This document shows, piece by piece, positions 1 through 64,000 of a DNA stretch of 64,000 nucleotides. The notes under the pieces were generated by a model. It made no database searches. It was given only the letters and a program-made list of their open reading frames with translations, and was not told the DNA's origin. Position 1 is the first letter of the stretch, and every line of letters starts with the position of its first letter. Source of the DNA: Bacteroidota bacterium (lineage in GTDB: Bacteria; Bacteroidota; Bacteroidia; Flavobacteriales_D; Crocinitomicaceae). Where the stretch lies: positions 558,001-622,000 of the forward strand of contig JASBTZ010000007.1 of NCBI GenBank assembly GCA_030148165.1, given 5' to 3'. Position numbers and translations under genes: made by a program.

Positions 1-1131
1 CCATTAGTGATCTGGCAAACTGGTTCCGGAACCCAAAGCAACATGAATGTCAATGAGGTGATCGCAAACCGTGCCCACGTCATTGCGGGTAAAAAATTAG
101 GCGAGGGAGATAAAACCCTACAACCAAACGATGATGTGAACAAATCTCAGTCAAGTAATGACACATTCCCGACCGGGATGCATATCGCATGCTATAAAAT
201 GATCGTAGAGGTTACCATTCCCGGAGTAGAACAACTGAGGGATACGTTGAAGTCCAAATCGGAAGCATTTAAAGATGTCGTTAAAATTGGTAGAACACAT
301 TTAATGGACGCAACTCCGTTGACCCTTGGACAAGAATTTTCAGGGTATGTATCTCAACTTGATCATGGACTAAAAGCCTTGAGAAACACATTGGCTCATC
401 TCTCAGAACTTGCATTGGGAGGAACGGCAGTTGGAACTGGATTGAATACACCGAAGGGATATGATGTGCTGGTAGCGAAGAAAATAGCGGAATTTACGGG
501 ACTTCCTTTTATTACTGCTGAAAACAAGTTTGAAGCACTGGCGGCACATGATGCAATTGTTGAAACACATGGAGCATTGAAACAGTTGGCAGTTTCTCTG
601 AATAAAATAGCTAACGACATTCGATTAATGGCATCGGGGCCTCGTTCTGGAATCGGAGAAATTACAATTCCGGCAAATGAACCGGGTTCTTCGATCATGC
701 CGGGTAAGGTTAATCCGACACAGGCAGAAGCAATCACCATGGTATGTGCTCAGGTAATGGGTAACGATGTTGCGATTACAGTAGGAGGAACTCAGGGACA
801 TTATGAACTGAATGTATTCAAACCGGTTATGGCTGCGAATCTTTTGGAGTCAGCGCGATTGATAGGTGATGCCTGTGTATCATTCGATACAAATTGTGCG
901 CAGGGAATAGAACCGAATCAGAAGCGAATTGATGATTTGTTGAATAACTCCTTAATGCTGGTAACGGCCTTGAATACGAAGATCGGATATTACAAGGCAG
1001 CCGAAATTGCTAATACGGCACATCAGAATGGAACAACATTGAGAGAAGAGGCAATCAGACTCGGATACGTTCCCGCAGATGAATACGATAATTGGGTGGA
1101 TCCCAAAAAGATGATCGGTTCACTGGATTAA
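1..1131 (+). CDS. fumC: Class II fumarate hydratase, C-terminal part (5' end outside the window)
   Basis: Catalyses the reversible hydration of fumarate to L-malate in the TCA cycle, in the cytoplasm. The reading frame is open from base 1, so the N-terminal part lies upstream; about 376 residues of a usual ~465 are present. Family landmarks are visible: [14 protein letters not shown] near the left edge, [17 protein letters not shown], and the fumarase/aspartase signature [11 protein letters not shown], whose flexible loop carries the catalytic serine. The GTG at base 7 is an internal Val codon and not the start. The gene ends in front of a strong hairpin terminator and faces a convergent TonB gene. 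Class II rather than aspartase is chosen from the [14 protein letters not shown] stretch and overall resemblance; argininosuccinate lyase is excluded. Confidence 0.97.
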
Positions 1132-1151
1132 TTGAGCCGGAACAAGATAGA

Positions 1152-1182
1152 AGCGGCTACCTGTAAGGGTAGCCGCTTTTTT
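1152..1182 (+). terminator. Rho-independent terminator of fumC
   Basis: A perfect 10-bp stem, AGCGGCTACC / GGTAGCCGCT, with a 6-nt loop is followed by six T residues. It begins 20 nt after the fumC stop, between fumC and the convergent TonB gene. Confidence 0.93.
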
Positions 1183-1207
1183 GCTATGCAAACTTTTCGT
1201 TAGCCAA

Positions 1208-1918
1208 TTACCCGTCTATTTCAAAAGTAATAGGTAGCCTAATTATTGTTCTCACCGGAGCAAAATCTGCTTCTGCGGGAATCCAATTAGGAAATGACCG
1301 AACGATTCGTTTGGCTTCGCGATCAAGCTCTGGAGTTACGCCCTTTATGATCTTGATGTTGCTGATTGATCCATCCTTTTCAACAATGAACGAGACATAA
1401 ACTGTCCCTTCATCATTTCGAATCATCGAGATCTCAGGATATACCACAACGTTTTGTATGTGTTTAACTCTAGCGGTTGGACCACCAACGTATCTCGCTG
1501 GGACAGGAGGATGTTCCATCACTTCACCTTCAATTATCTTGTTAGTGTATATATCCTCACCTCCAATTTTGAACTTGCCGGGGTCCGCAGTTGGAGTCAC
1601 ATCAGGGGGTGCAAGTGTGCTTTTTGTCTCCTCGATATTCTCATTCGGATTCATTTCGGCTTTCACCATAGGTTCCTCCTGTTGCTGTTTAACAGGTTCA
1701 GGTTTTTGTTTCACCTCCTGCTCCTTCGGCTTTTGTATTTCATGGATTTCAATTTCCACTGGCGAGGAACTCAGTCGTTCTTTGGTTTCTTCGTGGTCGA
1801 TCGGAGATCGATACGTAAATGCGGCCAGGGTAAATGCACCGGCCGTGAGCAATCCGATTTGAATCAGACCCGCTCGATTCTTCTCGAGGTCAAGCCTCGA
1901 GTCTTTTTTTGCGATCAT
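1208..1918 (-). CDS. TonB family energy transducer
   Basis: Periplasm-spanning TonB-type protein, expected to pass proton-motive-force energy from ExbB/ExbD to outer-membrane TonB-dependent transporters. The 236 residues show a short cytoplasmic N-terminus, one membrane anchor at about residues 18-36, a Glu/Lys/Pro/Gln-rich periplasmic linker (roughly 60-110) and a C-terminal TonB domain (about 150-236). That domain has the usual VYPEISM, GTVYVSFIVEKDGSI and PNWIPA-type segments. No exbB or exbD is nearby, so the gene is an orphan here. Bacteroidota carry many TonB paralogues, so the partner receptor cannot be named. The start follows an AT-rich leader and fits a normal length. Confidence 0.9.
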   Translation of the reverse strand: MIAKKDSRLDLEKNRAGLIQIGLLTAGAFTLAAFTYRSPIDHEETKERLSSSPVEIEIHEIQKPKEQEVKQKPEPVKQQQEEPMVKAEMNPNENIEETKSTLAPPDVTPTADPGKFKIGGEDIYTNKIIEGEVMEHPPVPARYVGGPTARVKHIQNVVVYPEISMIRNDEGTVYVSFIVEKDGSISNIKIIKGVTPELDREAKRIVRSFPNWIPAEADFAPVRTIIRLPITFEIDG

Positions 1919-1948
1919 AATTAAAAATTTAATTGTTATGGGCCAAAA

Positions 1949-1965
1949 GGCACAAAAAAAGTGCC
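1949..1965 (-). promoter_or_regulatory. Small inverted repeat in the TonB leader
   Basis: GGCAC and GTGCC flank a seven-A spacer (seven T on the coding strand), 31 nt upstream of the TonB start. It could be a leader hairpin or a binding site. No clear TAnnTTTG element was found close to it. Confidence 0.3.
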
Positions 1966-2130
1966 ATCGGCAGGCATTTGGAAATACCGTTCCAATTATT
2001 GATTAAAGGGTAAGAATCCGGATTTTAAGTGTCGATTGTTAAGCTCGATTATGAACAATGTTATGCGAACATTATCTTTTACCCACTTGTGAAAGATGTA
2101 TGATTTAAACCTTAACTTAGCTGTAGTACG

Positions 2131-2562
2131 ATGGCTAAAGTGAAAAAAACACCGCTTGTAATTGATGATGTCATTTCATTTGATATGATCGGTGTATGCT
2201 CTCATCACAATGATTATAGGTTAGTGTGGGGTATAAATAGCTTAATGGGCATCAGACTGGAGAAGGCAAATGAAGACTTCCAGGTTAGGAACCGGAAAGG
2301 CGAGGTTGTTTCAGCTCACACGAAGTATTCGTATTATGATGTGAATGACCGTTTGGAATATTATTTCGTAAAGAACAAATCGAATGGGGCTTATTTAATT
2401 CCCGAGAAACCATCAATCGATTATTTCTTATTTCTATACGAAAACATTGCAGTGGAACCGGATGAATTTGCCGTTAAATTAAGAGAAGTTCCAAGTATAC
2501 TTGGTGTATATATTCTTGACCCACAAGAGTTAAAATCAGCTGAAGGGCTGGAATTTTATTAA
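2131..2562 (+). CDS. IPExxxVDY family protein
   Basis: A 143-residue protein of unknown function. It carries the motif that names the family, seen here as IPEKPSIDYFLFL at about residues 90-102. The family is restricted to Bacteroidota and commonly sits directly in front of pyruvate kinase, as here: its stop is 3 nt from the pyk start, so the two are almost certainly co-transcribed. No signal peptide or membrane segment is visible, so it should be cytoplasmic. A weak promoter-like TAACTTAG lies just upstream at 2113-2120. The linkage suggests a housekeeping or metabolic role, but function is not known. Confidence 0.85.
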   Translation: MAKVKKTPLVIDDVISFDMIGVCSHHNDYRLVWGINSLMGIRLEKANEDFQVRNRKGEVVSAHTKYSYYDVNDRLEYYFVKNKSNGAYLIPEKPSIDYFLFLYENIAVEPDEFAVKLREVPSILGVYILDPQELKSAEGLEFY

Positions 2563-2565
2563 AAT

Positions 2566-3984
2566 ATGAAACGAACCAAAATAGTTGCGACGATTGGTCC
2601 TGCTTCTGAAAAGAGAGAAGTACTTCTCGCTATGTTTAAAGAAGGATTAAACGTCTGTAGGATCAACTTTTCCCACGGTAGTCATGAAGACGCCGGTAAG
2701 GTTGTGAAGTTGATTCGTGAGTTAAATGATGAAACGGGCCTGAACGTTGCAATTCTGGCTGACCTACAGGGACCAAAGATAAGAACGGGTAAGATGAAAG
2801 ACAATGGTGTTGACCTCGTCGATGGTTCAGAAGTAACGATTACAACAGAAGATGTTCTGGGCACAGCATCGCGTTTTTCAATTAATTATATAGGCTTACC
2901 GAATGATGTGAATGTCGGCGAACATATCCTGCTGGATGACGGAAAGATTAACCTAAAAGTGCTTTCCACAAATGAAAAGGACGAAATAGTAACTGTTGTT
3001 GAACACGGTGGAATCCTTTCTTCCAATAAGGGGGTTAATTTTCCCAATACCAGAATTTCAATGCCTTGCCTGACAGAAAAGGATATGGAAGATCTGAAAT
3101 TTGCTTTAGAGCAAAATGTGGATTGGATTGGATTATCCTTTGTTCGCTCGCCAGATGACATTAAGGAATTGAAGGAAATCATTGCGAAAGAACAAAACAA
3201 AGCAAAAGTCATTGCAAAGATTGAAAAACCTGAAGCTGTCAAGGTTATTGATGCCATCATCGATGAATCAGACGGAATAATGGTTGCCAGAGGCGATCTT
3301 GGTGTGGAGATTCCATATCAGAATGTACCGCTGCTTCAAAAAGATCTGATTCAAAAATGTCGGCGTCATGCTAAGCCGGTAATCGTTGCTACCCAAATGA
3401 TGGAGAGTATGATTACCAATATCACACCGACAAGAGCAGAAGTAAATGATGTGGCAAATGCCGTTTTGGATGGAGCTGATGCTGTAATGCTCTCAGGAGA
3501 AACATCGGTAGGTAAATATCCGGTTGAAGTAATTCAAACAATGTCCAATATTGTAACCGAAGTAGAAAGCGATGAAGGAATTTACAATAAGGAAGAATTG
3601 CCGGAAAAGAACCAGGCGAGATTTATTACGGACTCTATTTGTTTTAATGCCGTTAGGCTATCACAGCGCGTAGAAGCGAAAGCGATCTTGACCATGTCAT
3701 TTTCAGGTTATACCGGATATAAAATTGCTTCACAACGACCGAAAGCTCAAATTTATGTCTTTACGAGTAACAGACAGATTCTAACTCAATTAAACCTGAT
3801 TTGGGGAGTCCATGGATACTACTATGATAAAACGGTTAGCACCGATCATACAATCGCCGATATTAAATTTATCTTAAAACGGAAAGGCCTTTTGATGGAG
3901 GGCGATTTGGTAATTAATATCGCTTCGATGCCGATAGAAGCGCATGGAAATTCTAACATGCTCAAGCTTAGTTATGTTGAGTAA
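2566..3984 (+). CDS. pyk: Pyruvate kinase
   Basis: Converts phosphoenolpyruvate and ADP to pyruvate and ATP, the last step of glycolysis. The 472 residues match the family length. The N-terminus MKRTKIVATIGPAS is typical. CRINFSHG carries a substrate-binding arginine, the catalytic lysine lies in KVIAKIEKPEA, and MVARGDLGVEIP and ATQMMESMI follow in the TIM barrel. The C-terminal allosteric domain is present. The gene is translationally close to the IPExxxVDY gene upstream. No strong terminator was seen after it, only a modest inverted repeat at 4016-4033. Confidence 0.97.
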   Translation: MKRTKIVATIGPASEKREVLLAMFKEGLNVCRINFSHGSHEDAGKVVKLIRELNDETGLNVAILADLQGPKIRTGKMKDNGVDLVDGSEVTITTEDVLGTASRFSINYIGLPNDVNVGEHILLDDGKINLKVLSTNEKDEIVTVVEHGGILSSNKGVNFPNTRISMPCLTEKDMEDLKFALEQNVDWIGLSFVRSPDDIKELKEIIAKEQNKAKVIAKIEKPEAVKVIDAIIDESDGIMVARGDLGVEIPYQNVPLLQKDLIQKCRRHAKPVIVATQMMESMITNITPTRAEVNDVANAVLDGADAVMLSGETSVGKYPVEVIQTMSNIVTEVESDEGIYNKEELPEKNQARFITDSICFNAVRLSQRVEAKAILTMSFSGYTGYKIASQRPKAQIYVFTSNRQILTQLNLIWGVHGYYYDKTVSTDHTIADIKFILKRKGLLMEGDLVINIASMPIEAHGNSNMLKLSYVE

Positions 3985-4021
3985 AATGTGAATAAAGAAC
4001 CAATAATTAACACATTGTGCC

Positions 4022-4052
4022 TTGCATTGCACACATTCTTGGCTTATTTTTG
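4022..4052 (+). promoter_or_regulatory. Promoter for the T9SS cargo / PorP pair
   Basis: TTG at 4022-4024, a 20-nt spacer and TATTTTTG at 4045-4052 match the Bacteroidota sigma-A form TTG-N19..21-TAnnTTTG. Transcription should start near 4059, about 18 nt before the proposed start codon. A TGTGC/GCACA inverted repeat (4016-4033) overlaps the -33 element. Confidence 0.7.
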
Positions 4053-4076
4053 TTATCAATTTTTAAAGACTTCTAA

Positions 4077-5288
4077 GTGCTGATAAGATTTATACTAAGC
4101 ATTTTCGTGTTAACCATTTCCTTTCTCGGGAATTCGCAGTGCGCTGTTGATGTAGTTATCCAGGAAGGTGATACAATTGAAATGTGTGAGAATGCTTTGG
4201 AAACTTTAAATGCTTCTTCTGGTTTTGAAACGTATAATTGGACGGGACCGGTATCAGGAAATAGTCAGAGCATTACACCTACAACTTCTGGACAATATGT
4301 CGTAGCAGCAACGGATGCAGTAGCCTGTGTGTCTACCGACACAATAGAAGTGATTATATATCCTGCACCTGTTGATGCCATTAATTCAACTGAAGGATCT
4401 GTTCTTTGCCCCTCATCACCGGGTACAACCCTTTCTTTATCAGGAAGCTATATATTGTATGATTGGGGTGGAGGAGTTACGTCACCTACATTGTTTGCAA
4501 CCACCGGTGGGACATATAGTGTGACTGTAGCAGATGTAAACGGTTGTGTGAATACGTTTGATTTTACCATTACAGAACCTGAGTTTACGCTGGAAGCATC
4601 ATCGAACATAGCTTGTACAGGAGGATCAATTACATTGACGGCATCAGGCGGGACGAATTATTCGTGGTCAACAGGCGAAACGGGATCCTCAATTGTTGTG
4701 AGTCCGGCAGGTACAACTACTTTTTCGGTTGTCGTAACGAATGGTGCATGTACAGAAACATTAGCTATTCCGGTAACAATGGCTGAAGAAGAGGAGTTTG
4801 AAATGCCTGACACGATCTATATGGAATCCGGAGAAACGGAATTAATTGTTGGTCCTTCAGGTTACCAGGAGTATCTATGGACCCCGTTCACCTACATTAA
4901 TGATCCTTCAAATCAAAATGTTTACGTTACCGCGGGCCAATCGCACACCTTGTATCTGGAGGCTTTGCACCCTGGAGGTTGCACATACGTCGACAGTGTT
5001 GTGATCATAGTGGTACAATTGACGGTTCCGACAGGATTTTCTCCTAATAACGATGAAAAGAACGACACCTTTGTTATTCCTGAATTAAATGAAATGGTCG
5101 GCTCGGTTACTGTATGGAATAGATGGGGAGATATCGTATTTGAATCTGACGCTTATCAAAATAATTGGGATGGTACCTGTCAGGGTATGTTCTGTGTTGA
5201 TAGCGGTGTGGTTCCTGAAGGGACTTATTTTTACCTCATCAAGGTTGAGGAAATTACGAAGAAGGGGTATTTAACGATCAAACAGTAG
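4077..5288 (+). CDS. Secreted protein with Ig-like repeats and T9SS type-B sorting domain
   Basis: A 403-residue exported protein. A hydrophobic signal peptide ending near NSQCA is followed by cysteine-containing Ig/PKD-like repeats (for example TYSVTVADVNGCVNTF and NYSWSTGETGSSI). The gliding-motility-associated C-terminal (CHU_C, type-B sorting) domain covers about residues 315-403: TGFSPNNDEKNDTF, VWNRWGDIVFES, NWDGT, GTYFYLI. It should cross the outer membrane by type IX secretion. It is followed after 2 nt by a PorP/SprF gene, the usual partner of type-B cargos. The start codon is GTG at 4077; no in-frame ATG lies ahead of the signal peptide. Function beyond a surface or adhesin-like role is not known. 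Confidence 0.85.
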   Translation: MLIRFILSIFVLTISFLGNSQCAVDVVIQEGDTIEMCENALETLNASSGFETYNWTGPVSGNSQSITPTTSGQYVVAATDAVACVSTDTIEVIIYPAPVDAINSTEGSVLCPSSPGTTLSLSGSYILYDWGGGVTSPTLFATTGGTYSVTVADVNGCVNTFDFTITEPEFTLEASSNIACTGGSITLTASGGTNYSWSTGETGSSIVVSPAGTTTFSVVVTNGACTETLAIPVTMAEEEEFEMPDTIYMESGETELIVGPSGYQEYLWTPFTYINDPSNQNVYVTAGQSHTLYLEALHPGGCTYVDSVVIIVVQLTVPTGFSPNNDEKNDTFVIPELNEMVGSVTVWNRWGDIVFESDAYQNNWDGTCQGMFCVDSGVVPEGTYFYLIKVEEITKKGYLTIKQ

Positions 5289-5290
5289 CG

Positions 5291-6277
5291 ATGAAAGGAG
5301 GGTTAATTGGCATAATGATTTTAATTAGTGGAATGGCGCTGAGCCAAAGAACTATTCGTTTTGCTCAATTGAACTTTGTACAGGGAATTAATAACCCTGC
5401 GGCAATTGCTGTAGATGGAAAAATCATGGTTGATCTCGTTGGACGTAGCCAGTGGTTTGGATTTGAGGGAGCCCCGAACACCTATGGTCTTAATGCACAG
5501 TACGAAATTGTGGAAGAAATGGCAGTCGGATTGAATGTTTATCACGATCAGATTGGTGTGAATCAGACGACTTCAATCAGAGGTCAATATGCTTACAGAT
5601 TATACCGCTATAACGGAGACGTGGTAGCTTTGGGATTAGGTCTCGGAATAGATAATTTCCTGTCAGATTACGCTAGTACCTTTACGATCACACCGGATGA
5701 CCCCGCGTTTCAATCGAGCTATTACAAAACTGTTTTCAATGCTGCTGTTGGATTGTATTATTATTCACCAAAGTATTACGTAGGCATTTCATCACCTCAT
5801 TTGTTTTATCCAAAAGCATTTACCGGAGGAAAAACGAAACTTTATCCGGAACCACATGTGTATATGTCAGCTGGATTCTATATCGACGCAGGCGAGAACT
5901 TTACACTTAACCCTAATTTGCAGGTTAAATATGTGGAAAGTGCACCTATTGCTGGAGACTTGATCATACGAAACACCTTTTATGGTCGCTTTAGCGTGAT
6001 TGTTGGGTACAGAACGGAGAACTCAATTGTTGCCGGACTGGATGTGCTGATTACACCAATGTGCAGAGCAGGCTATTCCTTTAATTACGACGTTGGCAAG
6101 CTATCACGCGCTAAGGGAATGTCGAACGAATTGTACCTAGGATTTGCATTCCCATATCACAGCGACAGAAGTGACTTTGGAAAGCGTCGTTATGTAAGTA
6201 ATAAAGGCGGATTCCGCAGGGATTACAAACGACAGTATCACCAAAAGCATAAAATCCGTCATAACCGTTATCATTAG
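5291..6277 (+). CDS. PorP/SprF family outer-membrane protein with basic C-terminal tail
   Basis: A 328-residue protein of the PorP/SprF family, beta-barrel outer-membrane proteins tied to type IX secretion and surface retention of type-B cargo. A signal peptide is followed by FAQLNFVQGINNPAAIA, the N-terminal hallmark of the family, then the alternating strands typical of a barrel through about residue 290. The gene starts 2 nt after the stop of the type-B cargo, which strongly suggests a cargo/anchor pair. An oddity is the last ~35 residues, very rich in Arg, Lys and His (KRRYVSNKGGFRRDYKRQ and on), extending past the usual barrel end. Start and length otherwise fit the family. Confidence 0.88.
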   Translation: MKGGLIGIMILISGMALSQRTIRFAQLNFVQGINNPAAIAVDGKIMVDLVGRSQWFGFEGAPNTYGLNAQYEIVEEMAVGLNVYHDQIGVNQTTSIRGQYAYRLYRYNGDVVALGLGLGIDNFLSDYASTFTITPDDPAFQSSYYKTVFNAAVGLYYYSPKYYVGISSPHLFYPKAFTGGKTKLYPEPHVYMSAGFYIDAGENFTLNPNLQVKYVESAPIAGDLIIRNTFYGRFSVIVGYRTENSIVAGLDVLITPMCRAGYSFNYDVGKLSRAKGMSNELYLGFAFPYHSDRSDFGKRRYVSNKGGFRRDYKRQYHQKHKIRHNRYH

Positions 6278-6311
6278 GTCGATTTTTCCTGCTTTCTTTT
6301 TCTAGCAGCTT

Positions 6312-6344
6312 TTGCGCAATTAATTATCTTTCAATGTATATTTG
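6312..6344 (+). promoter_or_regulatory. Promoter of gcvP
   Basis: TTG at 6312-6314 and TATATTTG at 6337-6344 are separated by 22 nt, slightly long for the Bacteroidota consensus. The last four bases of the -7 element form one arm of a perfect inverted repeat, TTTGTG-TTCT-CACAAA (6341-6356), which spans the expected start of transcription. Confidence 0.6.
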
Positions 6345-6368
6345 TGTTCTCACAAAATGCTAAGCTAA

Positions 6369-9227
6369 ATGAAGAATTTCGCGAACAGACACATTGGTCC
6401 GGATCAGAATGAGATCAATGAAATGATGGGAAAGATTGGAGTGAGTTCAGTGGATGAATTAATTGACAAGACAATCCCATCGCATATCAGACTTGAAGGT
6501 GATTTGGATATCGCCCCCGGATTAAGTGAACAAGACTACTTGGAGCACATCGAGAATCTGGGAAATAGAAATAAACTCTACCGAAACTTTATTGGACTTG
6601 GCTACAACGATACAGTTGTTCCTTCGGTTGTGTTGAGAAACATACTTGAAAATCCAGGTTGGTACACGGCGTATACGCCCTATCAGGCGGAAATTTCTCA
6701 GGGTCGATTAGAGGCACTGCTGAATTTTCAAACGATGATTATTGACCTGACGGGACTACCGTTAGCTAATGCATCATTACTGGATGAAGGTACGGCAGCG
6801 GCAGAAGCGATGATCATGTTCTTTAATAGCAGATCGCGAGCTGATGAAAAAGCCGGAGTGAGTAAGTTCTTTATTTCGGAAACGATGTTCCCTCAAACGA
6901 TCGATGTTGTCATTGGTCGCGCAAAAAACCTTGGAATCGAACTTGAAATAGGAAACCCGGAGACCTTTGAAGGTGGAGCGGATTACTTTGGTGCAATGGT
7001 TCAATATCCGGATACGTATGGAAACATCGGTGATTTATCAGGATTTATCAATCGCATGAAACAGACGGAAACAAAAGTAGCCGTGGGTGCCGATATCATG
7101 TCATTGGTATTGTTGAAATCACCGGGATCTCTAGGTGCTGATGTGGTATTTGGTTCATCTCAACGATTTGGGGTTCCCATGGGATATGGTGGTCCACACG
7201 CTGCTTTCTTCGCATCTAAAGAAGACTTTAAAAGACACATTCCGGGCCGTATCATCGGTGTATCGAAAGACGCAGATGAAAACCTGGCTTTGCGAATGGC
7301 ACTCCAAACGCGTGAACAACACATCAAAAGAGATAAAGCAACTTCTAACATATGTACCGCGCAGGCCTTACTTGCTGTAATGGCAAGTATGTATGCTGTC
7401 TATCACGGTGCAGATGGATTAAGAGATATAGCGAATGACTTACATGTAAAAGCTGTAAAGACTGCGACTGGATTGAAAGAAATGGGCTTGAATGTGTCAG
7501 ACAACAATTTCTTTGATACCATTCACATTACGGGAGTAAACCTCGCGAAACTTAAGTCTGAAGCAGAAGCACGTTCTTTGAATTTCAGATACATAGAATC
7601 AAATGAAGTGACTATTAGTTTTGGAGAGAGCCATTCTGATGCGGATCTAAAACTAATCCTGGAAGCATTTGCTGCAGCAGAAGGAAAATCTGCCCCTTCT
7701 TTGGATAATAATGCTACATCAAGCATTGGTGATGGCAACAAAAGAACAGATGAGATATTAACACATCAGACGTTCAACATGTATCATTCGGAAACGAAAA
7801 TGATGCGTTATATGAAGCGTCTGGAGAATAAGGATTTATCATTGGTTCACTCAATGATTCCTCTTGGTTCTTGTACAATGAAGTTGAATGCTGCTTCTGA
7901 ATTGATTCCAATCACGAATCCTAAATTTGCCAACTTGCATCCTTTCGCACCTGTTGATCAGGCAGCGGGTTATTTCGAATTGTTTGACCAATTGGAGAAG
8001 GACCTTTGTGCATGTACAGGTTTTGATGCGGTATCATTACAACCAAATTCAGGAGCTCAGGGAGAATATGCAGGATTGATGGTAATCAAAGCATTCCATG
8101 AAGCAAACGGAGATCATCATCGAACTAAGATCATTATTCCTTCATCGGCGCACGGAACAAACCCGGCTTCGGCAGTAATGGCAGGTTTCGAAGTAGTTGT
8201 TACCGGTTGTGATGAAAATGGAAATATCGATATAGACGAACTTCGCGACAAAGCTGTAGAACTGAAAGATAGCCTTGCCGGAATTATGGTGACCTATCCT
8301 TCAACACATGGTGTTTATGAAGAGGGAATCAAAGAAATCACTTCGATCATTCACGAGAATGGTGGACAGGTATACATGGATGGTGCAAACATGAACGCAC
8401 AGGTTGGATTGACGAACCCGGGGAATATCGGTGCAGACGTCTGCCACTTAAATCTCCACAAAACATTTGCAATTCCGCATGGCGGAGGTGGACCCGGAAT
8501 GGGACCAATTGGAGTTGCCAAACATTTAGCTCCATTTCTTCCTGGAAGTGAATTGATCAAAGCCGGCGGTGAGAAAGCTATTCATGCTGTATCAGCTGCT
8601 CCTTTCGGATCAGCGCTTATCTTATTGATATCTTATGGCTACATTAAAATGTTAGGCGCAGAGGGATTAAAAGCATCTACACAAGTTGCAATCCTGAATG
8701 CTAATTATATAGCTAGCTCGCTGGCTGGACACTACGATGTGCTTTACAAAGGATCAAATGGTACTGTTGCTCATGAAATGATCGTCGATTGTCGTGAATT
8801 CAAAAAAACGGCGGGAGTTGAAGTTGGTGATATTGCTAAACGTCTGATTGATTTCGGATTCCATGCTCCAACCGTTTCTTTCCCGGTAGCAGGCACCTTA
8901 ATGATTGAACCCACAGAGAGTGAGGATAAAGCTGAACTTGATCGTTTCATCGAAGCAATGATTTGCATACGTAAAGAGATAGCTGAAATAGAATCAGGTC
9001 AGGCAGATCCGGAGAATAATACACTTAAAAATGCACCCCACACAGCGGATTGTATAATCAATAAGGAATGGACTTATCCATATTCACCTAAGAAAGCAGC
9101 TTATCCGGTTGATTACCTGAATGAGTGGAAATATTGGGTGCCGGTTCGTCGTGTAGACAACGCATTCGGAGATCGAAACCTCGTATGTGCTTGTCCGGAC
9201 ATCGAATCGTATATGGTTGAAGCGTAG
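6369..9227 (+). CDS. gcvP: Glycine dehydrogenase (decarboxylating), P-protein
   Basis: The P-protein of the glycine cleavage system. It decarboxylates glycine with pyridoxal phosphate and passes the aminomethyl group to the lipoylated H-protein. At 952 residues it is the full-length fused form with both halves. The N-terminal region has ANRHIGPDQNEINEMM and GTAAAEAM, and the C-terminal half holds the PLP lysine, Lys698, in NLHKTFAIPHGGGGPGMG. Its own promoter lies just upstream and a terminator just downstream. No gcvT or gcvH is present in the window, which is common in Bacteroidota. Confidence 0.97.
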   Translation: MKNFANRHIGPDQNEINEMMGKIGVSSVDELIDKTIPSHIRLEGDLDIAPGLSEQDYLEHIENLGNRNKLYRNFIGLGYNDTVVPSVVLRNILENPGWYTAYTPYQAEISQGRLEALLNFQTMIIDLTGLPLANASLLDEGTAAAEAMIMFFNSRSRADEKAGVSKFFISETMFPQTIDVVIGRAKNLGIELEIGNPETFEGGADYFGAMVQYPDTYGNIGDLSGFINRMKQTETKVAVGADIMSLVLLKSPGSLGADVVFGSSQRFGVPMGYGGPHAAFFASKEDFKRHIPGRIIGVSKDADENLALRMALQTREQHIKRDKATSNICTAQALLAVMASMYAVYHGADGLRDIANDLHVKAVKTATGLKEMGLNVSDNNFFDTIHITGVNLAKLKSEAEARSLNFRYIESNEVTISFGESHSDADLKLILEAFAAAEGKSAPSLDNNATSSIGDGNKRTDEILTHQTFNMYHSETKMMRYMKRLENKDLSLVHSMIPLGSCTMKLNAASELIPITNPKFANLHPFAPVDQAAGYFELFDQLEKDLCACTGFDAVSLQPNSGAQGEYAGLMVIKAFHEANGDHHRTKIIIPSSAHGTNPASAVMAGFEVVVTGCDENGNIDIDELRDKAVELKDSLAGIMVTYPSTHGVYEEGIKEITSIIHENGGQVYMDGANMNAQVGLTNPGNIGADVCHLNLHKTFAIPHGGGGPGMGPIGVAKHLAPFLPGSELIKAGGEKAIHAVSAAPFGSALILLISYGYIKMLGAEGLKASTQVAILNANYIASSLAGHYDVLYKGSNGTVAHEMIVDCREFKKTAGVEVGDIAKRLIDFGFHAPTVSFPVAGTLMIEPTESEDKAELDRFIEAMICIRKEIAEIESGQADPENNTLKNAPHTADCIINKEWTYPYSPKKAAYPVDYLNEWKYWVPVRRVDNAFGDRNLVCACPDIESYMVEA

Positions 9228-9245
9228 ACTGATTAGAAAACAGAG

Positions 9246-9276
9246 AAACCCCGATATAAAGTCGGGGTTTTTTTAT
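9246..9276 (+). terminator. Rho-independent terminator of gcvP
   Basis: A 9-bp perfect stem, AAACCCCGA / TCGGGGTTT, with a 7-nt loop is followed by a T run. It sits 18 nt after the gcvP stop and immediately before the cupin gene. Confidence 0.92.
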
Positions 9277-9288
9277 CTTTATACGATA

Positions 9289-9693
9289 ATGAAAACAAAA
9301 TGCTTATTCTTTCTGCTGACTTTTGTTGCCTTTTTGGGATCGGCTCAGGAATTGTCGTTGGAAGAATATGAACCGGAAGTCGAATTTGACAATATACATG
9401 TTCAAAAGATCAGCGAGGATTCCTTACAATCCACCTTTATTATTTGGGTAAAAAAAGGAGTTAAGGAACATTATCACGCGCAACATACGGAGAACCTGAT
9501 TGTGCTTGAAGGCAAAGCAGAGATGACGCTTGGAGATAGCACTTTTATTATTGAAGAAGAGGACTATCTGAATATTCCAATGGGTATGAAGCATTCGGTA
9601 ACGCGTGTGATTTCGAAAAAGCCGTTAAAAGTCATTTCAATTCAATCACCCAGGTTCGACGGCAGTGATCGAATCTTTATTAAAGAAGAATAA
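9289..9693 (+). CDS. Exported cupin-domain protein
   Basis: A 134-residue small cupin. The start at 9289 is chosen because it gives a clean signal peptide (MKTKCLFFLLTFVAFLGSAQ) and lies beyond the gcvP terminator, although the frame stays open upstream. The cupin fold is supported by KEHYHAQHTENLIVLEGKAEM (metal-binding His residues of motif 1) and DYLNIPMGMKHSV (motif 2). It is likely periplasmic or secreted. The substrate cannot be told from sequence. A TATCTTTA element at 9274-9281 may serve as its -7 box. The T9SS cargo gene starts 1 nt after its stop, so the two may be co-transcribed. Confidence 0.82.
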   Translation: MKTKCLFFLLTFVAFLGSAQELSLEEYEPEVEFDNIHVQKISEDSLQSTFIIWVKKGVKEHYHAQHTENLIVLEGKAEMTLGDSTFIIEEEDYLNIPMGMKHSVTRVISKKPLKVISIQSPRFDGSDRIFIKEE

Positions 9694-9694
9694 T

Positions 9695-11137
9695 ATGAAA
9701 CAAGTTTTATTGATTATCAGTCTAAGCATTTCATCCATCACTTTCGCCCAACTTGGTGTAATTTGGGATGGTGAGGTACAAGTGTCAGATGGAGTAACTT
9801 ACGGAAAGATGCGGCCACGAATGGCCTTAACGGCGAATGACATCCCTGTTATAGTTTACGGTAAAACAGCTGGTTTATATGTTTCTCGATGGAACGGCAC
9901 TTCCTTTGACAATCCTGTGAATGTATTACCAGCAGGTGTGCAGACATACATTGCAAACTGGACGGGTCCGGATATCGCAGCAAAAGGGGATACGCTAATC
10001 GTGGTATTCAAGCAGTATCCGTTGGAAAGTGGAAATGTCTATTCAGTTCGATCAACAGATGGCGGAATCACGTTTTCCGATACTATAAGGGTGGATAATC
10101 TTGATAATGCGGTAGCCTGGATGCCATCACTCGATATTGATCAAAACGGTAATCCGACGGTATCCTATATGATTCACGACCCAATCTGGTCAAATCCACG
10201 GTATGCACTTGCTAAATCTTCTAACACGGGCCTAAGCTATACCAGTGAAATAAATATTATAGATAGTATTCCAGGTGAGGCGTGTGACTGTTGTCCGTCG
10301 GAATATGTCATAGATGGTAATCGCGAAGTAATGTTGTTCAGAAATAATGAAACAAATTTACGAGATATGTATGCTGTCTATTCAAACGATCAGGGAAGTA
10401 CCTTCCCTTATGAAACGAATGTCGATAACACAGGATGGATTGTTAATTCATGTCCATCTACAGGACCGCATGGTGCGTTTGTTAATGATCAACTTGTAAC
10501 AACCTGGACTACGGGTGCATCCGGAAATCGACGAGTTGCACTTTCTGTATCTAATGTAGCATCAGGATTCAGTCTACTTGGCACATACACCAATGATGAC
10601 CCATCCCAGAATAGAGATTACCCAAGGGTAAGTGCTGACGGAGATACGGTTGTGCTTGCCTATAAGGATTATTATGGATCTCAGTCGGATGTCTTTGTTT
10701 CTGTGGCACTATCAAGTAGTGTGGGAGATCTCTTAACCAATGGAATTATTGCATGTGAGGATCCCGCTGGGACACAAACGAATCCCGATATCATATTGCG
10801 AAATGGGAAAGTCCATTTGTGCTTTCAGGATCACAATACAAACAATGTGGTGTATAAATCCGGAAGTATTGGCGATGTCACGAGCGTAAAGGAAATGTCA
10901 ATGGCGTCCGTTGTCATATTCCCAAATCCGTCTGTGAATGGAGCATTTAATCTAAGTACAGATCAAATAGAAAAAATCGAGATTTATAATTCAATTGGTC
11001 AGCGTGTTCCGTTCGAACTGGAAAAGTATCAAGGAATTACAAAAGTGACTACTCAGGCTGGTCAGTTTGGAGTCTATCAGGTAAGATTAACATTGAATAA
11101 CGGTACACAAATCAACAAGAAATGGATCAACAATTAG
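9695..11137 (+). CDS. T9SS type-A cargo with sialidase/BNR-like beta-propeller
   Basis: A 480-residue secreted protein. The ATG at 9695 gives a signal peptide ending ...SSITFAQ. The body carries repeated Asp-box-like turns (SVRSTDGGITFSDT, YSNDQGSTFPYET, SADGDTVVLAY), as in sialidase/BNR beta-propellers. The last ~75 residues are a T9SS type-A sorting domain: VVIFPNPSVNGAFN, IEIYNSIGQRV, GVYQVRL. A cysteine-dense stretch CDCCPSEY lies near the middle and could bind metal or form disulfides. Catalytic residues of true sialidases are not evident, so enzymatic activity is uncertain. It should reach the cell surface or medium by type IX secretion. Confidence 0.82.
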   Translation: MKQVLLIISLSISSITFAQLGVIWDGEVQVSDGVTYGKMRPRMALTANDIPVIVYGKTAGLYVSRWNGTSFDNPVNVLPAGVQTYIANWTGPDIAAKGDTLIVVFKQYPLESGNVYSVRSTDGGITFSDTIRVDNLDNAVAWMPSLDIDQNGNPTVSYMIHDPIWSNPRYALAKSSNTGLSYTSEINIIDSIPGEACDCCPSEYVIDGNREVMLFRNNETNLRDMYAVYSNDQGSTFPYETNVDNTGWIVNSCPSTGPHGAFVNDQLVTTWTTGASGNRRVALSVSNVASGFSLLGTYTNDDPSQNRDYPRVSADGDTVVLAYKDYYGSQSDVFVSVALSSSVGDLLTNGIIACEDPAGTQTNPDIILRNGKVHLCFQDHNTNNVVYKSGSIGDVTSVKEMSMASVVIFPNPSVNGAFNLSTDQIEKIEIYNSIGQRVPFELEKYQGITKVTTQAGQFGVYQVRLTLNNGTQINKKWINN

Positions 11138-11142
11138 AAGAT

Positions 11143-11457
11143 ATGATTGTAACAACAACGGAAACAGTTCCTGGTCGCGATATCATTGAGATAATCGGAA
11201 TTAGCAGAGGGAGTACAGTCAGAGCCAGAAATGTCGGAAGAGACATTTTTGCAGGACTTAAAAACTTGGTTGGAGGTGAAATCGAAGAATATACAAAGCT
11301 TCAGGCTCACTCTCGGGAACAGGCGTTGGAACGCATGATCGATGACGCTAAAAAAGCCGGTGCTGATGCAGTGGTTAATGTTCGATTTACTACCAGCACA
11401 ATTGTCCAGGGAGCTTCTGAGATTTTGGCATATGGAACAGCAGTGAAGTTAGGATGA
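11143..11457 (+). CDS. YbjQ family (UPF0145) protein
   Basis: A 104-residue cytoplasmic protein of the YbjQ/UPF0145 family, annotated as heavy-metal-binding-domain-like but of unproven function. Family features are TTTETVPGRDIIEIIG, RDIFAGLKNLVGGE, and the end GADAVVNVRF with YGTAVKLG. The start at 11143 is preferred because it matches the length of known YbjQ proteins and avoids overlap. An in-frame ATG at 11122 would add seven residues and overlap the preceding gene by 16 nt. Its stop overlaps the start of a small membrane protein. Confidence 0.85.
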   Translation: MIVTTTETVPGRDIIEIIGISRGSTVRARNVGRDIFAGLKNLVGGEIEEYTKLQAHSREQALERMIDDAKKAGADAVVNVRFTTSTIVQGASEILAYGTAVKLG

Positions 11458-11588
11458 AGTGGGCAGTTTTTTCCGTCTTGACCTTTTGGTTTCTCATCGT
11501 TTGTGGAGTTCTCGGGCTTATCATTTATTTCATAGTTAGGAGGATTCAAAAGAGCGATGAAGAGACTTTTGAAAAAAGAGACAATTGA
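11454..11588 (+). CDS. Small single-pass membrane protein (44 aa)
   Basis: Not recognised as a known family. The frame runs from an ATG overlapping the YbjQ stop (ATGA) to a TGA overlapping the next ATG (TGATG), so the three genes are translationally coupled, which supports it as real. The protein has one strong hydrophobic span (about residues 4-27, with FWFLIVCGVLGLIIYFIV) followed by a charged tail RRIQKSDEETFEKRDN. Positive residues directly after the span suggest the C-terminus is cytoplasmic. It may act with the YbjQ protein or the hydrolase, but this is inference from position only. Confidence 0.65.
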   Translation: MKWAVFSVLTFWFLIVCGVLGLIIYFIVRRIQKSDEETFEKRDN

Positions 11589-12274
11589 TGAAACCGGATC
11601 TGATAATACTTCATGGTGCACTTGGAACAAAACAACAATTCGGCAGGTTTATAGAGCTGTTGGAACCATTCTTTAATATCCATACCTTAGATTTCATCGG
11701 TCACGGAATGGAGCCGCCGACTTCATCATTCGGAATTGGCACATTTGCTGATCAACTAGCAGAATTTATTACGATCAAGGAACTCCATAAGCCAGTGGTA
11801 TTTGGTTACAGCATGGGAGGTTATGTGGCCCTTTTTCTGGAAGCCAGCAGACCGGGTTCACTTGGAAAGATATTTACGCTAGCCACAAAATATGAATGGA
11901 ATCCGGAGTCATCAAAGAAAGAAGCAGGTTACCTGCAAATTGATGTAATGAAGGAAAAGGTTCCGAAATACCTTGACTATTTAAAAAAACTTCATGGCGA
12001 TCAGTGGCAAAACACGGTTAACCAGACAAGGGAGATGATGTTACGCATGGGTTCGGCGCCTGAGTTAAGCGAGGAGCGTTTAAAAAATGTTCAAATAGAT
12101 TGTTTGATCAGTGTTGGAGAATGGGACAGAATGGTATCTGCTCAAGAAACGCAGCAATTAGCGAGTTCGATACCGAATGCCCGTTTTGAAATTTGGTCGG
12201 AAATGGAACACCCAATTGAGAAAGTAGATGCAAAAATTATCACCGAAAAGTTGACTTCCTTTCTGCTGAATTAA
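11588..12274 (+). CDS. Alpha/beta hydrolase
   Basis: A 228-residue alpha/beta-hydrolase-fold protein, likely a cytoplasmic esterase or thioesterase-like enzyme. LHGALGT provides the oxyanion region, the nucleophile elbow is GYSMGG with Ser75, SVGEWDRMV holds a candidate catalytic Asp, and SEMEHPIE the His. The ATG at 11588 is preferred over TTG at 11585 because it couples to the upstream stop. The substrate is unknown; it resembles MenH/BioH-like small hydrolases but nothing in the context points to menaquinone or biotin. Confidence 0.85.
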   Translation: MKPDLIILHGALGTKQQFGRFIELLEPFFNIHTLDFIGHGMEPPTSSFGIGTFADQLAEFITIKELHKPVVFGYSMGGYVALFLEASRPGSLGKIFTLATKYEWNPESSKKEAGYLQIDVMKEKVPKYLDYLKKLHGDQWQNTVNQTREMMLRMGSAPELSEERLKNVQIDCLISVGEWDRMVSAQETQQLASSIPNARFEIWSEMEHPIEKVDAKIITEKLTSFLLN

Positions 12275-12276
12275 TT

Positions 12277-13062
12277 ATGTGTTACGATATCAAAGTTAGC
12301 CTTGAAAGACAATTGAAGATCGCCAGACAATATGGTGATCCAAAGGTCATCCAGGAGATTGAGAAGACGCTGTTACCATTGTTAAACCCAATTGAAAGGG
12401 AATATTATCAGGTGTCTGGATTCGTACATCCGGAAATCCTTGTGTTGAAAGAAGGCGATGGAATAGTTCCGAATCTGGAACAGTGGGGGCTAATTCCACA
12501 TTGGGTTAAGGATCGTGAAAATGCTAATCAAATTAGAAATAAGACTTTAAATGCAAGATCGGAAACGATCAAAGAGAAGCCTTCCTATCGTGATGCGGTT
12601 AAGCACGGAAAATGTGTAATTCCGATTGATGGTTTTTACGAGCACGCTCAAATTAAAGGGAAAAAGTATCCGAATTTTATCTATCGCAGAGATGAGCGGC
12701 CTATCCTGTTAGCAGGACTTAGCAGTGAATGGATTGATGAAGAGACAGGAGAAGTGATTAACAGTTTCTCGATCGTTACGACACGCGGAAGTGATTGGAT
12801 GCGTCAAAATATCCCACATGAGGATGACAGAGAAGTGAGAATGCCACTTATGCTCACCGAAGAAGGTGTTCGTGAATGGATTACGATTGAACCGGATGAT
12901 TCCTTTGAAGATTACGTGAGGGAATTGAGCTTGTTGACGCATAAAATTAAACTAAATGCTCATACGGTCAGACCTATCAGAGGAAAGCAGGCAATTCCCA
13001 ATTCGGAACATGCCAACGAACCGTTTTCCTATCCCGATTTAGAGAATACACTATTCGATTAA
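12277..13062 (+). CDS. SOS response-associated peptidase (SRAP, HMCES/YedK) family protein
   Basis: Forms a covalent thiazolidine crosslink with abasic sites in single-stranded DNA and so shields them during replication. The 261 residues hold all key positions: catalytic Cys2 (exposed after Met removal), Asn92 in LNARSET, Glu122 in DGFYEH and His181 in NIPHEDD, followed by RMPLML. The starting ATG, which sets Cys2, is therefore certain. It lies 2 nt after the hydrolase stop, at the end of a tight gene cluster. Residues 8-45 form an inserted helical stretch between strand one and the core. No LexA-like box was recognised. Confidence 0.93.
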   Translation: MCYDIKVSLERQLKIARQYGDPKVIQEIEKTLLPLLNPIEREYYQVSGFVHPEILVLKEGDGIVPNLEQWGLIPHWVKDRENANQIRNKTLNARSETIKEKPSYRDAVKHGKCVIPIDGFYEHAQIKGKKYPNFIYRRDERPILLAGLSSEWIDEETGEVINSFSIVTTRGSDWMRQNIPHEDDREVRMPLMLTEEGVREWITIEPDDSFEDYVRELSLLTHKIKLNAHTVRPIRGKQAIPNSEHANEPFSYPDLENTLFD

Positions 13063-13121
13063 TCACGTATTTTCAACCTTTTACATGTGAGTCCCGTTCT
13101 AATATTCAGGCAGGATCTGAT

Positions 13122-13151
13122 TTGATTTCTGCTTTGTTATTATTAACTTTA
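13122..13151 (+). promoter_or_regulatory. Promoter of the second T9SS type-A cargo
   Basis: TTG at 13122-13124, a 19-nt spacer and TAACTTTA at 13144-13151 (7 of 8 matches to TAnnTTTG) lie 23 nt upstream of the start codon. Confidence 0.6.
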
Positions 13152-13174
13152 ACGCTCTAAAAATTAATGTACTT

Positions 13175-15028
13175 ATGAGAAAAATTTACACTACTGTTTT
13201 ATCGGTGTTGCTTGTAGGAGCTGCGAATGCACAAGTAGCTTCAGAATCCGCACCAGTAAAACGTTCAAACGACCGTACGGAGTATAAAAAACCTGCTGCG
13301 CACGGTACTTCGGAAGAAAAAGTTGTTATCTGGTCGAACACATTTGCAAACCCAGCTGATTGGGTTATTGCTCACGATGCAGCTAACTTTAATATTGACT
13401 GGCAAATTGGTAACGTATCCTGTACGGGGGGTTATCCGCTGGATGACATTCAATCAACAACTGCTAATGACGGCTGGGCATTGATGGACTCTGATGCAGG
13501 TAACAATTCAAGTCCTGATTATGAGGACGCGTGGTTGACAACGGCAAACCCGATTGACCTTAATGGTTATCCAAATGTGGTTGTTGAATTTGAGACTTAT
13601 TACCGTCCTTTCAATAACGAAAGACCGTACTTAGTTGTAGGTATTGGAGATGGAGCAGGTAATGTTACTTGGCCGGATCTTGATCCGACAACAGTTGTCA
13701 CAGGAATGAATAACGTATTCCCATTATTTGACAATCAGCCAGTAAATACGGCAACTGATAACCCGCTTTTAAAGCAGGTGAACATCAGTTCTGCATTGGT
13801 TGGACTTACTCCAACAGAACTAGCTGATATCTACATTCGATTCAACTGGACTGGTATCTGGGGATACGCTTGGTTCGTTGATGACATTGCTATTATCGAA
13901 CAGCCTCTTGATGATGTTCAAATGATGGCAGCATGGATTGCTGGTGAAAACAATGAAGGAACAGAATATGGAAGATATCCTGACACTCAATTGGATGCTA
14001 ACTGGTATGTTGGAGCTGAAATCTACAACTTCGGTGTGAACAATCAAACGAACGTTGCATTAACAGCTGACTTCATTTCTTTCAACTCTACAGCGAATGA
14101 TCCATTGTTGCTGAGTGATTCTACTATTTACCTTGAGAACCTTGAGTCACCGGCATTAACTACTGGTTTGTACGAAGGGACTTATTCAGTTGTGTCTGAC
14201 AATGAAACGGCTGCAAGCCCAGAGTACTATAACAACGTTGGATATAGAAATATGGAGGTTACTACTGGTGTCTATTCACAAGATGGTATCGGTGTTCACC
14301 CTACATCGGAGCTTACTTTAAGCTCACTGGGTACGAACTCATTCACTCCAGATAGTGATGACGGATTCGTAATGGCATCATGGTATCATATCAAGCAACC
14401 AATGAATATCGAAGCAATTGAAATTCAGCTTGCTAACGGAACGGAAGTAGGTGGAGACTTATTTGTAGGTATCGTTGATACACTTGATTTCTTCAATGGC
14501 AACATGAACTATCAGGCTATGTCAACTATGCACAACATTACATCAGCTGATATTGCCGCTGGATTCAAGAAGATTTACTTCCCTAGTGTTGTTACGCTGA
14601 ATCCTGGATGTTACTACGCTGCAGTTGAGATGTATTCTTTTGCAGGAGCTAGTGATATTAGAATTTTAAACGACATGACTGTTGCTCAGCCTTTCTGGGC
14701 TTCTGCAATCTTCATTCCTGGAGATCAGTCGTACACAAACGGTGATGCATTTGGAATCAGATTGATCGGTGAGAATGTTGGTTTGGATGAATCAGTAATT
14801 GATGGTGTTTCGGTTTATCCGAACCCATCTGAAGGTTTGATAACAGTTACAAACGATAAAGGATTGAATAACTCTATTGAGGTATTCAGCATTACTGGTG
14901 AAGTAATTTTCACTGGTGAGGTGACTGCTCAAACAACGATTGATCTTAGTGATAATGGAGCAGGGGTTTACCTTGTGAAAGTATCTAATGAAACAGGATC
15001 TCTAGTAGAAAGAGTAGTGATCAAATAG
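13175..15028 (+). CDS. Large secreted protein with T9SS type-A sorting domain
   Basis: A 617-residue exported protein. The signal peptide is MRKIYTTVLSVLLVGAANAQ. The N-terminal part (about 50-250) resembles MAM/jelly-roll 'choice-of-anchor' domains, with paired motifs such as DDIQSTTANDGWALMDSD and GYAWFVDDIAII. The C-terminus is a type-A sorting domain (VSVYPNPSEGLITVTND, SIEVFSITGEVI, GVYLVKVSNETG). It is predicted to be moved across the outer membrane and processed or anchored by the T9SS. Codon choice looks more uniform (GTTGGA, GCT-rich) than in neighbouring cargo genes, which may mean high expression. Its own promoter and a strong terminator flank it. Precise function is not known. Confidence 0.85.
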   Translation: MRKIYTTVLSVLLVGAANAQVASESAPVKRSNDRTEYKKPAAHGTSEEKVVIWSNTFANPADWVIAHDAANFNIDWQIGNVSCTGGYPLDDIQSTTANDGWALMDSDAGNNSSPDYEDAWLTTANPIDLNGYPNVVVEFETYYRPFNNERPYLVVGIGDGAGNVTWPDLDPTTVVTGMNNVFPLFDNQPVNTATDNPLLKQVNISSALVGLTPTELADIYIRFNWTGIWGYAWFVDDIAIIEQPLDDVQMMAAWIAGENNEGTEYGRYPDTQLDANWYVGAEIYNFGVNNQTNVALTADFISFNSTANDPLLLSDSTIYLENLESPALTTGLYEGTYSVVSDNETAASPEYYNNVGYRNMEVTTGVYSQDGIGVHPTSELTLSSLGTNSFTPDSDDGFVMASWYHIKQPMNIEAIEIQLANGTEVGGDLFVGIVDTLDFFNGNMNYQAMSTMHNITSADIAAGFKKIYFPSVVTLNPGCYYAAVEMYSFAGASDIRILNDMTVAQPFWASAIFIPGDQSYTNGDAFGIRLIGENVGLDESVIDGVSVYPNPSEGLITVTNDKGLNNSIEVFSITGEVIFTGEVTAQTTIDLSDNGAGVYLVKVSNETGSLVERVVIK

Positions 15029-15048
15029 AAATACTGAAACACTAATAC

Positions 15049-15074
15049 AAGGGGGCTGCAAAGCCCCCTTTTTT
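15049..15074 (+). terminator. Rho-independent terminator
   Basis: A GC-rich perfect 9-bp stem, AAGGGGGCT / AGCCCCCTT, with GCAA tetraloop is followed by a T run, 20 nt after the stop of the type-A cargo. Confidence 0.94.
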
Positions 15075-15075
15075 A

Positions 15076-15107
15076 TTGACCCTAAATCATATCTTTCATT
15101 AATTTTG
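15076..15107 (+). promoter_or_regulatory. Promoter of fabD
   Basis: TTG at 15076-15078, a 21-nt spacer and TAATTTTG at 15100-15107 match the Bacteroidota consensus. The start codon is only 16 nt after the -7 element, so the leader must be very short. Confidence 0.72.
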
Positions 15108-15123
15108 CAGCAAAACTGATTTT

Positions 15124-16008
15124 ATGAAAGCATATGTTTTTCCCGGACAAGGGGCACAGTTTATTGGAATGGGTAAGGATCTGTATGACAACTCTGATCT
15201 GGGCAGATCGATGTTTGAAAAGGCAAATGATGTACTCGGTTTTGATATTACGAAAATTATGTTCGAAGGGACGGATGAAGAGCTAAAGCAAACGAAAGTC
15301 ACACAACCTGCAATCTTTTTGCATTCCACCATTCTTGCTGCATGTATCGGTGATGATTTCAAACCAGACATGGTAGCAGGTCATTCACTGGGCGAGTTCT
15401 CGGCCTTAGTAGCAAATAAGACACTCGGGTTCGAAGATGGATTAAAACTGGTTTCAGCCAGAGCAATGGCCATGCAGGAAGCTTGTGAAAAGGAGCCGTC
15501 TACGATGGCTGCAATTCTCGGATTGGAAGACAATGTGGTCGAACAAATATGTGCTGGAATTGACGGGGTTGTAGTTCCCGCGAATTATAATAGTCCAGGA
15601 CAGCTAGTTATCTCCGGAGCCGTGCCAGCAGTTGAAGCAGCCTGTGAGAAACTAACGGAAGCTGGAGCAAGAAGAGCGCTGATTCTTCAGGTTGGAGGTG
15701 CATTTCATTCTCCTCTGATGGAGCCGGCAAGAGAAAAATTAGCTACAGCCATAGAAAACACCAATTTCGACACACCACTTTGTCCGGTTTATCAAAATGT
15801 TACCGCAGCAGCAGTTTCTGATCCTCAGGAAATACAGAAGAACCTTATTGCCCAATTAACAGCACCGGTAAAATGGACACAAACCATGAATCAAATGTTA
15901 GGTGATGGTGCAACCCAGATTATTGAGGTGGGACCAGGCAAAGTATTACAGGGGTTATTTAAAAAAGTAGATCGACAACTAGATACGTCAAGTGCAATTA
16001 TAGAATAG
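15124..16008 (+). CDS. fabD: Malonyl-CoA:ACP transacylase
   Basis: Transfers malonyl groups from CoA to acyl carrier protein, supplying extender units for type II fatty-acid synthesis. The 294 residues are full length. FPGQGAQFIGMG at the N-terminus and GHSLGEFSALVA with nucleophile Ser88 are diagnostic. GGAFHSPLM supplies the catalytic His, and the C-terminal IIEVGPGKVLQGL is conserved. Promoter and terminator both flank the gene closely, so it is a single-gene transcription unit away from other fab genes. Confidence 0.96.
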   Translation: MKAYVFPGQGAQFIGMGKDLYDNSDLGRSMFEKANDVLGFDITKIMFEGTDEELKQTKVTQPAIFLHSTILAACIGDDFKPDMVAGHSLGEFSALVANKTLGFEDGLKLVSARAMAMQEACEKEPSTMAAILGLEDNVVEQICAGIDGVVVPANYNSPGQLVISGAVPAVEAACEKLTEAGARRALILQVGGAFHSPLMEPAREKLATAIENTNFDTPLCPVYQNVTAAAVSDPQEIQKNLIAQLTAPVKWTQTMNQMLGDGATQIIEVGPGKVLQGLFKKVDRQLDTSSAIIE

Positions 16009-16029
16009 ATATTCACCTTTTTAATAAAG

Positions 16030-16057
16030 ACCCTCGCAAATTTTGTGAGGGTTTTTT
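16030..16057 (+). terminator. Rho-independent terminator of fabD
   Basis: ACCCTCGCAAA pairs with TTTGTGAGGGT (one G-T wobble) around a very short loop, followed by seven T residues, 22 nt after the fabD stop. Confidence 0.9.
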
Positions 16058-16116
16058 TATGGAATTTGCTTTCATTCTCATCTTACTATCAAATGTTGAA
16101 TTTAAAAATGATTATT

Positions 16117-16851
16117 ATGAAAAGGTTGATGATTTTAATAGTGCTTGCGATGGCTTCGAATAGTTTCGGTCAGGCAGCTTTAGGTGAAGTAGTAGGTGAA
16201 GTGTTTGATAAGGACAAGAATATCGGAGCAGTCGATGCACACGTGTATATCGATGCAAATGGTCGTCGTTATCAAGCTAAAACTGATCTGGATGGTCGAT
16301 TTAGAATTAGTGCCATACCGGCAGGAACTTATATTGTAAATATCCGCTATCAGGGGGATACTTTAGAGCCAATAATTGCGGAGGTGCCAATGGACGGGTT
16401 CTTTAATGCCGGTGTTATTCAATACGAAAATATTCAATTGACGGATGTAGTCGTGGTTAAAGCACATGATCCAAACGTGGTCAAATTGATTGATGGTAAC
16501 TTGCCTGTTGCGACACTTGAAGCAGATGAAATTGATAAGTCACCACAAAAATTCAGTGTCAAAGGATTAGTCACTTCAATGAGTAGTGAGGTGCGTCAGA
16601 CAGAGGATGGTGAATTGGTTTTCCGTGGAGCAAGAAAAGGAGATATGATCTATATTGTCGATGGTGTTAAAACCAGAGATGTAGGGTCTGTTCCGGGCGT
16701 GTCAATCGGTAGAATGATGGTTTACACAGGTGGTCTTCCGGCGAAATACGGTGACACACTAGGTGGTGTCGTAGTAATGGAGTCGAAGAGCTACTTTGAT
16801 CTCTATCGAAAATGGGAAGCCGCGCAATTGCGAAAGGAATATGGATTATAA
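16117..16851 (+). CDS. TonB-dependent-receptor plug domain protein without beta-barrel
   Basis: A 244-residue exported protein. A signal peptide (MKRLMILIVLAMASNSFGQ) is followed by a carboxypeptidase-regulatory-like (CarboxypepD_reg) domain at about residues 26-108, with VGEVFDKDKNIGAVDAHVY, LDGRFRISAIPAGTYIV. Residues ~115-235 are plug-like (DIV-type segment, RGARKGDMIYIVDGVKTRD, GGLPAKYGDTLGGVVVMES). SusC/FecA-type receptors of this order continue for another 500-800 residues of barrel; here a stop and a strong terminator follow at once. The ATG at 16117 best fits the signal peptide; in-frame ATGs also occur at 16093 and 16108. It could be a free-standing plug acting with a barrel encoded elsewhere, or a stabilised truncation product. 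Confidence 0.8.
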   Translation: MKRLMILIVLAMASNSFGQAALGEVVGEVFDKDKNIGAVDAHVYIDANGRRYQAKTDLDGRFRISAIPAGTYIVNIRYQGDTLEPIIAEVPMDGFFNAGVIQYENIQLTDVVVVKAHDPNVVKLIDGNLPVATLEADEIDKSPQKFSVKGLVTSMSSEVRQTEDGELVFRGARKGDMIYIVDGVKTRDVGSVPGVSIGRMMVYTGGLPAKYGDTLGGVVVMESKSYFDLYRKWEAAQLRKEYGL

Positions 16852-16853
16852 GA

Positions 16854-16878
16854 TAAAGGGACTTCGGTCCCTTTTTTA
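16854..16878 (+). terminator. Rho-independent terminator with UUCG loop
   Basis: AAAGGGAC-TTCG-GTCCCTTT followed by a T run lies just after the plug-protein stop and touches the stop of the convergent manC gene. Confidence 0.92.
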
Positions 16879-17934
16879 TTCTATTTTCTTCAGGAAGTTC
16901 TTTAGTTCCTGTTCGTTTTCTTTGCGGATAACAAGAATGCGGTTGTCAGATTGGATTACGATATATCCATCCAAACCGTCCAAAATAACCTCGTGATCAT
17001 TTTCAATATTTACAATACAGTCTTTCGAATTAAATAGATGCGTATTGTCTCCAATAATGGAGTTGCCGTGGTTATCTTTTTCCAAATGTGTATTGAGACT
17101 TCCCCATGTACCCAGGTCAGACCAATCAAATCCGGCGAGAACCACATCGATGTTCTTTGCATGTTCCATTACTGCGAAATCGATTGAGATATTGGTACAT
17201 TCCTGAAATGCCCGGTCCTTGTTGGCTTTCTCATCCGAGGTGTTGTACCAGGATAAATCAGCGCAGAAGAGCTGGTGTAGATCCGCCTGAAAGTCTCTAA
17301 GAGCATTCAATACCGTTTCTGTGCTCCAAACAAATATTCCTGCATTCCAGTAAAAGTTTCCTGAATCGACAAATTCTTTTGCAGTAGCCAGATCAGGTTT
17401 CTCACGAAACTGAACGACAGGTAAGATGTTATTGGCTTCTATTCTTGCATTCTCATGAAACTCGATGTATCCATAACCGGTATCAGGTCGGGTCGGTTTA
17501 ATACCAATGGTTACTATACGACCCTGGTTTGCGGCTGTCAAAGCAGAATTAATCGTTGCTTCGAAGTTACCTTCCTGCAATATCAAATGATCAGCAGGGG
17601 ATATAATAAGTTTTGCTTCCGGGTTAATCGAATGAATTTTTGCTGCAGCATAAGCGATACAAGGCGCTGTGTTTTTTCGAACAGGTTCCGTCAAAACCTG
17701 ATTGGCGCTGATTCCATTCAATTGTTCCAATACCAGATCTTTGTAGGCCTCATTCGTCACAATGAAAACATTTTCTGCAGGAACTACTTTCTGAAGTCGA
17801 TCGAATGTCATTTGAATCAAAGACTTTCCCATTCCTAAAACATCTAGAAATTGCTTAGGTTTTTTAGGCGTAGACATCGGCCAGAATCGGCTTCCGATTC
17901 CTCCTGCCATGATAATTGCATAATTATTCTCCAT
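16876..17934 (-). CDS. manC: Mannose-1-phosphate guanylyltransferase
   Basis: Makes GDP-mannose from mannose-1-phosphate and GTP for glycan and lipopolysaccharide synthesis. The 352 residues correspond to the short, single-domain form without the C-terminal isomerase domain. The nucleotide-binding signature is AIIMAGGIGSRFWPMSTPKKPKQF at the N-terminus (residues 6-29, with Gly-rich loop and the Lys after Pro). ISPADHLI, EKPDLATAKEF and FYWNAGIFVW are conserved in the family, and FDWSDLGTWGSL closes the substrate site. Its start overlaps the end of the upstream SprT-like gene by 11 nt, so the two form an operon. Confidence 0.93.
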   Translation of the reverse strand: MENNYAIIMAGGIGSRFWPMSTPKKPKQFLDVLGMGKSLIQMTFDRLQKVVPAENVFIVTNEAYKDLVLEQLNGISANQVLTEPVRKNTAPCIAYAAAKIHSINPEAKLIISPADHLILQEGNFEATINSALTAANQGRIVTIGIKPTRPDTGYGYIEFHENARIEANNILPVVQFREKPDLATAKEFVDSGNFYWNAGIFVWSTETVLNALRDFQADLHQLFCADLSWYNTSDEKANKDRAFQECTNISIDFAVMEHAKNIDVVLAGFDWSDLGTWGSLNTHLEKDNHGNSIIGDNTHLFNSKDCIVNIENDHEVILDGLDGYIVIQSDNRILVIRKENEQELKNFLKKIE

Positions 17935-18550
17935 GCTTAATTACTTTCACTTTAGCTAACGAGCTGACAAGATATATCTTTTGTGTGTTATTCTCCATAC
18001 ACAAATAACGAGTTCTTCTTAATTCACCTTTTGAAAACTGTCTGCCATTGAATTCAAATAAGCTGTTCATACTGACCTCTTCCAGCAGGCTTAATTCATC
18101 ATCTAAAGGATCATATTTCATTAGAACTTTATACAGTCTTTTGTCACTGCAAGATGATGCCTTAATATTGATGAGCGAGTTGATCAAGGCATGTTGAACA
18201 TCATCCGGAAGCGTTTCGCTGTCAATCACAGGTCTAAGTAATTTCGCGTAACATGATTGCCACTCCGGTCCGTGAGGTCGAATTCTGACGCCATGCTCCT
18301 GATAACTGACTAAATGAGCGAACTCATGTACAAGTGTGATCAGAAAGGCATATTGATTCAGATCCCCATTCACACTAATCTGGTGAAGTCCATTTCGGTT
18401 ATATCGAAAGTCACCAAGTTTGGTCTTTCTAGGTTTGGAAACGCGAAATTTGACTGGGTATGAAGCTAACAGATCAAGAACATAATCGAGATGTTCGGTT
18501 GGTAAATACTTCTCGAGGACTCGTTTTTTATGATCAATTGTCTGCCTCAT
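17924..18550 (-). CDS. SprT-like zinc metalloprotease-fold protein
   Basis: A 208-residue SprT-family protein. The zinc motif is HEFAH (His75, Glu76, His79) with a candidate third ligand at His93 in RPHGPEWQ. Members of this fold include Spartan-type proteases that cut DNA-protein crosslinks, but for the bacterial family the substrate is not established. The start at 18550 (MRQTIDHKK) is chosen over 18595 because a TACATTTG promoter element sits at 18558-18565 and would be inside the longer version. It shares a transcript with manC. Confidence 0.83.
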   Translation of the reverse strand: MRQTIDHKKRVLEKYLPTEHLDYVLDLLASYPVKFRVSKPRKTKLGDFRYNRNGLHQISVNGDLNQYAFLITLVHEFAHLVSYQEHGVRIRPHGPEWQSCYAKLLRPVIDSETLPDDVQHALINSLINIKASSCSDKRLYKVLMKYDPLDDELSLLEEVSMNSLFEFNGRQFSKGELRRTRYLCMENNTQKIYLVSSLAKVKVIKHGE

Positions 18551-18557
18551 TTTTTCA

Positions 18558-18565
18558 AATGTAGT
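18558..18565 (-). promoter_or_regulatory. -7 element for the SprT-like/manC operon
   Basis: TACATTTG reads on the minus strand, ending 7 nt before the chosen ATG. No good TTG was found at the expected -33 spacing, so confidence is moderate. Confidence 0.5.
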
Positions 18566-18641
18566 TATTAAGAACTCAATATGGAATGAAATCATATATA
18601 TTCAGTGGGAATGATAGAAAATACCATTAAATTAGCGCTGA

Positions 18642-19385
18642 ATGTTTCAGTTGATAGCCAATATTGGTAAGTACATGAGCATGATCCTTGCCGTTTTTTC
18701 AAAACCGGAAAAAGGATCTGTGTTTCGTGCACGACTTTTTGAAGAGATTGATTTTATTGGGATCAATTCCATCATTATCGTTGCATTGATGTCTGTCTTT
18801 ATGGGCGGAGTAATTGCACTTCAGACGGCATCAAACATGGATTCACCATGGCTACCGGAATATACCATAGGATATATTACCAGATCAAGTACAATCCTTG
18901 AATTTTCACCGACAATCATCTGCTTGATATTAGCAGGTAAGGTAGGATCGAATGTGGCATCTGAAATCGGTACCATGAAAACTACCGAACAGATAGATGC
19001 ACTTGAAATCATGGGTGTTAATAGTTTAGGATATCTGGTACTGCCAAAGATCATGGGTGCGGTAATTTTCTTCCCAATACTCATCGTGTTCTCAATGGGT
19101 CTGAGTCTTGTTGGCGGATGGCTGGCTGTGTTACTTTCGGGATTAGCATCCACAGAAACCTATGTCTTCGGAATTCGTTCTTTCTTTGAAGTAGGTGATA
19201 TCACCTACGCTTTGGTTAAGACCGTGGTCTTTGCATTTCTAATAGTTTCGATTGCGTCATACTACGGTTATTATACCAAGGTAGGAGCTGTTGAAGTTGG
19301 GAAGTCAGCAACCAAAGCAGTTGTAAGCAGCAGTATTGCCATTCTTATTTCTAACTTCTTCCTTACCCAAATGTTCCTATTATGA
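18642..19385 (+). CDS. MlaE-type ABC transporter permease
   Basis: Permease subunit of an Mla/MCE-type phospholipid transporter (DUF140 family) that moves lipids between outer and inner membranes. The 247 residues carry several hydrophobic spans and the family segments GINSIIIVALMSVFMGGVIALQ, LILAGKVGSNVASEIGTMKTTEQIDALEIMGVNS, and VFAFLIVSIASYYGYYT (shown in part). It is directly coupled to the ATPase gene by a 4-nt ATGA overlap. No MlaD-like substrate-binding gene follows, so that partner must lie elsewhere. Confidence 0.92.
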   Translation: MFQLIANIGKYMSMILAVFSKPEKGSVFRARLFEEIDFIGINSIIIVALMSVFMGGVIALQTASNMDSPWLPEYTIGYITRSSTILEFSPTIICLILAGKVGSNVASEIGTMKTTEQIDALEIMGVNSLGYLVLPKIMGAVIFFPILIVFSMGLSLVGGWLAVLLSGLASTETYVFGIRSFFEVGDITYALVKTVVFAFLIVSIASYYGYYTKVGAVEVGKSATKAVVSSSIAILISNFFLTQMFLL

Positions 19386-20149
19386 TAGAAGTGAGAGGAG
19401 TAAATAAGACATTTGCCGACAATCATGTGCTACATGATATTAACACCAAATTTGAGAAGGGGAAGGTTAATCTGATCATTGGACAGTCGGGTTCTGGAAA
19501 ATCTGTGCTAGCCAAGTGTATGGTTGGATTACATAGACCTGAAACCGGCATGATATTATATGAAGGTGAGAATTTCACGGATATGGATCATAAGGAACGT
19601 GTGAATATCCGAAAGGAGATCGGCATGCTCTTTCAGGGTTCTGCTTTGTTCGATTCAATGACGGTGGAACAGAACGTTATGTTTCCGTTGACCATGTTCA
19701 CGACCATGACAAAAAAAGAGAAACTCGATCGGGTAAATTTTTGTTTGGAACGCGTAAATCTGGATGGAAAAAATGATCTATATCCTGCAGAATGTTCCGG
19801 TGGTATGCAGAAGAGAATTGGTATTGCAAGAGCAATTTCAATGAACCCGAAGTATCTTTTCTGTGACGAACCGAATTCCGGCCTTGATCCGCTTACAGCT
19901 ATCGTTATCGATAACCTGATTAAAGAGATCACATACGAGTTTGACACCACAACGATAGTGATCACCCACGACATGAACTCCGTTATAGAGATCGGTGATA
20001 ATATTCTTTTTATTCATCAGGGACGTAACTGGTGGGAGGGAAATAGTAAAGGGATTCTGACAACAGACAACAAAGAGATCAGTGAATTTGTTTATGCTTC
20101 AGATTTCATGAAAGAAATCAGAACGATGATGAAGGAAAAACGTCAATAA
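19382..20149 (+). CDS. MlaF-type ABC transporter ATP-binding protein
   Basis: ATPase subunit partnering the MlaE-like permease. The 255 residues hold Walker A GQSGSGKS (about residue 35), the Q-loop in IGMLFQGSALFDS, the ABC signature CSGGMQKRIGIARA, Walker B YLFCDEPNSGLDP and the switch His in VITHDM. The start ATG overlaps the permease stop. The stop abuts the stop of the convergent rmuC gene with no bases between them. Confidence 0.93.
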   Translation: MIEVRGVNKTFADNHVLHDINTKFEKGKVNLIIGQSGSGKSVLAKCMVGLHRPETGMILYEGENFTDMDHKERVNIRKEIGMLFQGSALFDSMTVEQNVMFPLTMFTTMTKKEKLDRVNFCLERVNLDGKNDLYPAECSGGMQKRIGIARAISMNPKYLFCDEPNSGLDPLTAIVIDNLIKEITYEFDTTTIVITHDMNSVIEIGDNILFIHQGRNWWEGNSKGILTTDNKEISEFVYASDFMKEIRTMMKEKRQ

Positions 20150-21469
20150 TTAATCATTCTCAGATCGATCGATCAATCGTGAGTCGATATTTTTTGAAGG
20201 ATTTACGCCAAGTTTTTTAAGATCCTGAATTCGTTTAGTGATATTACCAGTTCCTTCAACCATCTTGTTCATAGCAGCATCATACGTTTTACTCGCCGTA
20301 TTCATTTGTTCACCAAGTTTGATCAAGTCCTCAGTAAAACCAACGAATTTGTCGTATAAATTTCCAGCTTGCCGTGCTATTTCTTCAGCATTTTTATTCT
20401 GTAGGTCCTGTTTCCAGATGTATGAGATTGTTCGTAATGTAGCGAGCAGAGTAGATGTAGAAACAACCACAATATTTTTGTCCAACGCTTTCTCGAAGAG
20501 CCCTTGATCTTCCTTTAACGCGAGCGTTAAGGCTGGCTCGTTCGCAACAAACATCAAAACATAGTCCGGTGTATTGATATCGTGAAGCTTTTGATAGTCC
20601 TTTCCGCCAAGCAGTTTGACATGTGTATTAACACTTTCTATATGTTGCTTAAGAAATTTGTTTTTCTCTTCTGTAGTTTCAGAATCGACATATTTACTAT
20701 ATGCGGTTAAAGAAACTTTTGAATCCAGAATCAGCTTTTTCCCATCAGGTAGACTAATGATATAATCCAGACGCTGGTTAGAACCCCCCTCGGTTTTTAG
20801 ATTGGTCTCTTTTGTATAATGGATATCCTTTTCTAAGCCGGCTTTTTCGAGGATCATCTCTAGTTGTAACTCTCCCCAGTTTCCCTGTGTTTTAGAGTCA
20901 CCTCGCAATGCCATTGTAAGGTTCTTTGTTTCTTGCGTGATTTCTTGGTTAAGTTCTCTTAGCGATTTTAGTTGTTGCTCAAGAGCTGATGTTCGTTTAA
21001 CACTATTCTCGTTATTTGTTTCAACCTTTTCTTGAAACTCTTTGATACGTTCTTTCAGTGGTGTAAGAATCGTGTCTAAATTTTCTTTATTCTGTTCAGT
21101 GAATTTTGAACTCTTCTCGTCAAGAATTTTATTGGCGATAAGTTCGAAATCCTTCGTAAACTTCTCCTGTAACTTCTCGAACTCAGCCTTTTGTTCTTCC
21201 AATTTTTCTTGCTGTGACTCGAATTTACCCTTCCATTCGGTAGAACTCAAAAGCTGCTGTTGGTGTTCTTCGCGACTTTTTTCAAGTGCTGACTTTACTT
21301 CGTCGAGATCACTTTTCAGATCAATATTAGATTGTTCCAGTGCTGCATTACGAACTGCCAAATCATTGGAAGAACCTTCGCTGCTATCCGATCGAGATCT
21401 GACAAGTGCGATCAAATAGCCCAGAACGCCACCAACAATTAACCCAATAATCAGGAACAAATAATCCAT
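20150..21469 (-). CDS. rmuC: DNA recombination protein RmuC
   Basis: RmuC family protein with a PD-(D/E)XK nuclease-like core, linked in E. coli to limiting inversions at short inverted repeats. Of 439 residues, 1-22 form a membrane anchor (YLFLIIGLIVGGVLGYLIALV), about 35-190 a long Glu/Lys/Gln-rich coiled coil, and 195-400 the RmuC core: TQGNWGELQLEMILEKAGL, RLDYIISLPDGKKLILDSKVSL, PDYVLMFVANEPAL. Length and order match the family. It lies 3 nt downstream of a BamA/TamA-like gene on the same strand, so co-transcription is likely although no functional link is known. Confidence 0.92.
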   Translation of the reverse strand: MDYLFLIIGLIVGGVLGYLIALVRSRSDSSEGSSNDLAVRNAALEQSNIDLKSDLDEVKSALEKSREEHQQQLLSSTEWKGKFESQQEKLEEQKAEFEKLQEKFTKDFELIANKILDEKSSKFTEQNKENLDTILTPLKERIKEFQEKVETNNENSVKRTSALEQQLKSLRELNQEITQETKNLTMALRGDSKTQGNWGELQLEMILEKAGLEKDIHYTKETNLKTEGGSNQRLDYIISLPDGKKLILDSKVSLTAYSKYVDSETTEEKNKFLKQHIESVNTHVKLLGGKDYQKLHDINTPDYVLMFVANEPALTLALKEDQGLFEKALDKNIVVVSTSTLLATLRTISYIWKQDLQNKNAEEIARQAGNLYDKFVGFTEDLIKLGEQMNTASKTYDAAMNKMVEGTGNITKRIQDLKKLGVNPSKNIDSRLIDRSEND

Positions 21470-21472
21470 TAA

Positions 21473-23176
21473 TTAAAGGTACGCAATATAACCGAAATGA
21501 ATTTTACCGTCGGAGAAAAGAATGGGATTGTCCAGTTGTTTCCCGAGGGCATATGAGATCGAGAATACCCCCAAATTCGAATTAAACGCAAATCCAACAC
21601 CGAAACCTGAAGGGGTATCGTTGTAATAGTCAACTGCTGCATTTTCGTACCAGCTTATATCATAGAAGGCAAAGGTGTGGGAATTTCTGTCTAACAGGAA
21701 ACGATATTCAACAGTGGATGTGTTGTGGACATTAGCAAAAAGCTCATCTTCGTTGAATCCCCTTTGTGAGTTGAGTCCTCCGAAGCGGTATAGCTCATTC
21801 TCGAAAATCTGATCCGCGCCGTAGAAATAAGTGTTGTTGGCTAATCGCAATACATGCTTCTTATATAATGGAATAAAGAATTCAATTTCTGCTTTACCTC
21901 TGTAAGTAAAAGAGCTGATAACCTCTGAACTGTCCGTTTTTTGCGATTTCCGATCTCCCACAGACCCTTCGAAGTACAGGCTTCTACCTGATCTGGGATT
22001 TGGAATGTAATCGAGTTCAGTGGATGAAAAGGCAAGTCCATATAAGTTTGTCCGGGCATTACCCAAATTAGAAAACGTAGTATTGTTATTTCCTCCGGAT
22101 AGTACGTTAGAACTGATATTTTCATAATATCCTTTCAAATAATTGCCTGAATTAATCGAATAGACAACGCCAAATTCACTTTGCACTTCCAAAAAGCTCG
22201 TATCCCGCTTATACATACTAAATTGTGCGTCAACACCAAAGGGTGTTTTAAAGAGGTATGGAATGTTAAAGCGAAGGTCTAACGATTGAGTTTGAGCCCT
22301 GATACTTTGCCAATGAAACTGCAGTAACTCCCCACGATTGAGTAAACTCAATAGTTTCAGTCTAAGGTCACCAGTGACGGTAACCCGCCCTAATTCAGCA
22401 TCAGGCTGAAGCCCTAACACCCCGTTTGCTGTGCTAATCTTTACGGACTTTAGATAGAGGAAGAGCTCGCAACCATCTTCTGTGAATAATACTTCATGAG
22501 CTTTGATCTCTTCTAGAAAGGCTATCTGCCTGATTCGTTGTGAGATGACCAAAAGCTGACTTTCATTGTAATAATCGCCTTCATTGATTTCCAATAAATT
22601 GGATACATAAGTGTCGGAAATCCGTGATTCACCTTTCACATGTATCTTTTGCCAGATCATTTCAGGTCCTCGGTCTATAGCTAATTTGGCTGTTAAATTG
22701 TTAGCGGTAATGTTGGTATTGGTTAGTGTGTACTTAATAAACGGGTAACCATTGTTGACGTATGTTTTATTCACACGGACCAGCAATCGCTCGAATTCTT
22801 TTGGGGTGAATGGAATCTGGCTCAACAGTTTTTCACTAATTCGTCCATTTTTCTCTAGAAATTCAACTTCTTCTGGTTCTACTTCGAGCGATATACTTCC
22901 GAATCTGGGCCCTAACTCAAAAGCGACCTCATATTTGTTCGGATGGAAAACGATGCTATCGACAGAAGCGAGTAAAAAGCCATCTCCAATTGCACTATAT
23001 TGAAGATCTCTCAGATACTCAATAGCTGAAATGCTATCCTTAAACTGAGTCTTTGGGTGCTTGATGTACTGTTGAAAACTCGTATTTGTATAGACTAATT
23101 CCGTTTTTTTTTGTCCGAATGCGCAATTCAGCTGAACGGCAGTAATAACGAGTAATATGTATAGATTAAATTTCAC
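21473..23176 (-). CDS. BamA/TamA-like outer-membrane protein with POTRA domain
   Basis: A 567-residue Omp85-superfamily-like protein. The signal peptide is MKFNLYILLVITAVQLNCAFG. POTRA-like segments cover about residues 60-245 (FERLLVRVNKTYVNNGYPF, SDTYVSNLLEINEGDYYNES, followed by RIRQIAFLEE). The rest resembles a 16-strand barrel, with the typical NPRSGRSLYFEGSVGD and RGFNEDELFANVHNTSTVEYRF. It is much smaller than true BamA and has fewer POTRA repeats, so it is more likely a TamA-like or lineage-specific assembly or transport factor. The C-terminus ends IAYL, not in the usual aromatic residue. Confidence 0.82.
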   Translation of the reverse strand: MKFNLYILLVITAVQLNCAFGQKKTELVYTNTSFQQYIKHPKTQFKDSISAIEYLRDLQYSAIGDGFLLASVDSIVFHPNKYEVAFELGPRFGSISLEVEPEEVEFLEKNGRISEKLLSQIPFTPKEFERLLVRVNKTYVNNGYPFIKYTLTNTNITANNLTAKLAIDRGPEMIWQKIHVKGESRISDTYVSNLLEINEGDYYNESQLLVISQRIRQIAFLEEIKAHEVLFTEDGCELFLYLKSVKISTANGVLGLQPDAELGRVTVTGDLRLKLLSLLNRGELLQFHWQSIRAQTQSLDLRFNIPYLFKTPFGVDAQFSMYKRDTSFLEVQSEFGVVYSINSGNYLKGYYENISSNVLSGGNNNTTFSNLGNARTNLYGLAFSSTELDYIPNPRSGRSLYFEGSVGDRKSQKTDSSEVISSFTYRGKAEIEFFIPLYKKHVLRLANNTYFYGADQIFENELYRFGGLNSQRGFNEDELFANVHNTSTVEYRFLLDRNSHTFAFYDISWYENAAVDYYNDTPSGFGVGFAFNSNLGVFSISYALGKQLDNPILFSDGKIHFGYIAYL

Positions 23177-23258
23177 CAGTATAATTCAAATTGTTCTAGT
23201 TTGGCCTAAAATTAGCTTATTGTGGATAATAATATTTTAGTTTAACTGTAATTAATTG

Positions 23259-23290
23259 TAGTTTTGTTGTTATATTGTAAATGCAACAAT
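23259..23290 (+). promoter_or_regulatory. Promoter element and 5' hairpin of a small lipoprotein gene
   Basis: TAGTTTTG at 23259-23266 matches TAnnTTTG, though no TTG was found at -33 spacing. ATTGT-AAATGCA-ACAAT (23274-23290) then forms a hairpin at about the expected first base of the mRNA. The start codon is at 23322. Confidence 0.55.
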
Positions 23291-23321
23291 CTAAGAAACC
23301 TTATAATTTAAACGAAGAAAA

Positions 23322-23468
23322 ATGAAAAAAGTATTAGCTCTATCGCTTTTCGGTTTGATGTTAACTGCTGTGTTAGCTTCTTGTGGATCTTCTAAGGGAG
23401 GTCACTGTGATGCTTATGGAAATAAGAGCGGAAGTATTACAATTGAAAAAGCTGATTTACCTTCTTAA
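23322..23468 (+). CDS. Small lipoprotein (48 aa)
   Basis: Not recognised as a known family. A 48-residue frame: MKKVLALSLFGLMLTAVLAS, then a lipobox cysteine at position 21 (LASC followed by GSSKGGHCD), then a short polar mature peptide ending TIEKADLPS. The mature part is only 28 residues with one further cysteine. It is supported as a gene by an upstream -7 element and by a strong bidirectional terminator just downstream. It should be anchored to a membrane by lipid. Function unknown. Confidence 0.72.
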   Translation: MKKVLALSLFGLMLTAVLASCGSSKGGHCDAYGNKSGSITIEKADLPS

Positions 23469-23488
23469 GGTATAAATCGACATTATAT

Positions 23489-23519
23489 AAAAAAGCCACC
23501 TGATTGAGGTGGCTTTTTT
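23489..23519. terminator. Bidirectional terminator
   Basis: AAAAGCCACCT-GATTG-AGGTGGCTTTT is a perfect 11-bp stem with A and T runs on both sides. It serves the small lipoprotein on the plus strand and the convergent 154-residue lipoprotein on the minus strand. Confidence 0.93.
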
Positions 23520-23539
23520 ATTATATCTATGTCTTAGTA

Positions 23540-24004
23540 TTATTTGTAGACAACCAACATTCCTGCTGGTACAGCGTCGACTAATATCCAGTTCTCGTGT
23601 GTATAAACTGCTTCGCAGCTTTCACAATCATTAACGCCAACCGTATAAGTTACAGTGTTCGCGAATGCATCAAGCGAAACATCTTTGTCAAAAGAGACTT
23701 CACAATGCGCTTGTTTAGGGTTTCCAAGTATGTGATACTGGCCACTTACCCATTCAAATTTCTTTCTTGTTTTACCACCATCCAGGCTAATTTCGAATTT
23801 AGTTTCATAGTCATGTCCTGGTCTAATATGCCAGTCACCACCCATGTTACCGTAAGCAAGACCTGATTCAGGATAAACGATTGCATTTTCAACGATCATT
23901 GTTCCAGTAGTAGTTCCCTCGGGAACGCTACATTTTTTACTACACGAAGATAATAGCAAGCCCACCCCCGCTATAATTGTCATTAATCCAATTACTCTTT
24001 TCAT
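23540..24004 (-). CDS. Hypothetical lipoprotein (154 aa)
   Basis: Not recognised. The N-terminus MKRVIGLMTIIAGVGLLLSSC is a lipoprotein signal with lipid-modified Cys21, followed by SKKCSVPEG. The mature protein is Gly/Thr-rich and probably beta-structured, with several cysteines, including a C..C..C set in VNDCESCEAVYTHENW near the C-terminus. No enzymatic motif is visible. It is a single-gene unit: a shared terminator lies downstream, and upstream the lptB gene on the same strand ends 66 nt away. Confidence 0.7.
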   Translation of the reverse strand: MKRVIGLMTIIAGVGLLLSSCSKKCSVPEGTTTGTMIVENAIVYPESGLAYGNMGGDWHIRPGHDYETKFEISLDGGKTRKKFEWVSGQYHILGNPKQAHCEVSFDKDVSLDAFANTVTYTVGVNDCESCEAVYTHENWILVDAVPAGMLVVYK

Positions 24005-24070
24005 ATTGAAAAATTTATAATAGTAGTATTAGTACATGTAAAAATATGCTTTTTTCTGCTTGAAAAAAAA

Positions 24071-24799
24071 TTATTTACGTCGAAGTTCGAATTTTTGACC
24101 TAGATATACGCGTCTAACTTGCTCATCTGCAGCTAATTCTTCTGCCGTTCCGGACTTCAGAATACTACCTTCGAAGAGTAAATACGCTCTGTCCGTAATT
24201 GATAGGGTTTCCTGGACATTATGATCCGTTATCAGAATTCCAATATTACGCTTTTTCAGATCCGCAACAATGCTTTGTATATCCTCAACAGCAATGGGAT
24301 CCACGCCTGCAAAGGGTTCATCCAATAGGACAAATTTCGGATTGGTTGCTAATGCCCGTGCTATCTCAGTTCTCCTCTTTTCTCCACCAGATAAGCGATT
24401 TCCGAGGTTTTTGCGGACATGATTTAAACTAAACTCGTCTAACAATTCCTCAAGCTTCTCTTTTCGTTGCTGCTTATTGAGATCAGTCATTTCAAGAATA
24501 GCCATAATGTTGTCTTCCACACTTAACTTGCGAAATACAGAAACCTCCTGTGGTAAATAACCGATTCCCATTTGAGAACGACGATACATTGGAAAATTCG
24601 TTATTTCCGTCTCGTCCAAATACACTTTACCGCCATCTGGCTTAACCAGGCCAACAATCATATAAAATGATGTTGTTTTTCCTGCACCATTGGGTCCAAG
24701 CAGACCAACGATCTCTCCCTGACGCACTTCAATTGAAACACCTTTCACCACATCTCTTCCGCGGTACGATTTTCTTATTTCTGTCGTATGTAATCTCAT
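24071..24799 (-). CDS. lptB: LPS export ABC transporter ATP-binding protein
   Basis: ATPase that drives lipopolysaccharide extraction from the inner membrane by the Lpt bridge. The 242 residues contain Walker [14 protein letters not shown], the LptB-type Q-loop [14 protein letters not shown], signature [15 protein letters not shown], Walker [17 protein letters not shown] and switch His in LITDHNV. These are characteristic of LptB rather than a generic importer ATPase. It begins 6 nt after the DUF5686 gene, giving the order tatC, DUF5686, lptB on one strand. LptF/G genes are not in the window. Confidence 0.95.
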
Positions 24800-24805
24800 T
24801 TCAGT

Positions 24806-27283
24806 TTAGAAGTTAATCGAATATCTTGCGCGTATGCCAAAGTTCTGTAAGTCCGTTACTTTCGAACCCGGTTCGTTGTGCGTTAATCTCCAGAACACAT
24901 CCACACGGCCAATGTTGAAGATGTTTTCAATTCCTGCAGCTACCTCCACATAAGGAGTATCTCCAAATCTCTTGGTAAATTCAGGTAACAACATGTTCTG
25001 TTCGTGTTTGGTATCATCTATTTGGCCATATGCCATCTTAACGGTAGTAACAAGCCTCCAGCGCAACCATTTATTGAAGGGTAGACGGTCGAAAAATAAT
25101 CCTTCCCAATGATTTTCGATAAAGGCGGTAACGTACTTGTCTGAAATAAACTCGAAAAAGTTCATTTTATTATACGCATTGATCATTAGCCAATATGACT
25201 GGTTTCCGGCATGTACTTGAAGAAATGGGTATGCAGCGCTTCCAAATATATATCCTCCGGTAAGATTGTATTTAATCTTCCCAAGAACACCGATATAGGT
25301 CGAGTGTTCCATAGTAAGTTCCAATTTTTGGTATTCGTAATCACTTCCAAAAAGGTCTTTGAAAGCAAAAATACCCTGTACGGAGAAGATTGGGTACCTT
25401 GATCCGACTGATGTTCGGTCAAATACACCTGAAATGAAGTCTTCATCTTTTCCCCATCGAATTCTTCCTGTTAATTCGCCCGTCTGAATTCTCGATATAG
25501 TATCATTTAAACCTGTCATAGGATCGACTCGAACATAATTTGCCAAACCAAGAGCGGTGTATTCTTTCCATTCAAAACCTCCAAATAGCACAAAATCTTT
25601 CCCAACATCCTTCTCCAAACTCATTCCAGCCTTCTCTACAAATGTCAGCTTATCAAGTGGCCCAGTTCTTAAAAGTGTCCCGAATGTAGAGCCAACAGCC
25701 GCTGCCGTAGGGGATTGCCCAATTTGTTCTATGTCGTAGTTATAATATGTTTCTAGCATTCCACGCTTTTTGGGACTCACATTAAAACGAATACGCCCGC
25801 CATATTTGAAGCGTTCGTCGCCAAACCCATAAGCTACCTTGCCCCCTAGTTCTATTCTATGGCTGAAATCATTGGAAGTTCTCAGAGCCAGAGCCATTCG
25901 AAATTTTTCCACAGGGTTTACGCTCATAAATGAGAAGGCATTACCGACTTCAATCTTTTTCACCCTCCAATACCCCGTTGATGCGAAATACGTGAAGTTC
26001 TTGAGGAACTTAAAGAATCGAAGCTGATTGAGTGAATCAATCATTTCATCAATACCTGCTTCTTGTGCAGAAAGCGGTTCATGCCTAATTTTAGACCAAT
26101 ATTCTGCGGATCTGTTGGAAGCACTGTCTAAAACTTCCACAGTACTACTCGATTTATAATACTCTTCACTCCGTACCTTATTAATCACGAAATCTCGTCG
26201 GGATGAATTTCGTCGTGCATAAAATCCGTAAATATCAGTGTCCCTGGTGATTTTTAGATCTACGATCATTTTTTCGTTAGTAAGCATCCATACTTCCGGT
26301 GCCACCATGTCAAACTTATGATCAAGATAAAGTCCCTGGACATAGTTTATATTTACCCAAGGTGAAATATCCGCCTTAAATTGCTTGACGGCATAAGTGG
26401 TGTCATGTATCCACATCTCCCCCTGAAAAGTAACATCCCCATCGCGTTTGGGTATAAAGCGGAGTTTATAACACCATTTATTGTCGATAAAAGTTGAATC
26501 ATCCAGGTAGAAACGATAAAAACCTCGAGCGAAATCTGCAACGGGGCTAACAAAACTTTTTCCAAATAAAATGATGTAATTGTCGTAGACGTTTACATCG
26601 AGATACATATCACCAAGGAATTGACTTACCTCCAAATTATCGACACCACTGATACGAGTGGCCTTAACTATTTCTTTCTTCTTCTTTGGATCATTCTTGA
26701 AGTAGAAGTCGGACACAGACTCACTTAACAGTAACGGGAGAAATGACTTCTCTCCTTCTGTTGAATCGAGATATGCCATGACCAGATCTAAACGTTTAAT
26801 CATTCCACGTTCCTCGAACTTATCACCAATGTTGTTTAAGTCCAATTGAATCTTATTGTAGACTTCGTACTCGTATGAATCCAGTTTCTCCTTGTTATTA
26901 ATTTCCTTGTGAGCGATCACTTTTTTGTGAAGAATCGTGGAGGGAAATTCATCAGGTGCCTTTACGATTACATCTTCGAATTCAGTTTGAAGAATCCCCA
27001 GGGAAATATTAATCTCTTGCGATTGATCTTTATTGACCGGAACGGTCCGCGGTAAATACCCGGCGAATGAGAATACCAATGAATCAGTAGCATAGTACGT
27101 GTTGAGCATATAGTATCCATTCGTGTCTGTATGGGTTCCGATCTTAGAGTTTTGAAAGCGAACTGTAACAAATGGCATGACCTGCCCCGTTTCGGCATCC
27201 TTGACAACTCCCTCTACCATGGTCTTTTGAGCTGACGATGCAAAAGGAAGAAGGAGAATTATTAAAAGCAGTCTGATGATCAT
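24806..27283 (-). CDS. DUF5686 and carboxypeptidase-regulatory-like domain protein
   Basis: A 825-residue predicted outer-membrane protein common in Bacteroidota. A signal peptide (MIIRLLLIILLLPFASSAQ) precedes a CarboxypepD_reg-like domain at about residues 22-110 (VEGVVKDAETGQVMPFVTV, HTDTNGYYML). The DUF5686 region fills the remainder: conserved YNKIQLDL, PLLLSESVSDFYFK, RLRFIPKR-like and a C-terminal barrel-like part ending ARYSINF with a terminal Phe. The molecular role is not established. Close spacing to lptB (6 nt) hints at envelope biogenesis, which is inference. Confidence 0.88.
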   Translation of the reverse strand: MIIRLLLIILLLPFASSAQKTMVEGVVKDAETGQVMPFVTVRFQNSKIGTHTDTNGYYMLNTYYATDSLVFSFAGYLPRTVPVNKDQSQEINISLGILQTEFEDVIVKAPDEFPSTILHKKVIAHKEINNKEKLDSYEYEVYNKIQLDLNNIGDKFEERGMIKRLDLVMAYLDSTEGEKSFLPLLLSESVSDFYFKNDPKKKKEIVKATRISGVDNLEVSQFLGDMYLDVNVYDNYIILFGKSFVSPVADFARGFYRFYLDDSTFIDNKWCYKLRFIPKRDGDVTFQGEMWIHDTTYAVKQFKADISPWVNINYVQGLYLDHKFDMVAPEVWMLTNEKMIVDLKITRDTDIYGFYARRNSSRRDFVINKVRSEEYYKSSSTVEVLDSASNRSAEYWSKIRHEPLSAQEAGIDEMIDSLNQLRFFKFLKNFTYFASTGYWRVKKIEVGNAFSFMSVNPVEKFRMALALRTSNDFSHRIELGGKVAYGFGDERFKYGGRIRFNVSPKKRGMLETYYNYDIEQIGQSPTAAAVGSTFGTLLRTGPLDKLTFVEKAGMSLEKDVGKDFVLFGGFEWKEYTALGLANYVRVDPMTGLNDTISRIQTGELTGRIRWGKDEDFISGVFDRTSVGSRYPIFSVQGIFAFKDLFGSDYEYQKLELTMEHSTYIGVLGKIKYNLTGGYIFGSAAYPFLQVHAGNQSYWLMINAYNKMNFFEFISDKYVTAFIENHWEGLFFDRLPFNKWLRWRLVTTVKMAYGQIDDTKHEQNMLLPEFTKRFGDTPYVEVAAGIENIFNIGRVDVFWRLTHNEPGSKVTDLQNFGIRARYSINF

Positions 27284-27329
27284 AACTATAGCAGAACTAA
27301 TTTACGGAAGTTCTACGTATTCTTTTAAG

Positions 27330-28118
27330 TTAAGCAGCCTCATTTTTCATTTTCTTTTCAACGCGTGCAGAGACGAGAATTCCCGCTTCATACAAAAGAA
27401 CGATAGGTATACTTACGATTACCTGACTTATCAAATCAGGAGGGGTAATAATTGCAGATAAGATTAGAATACCAATAATCGCGTGTTTACGGTACTTTCT
27501 CAAGAAGGCAGCATTCAGCACACCGATCCTGGTGAAAAGATACGATATCACAGGAAGTAGAAATAATAGACCTGAATAGAAGACAGTGGATAGGATCGTG
27601 CTCATATACGAATTAATCGTAAAGATGTTATTGATCTTTTTGCTGACCTGGTAAGACCCAAAGAACTGAATACATAGAGGTGCGACAATAAAATATCCGA
27701 AGCTTATTCCCATGAAGAATAAGATGCTGACATAAAACACAATTCCCGAAGCCACCTTCTTTTCTTTTTGACGAAGACCTGGTTTTACAAAACTCCATAT
27801 CTGATAGAAGATAAATGGAAAGGATAGCACTATTCCGCCCAGGATGCTCATCATTAAGGCATAAGAAAACTGCCCTGTCACCTTCATGCTCTGCAGTTCT
27901 ACAGGTACTTCTTCTACACAAATTCCGAAGAAGCGGCAGATTAATTCAAAAGTGATAAAGTCTGGACTCTTCATCGAAAGAAACAGATTGTCCATGATCC
28001 ACTCCTGAAAAATCCAGAGTACAGTAGCAACAACCACTATCGCAATTGCTGAGCGTACCAGACGCCATCTCAGTTCCTCGAGATGGTCCAGAAATGTCAT
28101 TCGTTTTTCCTCCGACAT
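27330..28118 (-). CDS. tatC: Sec-independent protein translocase TatC
   Basis: Core membrane subunit of the twin-arginine translocase, which recognises RR signal peptides and exports folded proteins. The 262 residues have the hallmark N-terminus FLDHLEELRWRLVRSA and about six membrane spans, including FGYFIVAPLCIQFF. The conserved acidic loop segment is replaced by a Bacteroidota-type insert carrying CRFFGICVEEVP. Start at 28118 is chosen (MSEEKRMTFLDHLEEL) because a TACTTTTG promoter element at 28137-28144 would fall inside the longer alternative starting at 28139. No tatA is adjacent. Confidence 0.94.
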   Translation of the reverse strand: MSEEKRMTFLDHLEELRWRLVRSAIAIVVVATVLWIFQEWIMDNLFLSMKSPDFITFELICRFFGICVEEVPVELQSMKVTGQFSYALMMSILGGIVLSFPFIFYQIWSFVKPGLRQKEKKVASGIVFYVSILFFMGISFGYFIVAPLCIQFFGSYQVSKKINNIFTINSYMSTILSTVFYSGLLFLLPVISYLFTRIGVLNAAFLRKYRKHAIIGILILSAIITPPDLISQVIVSIPIVLLYEAGILVSARVEKKMKNEAA

Positions 28119-28136
28119 AGTAATGGCAAAAGTATA

Positions 28137-28144
28137 CATTCAAC
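28137..28144 (-). promoter_or_regulatory. -7 element for the tatC-DUF5686-lptB operon
   Basis: TACTTTTG on the minus strand ends 18 nt before the chosen tatC start. No convincing TTG at -33. Confidence 0.45.
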
Positions 28145-28285
28145 ATGAATTAAGATGCATAAGACATCAATCTTTAAAGGCTATTTGTTAGCCTTTCAAG
28201 CAACTTTCTGAAATTTCCATATTCGAATAGATATTAACTACATTTTTTTGTATTTTAGATATACACTTAATGCAAACAGCATTCA

Positions 28286-30472
28286 ATGGAATTAGCCATA
28301 GATTTAAAAGATTCCTTAAAAACCTACTTCGGATTTGACAGTTTCAAAGGTGATCAGGAGAAGATCATCGAAAATGTGTTGAATGGAAACAATACTTTTG
28401 TTATCATGCCCACCGGAGGGGGGAAGTCGCTGTGCTATCAGTTGCCGGCACTTATATCAGAAGGAACCGCAGTGGTGGTATCTCCATTAATTGCATTAAT
28501 GAAGAACCAGGTTGATGCGATTCGGCATATTAGTGAAAACGAATCAATCGCTCACTTTATGAATTCTTCTCTTACGAAGAAGGAAATCAATAATGTGAAA
28601 AATGATATCCGCGAAGGAAAAACAAAATTACTATATGTAGCACCTGAGTCATTGACTAAAAAAGAGAACATTGACTTTCTAACGGATGTCAATATTTCAT
28701 TTTTCGCAATCGATGAAGCACATTGTATTTCCGAATGGGGGCACGATTTCAGACCTGAATACAGACGATTAAGAGAAATTTTCGAAAAGATCAGTGACGT
28801 ACCGATCATTGCCTTGACTGCAACAGCAACTCCAAAAGTCCAAATGGATATTCAGAAGAACCTGAACATGCTAGATGCTGTGGTATTTAAATCATCGTTC
28901 AACAGAGAGAATTTGTTTTATCAGATTCTCCCAAAGAAGGAAGTTCAAAAACAGATCATCCGCTATGCGGTGAACAAAAAAGGTAAAAGTGGAATTGTTT
29001 ATTGCCTTAGTCGCAAAAAAGTGGAGGAACTCGCGGAGTTACTTCAGGTAAATGGAATAAAGGCATTACCCTATCACGCTGGTCTTGATGCAGCTACGAG
29101 GGGGAAGCATCAGGATATGTTTCTGATGGAAGAAGCGGATGTGATTGTGGCTACAATTGCATTCGGAATGGGTATCGATAAACCGGATGTGCGTTATGTA
29201 ATACACCATGATATTCCTAAGTCGTTGGAAAGTTATTACCAGGAGACAGGCAGAGCCGGAAGAGATGGAGGAGAAGGAGAGTGCATCGCTTTTTATCGTT
29301 ATAAGGATATTGAGAAGCTCGAAAAGTTCCTTCAGGGTAAGCCAGTTGCTGAACAAGAAGTAGGAAGACAGCTGCTCAATGAAATTACATCATATGCCGA
29401 GACTTCGGTTTGTCGCAGAAAGATGATTTTACATTATTTCGGTGAAGAGTTTAATGAGCATAATTGCAATAAACACTGCGATAATTGTAAAGATCCGAAA
29501 GAGCAATACGAAGGGAAGGAATATGTAAAACTCTTGCTTCAGGTGGTTGAGGCATTGAAAGAGTCTCACCGTGCTAAGCATTATTGTGATTTCCTTTCAG
29601 GTATTGAAAATGCTGAGATCAAGAATTACAAACAGAATGATCACGATCTTTTTGGAAAAGGTAAAGAAAAGGATAAGCATTTTTGGAACGCTGTGATCAG
29701 ACAAGTGGTGGTAGCAGGACTTCTGGAAAAAGATATTGAATCGTACGGCGTATTGAAATTTACGGATGAAGGAAGAACTTTCCTTGAATCACCTAAGTCA
29801 TTTTCGCTTTATAAAGAACGGGACTATCTGGTTGAAGATAACGATGACTTTATTACTAATGATAAAGGGTCAGGCGGAGCACTGGATCAAGTTTTGTACG
29901 ATCAACTAATGGATCTGCGAAAGTCAATCTCTAAGGATCAAAATATTCCACCATTTGTCATTTTCCAGGAACCGTCATTAGAGGATATGTGTATTCAGTA
30001 CCCTACCACGATAGAAGAAATGACAAATATTCAAGGTGTCGGAACAGGAAAAGCCGCAAGATATGGCGCTCCGTTTGCATCGTTGATTAAAAGATATGTA
30101 GCCGAGAATGAAATCGAACGCCCACAGGATCTCGTGGTTAAGTCACTCGTCAATAAATCAGGATTAAAAGTTCAATTGATTCAGAATATCGATCGTAAAC
30201 TGCCACTTGAAGACATTGGCCAAAGTCAAGGAAAGTCACTTGAAGAAGTAATTGATGAAATTGGTGCTATTGTTTCGTCCGGTACTAAAGTAAATATCAA
30301 TTACTATATCGATGATATTTTAGATGAGGATACTCAGGAAGAAATCTACGATTATTTCTCAGAGGCAGAAACGGATGACATCCAGGTTGCTTATGAGGAG
30401 TTTGATGGGGATTATACGGAAGAAGAGCTCAAACTTGTATTTATCAAGTTCATGAGTGAAATGGCTAATTAA
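28286..30472 (+). CDS. recQ: ATP-dependent DNA helicase RecQ
   Basis: 3'-5' DNA helicase acting in recombination and stalled-fork repair. The 728 residues show Walker A MPTGGGKSLCYQLPAL, DEAH box with AIDEAHCISEWGHDFRPEY, motif III LTATATPKV, motif VI QETGRAGRDG, the zinc-binding region (CRRKMILHYFGEEF then CNKHCDNC), winged helix, and an HRDC domain near 535-610 (LYDQLMDLRKSISK, IQGVGTGKAARYG). A C-terminal extension of about 110 residues, Asp/Glu-rich at its end, is longer than E. coli RecQ but usual in Bacteroidota. Its stop overlaps the convergent lipoprotein gene by 8 nt. Confidence 0.96.
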   Translation: MELAIDLKDSLKTYFGFDSFKGDQEKIIENVLNGNNTFVIMPTGGGKSLCYQLPALISEGTAVVVSPLIALMKNQVDAIRHISENESIAHFMNSSLTKKEINNVKNDIREGKTKLLYVAPESLTKKENIDFLTDVNISFFAIDEAHCISEWGHDFRPEYRRLREIFEKISDVPIIALTATATPKVQMDIQKNLNMLDAVVFKSSFNRENLFYQILPKKEVQKQIIRYAVNKKGKSGIVYCLSRKKVEELAELLQVNGIKALPYHAGLDAATRGKHQDMFLMEEADVIVATIAFGMGIDKPDVRYVIHHDIPKSLESYYQETGRAGRDGGEGECIAFYRYKDIEKLEKFLQGKPVAEQEVGRQLLNEITSYAETSVCRRKMILHYFGEEFNEHNCNKHCDNCKDPKEQYEGKEYVKLLLQVVEALKESHRAKHYCDFLSGIENAEIKNYKQNDHDLFGKGKEKDKHFWNAVIRQVVVAGLLEKDIESYGVLKFTDEGRTFLESPKSFSLYKERDYLVEDNDDFITNDKGSGGALDQVLYDQLMDLRKSISKDQNIPPFVIFQEPSLEDMCIQYPTTIEEMTNIQGVGTGKAARYGAPFASLIKRYVAENEIERPQDLVVKSLVNKSGLKVQLIQNIDRKLPLEDIGQSQGKSLEEVIDEIGAIVSSGTKVNINYYIDDILDEDTQEEIYDYFSEAETDDIQVAYEEFDGDYTEEELKLVFIKFMSEMAN

Positions 30473-30899
30473 TCCTCTCTAAGATAAATAGATGCCGCTG
30501 GTAAAACTCGGTGAATTCTATTTTTAGGCTTTTCTTCGTAAGTAAAATAATCCGACCGTTGTCAAGGGTGTCAGTTATACCCGAAGAATCCATTTTATAC
30601 AATATGTAATTATCACTTCCTTTGATAAGCTCATAATACCCATTGTCGTTTCGATAAGATGTATCACCTTGATTGATAAAATACATGTCAATGGCATAGT
30701 TGCAAAGCGCGTCTTCGCAATTTTCGAAAGTCATTTGACCATAAGTATCATAACGATACGTTAATCCAGAGAAATTTGAATATTGATATTCGATGATATT
30801 CCAGCTTCCTGCCAGTTTCTTCTTAGTGCGCTGCTCTTTATCGCAGGAACTGATCAATACCAGTATGATAACAAAGAATATGTTGAAGGATCTACTCAA
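30465..30899 (-). CDS. Lipocalin-like lipoprotein (144 aa)
   Basis: A 144-residue lipoprotein: MSRSFNIFFVIILVLISSC is the signal with lipid-modified Cys19. The mature part starts KKLAGSWNIIEYQYS, the Gly-x-Trp pattern seen at the start of lipocalin-like domains of Bacteroidota, followed by alternating beta segments. Fold assignment is tentative. It is the last gene of a tightly packed minus-strand run and overlaps the second DUF4230 gene by 8 nt. Function unknown. Confidence 0.68.
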   Translation of the reverse strand: MSRSFNIFFVIILVLISSCDKEQRTKKKLAGSWNIIEYQYSNFSGLTYRYDTYGQMTFENCEDALCNYAIDMYFINQGDTSYRNDNGYYELIKGSDNYILYKMDSSGITDTLDNGRIILLTKKSLKIEFTEFYQRHLFILERIN

Positions 30900-31515
30900 A
30901 ATCGATGATTAGTTTTTTCTTAGAGGGAAGTAATTTACTGAACAATAATTCGATGTTTTCGTTGGCCCGCTCCCTTAAGCCAAATGATTCCGCATTTGTT
31001 TTCAACTTATGAAGTGCCTTTGCTTCCAACAATTTTCGTGTGCCATCGCTCCATTCACCTTGTTCTTCAAAGACCTCAGTTAAAGAGGGAGTTATTATGA
31101 CGTCTAACACCTCGGAATTTGGAAGTGTAAGCCATATACTGTCCTCATTTTGTTCTATGTGATAATTCTGATCAGTGAGATCAACACCATACCTGACTTC
31201 GCCTCGTATGATTAATGTTAGCCGGCGTTTAACATCTCTGTTCATGGTTTTATCATAGAGATCTCGCCAATCCAGCGGGTTTAATAGGTCCGGTTCATCC
31301 TTAAAGTACTCCACTGTGTCGACAACTATTTCATCCTTATAACTAATGGTACTAATCTCTGCAATGTTTTTGATGGATTCAACTTTGATACCGGTCTCAT
31401 CAATAGTAGAGGTCTTACCTCTCTCCCTCGTATATAGGTAGTATCCGGAAACAACAAGAAGTGTTATGATTCCCAGTGCAACAATATTTTTCAGTAGTCT
31501 TTTGTAGTCCTGCAT
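30892..31515 (-). CDS. DUF4230 domain protein (207 aa), membrane-anchored
   Basis: A 207-residue DUF4230 protein. One N-terminal membrane span (about residues 9-29, NIVALGIITLLVVSGYYLY) is followed by the DUF4230 core: VESIKNIAEISTISYKDEIVV, GEVRYGVDLTD, DSIWLTLPNSEVLDVIITPS, and a Lys/Glu-rich helical end. It overlaps the neighbouring DUF4230 lipoprotein by one base (TAATG), so the two paralogues are co-translated. Both likely face the periplasm, one by a membrane span and the other by lipid. Biochemical function is not known. Confidence 0.8.
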   Translation of the reverse strand: MQDYKRLLKNIVALGIITLLVVSGYYLYTRERGKTSTIDETGIKVESIKNIAEISTISYKDEIVVDTVEYFKDEPDLLNPLDWRDLYDKTMNRDVKRRLTLIIRGEVRYGVDLTDQNYHIEQNEDSIWLTLPNSEVLDVIITPSLTEVFEEQGEWSDGTRKLLEAKALHKLKTNAESFGLRERANENIELLFSKLLPSKKKLIIDFE

Positions 31516-32066
31516 TATAGTCCTGAATCAGGATTAACAATAACTTTTTCAAACCCCAGCTCTTTGTAGAAATCTTCTACGAAGGTCTTCGCATTTTTCT
31601 CCGCATCTTTTAAGATGCTCGTTTGTTCAATATCTTCTCTGATGGCTTCTTCACCTTGTTTCAGAAAATCATTTTTTTCCTGTTGAGTGAATTGATCCCT
31701 GAATCCGCTGACGCTTTCCATTTCAGTGTGCACAAACTTCGGATCCATCGTAAATGAAGTAATTTCTGCTGGCGGAAGATTGATTTCGATTGTCTTACCT
31801 TTTATCTTAATGTCGTCTTTGGACAGTTTCGACAAATCAATTCCCGCTTTTATTTTTGCCTTGCAACTGATAAGGATTCGCCGCTCGCCAAACTTGTACC
31901 ATTCTTCGCCCGTTTTATCTAGCTTTACAATCTTGCCGACGGTGTACTCGCTAGTCGAAAGCTGGCCTATGTTTCGTATTTCATAAACGGATTCAGAATC
32001 GATGTCCTTTTCTTCGGAACAAGAAAAAGTGATTAGTAACATCCATATGTACCACGTATACCTCAT
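31515..32066 (-). CDS. DUF4230 domain lipoprotein (183 aa)
   Basis: A 183-residue paralogue of the next gene. The short signal MRYTWYIWMLLITFSC ends in a lipobox-like Cys16. The core YEIRNIGQLSTSEYTVGKIVKL, KAKIKAGIDLSKLS, KTIEINLPPAEITSF matches DUF4230, and a helical tail ends FYKELGFEKVIVNPDSGL. The start codon overlaps the amidohydrolase stop by one base. Function unknown; the close coupling of a lipid-anchored and a membrane-anchored copy suggests that they act together. Confidence 0.8.
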   Translation of the reverse strand: MRYTWYIWMLLITFSCSEEKDIDSESVYEIRNIGQLSTSEYTVGKIVKLDKTGEEWYKFGERRILISCKAKIKAGIDLSKLSKDDIKIKGKTIEINLPPAEITSFTMDPKFVHTEMESVSGFRDQFTQQEKNDFLKQGEEAIREDIEQTSILKDAEKNAKTFVEDFYKELGFEKVIVNPDSGL

Positions 32067-33256
32067 TATTTAAATGCTGCGGCTGTCATCATTTGAACAC
32101 CTATCACAAGGGCTTCGTCATCAATATTAAACCTTGGAGTGTGAACACCGTGCACAATACCTTTTCCTTCATTTCGAACTCCTAATCTGAAGAAGCAAAC
32201 GGGTACTTCATGTGAATAATAAGAGAAATCTTCTGAAGTCAATCGGATCGGTAGTTCATGTACATTTGCGTCCCCGAGTAACTCCCGAGCCAACACCCTC
32301 ATATCCTGTGTTGTCTGTGCATCGTTCATTAGAAAGGGATATCCTTTACTGATTTCAAGGTCTACCGTTGCTCCGGTCGATTCGGCGATTCTATGGATTG
32401 TATTGGAAATTAATTCATGAGCACGCTCACGCCATTCTTCATCCATTGTTCGAAATGTTCCTTTCAAATGCGCTTTCTCAGGTATGATATTGGTTGCCCC
32501 GAGTGCTTCGAAGTGACCTATTGAAAGAACACTTGGAATTTTAGGATCACAATTTCTACTAACAATTTCCTGCAGGGCAGTTACGATTTGTGCTCCGGTC
32601 AATATAGGATCGATGCATTTATGAGGAGTTGCACCATGTCCACCCTTACCATTGATAGTCAAATGGATCTCATCACACGACGCCATATACAATCCATCTT
32701 TGAATCCAACATGGCCGACTTCCATATCCGGAAATACATGAAGTGCTACCATGTCAGTGACTTTTGGATTGGCTAATACCCCAGCCTTGATCATGAGTGT
32801 GGCACCTCCAGGATTTTTTTCTTCACCGGGTTGGAAAATGAGTTTGACCGGTTTTGGCAGTTCATTCCGTAGCTCGAAAAGCAGTTCTGCCGCCCCCAGC
32901 AGGATTGAAGTATGTACATCGTGGCCACAGGCGTGCATAACACCTTCAACTTTAGAAGCATATACCACTTCATTTTGTTCAGTAATAGGCAAAGCATCCA
33001 GATCGGCACGCAGTCCGATGCATTCGTCATTGTCTGAATGATGATCGCCACGAATAACACCAACTACCCCCGTATTACCAACGCCTGATTCACAGGAGAT
33101 TCCAATTGCAGTCAGTTGTTGTTCAACATACTTCATCGTTTCGAATTCCTGATAAGAAAGTTCAGGATTTGCGTGAATGTGTTCGCGATATGATCTGACC
33201 TTATCGTGCAGTCGCTTCGCTCCACTTTTGATATTTGAAATAAGATCAGGATTCAT
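32066..33256 (-). CDS. M20 family amidohydrolase / metallopeptidase
   Basis: Zinc-dependent amidohydrolase of the M20D group (hippurate hydrolase, N-acyl-amino-acid deacylase and indole-acetyl-amino-acid hydrolase relatives). The 396 residues are full length. Metal-site segments are HACGHDVHTS and FQPGEEKNPGGA, GKGGHGATPH lies in the dimerisation domain, and LTSEDFSYYSHEVP closes the C-terminal active site. The substrate is not predictable; peptide or N-acyl amino acid turnover is likely. It is coupled both ways: it overlaps the TauE-like gene by 11 nt and the DUF4230 gene by one. Confidence 0.9.
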   Translation of the reverse strand: MNPDLISNIKSGAKRLHDKVRSYREHIHANPELSYQEFETMKYVEQQLTAIGISCESGVGNTGVVGVIRGDHHSDNDECIGLRADLDALPITEQNEVVYASKVEGVMHACGHDVHTSILLGAAELLFELRNELPKPVKLIFQPGEEKNPGGATLMIKAGVLANPKVTDMVALHVFPDMEVGHVGFKDGLYMASCDEIHLTINGKGGHGATPHKCIDPILTGAQIVTALQEIVSRNCDPKIPSVLSIGHFEALGATNIIPEKAHLKGTFRTMDEEWRERAHELISNTIHRIAESTGATVDLEISKGYPFLMNDAQTTQDMRVLARELLGDANVHELPIRLTSEDFSYYSHEVPVCFFRLGVRNEGKGIVHGVHTPRFNIDDEALVIGVQMMTAAAFK

Positions 33257-33638
33257 TGTTTATAAGATTATAGCCAGAGGTTATCATTCTATACGAAACG
33301 TAAGCCATGACGATGCCGAAAATCAATTTAACAACACCCTCAGATAATTTTAATGCGAGCTTAGATCCGACATAGCCACCGATGACAAAAGCCGCAGCGA
33401 CAATCAATCCAAACTTCCAGTTAAGATTTCCACTTTTATAGTAGTTCATTACTGCAAGAACACCAATAGGTAACAAGAGGATAAACAGGCTGGTTCCTTG
33501 GGCTTCATGCTGACTCATACCGAGTACATATACAAGTGCCGGGACAATTACTACACCACCTCCTACACCAACGAATCCACTAAGTATTCCTGCAAGAATA
33601 CCAATGACGATAAGAATATATATAGTTTGTGTTTCCAT
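33246..33638 (-). CDS. Half-length TauE/SafE-family membrane protein
   Basis: A 130-residue membrane protein with about four hydrophobic spans. The N-terminus GILAGILSGFVGVGGGVVIVPALVYVLGM is the TauE/SafE (DUF81) glycine-rich signature (shown in part), and SHEAQGTSL-like QHEAQGTSLFILLLPIG follows. Full-length members have two such repeats in about 250 residues; this has one, so it probably works as a dimer. Family members are proposed to export sulfite, sulfoacetate or other organic anions. No frameshifted second half is visible downstream. Confidence 0.83.
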   Translation of the reverse strand: METQTIYILIVIGILAGILSGFVGVGGGVVIVPALVYVLGMSQHEAQGTSLFILLLPIGVLAVMNYYKSGNLNWKFGLIVAAAFVIGGYVGSKLALKLSEGVVKLIFGIVMAYVSYRMITSGYNLINNES

Positions 33639-33666
33639 TTATCTTAGGTTAAAGATAATGAAATCG

Positions 33667-34632
33667 TTATTGTACCAGGAGATTACAACCCCGAATATCA
33701 GAATGATCGAATCGTCCCATCAATTCAAACCCATTTGATTTTATTCGACCGAGATCCTGGGTTGCAATGAATGAGCAGCTATACGTGTTAGCCAGGTCGA
33801 TAACGTTAATTCCTCCGGTTTGATTATCCCGTTTAAGCAATTCAAGCGGATCGTTCACATCCCTGATGAGGACTTTCATCCAGGAAGGGGTATGAAATAT
33901 CAGATCACTCGAAGCGTACGACTGAGATAAGAGTTCAGTCATTCCATATTCTGAATAGGTGTTTTGAGTTTTTAAGCCCTTTGAAAGTTCGGCATGAAGC
34001 TCCTGTTTTGAAATTTCTTTCCGCGTGCCTTTCATTCCTCCAGTTTCAATAATAAGGGCCTCTGAGAAGTTATTATCCATAGCTGCCAGATCTAGTAAGG
34101 CATAGGAGACGCCAAAAATCACAACTTGTTTTTCTTGCTGAATTGCATGGTAATAGCGTTCATGAACCTCTTCGAGAGACCCAAGTAGAAACGCCGATTT
34201 ATCATCAGCCAGATTAATAAGATGATTAACCATATAAATCAAACTCGAATCTCCTTGTTCCAGGTAATTGGGTAATAACGCCAGAATAACTTGATCTTTT
34301 GGGTCGCCGATAGCCTCTGTATAACTCTTTAAGAATGACTGCTCATATAAGTTTAAGTCGGCCACATAATGCGTAGATCTTTCACCACCGGTCCCACTGC
34401 TTTTAAAAGTTATATCGATTTGGTTTTCATTACAAAGTACTTTTCGATTCTTAAAAAAGGAAATGGGTAAGAAGGTTATTTCCTCGATCGAGTTAGGATT
34501 AGGGTTACCGGTCAGGTCCACGAACTCCCTGTAAACCAAATTATTTTGATATTGATAGCTAAAAACGGCTAACGCCAATTCGCTGAACTGGTCGTCATTT
34601 TCAATGCTGAAGATTTTGTTTGAAAGATCCAT
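33667..34632 (-). CDS. LuxE-like acyl-protein synthetase domain protein
   Basis: A 321-residue protein resembling the LuxE/acyl-protein synthetase part of the adenylate-forming superfamily. ITFKSSGTGGERSTHYV is the phosphate-binding-like loop, followed by ETGGMKGTRKEISKQELH, NTYSEYGMTELLSQSYAS (acceptor region) and TQDLGRIKSNGFELMGRFDHSDIRGCN at the C-terminus (shown in part). Likely activates a carboxylic acid in the cytoplasm; the substrate is unknown and there are no lux genes. The start at 34632 overlaps the transporter stop (TAATG); the longer frame upstream is only its antisense-free extension into that gene and is rejected. Confidence 0.78.
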   Translation of the reverse strand: MDLSNKIFSIENDDQFSELALAVFSYQYQNNLVYREFVDLTGNPNPNSIEEITFLPISFFKNRKVLCNENQIDITFKSSGTGGERSTHYVADLNLYEQSFLKSYTEAIGDPKDQVILALLPNYLEQGDSSLIYMVNHLINLADDKSAFLLGSLEEVHERYYHAIQQEKQVVIFGVSYALLDLAAMDNNFSEALIIETGGMKGTRKEISKQELHAELSKGLKTQNTYSEYGMTELLSQSYASSDLIFHTPSWMKVLIRDVNDPLELLKRDNQTGGINVIDLANTYSCSFIATQDLGRIKSNGFELMGRFDHSDIRGCNLLVQ

Positions 34633-36251
34633 TAGAATAGCATTCCGGCAACCACTGCAGTTGACATACATGCAAGCGTGCCCGCAATCAGTGCTTTCAT
34701 CCCGAACTTTGCTAATACGCTTTTCTTTTCCGGAACAAGTGAACCTATTCCTCCAATTTGAATACCTATTGAAGCGAAATTGGCAAAACCACACAAGACA
34801 TAAGTACTCATTAGAATAGATTTCTCGGACATGTAATGTTTCAGTGTTCCCAAATCCTTATAGGCGATAAATTCATTGATGATCGTCTTCTCTCCCAAAA
34901 GCTGACCAGCTAATAAACAGTCTTCCCAAGGAACACCCATGATCCATGCGACAGGTGCTAACGCATAACCAAGGATCGCTTCAAATGACAGCTCATTGTA
35001 CTGACCAAGACTGGCAATGAATTCATTCACCCCAGTGTAATATCCAATCTTTCCCAATAGATAATTTGCAAGTGCGATGAGTGCAATGAATACGATTAAC
35101 ATGGCAGCAACATTAACAGCAAGCTTCACTCCATCGGTGGTTCCATTTGCGATTGCCTCAAGGGAATTAGCCCCCATTTTTTCTTTATCCACGGACAAGT
35201 CCGGATTGATCTTTTCCTTCTCAGGATAGAGCATTTTGGCAAAGACGATGGCGGCAGGAGCACTCATCAACGATGCAGTTAGCAGGTGCTTTGCGAAGAA
35301 AACTTGTTGTGCTTCATCCTCACCGCCAAGAAATACAATATATGAAGCTAATACACCTCCCGCAATTGTTGCCATTCCTCCGGCCATCAGACAAAGGATC
35401 TCTGATTTTGTCATTCTACCCAAATATGGCTTAACCAGAAAGGGAGCCTCTGTTTGACCAAGAAAAACATTTCCGGCAGCTGAAACACTTTCTGCACCTG
35501 AAAGCCCCATAAGTCGTTTCATTAACCAGGCCATGCCTATCACCACGCGCTGAAGTATCCCCCAATAGTATAACAACGCGCTTAAAGCAGAAAAGAAAAT
35601 AACCGATGGAAGTATCCAGGTGGCAAAATTTTTGACGTGGACATTTACTGAATTAGTTACAAAGTCTCCAAAGACAAATGTTGCACCTTCGTGAGCCATA
35701 TTAACGACCTTAACAAAACCTTTTGAAATAAAATCGAAGACGTCCTCAACGTAAGGAACTTTAAGAATGAGTATTGCTAAAAAGAGTTGGAGCAATATAC
35801 CTTTGATAACCAATGGCCAACTAATCGCCTTCCTGTCAGCGCTAAACAAATAACCAATAAAGAGAAGGAATAGAATACCCAGTAGACCTCTTATGATCGA
35901 CTTAAAGATATTTGACTCGGACGGTTTATTATTTCGGTAGCTGAAATTTCCGCCTTCGGATTGTAATGAAAGTCTGTTGTCAGCTTCGTACGTAATAACA
36001 ATGGTGTCATTAACTATTGTACTGTCATTCGAATTCCCAATGAGGATTAATTCCTGTTTCTTTTTCTTCCAGGTCCCTTCTTTTAATATGGAAAGTGAAG
36101 AATCTAGATTAACAAACGAATGATCTGAATTGAATTTAATGCTTAATGAATCGCCGCGTTTATAGGACGAATTGGTGCTGATCTGCGAAAGACCAGTTCC
36201 AAAGACACCAATGATGAAAAGAATACTAAGACTGACGCTTATTGATCTCAT
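34632..36251 (-). CDS. CNT-family nucleoside transporter with exported N-terminal domain
   Basis: Concentrative nucleoside transporter (NupC type), cation-coupled uptake of nucleosides. Start at 36251 gives MRSISVSLSILFIIGVFGTG as a signal-like segment. About 85 polar residues follow (20-105, including SLSILKEGTWKKKKQELILIG and VITYEADNRLSL), lipocalin-like in pattern and predicted periplasmic. The transporter core then begins, with YWGILQRVVIGMAWLMKRLMGLSGAE, GQTEAPFLVKPYL and AGGMATIAGGVLASYI (in part), all CNT landmarks. The total is 539 residues against about 400 for E. coli NupC. An alternative start at 36284 overlaps the nuclease gene further. Confidence 0.9.
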   Translation of the reverse strand: MRSISVSLSILFIIGVFGTGLSQISTNSSYKRGDSLSIKFNSDHSFVNLDSSLSILKEGTWKKKKQELILIGNSNDSTIVNDTIVITYEADNRLSLQSEGGNFSYRNNKPSESNIFKSIIRGLLGILFLLFIGYLFSADRKAISWPLVIKGILLQLFLAILILKVPYVEDVFDFISKGFVKVVNMAHEGATFVFGDFVTNSVNVHVKNFATWILPSVIFFSALSALLYYWGILQRVVIGMAWLMKRLMGLSGAESVSAAGNVFLGQTEAPFLVKPYLGRMTKSEILCLMAGGMATIAGGVLASYIVFLGGEDEAQQVFFAKHLLTASLMSAPAAIVFAKMLYPEKEKINPDLSVDKEKMGANSLEAIANGTTDGVKLAVNVAAMLIVFIALIALANYLLGKIGYYTGVNEFIASLGQYNELSFEAILGYALAPVAWIMGVPWEDCLLAGQLLGEKTIINEFIAYKDLGTLKHYMSEKSILMSTYVLCGFANFASIGIQIGGIGSLVPEKKSVLAKFGMKALIAGTLACMSTAVVAGMLF

Positions 36252-36822
36252 CCCTGATTCTTGAAGCCAATTCATAATCTTCATTATCGATTGCTTGGTT
36301 AAGTTCAGCCTCTAGCTGGTCAATTGTCAATGTTTCCAGAGAGCTACCTGTTTCAGCTTCTTCCTCTTCGCCGAACGACTCGTTGATCAGGTCTTCTTCT
36401 TCCATAGCAGATTCATCCAACAGAATACCCGCGCTTGAAAGAATATCTTCAGAAGTATAAATATCGCAGTTAAATCTTATTCCTATGGCAATTGCGTCCG
36501 AGGTTCTTGCATCTATTTCAACAACCTGACCGTTTTGTTCGCAAACAAGTTTTGAAAAGAAGATACCCTCGTCCAGATTATATATGATCACCTCTTTCAC
36601 TTCAATGTTGAAGGTTGTAGCGAAGTTTTTAAATAGATCGTGAGTTAAAGGTCTCGTAGGAACCATTTTCTCCAATTCAATAGCAATCGCCTGTGCTTCA
36701 AATCCACCAATGATGATTGGAAGTCTTCTGTTTCCACCTACTTCTGACAATACTAGAGCATATGCTCCAGATTGTGTCTGGCTGTATGATAATCCGACTA
36801 TTTCAAGTTTGATCTTCTCCAT
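36226..36822 (-). CDS. Bifunctional nuclease family (DUF151) protein with UVR motif
   Basis: A 198-residue protein of the DUF151 'bifunctional nuclease' family, for which DNase and RNase activity was reported in plant members. The core covers about residues 1-140: LPIIIGGFEAQAIAIELEK, DARTSDAIAIGIRFNCDIY. An acidic linker (EEEDLINESFGEEEEAE) leads to a C-terminal UvrB/UvrC-type helical hairpin, LEAELNQAIDNEDYELASRI. It starts 75 nt after etfA and overlaps the nucleoside transporter gene by 26 nt. Cytoplasmic; its real substrate in bacteria is not settled. Confidence 0.87.
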   Translation of the reverse strand: MEKIKLEIVGLSYSQTQSGAYALVLSEVGGNRRLPIIIGGFEAQAIAIELEKMVPTRPLTHDLFKNFATTFNIEVKEVIIYNLDEGIFFSKLVCEQNGQVVEIDARTSDAIAIGIRFNCDIYTSEDILSSAGILLDESAMEEEDLINESFGEEEEAETGSSLETLTIDQLEAELNQAIDNEDYELASRIRDEINKRQS

Positions 36823-36897
36823 GCGGTGGATTGAATTTCTCGTGAATTATGAAGGTTTATATTACCTGTTTCACGTAAAATTACAATTTCTCAGGGA

Positions 36898-37836
36898 CTA
36901 GTTCGAAGCGTGGAATTTTTTTACGGCTTCCGTAAGTCTTGGAAGAACCTCAAATGCATCTCCAATTACTCCGTAATCTGCAGCTTTGAAGAAAGGTGCT
37001 TCCGGATCCGTATTGATTACCACGATAACTTTTGAACCATTAACGCCTGCAAGGTGCTGAATAGCTCCTGAAATTCCTGCCGCAATATATAAGTTGGGTC
37101 GAATTGCTACACCCGTTTGTCCAACGTGCTCATGATGAGGTCGCCACCCCACATCAGCAACCGGTCTTGAACAAGCTGTAGCCGCTCCAAGTTCCTTAGC
37201 AAGATCTTCTATAATTCCCCAGTTTTCAGGTCCTTTTAATCCTCGTCCACCTGACACAACCAATTCTGCTTCAGGCAATGGAATGTCTCCTTCCGGTTTC
37301 TTTACGTTCAATACTTTTATTCGAGGATCACCAGCTTGTCCGTCAAATTCCTCGACACCACATGCAGACCCTGATGCTTCAGGCTGTAAACTGTTTGGTA
37401 GCAATGAGATTATTTTTTTGTCGGTGTTGATCTTCACAAAACCGTATGCTTTTCCTGAGAACACATTCACTTTCACAGTGTCTCCATTCGGAACGTCGAT
37501 TGCACCTGGCACCAGCCCGGCAATCAACTTAACTGATACACGAGGAGCCACGGCCTTAGCCACCAAATCGTGAGAGAAAACGATGGTATTCGCTCCAGTT
37601 GTTTGAGCTGCTGTAGTAACCACATTTGCAATCTGTTGGCTATCGTTACTTGTAACTGAACGATCAACCAATACTTTTGAGGCTCCATACTCGCCTAATC
37701 TGGCTAATGAATCATTGCTTTCCCCTCCACAGGTAACTACGGTGATATCCCCGCCTAATTTTTTTGCGTAAGTAACGGCTTCAAAATCTCCCTTTGAAAG
37801 TCCGTTTCGACTATTGATATATACTAATGTTGACAT
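36898..37836 (-). CDS. etfA: Electron transfer flavoprotein alpha subunit
   Basis: Large subunit of ETF, which binds FAD and carries electrons from acyl-CoA and other dehydrogenases to the quinone pool. The 312 residues are full length. The C-terminal FAD-binding domain is clear: SRPVADVGWRPHHEHVGQTG, YIAAGISGAIQHLAG, INTDPEAPFFKAADYGVIGD. It follows etfB by 11 nt. No acyl-CoA dehydrogenase or ETF-quinone oxidoreductase is adjacent. Confidence 0.95.
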   Translation of the reverse strand: MSTLVYINSRNGLSKGDFEAVTYAKKLGGDITVVTCGGESNDSLARLGEYGASKVLVDRSVTSNDSQQIANVVTTAAQTTGANTIVFSHDLVAKAVAPRVSVKLIAGLVPGAIDVPNGDTVKVNVFSGKAYGFVKINTDKKIISLLPNSLQPEASGSACGVEEFDGQAGDPRIKVLNVKKPEGDIPLPEAELVVSGGRGLKGPENWGIIEDLAKELGAATACSRPVADVGWRPHHEHVGQTGVAIRPNLYIAAGISGAIQHLAGVNGSKVIVVINTDPEAPFFKAADYGVIGDAFEVLPRLTEAVKKFHASN

Positions 37837-37847
37837 GCGTAATTCTA

Positions 37848-38588
37848 TTAAATAACCTTCGCTTCGTTATGAAGCAATGAAACCAATTCATCCATATTTT
37901 CAGGATCGATCATCTTACAAGCAGACTTAGCTTCGGGCAAAGCATAACTTTCAAATGCTGTGTAATTTGATGCATCTACCGGAGAAACTACATTTAAGGG
38001 CTTAGTTCTTGCTGCCATAATTCCACGCATATTAGGTATGCGTTGTTCTGCCATTCCCTTTGCACATGATATTACTGCTGGTAATTCAACCTGAACCTCT
38101 TCGATTCCACCAACAATTTCCATATCGGCAGTCGCCGTACTTCCGGAAACATCCAGTTTTGAAGCAAGCGATATAAAAGGAAGATCCATTTCAGCGGCGA
38201 TCATTCCACCCACCTGTGATCCATTGTAATCGATAGTCTCTTTACCTGTGAGTATGAGGTCGAATCCCTTGTCTTTCGCATAAGCAGCAATTTGAGTTGC
38301 TGTAAAATATGCATCGACAGGAGCAGCATCAATACGAACTGCCTCATCTGCACCGATTGCCAACGCTTTTCTGATTACTGCTTCATCTGAAGCTTCTCCA
38401 ACCGTTACAATAGTAACATTACCGCCGTTCGCTTCTTTTAACTCGAGCGCACGAACGAGCGCATACCATTCATCATACGGGTTGACAATATATTGTACTC
38501 CGTTTTCGTTAAATTTCGTATTACCATCCGTGAAGGCAATCTTGGACGTAGTATCCGGAGATTTGCTAATACATACTAATATATTCAT
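37848..38588 (-). CDS. etfB: Electron transfer flavoprotein beta subunit
   Basis: Small ETF subunit, binding AMP and docking to partner dehydrogenases. The start at 38588 (MNILVCISKSPDTTSKI) is preferred over 38627, as known EtfB proteins begin here; length is then 246 residues. Conserved parts are NPYDEWYALVRALELKE, GADEAVRID, ILTGKETIDYNGSQVGGMIAAEMDLPFIS (in part) and the Leu-rich recognition-loop region around RTKPLNVVSP. First gene of the long minus-strand run. Its promoter was not clearly recognised. Confidence 0.95.
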   Translation of the reverse strand: MNILVCISKSPDTTSKIAFTDGNTKFNENGVQYIVNPYDEWYALVRALELKEANGGNVTIVTVGEASDEAVIRKALAIGADEAVRIDAAPVDAYFTATQIAAYAKDKGFDLILTGKETIDYNGSQVGGMIAAEMDLPFISLASKLDVSGSTATADMEIVGGIEEVQVELPAVISCAKGMAEQRIPNMRGIMAARTKPLNVVSPVDASNYTAFESYALPEAKSACKMIDPENMDELVSLLHNEAKVI

Positions 38589-38738
38589 ACTACTGTTTTT
38601 CTGTAAAATCGAATGCGAATTTAACAATATTCAACGCTTTTTAAACGAATAATTAAGATAATTCGACATCGACAAGGCAAATAACTAATTTCAATAATAC
38701 ATCTTCGAAGTTTGATATAAGTTAATCCTGAAAATTAT

Positions 38739-38769
38739 TACATTTGGCAACCCAATTTCTAATTGGGTT
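38739..38769 (+). promoter_or_regulatory. Promoter element and operator-like dyad of pdhB
   Basis: TACATTTG at 38739-38746 matches the -7 element; the nearest TTG (38712-38714) is 24 nt away. Three bases after it a perfect dyad AACCCAATT-TCT-AATTGGGTT (38749-38769) covers the expected start of transcription and ends 12 nt before the start codon. It could be a repressor site or a 5' mRNA hairpin. Confidence 0.6.
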
Positions 38770-38781
38770 TTAAAAGAAACT

Positions 38782-39762
38782 ATGAAGACGGTACAATTTA
38801 GAGAGGCACTAAGAGAGGCAATGTCAGAAGAAATGAGAAATGACCCGAGGGTCTTTCTTATGGGAGAAGAAGTGGCGGAGTATAATGGCGCTTATAAAGT
38901 TTCTCAAGGAATGCTGGATGAATTCGGTGCGAAAAGAGTAATCGACACACCGATTGCGGAATTGGGATTCGCGGGAATTGGAGTAGGGGCATCTATGAAT
39001 GGATTAAGGCCAATTGTGGAATTTATGACCTGGAACTTTGCCATTCTTGCAGCTGATCAGATTATTAACAGTGCTGCTAAAATGCTGCAAATGTCTGGCG
39101 GACAATATTCTTGTCCGATTGTTTTCAGAGGAGGAAATGGACAAGCTGGTCAATTGGCAGCGACTCATTCTCAGAGCTTTGAATCTTTCTACGCACACGT
39201 TCCCGGATTAAAAGTTGTAACACCCTCAACGCCTTATGATGCTAAGGGGTTATTAAAGTCAGCAATCCGGGATAATGATCCAATCGTATTCCTTGAATCA
39301 GAAAAGATGTATGGGGATAAGGGAGAAATTCCCGAAGGAGAATATGTGATTCCAATCGGGTTAGCGGACATTAAACGCAAAGGTCAGCACGTTACCATCG
39401 TGACTTTTGGAAAGATTATTAAAGTAGTCCATGAAGCTGCAGAAGCGTTGGAGAAGGAAGGAATCTCTTGTGAAATAATCGATTTGAGAACGGTCCGTCC
39501 AATAGATTATGAAACAGTTGTTGAGTCGGTTAAGCGAACAAACCGCTGCGTCGTTGTTGAAGAATCCTGGCCACTTGCTTCGATCTCTTCTGAAATTGCA
39601 TACCATCTTCAGCGATATGCATTTGATTATTTAGACGCACCGGTTTTAAGGGTAACGCAGTCTGACACCCCTTTTGCATTCTCTCCGACATTGATCGATG
39701 AAGCGTTGCCAAATGTTGAGCGAATTGTTAAAGCGGTCAAGGCAACGATGTATAAGGACTAA
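38782..39762 (+). CDS. pdhB: Pyruvate dehydrogenase E1 component, beta subunit
   Basis: Beta subunit of the thiamine-diphosphate-dependent E1 enzyme of the pyruvate dehydrogenase complex, feeding acetyl-CoA to the TCA cycle. The 326 residues are full length. FLMGEEVAEYNGAYKVSQGM holds the glutamate that activates thiamine diphosphate; ELGFAGIGVGASMNGLRPI and PSTPYDAKGLLKSAI are conserved, and LRVTQSDTPFAF lies near the C-terminus. It stands alone: no pdhA or E2 gene is beside it, so the alpha subunit is encoded elsewhere, as is often seen in Flavobacteria. A branched-chain oxoacid E1 is possible but fits less well. Confidence 0.93.
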   Translation: MKTVQFREALREAMSEEMRNDPRVFLMGEEVAEYNGAYKVSQGMLDEFGAKRVIDTPIAELGFAGIGVGASMNGLRPIVEFMTWNFAILAADQIINSAAKMLQMSGGQYSCPIVFRGGNGQAGQLAATHSQSFESFYAHVPGLKVVTPSTPYDAKGLLKSAIRDNDPIVFLESEKMYGDKGEIPEGEYVIPIGLADIKRKGQHVTIVTFGKIIKVVHEAAEALEKEGISCEIIDLRTVRPIDYETVVESVKRTNRCVVVEESWPLASISSEIAYHLQRYAFDYLDAPVLRVTQSDTPFAFSPTLIDEALPNVERIVKAVKATMYKD

Positions 39763-39812
39763 TCGAGTAGTTAGACATATCCTGGAAGTACTCCGTGGCT
39801 TTTATTTTCGAT

Positions 39813-39842
39813 ACCTTTGCGTACTGAATTTTAAATCTAAAT
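39813..39842 (+). promoter_or_regulatory. Orphan promoter-like element facing the antisense side of a lipoprotein gene
   Basis: TACCTTTG at 39813-39820 fits TAnnTTTG and is followed by a possible hairpin (GCG..AATTT / AAATT..CGC). No plus-strand gene follows before rpsL, so it may start an antisense or small RNA, or be chance. Confidence 0.3.
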
Positions 39843-39847
39843 TTCGC

Positions 39848-39876
39848 ATAAAAAAAGGGAGACTTTGAGCTCCCCC
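39848..39876 (-). terminator. Terminator of the 67-residue lipoprotein gene
   Basis: On the minus strand GGGAG-CTCAAAGT-CTCCC is followed by seven T residues, 23 nt beyond the lipoprotein stop. Confidence 0.8.
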
Positions 39877-39899
39877 TATTAATTAATTGTGCATTGAAA

Positions 39900-40103
39900 T
39901 TACAGTGAACAAGATGCGTTGGGATCACTCATTTGGTACGTAGTTTCTACCTCATTGCATGAGCTTTCCGCATCTTTCTTCTTGGCGTTTTGAATTTCAA
40001 AATTCACTGTTTGCCCACTTACGGTGCAAGTGCAAGTGTAGTCTTTCTTACAAGCAGAAAGAGCAAAAATTGCTAATGCACCGAATAAAATCGCTTTTTT
40101 CAT
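39900..40103 (-). CDS. Small cysteine-containing lipoprotein (67 aa)
   Basis: A 67-residue lipoprotein with no recognised family. The signal MKKAILFGALAIFALSAC ends in a lipobox (LSAC, Cys18), followed by KKDYTCTCTVSGQTVNFEI, a pattern shared by many short Bacteroidota lipoproteins. The mature part has four further cysteines that could form two disulfides. It has its own terminator. The role is unknown; it lies between pdhB and the ribosomal block but reads away from rpsL. Confidence 0.72.
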   Translation of the reverse strand: MKKAILFGALAIFALSACKKDYTCTCTVSGQTVNFEIQNAKKKDAESSCNEVETTYQMSDPNASCSL

Positions 40104-40506
40104 AATGGTGTTTTTGTTAATTACTTGGGCAAAATAGGATTATTTTGAGTTTATGAAATAAATAATGTGAGTTGTTTAACAAACCCGACCTGAGCACGAA
40201 TATTTGTATTAGAGGATACAATCAATTAATAAGATTTCTTCATTAGCTGAGAATAATTACGAAAAGTGTGATTGGTCTGAGTGTGTGAAAATTATGTTGA
40301 AAAGTTTTCAATGATGGGATCTCAATAAAAACTCAATTATTTATATTTGTATAGTGATGACAGCAGGGGTTTTCCCAAGCGAATCATCTTAAAATAAAGG
40401 TGTTAGGAGATTACTCAAGTTAATTAGTTCTTCACCTCATCTAAATCGGGCGAAAAAGATGTAAACACAGCCATGTGAAAAAAGCGTCTTTTTTTTCGAT
40501 TACGCC
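40104..40506. other. Non-coding stretch upstream of the ribosomal operon
   Basis: About 400 bases with no credible gene on either strand. It should hold the promoter of the small lipoprotein (minus) and perhaps a distal promoter for rpsL: TATATTTG at 40342-40349 fits the -7 consensus but has no TTG at proper spacing. A short GGGG-TTTT-CCC hairpin lies at 40366-40376. No tRNA-like fold or riboswitch was recognised. Confidence 0.5.
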
Positions 40507-40557
40507 TTGATTTATAAATTATTCCTTCTATCTTTGCACCCCCAAATTGTGTTTGGG
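40507..40557 (+). promoter_or_regulatory. Main promoter of the str-S10-spc-alpha operon with 5' hairpin
   Basis: TTG at 40507-40509, exactly 19 nt, then TATCTTTG at 40529-40536: a textbook Bacteroidota promoter. CCCAAA-TTGTG-TTTGGG at 40541-40557 forms a perfect hairpin at the expected 5' end of the mRNA, about 35 nt before the rpsL start. Confidence 0.85.
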
Positions 40558-40592
40558 CTAGTTATATATTATTAAAAACTAAAGTATTTTTT

Positions 40593-40967
40593 ATGCCAAC
40601 TATACAACAATTAGTTCGCAAAGGGAGAACAGCCGTGGTAAAGAAATCGAAGTCTGCTGCACTTGATTCTTGTCCACAGCGTAAAGGGGTATGTGTAAGG
40701 GTTTACACCACTACTCCTAAAAAGCCGAATTCGGCTATGAGAAAAGTTGCCAGAGTGCGACTAACAAACGGTAAGGAAGTCAATGCTTACATCGGAGGTG
40801 AAGGTCATAACCTTCAGGAACACTCATTGGTATTGGTACGTGGTGGTAGAGTAAAAGATCTACCAGGTGTTCGTTATCACATTGTTCGTGGTGCGGAAGA
40901 CACTGCAGGTGTTGAAGGTAGAACACAGAGACGTTCAAAATACGGTGCTAAACGTCCGAAGAAATAA
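40593..40967 (+). CDS. rpsL: 30S ribosomal protein S12
   Basis: Decoding-centre protein of the small subunit. The 124 residues contain [24 protein letters not shown] (in part) and [13 protein letters not shown]. Both lysines whose change gives streptomycin resistance in other bacteria (Lys43 here, and that in RVKDLPG) are the wild-type residue. First gene of the operon, followed 19 nt later by rpsG. Confidence 0.98.
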
Positions 40968-40986
40968 TCATTTAACAGACTAAGAG

Positions 40987-41457
40987 ATGAGAAGAAGAAA
41001 AGCGAAAAAAATTGCCATCCTTCCGGATCCGAAATTTAACGATACACAGGTAACAAAGTTCGTGAACAACTTAATGTTGGACGGAAAGAAGAGCTTGGCA
41101 TTCAAAATATTTTACGATGCGATCGAGATTGTTGATGGGAAAGTAGAAGAAGCTACAGGACTTGAAACATGGAAGAAAGCATTAGAGAACATTTCACCAA
41201 ACGTGGAAGTTAGAAGTAGACGAGTGGGAGGGGCAACTTTCCAGATACCTACTCCTGTTCGTGATGGTAGAAAGCAGTCACTTGGAATGAAGTGGTTGAT
41301 TGGATATTCTCGTAAGAGAAATGAAAAGACAATGGCTCAGAAGTTAGCTGCTGAGATCATTGCTGCAGCGAAAGAAGAAGGAGCGGCATACAAAAAGAAA
41401 GAAGACACATTAAGAATGGCTGAAGCAAACAAGGCCTTTTCACATTTTAGATTTTAA
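40987..41457 (+). CDS. rpsG: 30S ribosomal protein S7
   Basis: Head-domain assembly protein that nucleates folding of the 3' major domain of 16S rRNA. The 156 residues begin MRRRKAKK and have the conserved [20 protein letters not shown] and [14 protein letters not shown] end. In E. coli S7 represses this str operon; no such site was recognised here. fusA starts 5 nt after the stop. Confidence 0.98.
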
Positions 41458-41462
41458 TAGAG

Positions 41463-43571
41463 ATGGCAAGAGATCTTAAATTCACAAGAAACATTGGTAT
41501 CGCTGCGCACATTGACGCAGGTAAAACGACTACTACTGAGCGTATACTTTACTATGGTGGAGTTTCTCACAAAATTGGTGAGGTTCACGATGGTGCAGCT
41601 ACGATGGACTGGATGGAGCAGGAGCAGGAAAGAGGTATTACCATTACTTCCGCTGCAACTACTTTGAACTGGAGATACAGAGACCAGGACTACCATGTTA
41701 ACATCATTGACACACCGGGACACGTTGACTTTACAGTTGAGGTTAACCGTTCATTGCGTGTACTTGATGGACTAGTATTCCTTTTCTCGGCGGTTGATGG
41801 GGTTGAGCCTCAGTCAGAAACGAACTGGAGACTTGCAAATAACTATAATGTTCCAAGAATTGGATTCGTTAACAAGATGGACCGTCAGGGTGCAGACTTC
41901 TTGAATGTTTGTAAGCAGGTAAAAGAAATGTTAGGTAGCCACGCGCTTCCACTACAAATTAATATCGGAGCTGAAGATGATTTCAAAGGTGTAGTTGATT
42001 TGATCAACTTCAAAGGTATCGTTTGGAATGAAGAGGATATGGGAATGACGTTCCAAGAAATAGAAATCCCAGCAGATATTATGGATGATGCAACTCAATT
42101 AAGAGAAGAGCTTTTAGAGGCAGTTGCAGAATTTGATGAGTCGGAAACATTAATGGAAAAGTACTTCGACGATCCTGAATCGATTACTGAAAGAGAAATC
42201 CTTGATTGTTTACGTGAAGCAACTATCGCTGGTAAAGTTGTACCAATGATGTGTGGATCAGCATTTAAGAATAAAGGAGTTCAGGCAATGCTAGACATGG
42301 TAATGGAAATCCTTCCTTCACCACTTGACGTTGAAGCCATTGTTGGAACAAACCCGAAGACAGGAGAAGAAGAAAAAAGAAAGCCAAGCTACGATGAACC
42401 ATTCGCAGGATTGGCGTTTAAAATCGCGACCGACCCATATGTTGGTCGTCTTTGTTTTACACGTGCTTATAGTGGGAAACTGGATTCCGGTTCTTACGTG
42501 ATCAACACGAGATCAGGTAACAAGGAACGAATTTCCAGAATTTTCCAAATGCACGCCAATAAGCAAAATCAGATTCCATTCCTTGGAGCTGGAGATATCG
42601 GTGCGGTAGTAGGATTTAAGGATATTAGAACGGGAGACACACTTTGTGCGGAAGGTAGCCCAATTGTTCTTGAATCAATGAACTTCCCGGATCCGGTAAT
42701 TGGTGTTGCGATCGAGCCGAAGACTCAGGCTGATACCGATAAACTATCAGTTGGTCTTCAGAAGTTGGCTGAAGAAGATCCAACGTTCCAGGTTCATACT
42801 GATGAAGAATCAGGTCAAACAATTATCAGTGGTATGGGTGAGCTTCACCTTGATATCATTATTGACCGTTTGAGAAGAGAGTTCAAAGTTGATGTGAATC
42901 AAGGTGCTCCGCAGGTTGCCTACAGAGAAGCAATCACTTCACCAGCTGATCACAGAGAGGTATATAAGAAACAGTCTGGTGGACGTGGTAAATTTGCTGA
43001 CATCGTTGTGAAAATTGAGCCTCAGGAGGACGAAGAGAAAACAGGTCTTGAATTCGTTAACTCGATCAAAGGGGGTAACATTCCGAAAGAATTTATTCCA
43101 TCTGTTCAGAAAGGATTTGAAGAATCAATGAAGAATGGAGCGCTTGCAGGATATCCGATGGATAGAATGAAAGTTGAGTTAATTGATGGTTCATTCCATG
43201 CGGTCGATTCAGATCAATTGTCATTTGAGCTTTGTGCTAAAATGGCGTTTAGAGAAGCTATTCCAAAGTGTAATCCGGTTATTCTTGAACCAATGATGAA
43301 GTTGGAAGTAGTTTGTCCGGAGGAAAATATGGGTGATATTGTTGCTGACCTAAACCGTCGTCGTGGTATCATGAAAGGTATGGACGACCGTGCTGGTGCT
43401 AAGGTGGTAAAGGCAGATGTTCCGCTTTCAGAAATGTTTGGTTACGTGACTCAGTTACGTACGATCTCTTCTGGACGTGCGACATCAACAATGGAGTTCT
43501 CTCACTACGCTGAGGCTCCTAAGAATATTGCCGAAGAGGTAATTGGCAGGGTTAAAGGTATAACAGCTTAA
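41463..43571 (+). CDS. fusA: Elongation factor G
   Basis: GTPase that drives tRNA-mRNA translocation. The 702 residues are full length: G1 loop [17 protein letters not shown], switch [11 protein letters not shown]4 [10 protein letters not shown], domain [17 protein letters not shown], and domain [16 protein letters not shown]. It is the translating EF-G in the str operon rather than a recycling paralogue, judged from context. tuf does not follow it, unlike in Proteobacteria. Confidence 0.98.
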
Positions 43572-43582
43572 TAGTAATTGAG

Positions 43583-43888
43583 ATGAATCAGAAAATTAGA
43601 ATAAAGCTAAAGTCTTACGATCACAACCTGGTAGACAAGTCTGCAGAGAAGATCGTTAAAACCGTAAAGTCTACAGGTGCAGTTGTAAGTGGTCCTATTC
43701 CATTGCCAACACACAAGAGAATTTACACAGTATTGAAATCTCCACACGTAAACAAAAAAGCGCGTGAGCAATTCGAACTATGTTCATACAAAAGATTGAT
43801 GGATATCTACAGCACTTCTTCGAAGACAGTAGATGCATTGATGCGTTTGGAGTTGCCAAGTGGTGTTGACGTAGAGATTAAAGTTTAA
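43583..43888 (+). CDS. rpsJ: 30S ribosomal protein S10
   Basis: Small-subunit head protein (NusE), also a transcription antitermination factor that contacts NusB and NusG. The 101 residues have [36 protein letters not shown] (in part) and the tail [11 protein letters not shown]. It starts 11 nt after fusA, so the str and S10 clusters are joined with no intervening tuf. Confidence 0.98.
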
Positions 43889-43920
43889 GTAATAAAGGTT
43901 AATAAATAAATAGTTAAAGT

Positions 43921-44535
43921 ATGCCAGGAATAATTGGTAGAAAAATCGGAATGACTAGCATTTACAGTGCCGAGGGTAAAGCAATGCCATGCACGGTGAT
44001 AGAAGCTGGTCCTTGTGTAGTGACACAGGTCAAGACACAAGACAGAGATGGTTACGAGGCTGTTCAACTAGGATTTGGTGATCGCAAAGAAAAGAATACA
44101 CCAAATGCATTGAAGGGTCACTTTAAAAAAGCTAAAACCGAACCAAAATCAAAGCTTGTTGAATTCGACGGTTTTGAAGGTCTTAATCTAGGGGACACCG
44201 TTAACGTGGACATCTTCGAAGAAGGAGAATTCGTATCGGTTGCAGGTATCTCTAAAGGTAAAGGATTCCAGGGTGTTGTGAAGCGTCATGGTTTTGGTGG
44301 AGTTGGACAAAGTACTCATGGTCAACACAACAGATTACGTGCTCCGGGTTCAATTGGTGCTGCTTCTTATCCGGCACGTGTATTCAAAGGAATGCGTATG
44401 GCGGGTCAAATGGGAAATAGCCGAGTAACGATCGAGAATTTACAGGTATTGAAAGTATTGGCTGACAAAAACCTGATAGTAGTAAAGGGATCTGTACCAG
44501 GTCCTAAAGGTTCAACCGTAACAATTGAGAAGTAA
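43921..44535 (+). CDS. rplC: 50S ribosomal protein L3
   Basis: Primary 23S rRNA-binding protein near the peptidyl-transferase centre. The 204 residues show [25 protein letters not shown]-type [17 protein letters not shown], and [22 protein letters not shown] (in part). The stop overlaps the rplD start by one base. Confidence 0.98.
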
Positions 44536-45161
44536 TGGAAGTTAAAGTTATTAGTTCTAAAGGAAAGGCTACATCTAACTCAGTTAGTTTATCAGATAAG
44601 GTGTTCGGTATTGAACCAAATGATCATGCTATCTATCTGGATGTAAAGCAGCATTTAGCTAATCGTCGTCAAGGAACGCATAAAGCTAAAGAGAGAGCAG
44701 AAATTTCAGGATCTACAAGAAAGATCAAGAAGCAAAAAGGTACAGGTACGGCACGTGCTGGTAGCATTAAGTCGGGTACACGCGTTGGTGGAGGTCGTAT
44801 TTTCGGACCACGTCCGCGTAATTACAGCTTCAAGTTGAATACAAAGACTAAGAGACTTGCTCGTAAATCAGCATTCTCTTATAAAGCAAAATCGGAAGAT
44901 TTGATGGTAATCGAAGATCTTAAATTCGATGCGATTAAAACAAAAGATTTCAAAGCTTTGTTGGCTGATCTTAAGTTAGATAATGATAAGGTTCTTATGA
45001 TTCTTGGTGAACACAATGATAATGTTTACCTGTCATCAAGAAACCTTAACAAAGTAAAGGTCGTAACAGCTGATTCTGTTAACACATTCGATGTGTTAAA
45101 TGCAAACAAAGTTGTTATGGCTCAAAGTTCAATTGAAGTAATCGAAAAGATTCTAAACTAA
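44535..45161 (+). CDS. rplD: 50S ribosomal protein L4
   Basis: Early assembly protein whose loop lines the peptide exit tunnel. The 208 residues contain RRQGTHKAKERAEISGSTRK, QKGTGTARAGSIKS and GGGRIFGPRPRNY. In E. coli L4 represses its own S10 operon; no matching leader was seen before rpsJ here. Starts with a one-base overlap of rplC. Confidence 0.97.
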   Translation: MEVKVISSKGKATSNSVSLSDKVFGIEPNDHAIYLDVKQHLANRRQGTHKAKERAEISGSTRKIKKQKGTGTARAGSIKSGTRVGGGRIFGPRPRNYSFKLNTKTKRLARKSAFSYKAKSEDLMVIEDLKFDAIKTKDFKALLADLKLDNDKVLMILGEHNDNVYLSSRNLNKVKVVTADSVNTFDVLNANKVVMAQSSIEVIEKILN

Positions 45162-45168
45162 TTGAGAG

Positions 45169-45465
45169 ATGGGAACAATTATTAAGAAACCAATTATTAC
45201 TGAGAAGGCTACAGGACAAAGTGAATGGGAAAACCGTTTCACTTTCGAAGTAGATCGTTCAGCTAATAAATTGCAGATAAAAGACGCTGTCGAGAAGATG
45301 TATGGAGTTCAGGTAACTGAAGTTCGGACCATGAATTATGGCGGTGGTAAACCCTCTGTAAAGTATACAAATAGAGGTATCGTTGAGCAAAAGTCAAAAA
45401 GATGGAAGAAAGCTGTCGTGACTGTTGCGGATGGAGAAACGATTGATTTATTTAATAACTATTAA
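45169..45465 (+). CDS. rplW: 50S ribosomal protein L23
   Basis: Exit-site protein that docks trigger factor and SRP. The 98 residues include IIKKPIITEKATGQSE and FEVDRSANKLQIKDAVEKMYGVQV (in part), with VRTMNYGGG following. The spacer to rplD is 7 nt. Confidence 0.97.
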   Translation: MGTIIKKPIITEKATGQSEWENRFTFEVDRSANKLQIKDAVEKMYGVQVTEVRTMNYGGGKPSVKYTNRGIVEQKSKRWKKAVVTVADGETIDLFNNY

Positions 45466-45475
45466 GAACTAAAGA

Positions 45476-46300
45476 ATGGGTCTTAAAAAATTCAAGCCTA
45501 TAACTCCAGGGCAAAGACACAAAGTCAACAGTGACTATTCTGAAGTTACCGCTAAAGGTCCTGAAAAGAGCCTGGTAAAAGGAAAGAGTAAGTCTGGTGG
45601 ACGAAACAATGACGGTAGAATGACCATGCGTTATATTGGAGGTGGTCATAAGCAAAAATACCGTGCCATTGATTTTAAAAGAGAAAAGCACGATGTGCCT
45701 GCAACTGTTAAAGCGATCGAGTACGATCCGAACAGAACTGCACGAATTGCATTGTTGTACTATGCGGATGGTGAGAAGCGATATATCATCGCACCGGAAG
45801 GACTTAAAGTAGGAGATACGGTAGTGTCCGGAAGTAAAGCTACACCAAACGTAGGAAATGCGATGTTCCTTTCAGACATTCCAATGGGTACTGTAATTCA
45901 CAATATTGAATTAAAGCCTGGTAAAGGAGGTGCTATTGCACGTGGAGCTGGAACATATGCTCAATTGAACGCTCGTGAAGGTAAGTATGTTACTATCAAA
46001 ATGCCTTCAGGTGAAACTCGTATGATCCTGGCTAATTGCCTTGCAACAATTGGATCAGTTTCCAATTCTGAACACAACCTGGTTGTTTCAGGAAAAGCTG
46101 GTCGTTCAAGATGGTTAGGTAGAAGACCAAGAGTACGTGGTGTTGTTATGAACCCGGTAGATCACCCAATGGGTGGTGGTGAAGGAAAGAATTCCGGAGG
46201 TCACCCAAGATCTAGAAACGGAATGCCTGCTAAAGGGTACAAGACTCGTGCTAAGAAGAAGTATTCAGATAAGTTCATCATCGAAAGAAGAAAAAAATAA
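45476..46300 (+). CDS. rplB: 50S ribosomal protein L2
   Basis: Conserved 23S rRNA-binding protein needed for subunit joining and peptidyl transfer. The 274 residues carry [20 protein letters not shown], the [18 protein letters not shown] segment, and [19 protein letters not shown], which includes the conserved functional His. Length is normal. Confidence 0.98.
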
Positions 46301-46307
46301 TTAGGAT

Positions 46308-46586
46308 ATGAGTCGTTCGTTGAAAAAACCACCTTTTATTCATTACAAGTTAATGAAGCGCGTGGATGATGCACAGGCATCGGGAAGTAAATCTGTAATT
46401 AAAACCTGGTCAAGAGCGAGTACGATTACTCCCGACTTTGTAGGGTTGACTTTTGCAGTGCACAATGGAAATAAGTTTATACCAGTGTTCGTAACAGAAA
46501 ACATGGTAGGTCACAAGCTTGGTGAATTTGCACCGACACGTAACTTCCGTGGTCACGCTGGTGGTAAAAAAGATAAGAAAAGATAA
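46308..46586 (+). CDS. rpsS: 30S ribosomal protein S19
   Basis: Head protein contacting A-site tRNA and bridge B1a. The 92 residues hold [31 protein letters not shown] and [15 protein letters not shown]. Seven nucleotides after rplB. Confidence 0.98.
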
Positions 46587-46597
46587 TTAGCAGAGTT

Positions 46598-46999
46598 ATG
46601 GGTGCTAGAAAAAGATTAAGAGCAGAAGCTAGAAAAGAAGCGAATAAGTCAATTGCGTTTGCAAAGTTGAACAATTCGCCGATTACTCCGAGAAAGATGA
46701 GATTGGTTGCAGATCTTGTAAGGGGAGTTGAAGTAAATAAAGCTCTAAACATATTGCAACATGATTCAAAAGACGCGTCTAAGAGTCTTGAAAAACTTCT
46801 ACGTTCTGCAATCGCTAACTGGGAACAGAAAAACGAGGACAAGAACATTGAAGAGGAGACACTTTTCGTAAAGTCGATCGAAGTTGGTAGTGCTGGAATG
46901 TTGAAGCGTATTCAGCCAGCTCCGCAAGGTCGTGCTCATAGAATCAGAAAGAGATCAAATCATGTAACGATCGTCGTAGACGGTAAAAACGAAGAATAA
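46598..46999 (+). CDS. rplV: 50S ribosomal protein L22
   Basis: Spans the large subunit; its hairpin reaches the exit tunnel. The 133 residues have [17 protein letters not shown] and the hairpin [22 protein letters not shown] (in part). The hairpin sequence looks like wild type with respect to known macrolide-resistance deletions. It follows rpsS by 11 nt. Confidence 0.97.
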
Positions 47000-47009
47000 A
47001 TTTAGATAA

Positions 47010-47717
47010 ATGGGACAAAAGACAAATCCAATAGGAAATAGATTAGGTTTCATCAAAGGATGGGATTCTAATTGGTATGGAGGAAGCGACTATAAAGATA
47101 AGATCGTTGAAGACGATAAGATCCGTCGTTACCTGAACGCTCGTTTATCTAGAGCAAGTATTGCCAAGATCATCATTGAAAGAACGTTAAAGTTGGTTAC
47201 CGTTACTATCCATACTGCACGTCCAGGGGTGATCATTGGTAAAGGTGGTCAGGAAGTCGATAAGCTGAAAGAAGAGCTAAAGAAGTTGACGAAGAAAGAG
47301 ATCCAGATCAACATATTCGAGGTAAAACGTCCTGAATTGGATGCTCGATTGGTTGCTGATGGTATCGCACGTCAGATCGAAGCTCGTATCTCTTTCCGTA
47401 GAGCGATCAAAATGGCTATCGCGAGTACAATGCGTATGGGAGCTGAAGGAATCAAAGTAAAGATTTCCGGACGTTTAAATGGCGCAGAGATGGCTCGTTC
47501 AGAGATGTACAAAGATGGACGTACGCCGTTACATACGTTCAGAGCTGACATTGACTATGCACTAGCTGAAGCGCATACGACTTACGGTCGTATCGGGATC
47601 AAGGTGTGGATCTGTAAAGGTGAAGTGTATGGTAAGCGTGATCTTTCTCCTAATGTAGGAGCTTCTTCTGGCAAAGGAGGAAGAAAACCAGGAGGAAAGA
47701 GAAGACCTAAGAAGTAA
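47010..47717 (+). CDS. rpsC: 30S ribosomal protein S3
   Basis: mRNA-entry protein with a KH domain and helicase function. The 235 residues begin [20 protein letters not shown] and include the [16 protein letters not shown] loop and [20 protein letters not shown] (all in part). A Lys/Arg/Gly-rich tail closes it. A 34-nt spacer with a small palindrome follows. Confidence 0.98.
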
Positions 47718-47722
47718 AAATA

Positions 47723-47736
47723 TCTTCAATTGAAGA
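47723..47736 (+). other. Palindrome in the rpsC-rplP spacer
   Basis: TCTTCAATTGAAGA is a perfect 14-bp palindrome that could form a small hairpin between S3 and L16. It could be a weak RNA-processing or pausing site; short and AT-rich, so chance is possible. Confidence 0.3.
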
Positions 47737-47751
47737 CTAAATTTTAAAGAA

Positions 47752-48195
47752 ATGTTATCACCAAAAAGAACCAAATTTAGAAAAGCTCAGAAAGGCAGAA
47801 ACAGAGGTCTTGCTCACCGAGGAAGTACTATTGATTTCGGTACGTTTGCTTTGAAATCTTTGGAGCCAGGATGGCTGACTTCTCGTCAAATCGAAGCTGC
47901 ACGTATCGCTGTAACACGTTACATGAAGCGTGAAGGAAAGGTATGGATCCGAGTATTCCCGGACAAGCCGGTTACTTCGAAGCCAGCTGAGGTACGTATG
48001 GGTAAAGGTAAAGGTGCTCCAAGCCACTGGGTAGCAGTTGTAAGACCAGGTCGTATTTTGTTCGAAGCTGATGGAGTTGATCTTGAAACAGCGAAAGAAG
48101 CAATGCGTCTGGCTGCACAAAAATTACCGGTGAAATGTAAGTTCATTGTTCGCTATGATTATATGGCACAAGGAAAATTTGCAACTGGAAAATAA
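47752..48195 (+). CDS. rplP: 50S ribosomal protein L16
   Basis: Large-subunit protein near the A site and 5S rRNA. The 147 residues contain [37 protein letters not shown] and [19 protein letters not shown]. Confidence 0.98.
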
Positions 48196-48202
48196 TTGAA
48201 TT

Positions 48203-48400
48203 ATGAAGCAGCAAGAGATCACAAAAATGTCAATTGAAGATTTGAAAGATCAAATCGCTAATACTTCTGAACAGTTGGCAAAAATGAAATTGGCGCACAA
48301 GGTGGCTCCAATGGAAAATCCGGTTCAGATACGAAATGTGCGTAGAACGATCGCCAGATTGAAAACTGAATTGAATAATCGTGAATTACAAGCACAATAG
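48203..48400 (+). CDS. rpmC: 50S ribosomal protein L29
   Basis: Two-helix protein at the exit site beside L23. The 65 residues begin MKQQEITKMSIEDLKDQI and end with the conserved PVQIRNVRRTIARLKTELNN. It starts 7 nt after rplP. Confidence 0.96.
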   Translation: MKQQEITKMSIEDLKDQIANTSEQLAKMKLAHKVAPMENPVQIRNVRRTIARLKTELNNRELQAQ

Positions 48401-48427
48401 CTTGACTAATTAGAAACTAAGCTTGAA

Positions 48428-48685
48428 ATGGAAAAGCGAAATTTAAGAAAAGAACGTATCGGGATCGTAACCAGCGACAAAATGCAGAAATCAATTGTGG
48501 TGACTGTTGAGCGTCGAGTGAAGCATCCTATGTATGGTAAGTTCGTTAAGAAGTCTACTAAGTTCGTCGCGCATGATGAAAATGATGATTGCAATATCGG
48601 CGATAAAGTAAAAATCATGGAAACTCGACCAATGTCGAAATCCAAGAATTGGAGATTAGTAGAAATTATAGAACGAGCTAAATAA
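48428..48685 (+). CDS. rpsQ: 30S ribosomal protein S17
   Basis: Primary 16S rRNA 5'-domain binder. The 85 residues show [22 protein letters not shown] (in part), [13 protein letters not shown] and [20 protein letters not shown]. Confidence 0.97.
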
Positions 48686-48694
48686 TTTTTAGTA

Positions 48695-49063
48695 ATGATA
48701 CAGAGTGAATCAAGACTTAAGGTAGCAGATAACTCCGGAGCAAAGGAGGTGTTGTGTATCCGCGTACTAGGTGGTACGAAGAGACGCTATGCTTCGATCG
48801 GAGATAAGATCGTAGTTACTGTTAAGAGTGCAATGCCCTCTGGAGCTGTCAAAAAAGGATCAGTTGCCACGGCTGTAGTAGTTAGAACAAAGAAAGAAGT
48901 ACGTCGTCCAGACGGTTCTTACATTCGTTTTGATGATAATGCTTGCGTTCTATTGAACCAGGCAGGCGAGATGAGAGGAACACGTATTTTCGGACCGGTT
49001 GCTCGAGAGCTGAGAGATAACGATTTTATGAAGATCGTATCACTTGCTCCTGAGGTACTTTAA
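48695..49063 (+). CDS. rplN: 50S ribosomal protein L14
   Basis: Subunit-interface protein at bridge B8. The 122 residues begin [20 protein letters not shown] and include [18 protein letters not shown] and [14 protein letters not shown]. Confidence 0.98.
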
Positions 49064-49068
49064 AATGA

Positions 49069-49395
49069 ATGGAAGTTATGCAACAGAAATTACACATTAA
49101 AGTAGGAGACACCGTGAAGGTAATCACTGGTGAATCGAACGGTCAGGAAGGTAAAGTCCTTTCTGTCGATAGAAAGAAAATGAGAGCATTGGTTGAAGGT
49201 GTTAACATCGTTAAGAAACACAATAAGCCAAGTGCTTCAGATCCACAAGGTGGAATCGTTGAGAGGGAAGCTTCGATACACGTTTCAAACCTTATGATTG
49301 TTCACAAAGGTGAGGCGACTCGAATTGGTCGTAAACCGAACAAGGATGGAAAATTAGTACGTTATTCAAAAAAGTCAGGGGAGGAGATTAAGTAA
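49069..49395 (+). CDS. rplX: 50S ribosomal protein L24
   Basis: Assembly initiator protein with a KOW motif ([20 protein letters not shown]). The 108 residues include [20 protein letters not shown] and the [10 protein letters not shown] segment. Two in-frame starts, 49069 and 49078, differ by three residues; neither has a decisive ribosome-binding site. The stop overlaps the rplE start by one base. Confidence 0.96.
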
Positions 49396-49943
49396 TGAGT
49401 TATACACCAAGACTTCGAGAAAAGTATAGTGCGGAGATCATTCCGGCACTTACTGAAAAGTTTGGGTACAAGTCCAAGATGGAAGTACCAAAGCTTACAA
49501 AGATTGTAATTAGCCAGGGTATCGGAGATGCCGTAGCTGACAAGAAGCTAGTCGATAATGCAGTGGAAGATCTTTCGCGCATTGCAGGTCAGCGAGCTGT
49601 TGCTACCATTTCTAAGAAAGACATCTCAAACTTCAAATTGAGAAAAGGGATGCCGATCGGTACGAAGGTAACATTAAGGGGAGACCGCATGTTTGAGTTC
49701 TTAGATAGATTGCTATCTATTGCGCTTCCAAGAACAAGAGACTTCAGAGGAATTAATCCGAAAGGTTTCGATGGAAGAGGAAACTTCAACATGGGTGTGA
49801 AAGAACACATCATTTTCCCTGAAATTGATATTGATAAAGTGAATCGCATTATGGGTATGGACATCACACTTGTAACAACAGCAAATAGTGATGACGAAGG
49901 CAGAGCCTTGCTCGATGCATTTGGATTCCCATTCAAAAAATAA
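49395..49943 (+). CDS. rplE: 50S ribosomal protein L5
   Basis: Binds 5S rRNA and contacts P-site tRNA. The 182 residues have [36 protein letters not shown], and [19 protein letters not shown]. Begins on the last base of rplX. Confidence 0.98.
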
Positions 49944-49949
49944 AAAGAA

Positions 49950-50264
49950 ATGGCAAAAGAATCAATGAAAGCGCGTGAGCGCAAAAGAGAAAAACTAGCA
50001 GCCCGTTATGCAGAAAGGCGTGCTGAGTTGACGAAGATTTTGAAATCGTCTGACGACTCAGAAGAAATGCAGGAAGCAAAGTGGGAAGCTATGATGAAGC
50101 TTCAGAAACTTCCGGCAAACTCATCTAAAGTGAGAGTTCACAACAGATGTGGTTTAACTGGTAGACCAAGAGGGTACATGCGTCAGTTTGGTATTTCAAG
50201 GGTGACATTCCGAGAAATGGCATTGGACGGAAAGATCCCGGGTGTTAAAAAAGCAAGTTGGTAA
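49950..50264 (+). CDS. rpsN: 30S ribosomal protein S14 (zinc-free form)
   Basis: Head-assembly protein. The 104-residue sequence ends with the conserved [20 protein letters not shown] and [11 protein letters not shown]. It lacks the CxxC...CxxC zinc knuckle of the short S14 form, so it is the zinc-independent long type; slightly longer than the ~89 residues usual for Bacteroidota because of an acidic helical stretch [16 protein letters not shown] 61-nt structured spacer follows. Confidence 0.97.
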
Positions 50265-50282
50265 AATTATAAACTGGTCTCA

Positions 50283-50306
50283 GGTTCAATAAGTGTATTG
50301 AAAACC
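50283..50306 (+). promoter_or_regulatory. Hairpin in the rpsN-rpsH spacer
   Basis: TTCAATA-AGTG-TATTGAA is a perfect 7-bp stem at 50285-50302; flanking GG and CC extend it across a two-A bulge. It lies 20 nt before rpsH (S8). S8 is the known repressor of the spc operon in E. coli, so an S8-binding leader is possible; that is inference. Confidence 0.5.
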
Positions 50307-50325
50307 GTTACCGCAATTTTTAAAT

Positions 50326-50724
50326 ATGAATACAGATCCAATAGCAGATTATCTTACTCGAATTCGTAACGCGAGTTCAGCTAGGAAGAAGATCGTTGAG
50401 ATCCCGGGTTCGAATGTGAAAAGAGCAATGACTCAAATTCTTTTCGATCAGGGTTATATCACCGATTTCAAATTCGAGGATGATAACAAACAAGGAAAGA
50501 TCAAGATCGCGTTGAAATACAATGATTCAACGAAATTACCTGCAATTACAAAATTGCAACGTATATCAAGCCCTGGTTTGAGAAAGTATACCAGTGCTTC
50601 AGATATGCCACGTGTATTGAATGGTCTTGGAATAGCTATCGTGTCAACATCTAAAGGTGTTGTCACAGGTAAACAAGCACAAAAAGAAAACGTAGGAGGA
50701 GAAATTCTTTGCTACGTGTATTAA
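50326..50724 (+). CDS. rpsH: 30S ribosomal protein S8
   Basis: Central-domain 16S rRNA binder and, in E. coli, the spc operon repressor. The 132 residues start MNTDPIADYLTRIRNASSA and end with LGIAIVSTSKGVVTGKQAQK and GGEILCYVY. Confidence 0.98.
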   Translation: MNTDPIADYLTRIRNASSARKKIVEIPGSNVKRAMTQILFDQGYITDFKFEDDNKQGKIKIALKYNDSTKLPAITKLQRISSPGLRKYTSASDMPRVLNGLGIAIVSTSKGVVTGKQAQKENVGGEILCYVY

Positions 50725-50746
50725 AACTTATAATAAGTAGAGTAAA

Positions 50747-51304
50747 ATGTCAAGGATAGGTAAATCCCCAGTAACAATCCCGAGTGGAGTAGAAGTGAAA
50801 GTTGACGGTAACGTAGTTACTGTTAAAGGTCCGAAGGGTGAGCTTACACAAGAATTGGATTCTTGTGTTGAGATGAACATCGATGGAGACACAATAACTT
50901 TCACCCGCGAATCAGATGCACCGGATCATCGCTCTAAGCATGGTCTGTACCGTTCACTAGTGAACAATATGGTAATTGGTGTTTCGGAAGGGTTCAAGAA
51001 GGAATTGGAAGTGGTAGGTGTAGGATTCCGTGCAAACACTCAAGGCCAGCGCCTTGAACTTGCACTTGGTTATTCACACCCCGTTGTAATCGAATTCCCT
51101 TCAGAAATTAAGGTATCTACTGTGTCAGAAAAAGGACAGGCGCCAGTTGTAACATTGGAGTCACACGACAAACAACTTGTCGGTCAGGCAGCTGCCAAAA
51201 TTCGTTCCCTAAGAAAACCAGAACCATATAAAGGTAAAGGAATCAGATTCAAAGGTGAGCAAATTAGAAGAAAGGCTGGTAAATCAGCTGCAGCAGCTAA
51301 ATAA
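50747..51304 (+). CDS. rplF: 50S ribosomal protein L6
   Basis: Large-subunit protein near the GTPase centre. The 185 residues hold MSRIGKSPVTIPSGVEVKVD and the C-terminal KPEPYKGKGIRFKGEQIRRK motif. Confidence 0.98.
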   Translation: MSRIGKSPVTIPSGVEVKVDGNVVTVKGPKGELTQELDSCVEMNIDGDTITFTRESDAPDHRSKHGLYRSLVNNMVIGVSEGFKKELEVVGVGFRANTQGQRLELALGYSHPVVIEFPSEIKVSTVSEKGQAPVVTLESHDKQLVGQAAAKIRSLRKPEPYKGKGIRFKGEQIRRKAGKSAAAAK

Positions 51305-51323
51305 TCATTAGATATCAAAAGTT

Positions 51324-51677
51324 ATGGCATTTAGTAAATTAAAAAGAAGAGCAAAGATCAAAAGAAGAATCCGTAAGAACATTACCGGAACTTCAAGTAC
51401 ACCTCGTTTGTCTGTTTACAGAAGTAACAAACAGATCTATGCGCAGCTAATCGATGATTCTACAGGAACAACTATTGCTTCTGCGGGAACATTAAACAAT
51501 AAAGCTGCAACGAAAGGAACAAAGATCGAGCAAGCAGCGGTTATCGGTAAAGAGATCGCTGAAAAAGCAAAAAAGGCCGGAATCGAATCAGTTGTTTTTG
51601 ACAGAAACGGTTATTTGTATCACGGTAGAGTTAAATCACTAGCTGACTCAGCAAGAGAAGGCGGACTAAAATTTTAA
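51324..51677 (+). CDS. rplR: 50S ribosomal protein L18
   Basis: 5S rRNA-binding protein of the central protuberance. The 117 residues contain [20 protein letters not shown], the [20 protein letters not shown] segment and a basic N-terminus. It follows rplF by 19 nt. Confidence 0.97.
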
Positions 51678-51679
51678 TA

Positions 51680-52195
51680 ATGGCACAAGAAGTAAAAAGA
51701 GTAAAATCTGCAGATATCGAGCTTAAAGACAAGCTTGTTGCCGTAAACCGAGTAACGAAGGTTACTAAAGGTGGACGTACATTCAGCTTCTCCGCTATTG
51801 TTGTAGTTGGTGATGAAAACGGAATCGTAGGTCACGGTTTAGGAAAAGCAAAAGAAGTAACGGAGGCTATATCGAAAGGAATCGATGACGCGAAGAAGAA
51901 TTTGATTCGTGTTCCGATCCTTCACGGTACTGTACCTCACGTACAGAAAGGTAAATTCAGTGGAGCTAGAGTTTTGTTGCGTCCTGCTTCTGAAGGTACA
52001 GGAGTTATCGCCGGTGGTGCGATGCGTGCTGTATTGGAGAGTGTAGGTGTACATAATGTACTGGCAAAATCTCAAGGATCGTCTAACCCTCACAATGTGG
52101 TTAAAGCAACGATCGACGCACTTTCTCAAATGAGAGATGCAGTTGCAGTTGCTAAGCAAAGAGGAGTGACTCTTGAACAAGTGTTTAACGGTTAA
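51680..52195 (+). CDS. rpsE: 30S ribosomal protein S5
   Basis: Decoding-fidelity protein at the mRNA entry channel. The 171 residues have [40 protein letters not shown] and the [20 protein letters not shown] loop. Spectinomycin-site residues near VTKGGR look wild type. Confidence 0.98.
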
Positions 52196-52206
52196 AAAGA
52201 GGAATC

Positions 52207-52383
52207 ATGGCGAAAATTAAGATTAAGCAAGTAAGAAGTGCGATCAATCGTACTGCGCGTCAAAAGGCGACTATCAAAGCTCTAGGGTTATCGAAGTTGA
52301 ATCAGACAGTAGAACACGAAGCAACTCCGCAAATCCTCGGTATGGTTAAAAAAGTTCAGCACCTGGTTGAGGTTGTTGAATAA
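52207..52383 (+). CDS. rpmD: 50S ribosomal protein L30
   Basis: A 58-residue large-subunit protein: MAKIKIKQVRSAINRTARQK, then TIKALGLSKLNQTVEHEATP and GMVKKVQHLVEVVE. Length and order (between S5 and L15) are as expected. Confidence 0.96.
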   Translation: MAKIKIKQVRSAINRTARQKATIKALGLSKLNQTVEHEATPQILGMVKKVQHLVEVVE

Positions 52384-52403
52384 ACATTTAAAAGCGAGAA
52401 GAA

Positions 52404-52850
52404 ATGAATTTACATAATTTAACTCCTGCAAAAGGATCAACTAAAAACAGAAAGCGAATCGCTCGTGGCCAGGGATCTGGTCGTGGTGGAACCTCTACGC
52501 GTGGACACAAAGGAGCGAAATCAAGATCTGGATATTCAAAGAAAGTTGGATTTGAAGGTGGTCAAATGCCGCTTCAAAGACGTGTTCCTAAATTCGGATT
52601 TAAAAACATCAATCGCGTTGAATACAAGGCGATCAATTTGGATATTATTCAATCATTGATCGATCGTAAAAAGGTGAAGGAAATTACTCCTGAGATCCTT
52701 AAAGAAAACGGTCTTGTAGGAAATAACGAATTGGTTAAGATTTTAGGAAGAGGCGAATTAAACAAAAAGATTAATGTTTCGGCTCACAAGTTTTCGGCTA
52801 CCGCTAAGGCAGCAATCGAGGAACAAGGTGGGAATTGTACAGAAATCTAG
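52404..52850 (+). CDS. rplO: 50S ribosomal protein L15
   Basis: Late assembly protein. The 148 residues begin MNLHNLTPAKGSTKNRKRIA, with the glycine-rich RGQGSGRGGTSTRGHKGAKS loop and GFEGGQMPLQRRVPKFGF. secY starts 25 nt later. Confidence 0.98.
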   Translation: MNLHNLTPAKGSTKNRKRIARGQGSGRGGTSTRGHKGAKSRSGYSKKVGFEGGQMPLQRRVPKFGFKNINRVEYKAINLDIIQSLIDRKKVKEITPEILKENGLVGNNELVKILGRGELNKKINVSAHKFSATAKAAIEEQGGNCTEI

Positions 52851-52875
52851 TTAACTTTGCCAACATTTTTGACGA

Positions 52876-54210
52876 ATGAAGAAATTTATTGAAAATATAA
52901 AGAACATCTGGAAGGTCGAAGAGCTTCGCAAAAGGATCATTTTGACCCTTAGCCTGATCTTGATCTACAGAATTGGTTCCTTTATTATTCTGCCAGGTGT
53001 AGATTACACCGCATTGGTTAGAGCGCAGGAGAGTGGTGATCAAAATATGTTGGAGACACTTCTTTCTTTGTTCTCCGGTGGTGGGTTTACAAATGCATCA
53101 ATAATGGCCTTGGGTATAATGCCTTATATCTCGGCATCCATTATTATGCAGTTACTAGGAATGGCTGTACCTGCAGTTCAGAAATTGCAGCAGGAAGGTG
53201 AATCCGGTCGTAAGCAGATTAATAACTACACAAGAATTCTAACGATCATTATCTGTGCGTTGCAGGCACCAAGCTACCTGGCTCTTTATGTAGAGAGTAA
53301 AGGGGCATTACCTGCTGACGCTGGTACTTTATGGTGGGCGCAATCAATTATTGTCATGGTGGCAGGAGCAATGTTTGCAGTTTGGCTGGGTGAGCGTATT
53401 ACAGACAAGGGCGTAGGAAACGGGATATCATTATTGATTACCGTAGGAATTCTTGCTCGTCTTCCTGAAGCATTTATGGCTGAATTCAGCTTCTCTGCAC
53501 AAACAGGTAATTTGATCAAGATCGTTCTTGAGATCTTCATGTTCATGGTGGTTGTACTGGGAACAGTATTAATTGTGCAGGGAGTCAGGAAGGTGCCTCT
53601 AAATACGGCCAAGCGAGTTGTTGGTGGAAGAAATGCAACCGAACAAGGTGCGAGAAGCTATCTTCCAATTAAAGTGAATGCATCAGGTGTAATGCCGATC
53701 ATTTTCGCTCAGGCTATTATGACGGTTCCGATCATGATTTTTACCGGGAGTGAAGGTGGTTTTATGGCTAATGTCTTTGGAGACATCTACGGCTTTGGAT
53801 ATAACATAGCACTTGCCTTGTTGATTATCATATTTACGTATTTCTATACGGCGATTATGATCAATCCTCGTAAGATAGCAGATGACCTGAAGAGAAGTGG
53901 CGGATTTATTCCTGGCATAAGACCAGGCGAAGATACGGCGAATTACATCGATTCACTTGTTTCGAGAATTACCTTTCCAGGATCACTTTTCCTTGCATTC
54001 GTTGCGATTATTCCGGCGATAGCAAAACTAGCGGGAGTGAACGATGCGTTCGCAATGTTCTTCGGAGGCACATCACTATTGATTATGGTTGGTGTTGTTC
54101 TGGATACACTTCAGCAGATAGAATCGTACCTGTTAAATCGTCACATGGATGGATTAATGGAAGGTACAAGAGTGAAAGGAAGAAGAACTCAGGAATTATC
54201 AGGAATGTAA
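52876..54210 (+). CDS. secY: Preprotein translocase subunit SecY
   Basis: Pore-forming subunit of the Sec translocon. The 444 residues have ten hydrophobic spans; landmarks are [55 protein letters not shown], the cytoplasmic loop [20 protein letters not shown] and a basic C-terminus [10 protein letters not shown]. It sits in the normal spc position; adk and map are missing between it and infA. Confidence 0.98.
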
Positions 54211-54214
54211 TTAT

Positions 54215-54433
54215 ATGGCTAAACAAGCATCAATAGAACAAGACGGCACGATCATCGAAGCATTATCCAACGCAATGTTTAGAGTTGAGTTGGAAAATGG
54301 ACACGTGATCACAGCTCATATCTCCGGAAAGATGAGGATGTATTACATCAAAATTCTACCGGGAGATAAAGTGAAAGTTGAAATGTCGCCTTATGATTTA
54401 ACAAAAGGAAGAATAACATTTAGATACAAATAG
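54215..54433 (+). CDS. infA: Translation initiation factor IF-1
   Basis: Small OB-fold factor that blocks the A site during initiation. The 72 residues show [35 protein letters not shown] and [12 protein letters not shown]. It lies 4 nt after secY. Confidence 0.98.
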
Positions 54434-54453
54434 AAGCTTAGATCGGGGGAGAA

Positions 54454-54486
54454 CTCATCTCAGAAGTAATTCTTCGGAAGGGTGAG
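54454..54486 (+). promoter_or_regulatory. Hairpin in the infA-rpmJ spacer
   Basis: An outer stem CTCATC / GGTGAG (one T-G pair) encloses an inner GAAG-TAATT-CTTC hairpin. It occupies the middle of a 99-nt non-coding spacer, far longer than most spacers of this operon. Confidence 0.5.
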
Positions 54487-54532
54487 AACAAACCCACCAA
54501 AGATCAAAAGTGGACGACTAAAGAACAAAAAG

Positions 54533-54649
54533 ATGAAAGTAAGAGCATCAGTAAAAAAACGATCAGCAGATTGCAAAATCGTAAAAAGAAAAGGAAGGGT
54601 TTACGTGATAAACAAAAAGAACCCAAAGTTTAAACAAAGACAAGGGTAA
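54533..54649 (+). CDS. rpmJ: 50S ribosomal protein L36 (zinc-free form)
   Basis: A 38-residue protein: [20 protein letters not shown], then a [18 protein letters not shown] end. The zinc ligands of the C+ form are mostly missing: Cys14 remains but position 11 is Ser and there is no third Cys, so it is the zinc-independent form. It ends 10 nt before rpsM. Confidence 0.97.
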
Positions 54650-54659
54650 AAATTAAAGT

Positions 54660-55025
54660 ATGGCACGTATAGCAGGTATAGATTTACCAAAGAACAAAAG
54701 AGGTGTAATCGGATTGACGTACATCTATGGTATCGGAAGAAGTACAGCTAAGAAGATCTTAGATTCTGCCGGTGTTGATGAAAACATCAAGGTGCAGGAT
54801 TGGGATGATAATCAGTTGTCAGCGATTCGTAACCAAATGAATGACATCAAGGTGGAAGGTGCACTTCGTTCAGAAGTACAACTTAACATCAAACGATTGA
54901 TGGATATTGGTTGCAACAGAGGTATTCGCCACAGATCTGGTCTTCCACTTAGAGGACAAAGAACTAAGAACAACTCTCGTACAAGAAAAGGTAGAAGAAA
55001 AACTGTTGCTAACAAGAAGAAATAA
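54660..55025 (+). CDS. rpsM: 30S ribosomal protein S13
   Basis: Head protein in bridges B1a/B1b and P-site tRNA contact. The 121 residues contain [31 protein letters not shown], and [20 protein letters not shown] in the basic tail. Confidence 0.98.
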
Positions 55026-55062
55026 TTGTTAGTCAACTTGGACAATAAATAATAAAGAAAGA

Positions 55063-55446
55063 ATGGCAAAGTCTGCAAAAAAGAAGAAGAAAGTTAAAGT
55101 AGATGCTATTGGTGAAGCGCACATTAAAGCTACCTTCAACAATATCATTATTTCTTTGACTAACAACTCAGGTCAAGTAATATCTTGGGCCTCAGCTGGA
55201 AAGATGGGCTTCAGAGGTTCGAAAAAGAACACACCGTATGCTGCACAAGTTGCGGCTGAAGATGCGGCTCGTGAAGCACATGACTTCGGATTACGTAAAG
55301 TAAAAGTGTACGTTAAAGGGCCTGGAGCGGGTAGAGAATCTGCGATCAGAACACTTCATAACACGGGAATTGAAGTAACAGAAATCATTGATGTTACTCC
55401 ATTACCGCACAATGGATGTCGTCCACCGAAAAGAAGAAGAGTATAA
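55063..55446 (+). CDS. rpsK: 30S ribosomal protein S11
   Basis: Platform protein at the E site. The 127 residues have a Lys-rich N-terminus, [34 protein letters not shown] and the end [19 protein letters not shown] 91-nt structured spacer separates it from rpsD. Confidence 0.98.
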
Positions 55447-55469
55447 TTTATATTTAATAACAAAGGGTG

Positions 55470-55520
55470 GCTGTTCACACAGCAAGATCATCGAAGGATA
55501 AGCCTTAATTCATGATCGCT
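55470..55520 (+). promoter_or_regulatory. Two-hairpin structure in the rpsK-rpsD spacer
   Basis: Hairpin 1: GCTGT-TCAC-ACAGC (55470-55483). Hairpin 2: GATCAT / ATGATC (55486-55491 and 55512-55517) enclosing AAGG-ATAAG-CCTT. Together they fill most of the 91-nt leader in front of rpsD (S4), the usual repressor of the alpha operon, so they are a good candidate for an S4-binding site. The S4 link is inference. Confidence 0.55.
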
Positions 55521-55537
55521 CTTAAATAAAAAGAAAA

Positions 55538-56143
55538 ATGGCAAGATACAGAGGTCCCAAATCCCGAATTGCACGTCGATTCAGAGATCCGATCTTCGGA
55601 CCTGACAAAGCGTTGGAAAGAAGGAGTTATGGTCCGGGACAACATGGACCAAACAAGAGACGTGGAAAGCAATCAGAATATGCTATCCAGTTAGGAGAAA
55701 AACAAAAAGCGAAGTATACCTATGGTATTCTTGAGCGCCAATTCGCGAACTTGTTCGATAAAGCGTCAAGAATGAAAGGTATTACAGGTGAGAACCTACT
55801 TCAACTTTGTGAATCAAGGTTAGACAATACCGTATTTCGTTTAGGAATTTCTCCAACGCGAAGAGGTGCACGTCAATTGGTTGCTCATAAACACATTACA
55901 GTTAATGGTGAGGTGGTTAACATTCCATCATTTCATGTGAAAGTTGGAGATGTAGTAGGCGTAAGAGAGAAGTCGAAGTCACTTGAAGCTGTGACAAATT
56001 CACTCGCATCGAATACAAACACGTTTGACTGGTTAGATTGGAATCCATCAGCGATGGAAGGAAAAATGGTAGCGGTTCCTAGCCGTGAAATGATTCCTGA
56101 AAACATCAAGGAGCAACTAATCGTCGAATTGTACTCTAAGTAA
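55538..56143 (+). CDS. rpsD: 30S ribosomal protein S4
   Basis: Primary 16S rRNA binder and, in E. coli, repressor of the alpha operon. The 201 residues start [20 protein letters not shown] and lack the N-terminal zinc-binding cysteines. The S4 RNA-binding domain [20 protein letters not shown] and [20 protein letters not shown] follow. Long structured spacers lie on both sides of the gene. Confidence 0.98.
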
Positions 56144-56167
56144 GAATAGTAATTAATCATATTGGAA

Positions 56168-56221
56168 TCTGGCCAAAGGGTTTTATCGACCTTCTTCAAT
56201 CTTTAAAACCGCGCAACCAGA
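56168..56221 (+). promoter_or_regulatory. Two-step hairpin in the rpsD-rpoA spacer
   Basis: TCTGG pairs with CCAGA (56168-56172 / 56217-56221) and GGTTTTA with TAAAACC (56179-56185 / 56204-56210), separated by a symmetric 6/6 internal loop and capped by an 18-nt loop. All pairs are Watson-Crick. It fills the centre of the 103-nt spacer before rpoA. Confidence 0.58.
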
Positions 56222-56246
56222 GGACAATTAAAAAGAAGAAAAAGTA

Positions 56247-57239
56247 ATGGCAATTTTAGATTTTCAAAAACCGGATAAGGTAATAATGATCCAATCCGAT
56301 GAGCATGAAGGACAGTTTGAATTCCGTCCTTTGGAACCGGGTTATGGTATCACAGTAGGAAACGCGTTAAGAAGAATTTTACTTTCATCATTAGAAGGAT
56401 TTGCAATCGCATCTGTTCGAATCGATGGAGTAGATCATGAGTTCTCTACAATTAAAGGAGTAACGGAAGACGTAACAGAGATCATTTTGAACTTGAAGCA
56501 GGTTCGTTTCAAGCAGCAGATCGAAGGTACAGATTCAGAAACTGTAGTTGTATCGGTAAGTGGGCAAGATCAGCTTACAGCTGGTGATATCGGCAAATAT
56601 ACATCTGCATTTCAAGTGTTAAACCCGGACTTAGTGATCTGCAACATGGAGCCAAGTGTAAAATTGGAGGTTGAATTAAAGATCGTTAAAGGTCGTGGAT
56701 ACTATCCTGCAGAAGAAAATAAAGAGAGCGGAGTTGCTTTCGGAACAATCTTCATGGATTCTATCTTCACACCAATCAAGAACGTTAAGTACGCAGTAGA
56801 AAACTATCGTGTTGAACAGAAAACAGATTACGAAAAATTGATTTTTGATATTACAACAGATGGATCAATTCATCCAAAAGATGCCTTGAAAGAAGCAGCG
56901 AAGATTCTTATTCACCACTTCATGCTATTCTCAGATGAGAGAATTACGCTGGACAGCGAAGTTAAAGCGGAGACAGAAGAATTCGACGAAACTTCTCTTC
57001 ATATGCGTCAACTATTGAAAACAAAGCTTGTTGATATGGATCTTTCCGTACGTGCATTGAATTGTTTGAAGGCTGCAGATGTGGAAACATTGGGAGACCT
57101 TGTTTCATACAACAAGAATGATCTTTTGAAATTCAGAAACTTCGGTAAGAAGTCGTTAACAGAGTTGGAAGACTTGGTTGATAACAAAGGACTTTCATTC
57201 GGAATGAATGTTTCAAAATATAAACTAGATAAAGATTAG
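56247..57239 (+). CDS. rpoA: DNA-directed RNA polymerase subunit alpha
   Basis: Assembly platform of RNA polymerase. Of the 330 residues the N-terminal domain (about 1-230) shows [34 protein letters not shown] and a dimerisation core. The C-terminal domain (about 255-330) includes [20 protein letters not shown] and [13 protein letters not shown], which contact DNA and activators. Length is standard. Confidence 0.98.
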
Positions 57240-57269
57240 TATCGCAATTAGAGTAAAAATGGCGTAATA

Positions 57270-57313
57270 GGTGGCTGAGCTGTAGCGATACCGAAGACAA
57301 GACTCAGTTAACC
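57270..57313 (+). promoter_or_regulatory. Hairpin in the rpoA-rplQ spacer
   Basis: CTGAG (57275-57279) pairs with CTCAG (57303-57307), and an outer GGT pairs with ACC (57270-57272 / 57311-57313). It lies in a 96-nt spacer. Pairing is weaker than in the rpoA leader. Confidence 0.4.
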
Positions 57314-57335
57314 GTTACTTACGAAATTTAAAATT

Positions 57336-58112
57336 ATGAGACACGGTAAGAAATTTAATCACTTAAGCAGAAAAACTGCACACCGTAAGGCGATGTTGTC
57401 AAACATGGCATGTTCACTTATTGAAAACAAGCGTATCAATACGACTGTAGCAAAAGCGAAAGCTTTGCGTGTATATATTGAACCGCTATTGACGAAGTCG
57501 AAAACAGATTCTACGCATTCACGAAGAATGGTATTCCGTTACCTTCAGAATAAAGATGTAGTTGGACAACTATTCAGAGATGTTGCTCCGAAAATTGCTG
57601 ACAGAGAAGGAGGGTACACAAGAATAATTCGTACGGGTTATCGTCTGGGAGATAATGCTGAAATGTGTATTATCGAGCTGGTTGATTTCAACGAATTGTA
57701 TTCAACAGACAAGCCGAAGAAAACGAGAAAGAGATCTCGTCGTGGTGGTGGAGCTAAAGTTGCAGGAGAAACTACAACAGAAGAAACTGTAGTTGAAGAA
57801 GCTGTAGAAGAAACTTCTAACGAGGTTGAAAGCGAAGAAACAGTTGATACTGTAGAGGAAGCAACTACTGAGGAAGTAACAGAAGAGGCACCGGTTGAAG
57901 AAGAAGTGAAAGAAGAAGAGCCTGCTGCTGAAGAGACTCAGGAAGAGCCAACGGCAGAGGCTGAAGTAGAAGCTCCGGCTGAAGAAGAGGTGAAAGAAGA
58001 AGCGCCTGCGGCGGAAGAAAAAGAAGAGGAGCCAGCTGCTGAAGAAAAGTCAGAAGAAGACCCAAAAGCTGAATCTGATGATTCTGAAGAAGAAGAGAAG
58101 AAAGAAGATTAA
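57336..58112 (+). CDS. rplQ: 50S ribosomal protein L17 with long acidic tail
   Basis: Exit-side protein of the large subunit. Residues 1 to about 125 are normal L17: [40 protein letters not shown], and [20 protein letters not shown], then ELVDFN. After a basic [14 protein letters not shown] linker, about 110 residues of Glu/Ala/Thr/Val-rich low-complexity sequence follow, with near-repeats of [13 protein letters not shown]. The total of 258 is about twice the E. coli protein. Bacteroidota L17 often have short tails, but this one is unusually long. Last gene of the ribosomal block; a strong terminator follows. Confidence 0.96.
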
Positions 58113-58130
58113 TTATCTTCACGATAATGG

Positions 58131-58160
58131 AAAGGGCAATGTGATCATTGCCCTTTTTTT
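58131..58160 (+). terminator. Terminator of the ribosomal operon
   Basis: AAAGGGCAATG-TGAT-CATTGCCCTTT is a perfect 11-bp stem with a T run, 18 nt after rplQ. Confidence 0.95.
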
Positions 58161-58197
58161 GTGGAAAACTTTCACTACATCTTTCAAATTGAAATTC

Positions 58198-58205
58198 TAA
58201 CTTTG
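58198..58205 (+). promoter_or_regulatory. -7 element of carA-eno
   Basis: TAACTTTG ends only 10 nt before the first ATG of carA, so the transcript would be nearly leaderless. No proper TTG was found at -33 spacing. Confidence 0.5.
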
Positions 58206-58215
58206 TAAAAATTTT

Positions 58216-60604
<2,389 letters not shown>

Positions 60605-60659
60605 TTGCGATTTGATCGTTAAAAATCACACAAAGTGGCATTTTATTGCACTTTGTTGG

Positions 60660-60736
60660 TAGATTTGTCAAAAAAATTGTCAAAAGACGCAACCTATTAA
60701 GTACTAAAAGCGTTTAGGCATTGACACACAGTCAAT
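60660..60736 (+). promoter_or_regulatory. Promoter-like element with operator-like repeats
   Basis: TAGATTTG (60660-60667) fits the -7 element. A 9-bp direct repeat TTGTCAAAA occurs at 60665-60673 and 60677-60685, a 12-bp period, overlapping it. A perfect inverted repeat ATTGAC-ACACA-GTCAAT is at 60720-60736. An imperfect hairpin (60631-60655) nearer to eno may help end its transcript. Confidence 0.45.
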
Positions 60737-60770
60737 CTATATCTACTTAACTACAAACCAAATAATTGGT

Positions 60771-63401
60771 ATGAAATTGATAACACAAAATTTGATGAAG
60801 ATTACAGGCTTATTTGTTAGTGTTTTGCTAGCTTTTACAGGATTTTCTCAAGGTTCTAATACGGTTACTTTTAATTATACTGGTTCAGTACAATCCTGGA
60901 CCGTACCTAACTGTGTGACCAGCATTGACGTAACTGTTGCTGGTGGACAAGGTGGTATGGGTGGAACTTCTCAGGGTTCACAGGTACCTGGTGGTGCCGG
61001 TACTGTTGTGACAGCTACTATTCCTGTTACACCTGGTCAGGTAATCGATCTTACCGTTGGTGGAGAAGGAAATTGGCCGAGTGGTACTGGCGGATGGCCG
61101 GGTGGAGGTAATGGATGGCCCGGATCATCTACATATGGACCTTCTGGTGGAGGTGGAGGATACTCGGGTATAGAAATAGGTGGAACATGGTATTTGATTG
61201 CTGCCGGTGGTGGCGGTAGCTCTGGTGGAGATAATTACGCTGTCACTGGTGGTGGCGGTGGTTGTTTAGTTGGTCAAAATGGCCCTGGATCTATTTTTAC
61301 AGGATCTGGTGGTGGCGGCGGAACACAAACTGCCGGTGGTGCTGGTGGACCTCCTTGGGGAGGTGGTCAGTGGGGAACTGCTGGAGGATACTTGCAAGGT
61401 GGAACTGGGGGATACTACCCATACGCTTCCGGCGGCGGAGGTGGTGGCGGCTACTACGGTGGTGGCGGCGGAGGTGGTGATAACTGCTGCCCCGGAGCCA
61501 ACGGTGGTGGAGCCGGTGGAGGTGGATCGAGCCTATTACCAGCAGGTGCTGGTTGTACTGCTGCCTCCAATACGAATGGTGACGGTTACATTACCATAAC
61601 ATATATAGGAGGCCTAAATGCTGTAGCTTCAAATACAGGTCCTTACTGTTCAGGTGATGATATTCAACTAAGTTCAGGAGGTGGAGCAACTTATAACTGG
61701 ACAGGTCCTAATGGATATACTTCAACACAGCAAAACCCTGTTATTACTGCATCCACAACTGCAGATGCTGGAACTTATCAAGTAATTGTTACAGATCCAA
61801 ACTGTCCGGGTGCAGATACAGCAACGACTACTGTTGTTGTAAACCCTACACCAACAGCGAATCCAATAGCTGATCAAACCGTTTGTAACGGTTCAAGCAC
61901 AACAGCAGTAACATTCAGTAGTTCAACTCCTGGAACAAGTTATAACTGGACAAATAATAATACGAATATCGGATTGGGTGCTTCAGGAACAGGAAACATT
62001 CCTGCATTTACTGGTACAGCGCCAACAACTACCGAAGTAGGTACAATTACTGTGACTCCAAGTACTGCAACATGTACCGGACCGGATATTACGTTTACAA
62101 TAACGGTAGAGCCGGACCCAACCATTACGGTAAGTAATGACACTACTGTGTGTGAGAACGGAACAGTAACCCTTGTTGCGAATGCAACAGGTGGTGGAGG
62201 AGGTCCTTACACGTATTATTGGGATTTTACCGGTAGTACAGCGCCTACGCAAATAGTTAATCCGGTTGCACCGGGCGGTACTTACAGCGTATACGCAGAG
62301 AGTGGAAATGGTTGTATTTCTGCAACGGAGAGCATTAACGTAACAATGTACCCACCTTTGACAGGTACAATTACACCGGATGACACGATTTGTCCTGGCT
62401 ATCCTACAGATATTACCGCGACGGTTTCAGGTGGTATCGGAACGCCATACAACTTTGTATGGAGTAGCGGTGAGACACAGAATGGTAATAATACAAGCAT
62501 GACTATTTCTGCTAATCCGCCTTCAACACAAAATTATTTTGTAACGATAACAGATCAATGTGAATCAACACCGTTGGTGATGTCAACAAATATTCGAGTT
62601 GCTCCATTACCGGTTCCTTCATACGAAGTGTTGGATCCTGAACAATGTGAACCGGCAGTCTTTACGGTTGTTAATACAACACCTGATTCATTGAGTCAGT
62701 ATGTTTACTGGGCAGTTGATGAAGATTATATCTACATCAATCAGGATACTATTGTAACACCGGCCTTCATGGAAGGAACCTACAATATTCAAATGATTGT
62801 CACAACATATGAAGGTTGCGTAGATTCATTGACCTTCGTGGATGCGCTTGAAGTTAAACCAAGACCGACAGCTTCGTTCACGCATTCACCAAATCCGGTT
62901 CAAATGTTTAACACGGAAGTGTTCTTCGCTAATACCTCTTATCTTGGATATACATATGAATGGTGGTTCGAAGAAGGAATACCGTCTTCGTCAACACAAG
63001 AGAATGTTCACGTACAGTTCCCTGATGGTGAAACAGGTTCATATGAAGTAATTCTTGTTACAACCTCAGAACTTGGTTGTACAGACACGATGATATATCA
63101 ACTAGTGGTGTTCCCAGAAGTTTTGATTTACGCTCCTAACTCGTTCACTCCGGATGGAGATGAGCATAATCAGGACTGGCGTATATTCATGGAAGGGATT
63201 GATGTATTCGATTTCGAGTTACTCATTTTCAATAGATGGGGTGAGATCGTATGGGAATCACACGATATCGAAATCCCATGGGATGGAACATATAATGGTA
63301 AATTTGTAGAATCAGGAACATACACGTGGGTTGTTAGAACCAAGGATATCCTAAATGATGGCAAGTACACGTACACAGGTTCGGTTACCATATTTAAATA
63401 A
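60771..63401 (+). CDS. Glycine-rich, Ig/PKD-repeat T9SS type-B cargo protein
   Basis: A 876-residue surface protein. The signal peptide (residues 1-26) ends FTGFSQ. Residues ~30-280 form a glycine-rich domain: an entry strand FNYTGSVQSWTVPNCVTSID, then long Gly runs (GGGGGGGYYGGGGGGGDN) with Trp/Pro/Tyr interruptions, ended by DGYITITYIGG. This is the layout of ALK-like polyglycine helix domains. Ig/PKD-like repeats cover ~285-780. The type-B C-terminal domain is APNSFTPDGDEHNQDWRIFM, FNRWGEIVWES, WDGTYNGKFVESGTYTWV. Type IX export to the cell surface is expected; no PorP partner gene is adjacent. Confidence 0.86.
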   Translation: MKLITQNLMKITGLFVSVLLAFTGFSQGSNTVTFNYTGSVQSWTVPNCVTSIDVTVAGGQGGMGGTSQGSQVPGGAGTVVTATIPVTPGQVIDLTVGGEGNWPSGTGGWPGGGNGWPGSSTYGPSGGGGGYSGIEIGGTWYLIAAGGGGSSGGDNYAVTGGGGGCLVGQNGPGSIFTGSGGGGGTQTAGGAGGPPWGGGQWGTAGGYLQGGTGGYYPYASGGGGGGGYYGGGGGGGDNCCPGANGGGAGGGGSSLLPAGAGCTAASNTNGDGYITITYIGGLNAVASNTGPYCSGDDIQLSSGGGATYNWTGPNGYTSTQQNPVITASTTADAGTYQVIVTDPNCPGADTATTTVVVNPTPTANPIADQTVCNGSSTTAVTFSSSTPGTSYNWTNNNTNIGLGASGTGNIPAFTGTAPTTTEVGTITVTPSTATCTGPDITFTITVEPDPTITVSNDTTVCENGTVTLVANATGGGGGPYTYYWDFTGSTAPTQIVNPVAPGGTYSVYAESGNGCISATESINVTMYPPLTGTITPDDTICPGYPTDITATVSGGIGTPYNFVWSSGETQNGNNTSMTISANPPSTQNYFVTITDQCESTPLVMSTNIRVAPLPVPSYEVLDPEQCEPAVFTVVNTTPDSLSQYVYWAVDEDYIYINQDTIVTPAFMEGTYNIQMIVTTYEGCVDSLTFVDALEVKPRPTASFTHSPNPVQMFNTEVFFANTSYLGYTYEWWFEEGIPSSSTQENVHVQFPDGETGSYEVILVTTSELGCTDTMIYQLVVFPEVLIYAPNSFTPDGDEHNQDWRIFMEGIDVFDFELLIFNRWGEIVWESHDIEIPWDGTYNGKFVESGTYTWVVRTKDILNDGKYTYTGSVTIFK

Positions 63402-63421
63402 CGGAATTTTATAAAGTAATT

Positions 63422-63457
63422 AAGCGCCCTGACTATATCAGGGCGCTTTTCTTTTTT
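63422..63457 (+). terminator. Terminator of the glycine-rich cargo gene
   Basis: AGCGCCCTGA-CTATA-TCAGGGCGCT, a perfect 10-bp stem, is followed by a T-rich tail that runs into the next promoter element. Confidence 0.93.
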
Positions 63458-63464
63458 AACTTTG
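63457..63464 (+). promoter_or_regulatory. -7 element of hutU
   Basis: TAACTTTG fits TAnnTTTG and lies 16 nt before the hutU start, overlapping the T tract of the preceding terminator. No TTG at -33 spacing. Confidence 0.5.
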
Positions 63465-63480
63465 TGGTAAAATTGATTCC

Positions 63481-64000
63481 ATGGATTTGACTGATTTTCA
63501 CAAAGAAATTTTGGAAGGTGTCCCGGCAGTTATTCCTGCGAAACAGGAATGGGATCCGAACATCAATCACGCCCCTAAAAGAAAACAAATTCTATCACAA
63601 GAGGAGAGAAAACTGGCTTTGCGTAATGCCCTTAGATATTTTCCGAAAGATCAGCACGCAGAGCTCGCAAAGGACTTCATACAGGAACTGGATGATTATG
63701 GTCGTATTTATATGTTGCGATACCGACCAAAACACACGATATATGCGCGACCAATTTCTGAATATCCGGGACAATGTCTACAGGCGAAGGCTATCATGCT
63801 TATGATCCAGAATAATCTGGATTATGCCGTGGCTCAGCATCCGCATGAATTAATAACATATGGAGGAAATGGGGCTGTTTTTCAAAATTGGATTCAATAT
63901 CGTTTAGCCATGAAGTATTTGGCTGAAATGACAGAAGAACAGACACTTGTTATGTACTCGGGGCATCCAATGGGATTATTCCCATCACATAAAGATGCAC
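63481..64000 (+). CDS. hutU: Urocanate hydratase, N-terminal part (3' end outside the window)
   Basis: Converts urocanate to imidazolonepropionate in histidine degradation, using tightly bound NAD+. About 173 residues are present, reading off the right edge. The stretch ELITYGGNGAVFQNWIQYRL, followed by MTEEQTLVMYSGHPMGLFPS, is strongly diagnostic of urocanase. The N-terminus MDLTDFHKEILEGVPAVIPA starts normally and the long-form family in Bacteroidota is about 660-680 residues. The neighbouring hut genes are not in view. Confidence 0.94.
   Translation, partial: MDLTDFHKEILEGVPAVIPAKQEWDPNINHAPKRKQILSQEERKLALRNALRYFPKDQHAELAKDFIQELDDYGRIYMLRYRPKHTIYARPISEYPGQCLQAKAIMLMIQNNLDYAVAQHPHELITYGGNGAVFQNWIQYRLAMKYLAEMTEEQTLVMYSGHPMGLFPSHKDA

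Follow-up and report, generated by a model that had tools for sequence, protein, structure and literature searches.

A conserved hairpin RNA between rpsD and rpoA in Bacteroidota, a candidate translational switch for RNA polymerase alpha

In the alpha operon of Escherichia coli, ribosomal protein S4 represses neighbouring genes, while the alpha cistron is unaffected by S4 and is regulated independently (as set out in the parts of PMC10931766 that treat this operon). S4 leaders with rpoA among the regulated genes appear in the portions of Eckert and Weinberg 2020 consulted here (PMC7247131), and those portions contain no leader directly before rpoA. Our literature search, which covered openly licensed papers, found no rpoA leader. 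It is at this junction, where E. coli alpha escapes S4 repression in the account excerpted from PMC10931766, that several Bacteroidota groups carry one compact conserved RNA.

The window, by which we mean the whole stretch of 64,000 nucleotides analysed (558001–622000 of its contig), comes from a genome near Fluviicola: the best named relatives of its RpoA, in a ranking possibly without records from the source genome itself, are Crocinitomicaceae bacteria and Fluviicola chungangensis, at 85–90% identity. A 103-nt spacer (56144–56246) separates rpsD (55538–56143) from rpoA (Table 1); no consensus terminator is listed within it, and it holds no TAnnTTTG, the promoter box used as search pattern. 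A preliminary description of this DNA had picked out the spacer and in it the pairings TCTGG/CCAGA and GGTTTTA/TAAAACC nested around a 6/6 internal loop, all of which are present exactly; rpsD ends at 56143, rpoA starts at 56247, and the two strands of the internal loop are CCAAAG and GCGCAA. To these we add an outer AUUG/CAAU stem and a hairpin loop, UUCUUC, complementary to GAAGAA shortly upstream of the rpoA AUG.

Table 1. Features of the spacer RNA and its surroundings, in window positions
Feature	Position	Strand	Remark
S4-Flavobacteria leader RF03141, before rpsD	55486–55517	+	49.9 bits, gathering 35.2; context, outside the element
P1 5′ strand AUUG	56161–56164	+	partner CAAU 56225–56228; nearly invariant
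P2 5′ strand UCUGG	56168–56172	+	covarying helix; partner CCAGA 56217–56221
Internal loop 5′ strand CCAAAG	56173–56178	+	GCnAAAGG in 154/172 copies
P3 5′ strand GGUUUUA	56179–56185	+	covarying helix; partner UAAAACC 56204–56210
Hairpin loop UUCUUC, candidate pseudoknot 5′ partner	56192–56197	+	UCUUC core 56193–56197; UCUUCA in 172/172 copies
P3 3′ strand UAAAACC	56204–56210	+	covarying helix
Internal loop 3′ strand GCGCAA (type I)	56211–56216	+	type II forms in group f17
P2 3′ strand CCAGA	56217–56221	+	covarying helix
P1 3′ strand CAAU	56225–56228	+	pairs with P1 5′ strand
GAAGAA, candidate pseudoknot 3′ partner	56235–56240	+	in rpoA initiation region
rpoA	56247–57239	+	gene presumed under control of the spacer RNA
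Further candidate structured leader before rplQ	57239–57335	+	context, outside the element

The two-step hairpin geometry recurs in 1 of 5,000 mononucleotide shuffles of the spacer, whose folding energy is ordinary (−16.1 kcal/mol, z = −1.0; matched in stability by 29 of 200 dinucleotide shuffles); what raises the hairpin above chance is comparison with relatives rather than folding energy. Spacers were extracted from relatives (L041, which has no rpsD, was excluded) and identical rows removed, the window's own copy (L082) being merged with identical spacers, which left 113 distinct rpsD–rpoA spacers, 54 with the element and 59 without. In an alignment of 54 distinct copies that was not fitted to a structure (A2), RNAalifold returns 17 pairs, arranged as P1 (AUUG/CAAU), P2 (six pairs in the consensus, five in the window), the internal loop and P3 (seven pairs), with two-sided changes in 10 of the 17. 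Alignment to the covariance model of 100 distinct elements, excluding repeat genomes as well as L169 and L178 (A3), is fitted to the structure and so biased towards it; there, 14 of the 17 stem pairs have two-sided changes, and the covariation score of 0.495 compares with 0.194 when shuffled and at most 0.094 with slid partners, a score reached by none of 500 shuffles. P1, nearly invariant, contributes little. Covariation thus rules out a chance hairpin; the stems are real and form the central part of a larger conserved RNA that fills the spacer. Conserved covarying structure in a gene's untranslated region, which characterizes autogenous leader RNAs as a general kind, is present here.

Covariance-model searches covered the window's own phylum in overlapping genome samples and matched 72 of 399 genomes at the level of the order, 14 of 395 in the class sample and 6 of 395 in the phylum sample, as well as 62 of 199 in family f65, 15 of 35 in family f17 and 15 of 42 in the f17 order, absences being upper bounds because filters were tightened whenever more than 40 genomes were searched. 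The 16 of 395 class-sample genomes matched by a second model at E 0.1 include one chance match (G527, L277, E 0.046), which was rejected: it lies in coding sequence, its P3 is broken, and the locus has no rpsD, rpoA or rplQ match. Matches are confined to groups f1, f3, f17 and f65, with exactly one copy in each matching genome; within the window's genus, 27 of the 32 genomes listed match and five do not. The named Flavobacterium loci among the relatives compared lack the element. The order rpsD–element–rpoA is found in 45 of 45 loci (L126–L170) and in 65 of a further 68 (L171–L238; L178, L196 and L200 fell outside the check), and for L247–L276 gene context was checked at the start codon only.

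Spacers that bear the element are 92–201 nt long; those that lack it measure 4–35 nt in 53 of 59 cases and 55–96 nt in the other six. At the start of the long spacers of some relatives (L003, L085, L090, L094, L096, L105), a further stretch, hairpin-like or resembling GATGCGTNAGCATCAAG, lies upstream of the rpoA element. On a tree of S4 and RpoA with 210 rows, 143 of them element-bearing, 19 changes account for the pattern of presence, whereas 30 label shuffles require 58 on average; the element is therefore for the most part inherited and has been lost or gained repeatedly. Three rows (L206, L208, L209) were labelled 'with' by hand, the model having matched where the motif rule missed variant loops. 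When residues of S4, RpoA and L17 were compared with element presence, no column among those listed reached significance.

Across the whole window, the sole credible Rfam 15 match is RF03141. With an E cutoff of 10, the element draws seven matches, of which none comes close to its gathering score or belongs to an r-leader, and RF03141 itself does not reach gathering over the element in the window or in seven carrier loci. No Rfam 15 match marks the element as an E. coli-type alpha-operon S4 leader, and a known Rfam family was rejected as the identity of the element for the window and the seven loci. RF03141 sits before rpsD, the element after rpsD and before rpoA; the leader occurs in five of seven loci with the element and in three of three without it (10 loci), so the two are separate. 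Mimicry of rRNA was rejected at the level of the model, as distinct from three dimensions: model R2, unfiltered, gave a best E of 1.2 against two rRNA operon stretches, both including a 23S stretch, which were taken from G655 and G1193 because the source genome yielded no 16S match and only parts of 23S. We regard as real a widespread cis-regulatory RNA of rpoA that belongs to no Rfam 15 family.

Two short sequences stand out for their constancy. The hairpin loop contains UCUUCA in all 172 distinct copies, and each of these has GAAGA (171) or GAAGG (1) upstream of the rpoA AUG, the GAAG starting 8–15 nt before it. Among spacers with the element, all 54 have GAAG within 20 nt upstream of the AUG; among the 59 that lack it, three do. 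All three exceptions are Aquimarina (L022, L023, L029), where GAAG is possibly a leftover of loss, since congeners (L019, L021, L048) carry the element. In nested folds computed without a pseudoknot, GAAGA is mostly free, with a median unpaired probability of 0.95.

The five core pairs that loop and initiation region could form hardly vary and therefore show no two-sided change. A sixth, between the base before UCUUC and the base after GAAGA, is U-A in 141 of 172 copies, another standard pair in 10 (GC 4, AU 4, GU 1, UG 1) against 1.9 expected by shuffling, and unpaired in 21. Scanning 196 column pairs turned up one unpredicted pair with a larger absolute excess (12 vs 2.5, against 9 vs 1.1 for the sixth pair), so relatedness alone can yield such an excess, and tree-based tests of the sixth pair fell short of significance (median p 0.25 and 0.125, from only 5 and 14 independent pairs). 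Because the core pairs are nearly constant, the scan holds a larger excess elsewhere and the tree test is non-significant, we grade a candidate UCUUC/GAAGA pseudoknot over the rpoA initiation region as well supported but not proved; the unvarying complementarity and the suggestive sixth pair indicate that it may mask this region. This pseudoknot, which the preliminary description lacked, is probably the working part of the element. The earlier proposal of an RNA element that separates rpoA from the ribosomal proteins has good support in the covarying stems, the invariant loops and a position directly 5′ of rpoA at all loci covered by the gene-context check. The stems, whose upkeep in relatives had been named as the check, are kept wherever the element occurs, the element itself being missing from many relatives (59 of the 113 distinct spacers); binding of a protein, as also suggested there, is plausible.

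The internal loop comes in two types. In 12 of the 15 matching f17 genomes a type II loop differs in its 3′ strand, which reads GAAGACA in nine of them, while the layout, the hairpin loop and GAAGA before the AUG are kept; one copy of the 172 (L275) fits neither type by the classification rule used. Most type II copies in group f17 (L164–L168, L204–L210) have a second GAAG within the internal loop. In such copies UCUUC could pair with either GAAG site, and the RNA might switch between two folds.

The reading we prefer, and consider probable on balance, is that of a cis-acting, rpoA-specific leader RNA in which a loop–initiation-region pseudoknot serves as a translational switch within a ribosomal-protein operon. 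The spacer RNA would fold into a long hairpin of P1, P2, internal loop and P3, and the loop UCUUC would then pair with GAAGA, 8–15 nt before the AUG in an A-rich initiation region, closing a pseudoknot that bars the 30S subunit from initiating at rpoA. Since the linker from P1 to GAAG is only 5–7 nt in 172 of 172 copies while the stem stack is long, the helix would have to fold back, probably at the conserved internal loop, to bring UCUUC onto GAAGA; that loop would therefore be the hinge and likely the sensor, and a ligand that binds and bends it would favour the closed, off state. Translational repression, a ligand and helix fold-back are what we infer from these features. Bacteroidota ribosomes use no Shine-Dalgarno pairing, according to the passages of PMC10931766 concerned, and a pseudoknot over an A-rich initiation region would for that reason be an effective off state.

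As to the ligand, alpha itself would make the control autogenous, a tentative step for which the chances seem to us somewhat less than even. The fuller proposal, that alpha controls its own translation through a pseudoknot that switches by fold-back and comes with two or more alternative sensor loops (GCGCAA in type I, mostly GAAGACA in type II), and that S4, alpha and L17 each have their own leader in the operon, is possible but rather unlikely. Most simply, rpoA would have a controller of its own, the third in the operon and independent of the S4 leader and the rplQ element, with alpha as first candidate.

S4 could instead bind the element as a second target, so that rpoA and rpsD would share one control. 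The operon is known to be regulated by S4, an S4-Flavobacteria leader precedes rpsD, and the E. coli S4 site is, in the relevant parts of PMC10931766, a pseudoknot over a start site; yet an S4 leader is already there in five of seven loci with the element and three of three without, no Rfam S4 family matches the element, likeness to 16S or 23S regions is absent at model level (best E 1.2), and in the same excerpted account E. coli S4 spares alpha (PMC10931766), so that we consider this reading improbable. Equally improbable to us is an RNA processing or stability element, akin to the processing site offered as an alternative in the preliminary description, in which a nuclease cut at or near the hairpin would set rpoA mRNA apart from the upstream message. 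A hairpin at a junction of cistrons with differing product requirements would suit such a role, but processing alone explains neither the invariant UCUUCA nor the GAAG before the AUG that is kept only in element-bearing spacers.

A third alternative is a passive role, in which the element would be an insulator or a constant translation enhancer that merely frees translation of rpoA from that of rpsD and lacks an off state. Spacer lengths agree with it, as the 4–35 nt of 53 of the 59 element-less spacers are compatible with coupling to rpsD, against 92–201 nt with the element, and so does the largely unpaired GAAGA of the nested folds. An insulator, however, has no need of an invariant internal loop or of a loop complementary to the initiation region, and we think it quite unlikely.

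Downstream, the rpoA–rplQ spacer of the window holds a conserved covarying hairpin, a candidate rplQ (L17) leader, with two-sided changes in 7 of 21 pairs, a covariation score of 0.224 against 0.139 (32 aligned copies), a candidate pseudoknot GTATCGC/GCGATAC and no Rfam match. Loci L102 and L106 carry it but lack the rpoA element, and L005 shows the reverse combination. In loci of the Flavobacteriaceae type the rpoA–rplQ spacer holds another conserved hairpin, TCATATTTTGCTC...GCAAGATGA (L024, L031, L042, L075, L211, L230, L238 and others), which gave no Rfam match in L031, L075 and L022, and a third conserved stretch, around CTTGTGA...AAGGT...ACTA, precedes rplQ in L005, L020, L163, L171 and L174. 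Three or more unrelated rplQ leaders thus seem to exist in the lineage.

If the rpoA element is a switch, two things become testable: the balance of RNA polymerase alpha against ribosomal proteins of the same message, and the way in which bacteria without Shine-Dalgarno pairing switch translation by structure. The scattered loss and gain of the element within genera supplies natural controls.

Among known systems, the E. coli alpha-operon S4 leader shares with the element its operon and, in the proposed mechanism, a pseudoknot that includes the initiation region and acts on translation; it precedes rpsM, serves as a binding site for S4 and spares rpoA, according to the sections of PMC10931766 devoted to it, whereas the element lies before rpoA, has a different fold and matches no Rfam model. 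The L17 leader of Actino- and Proteobacteria and the L17DE motif of Firmicutes are also structured RNAs at an alpha-operon gene, but they flank rplQ in other phyla (from the pertinent portions of PMC7247131) and have no Rfam match here. RF03141 resembles the element in operon, lineage and its nature as a hairpin leader, and differs in being a 33-nt hairpin before rpsD, co-occurring with the element yet distinct in sequence and structure. The beta and beta′ subunits of E. coli RNA polymerase are translationally autoregulated; the gene is another and we know of no comparable conserved RNA fold described for that control, but a polymerase subunit that limits its own translation is what the proposed switch would have in common with it.
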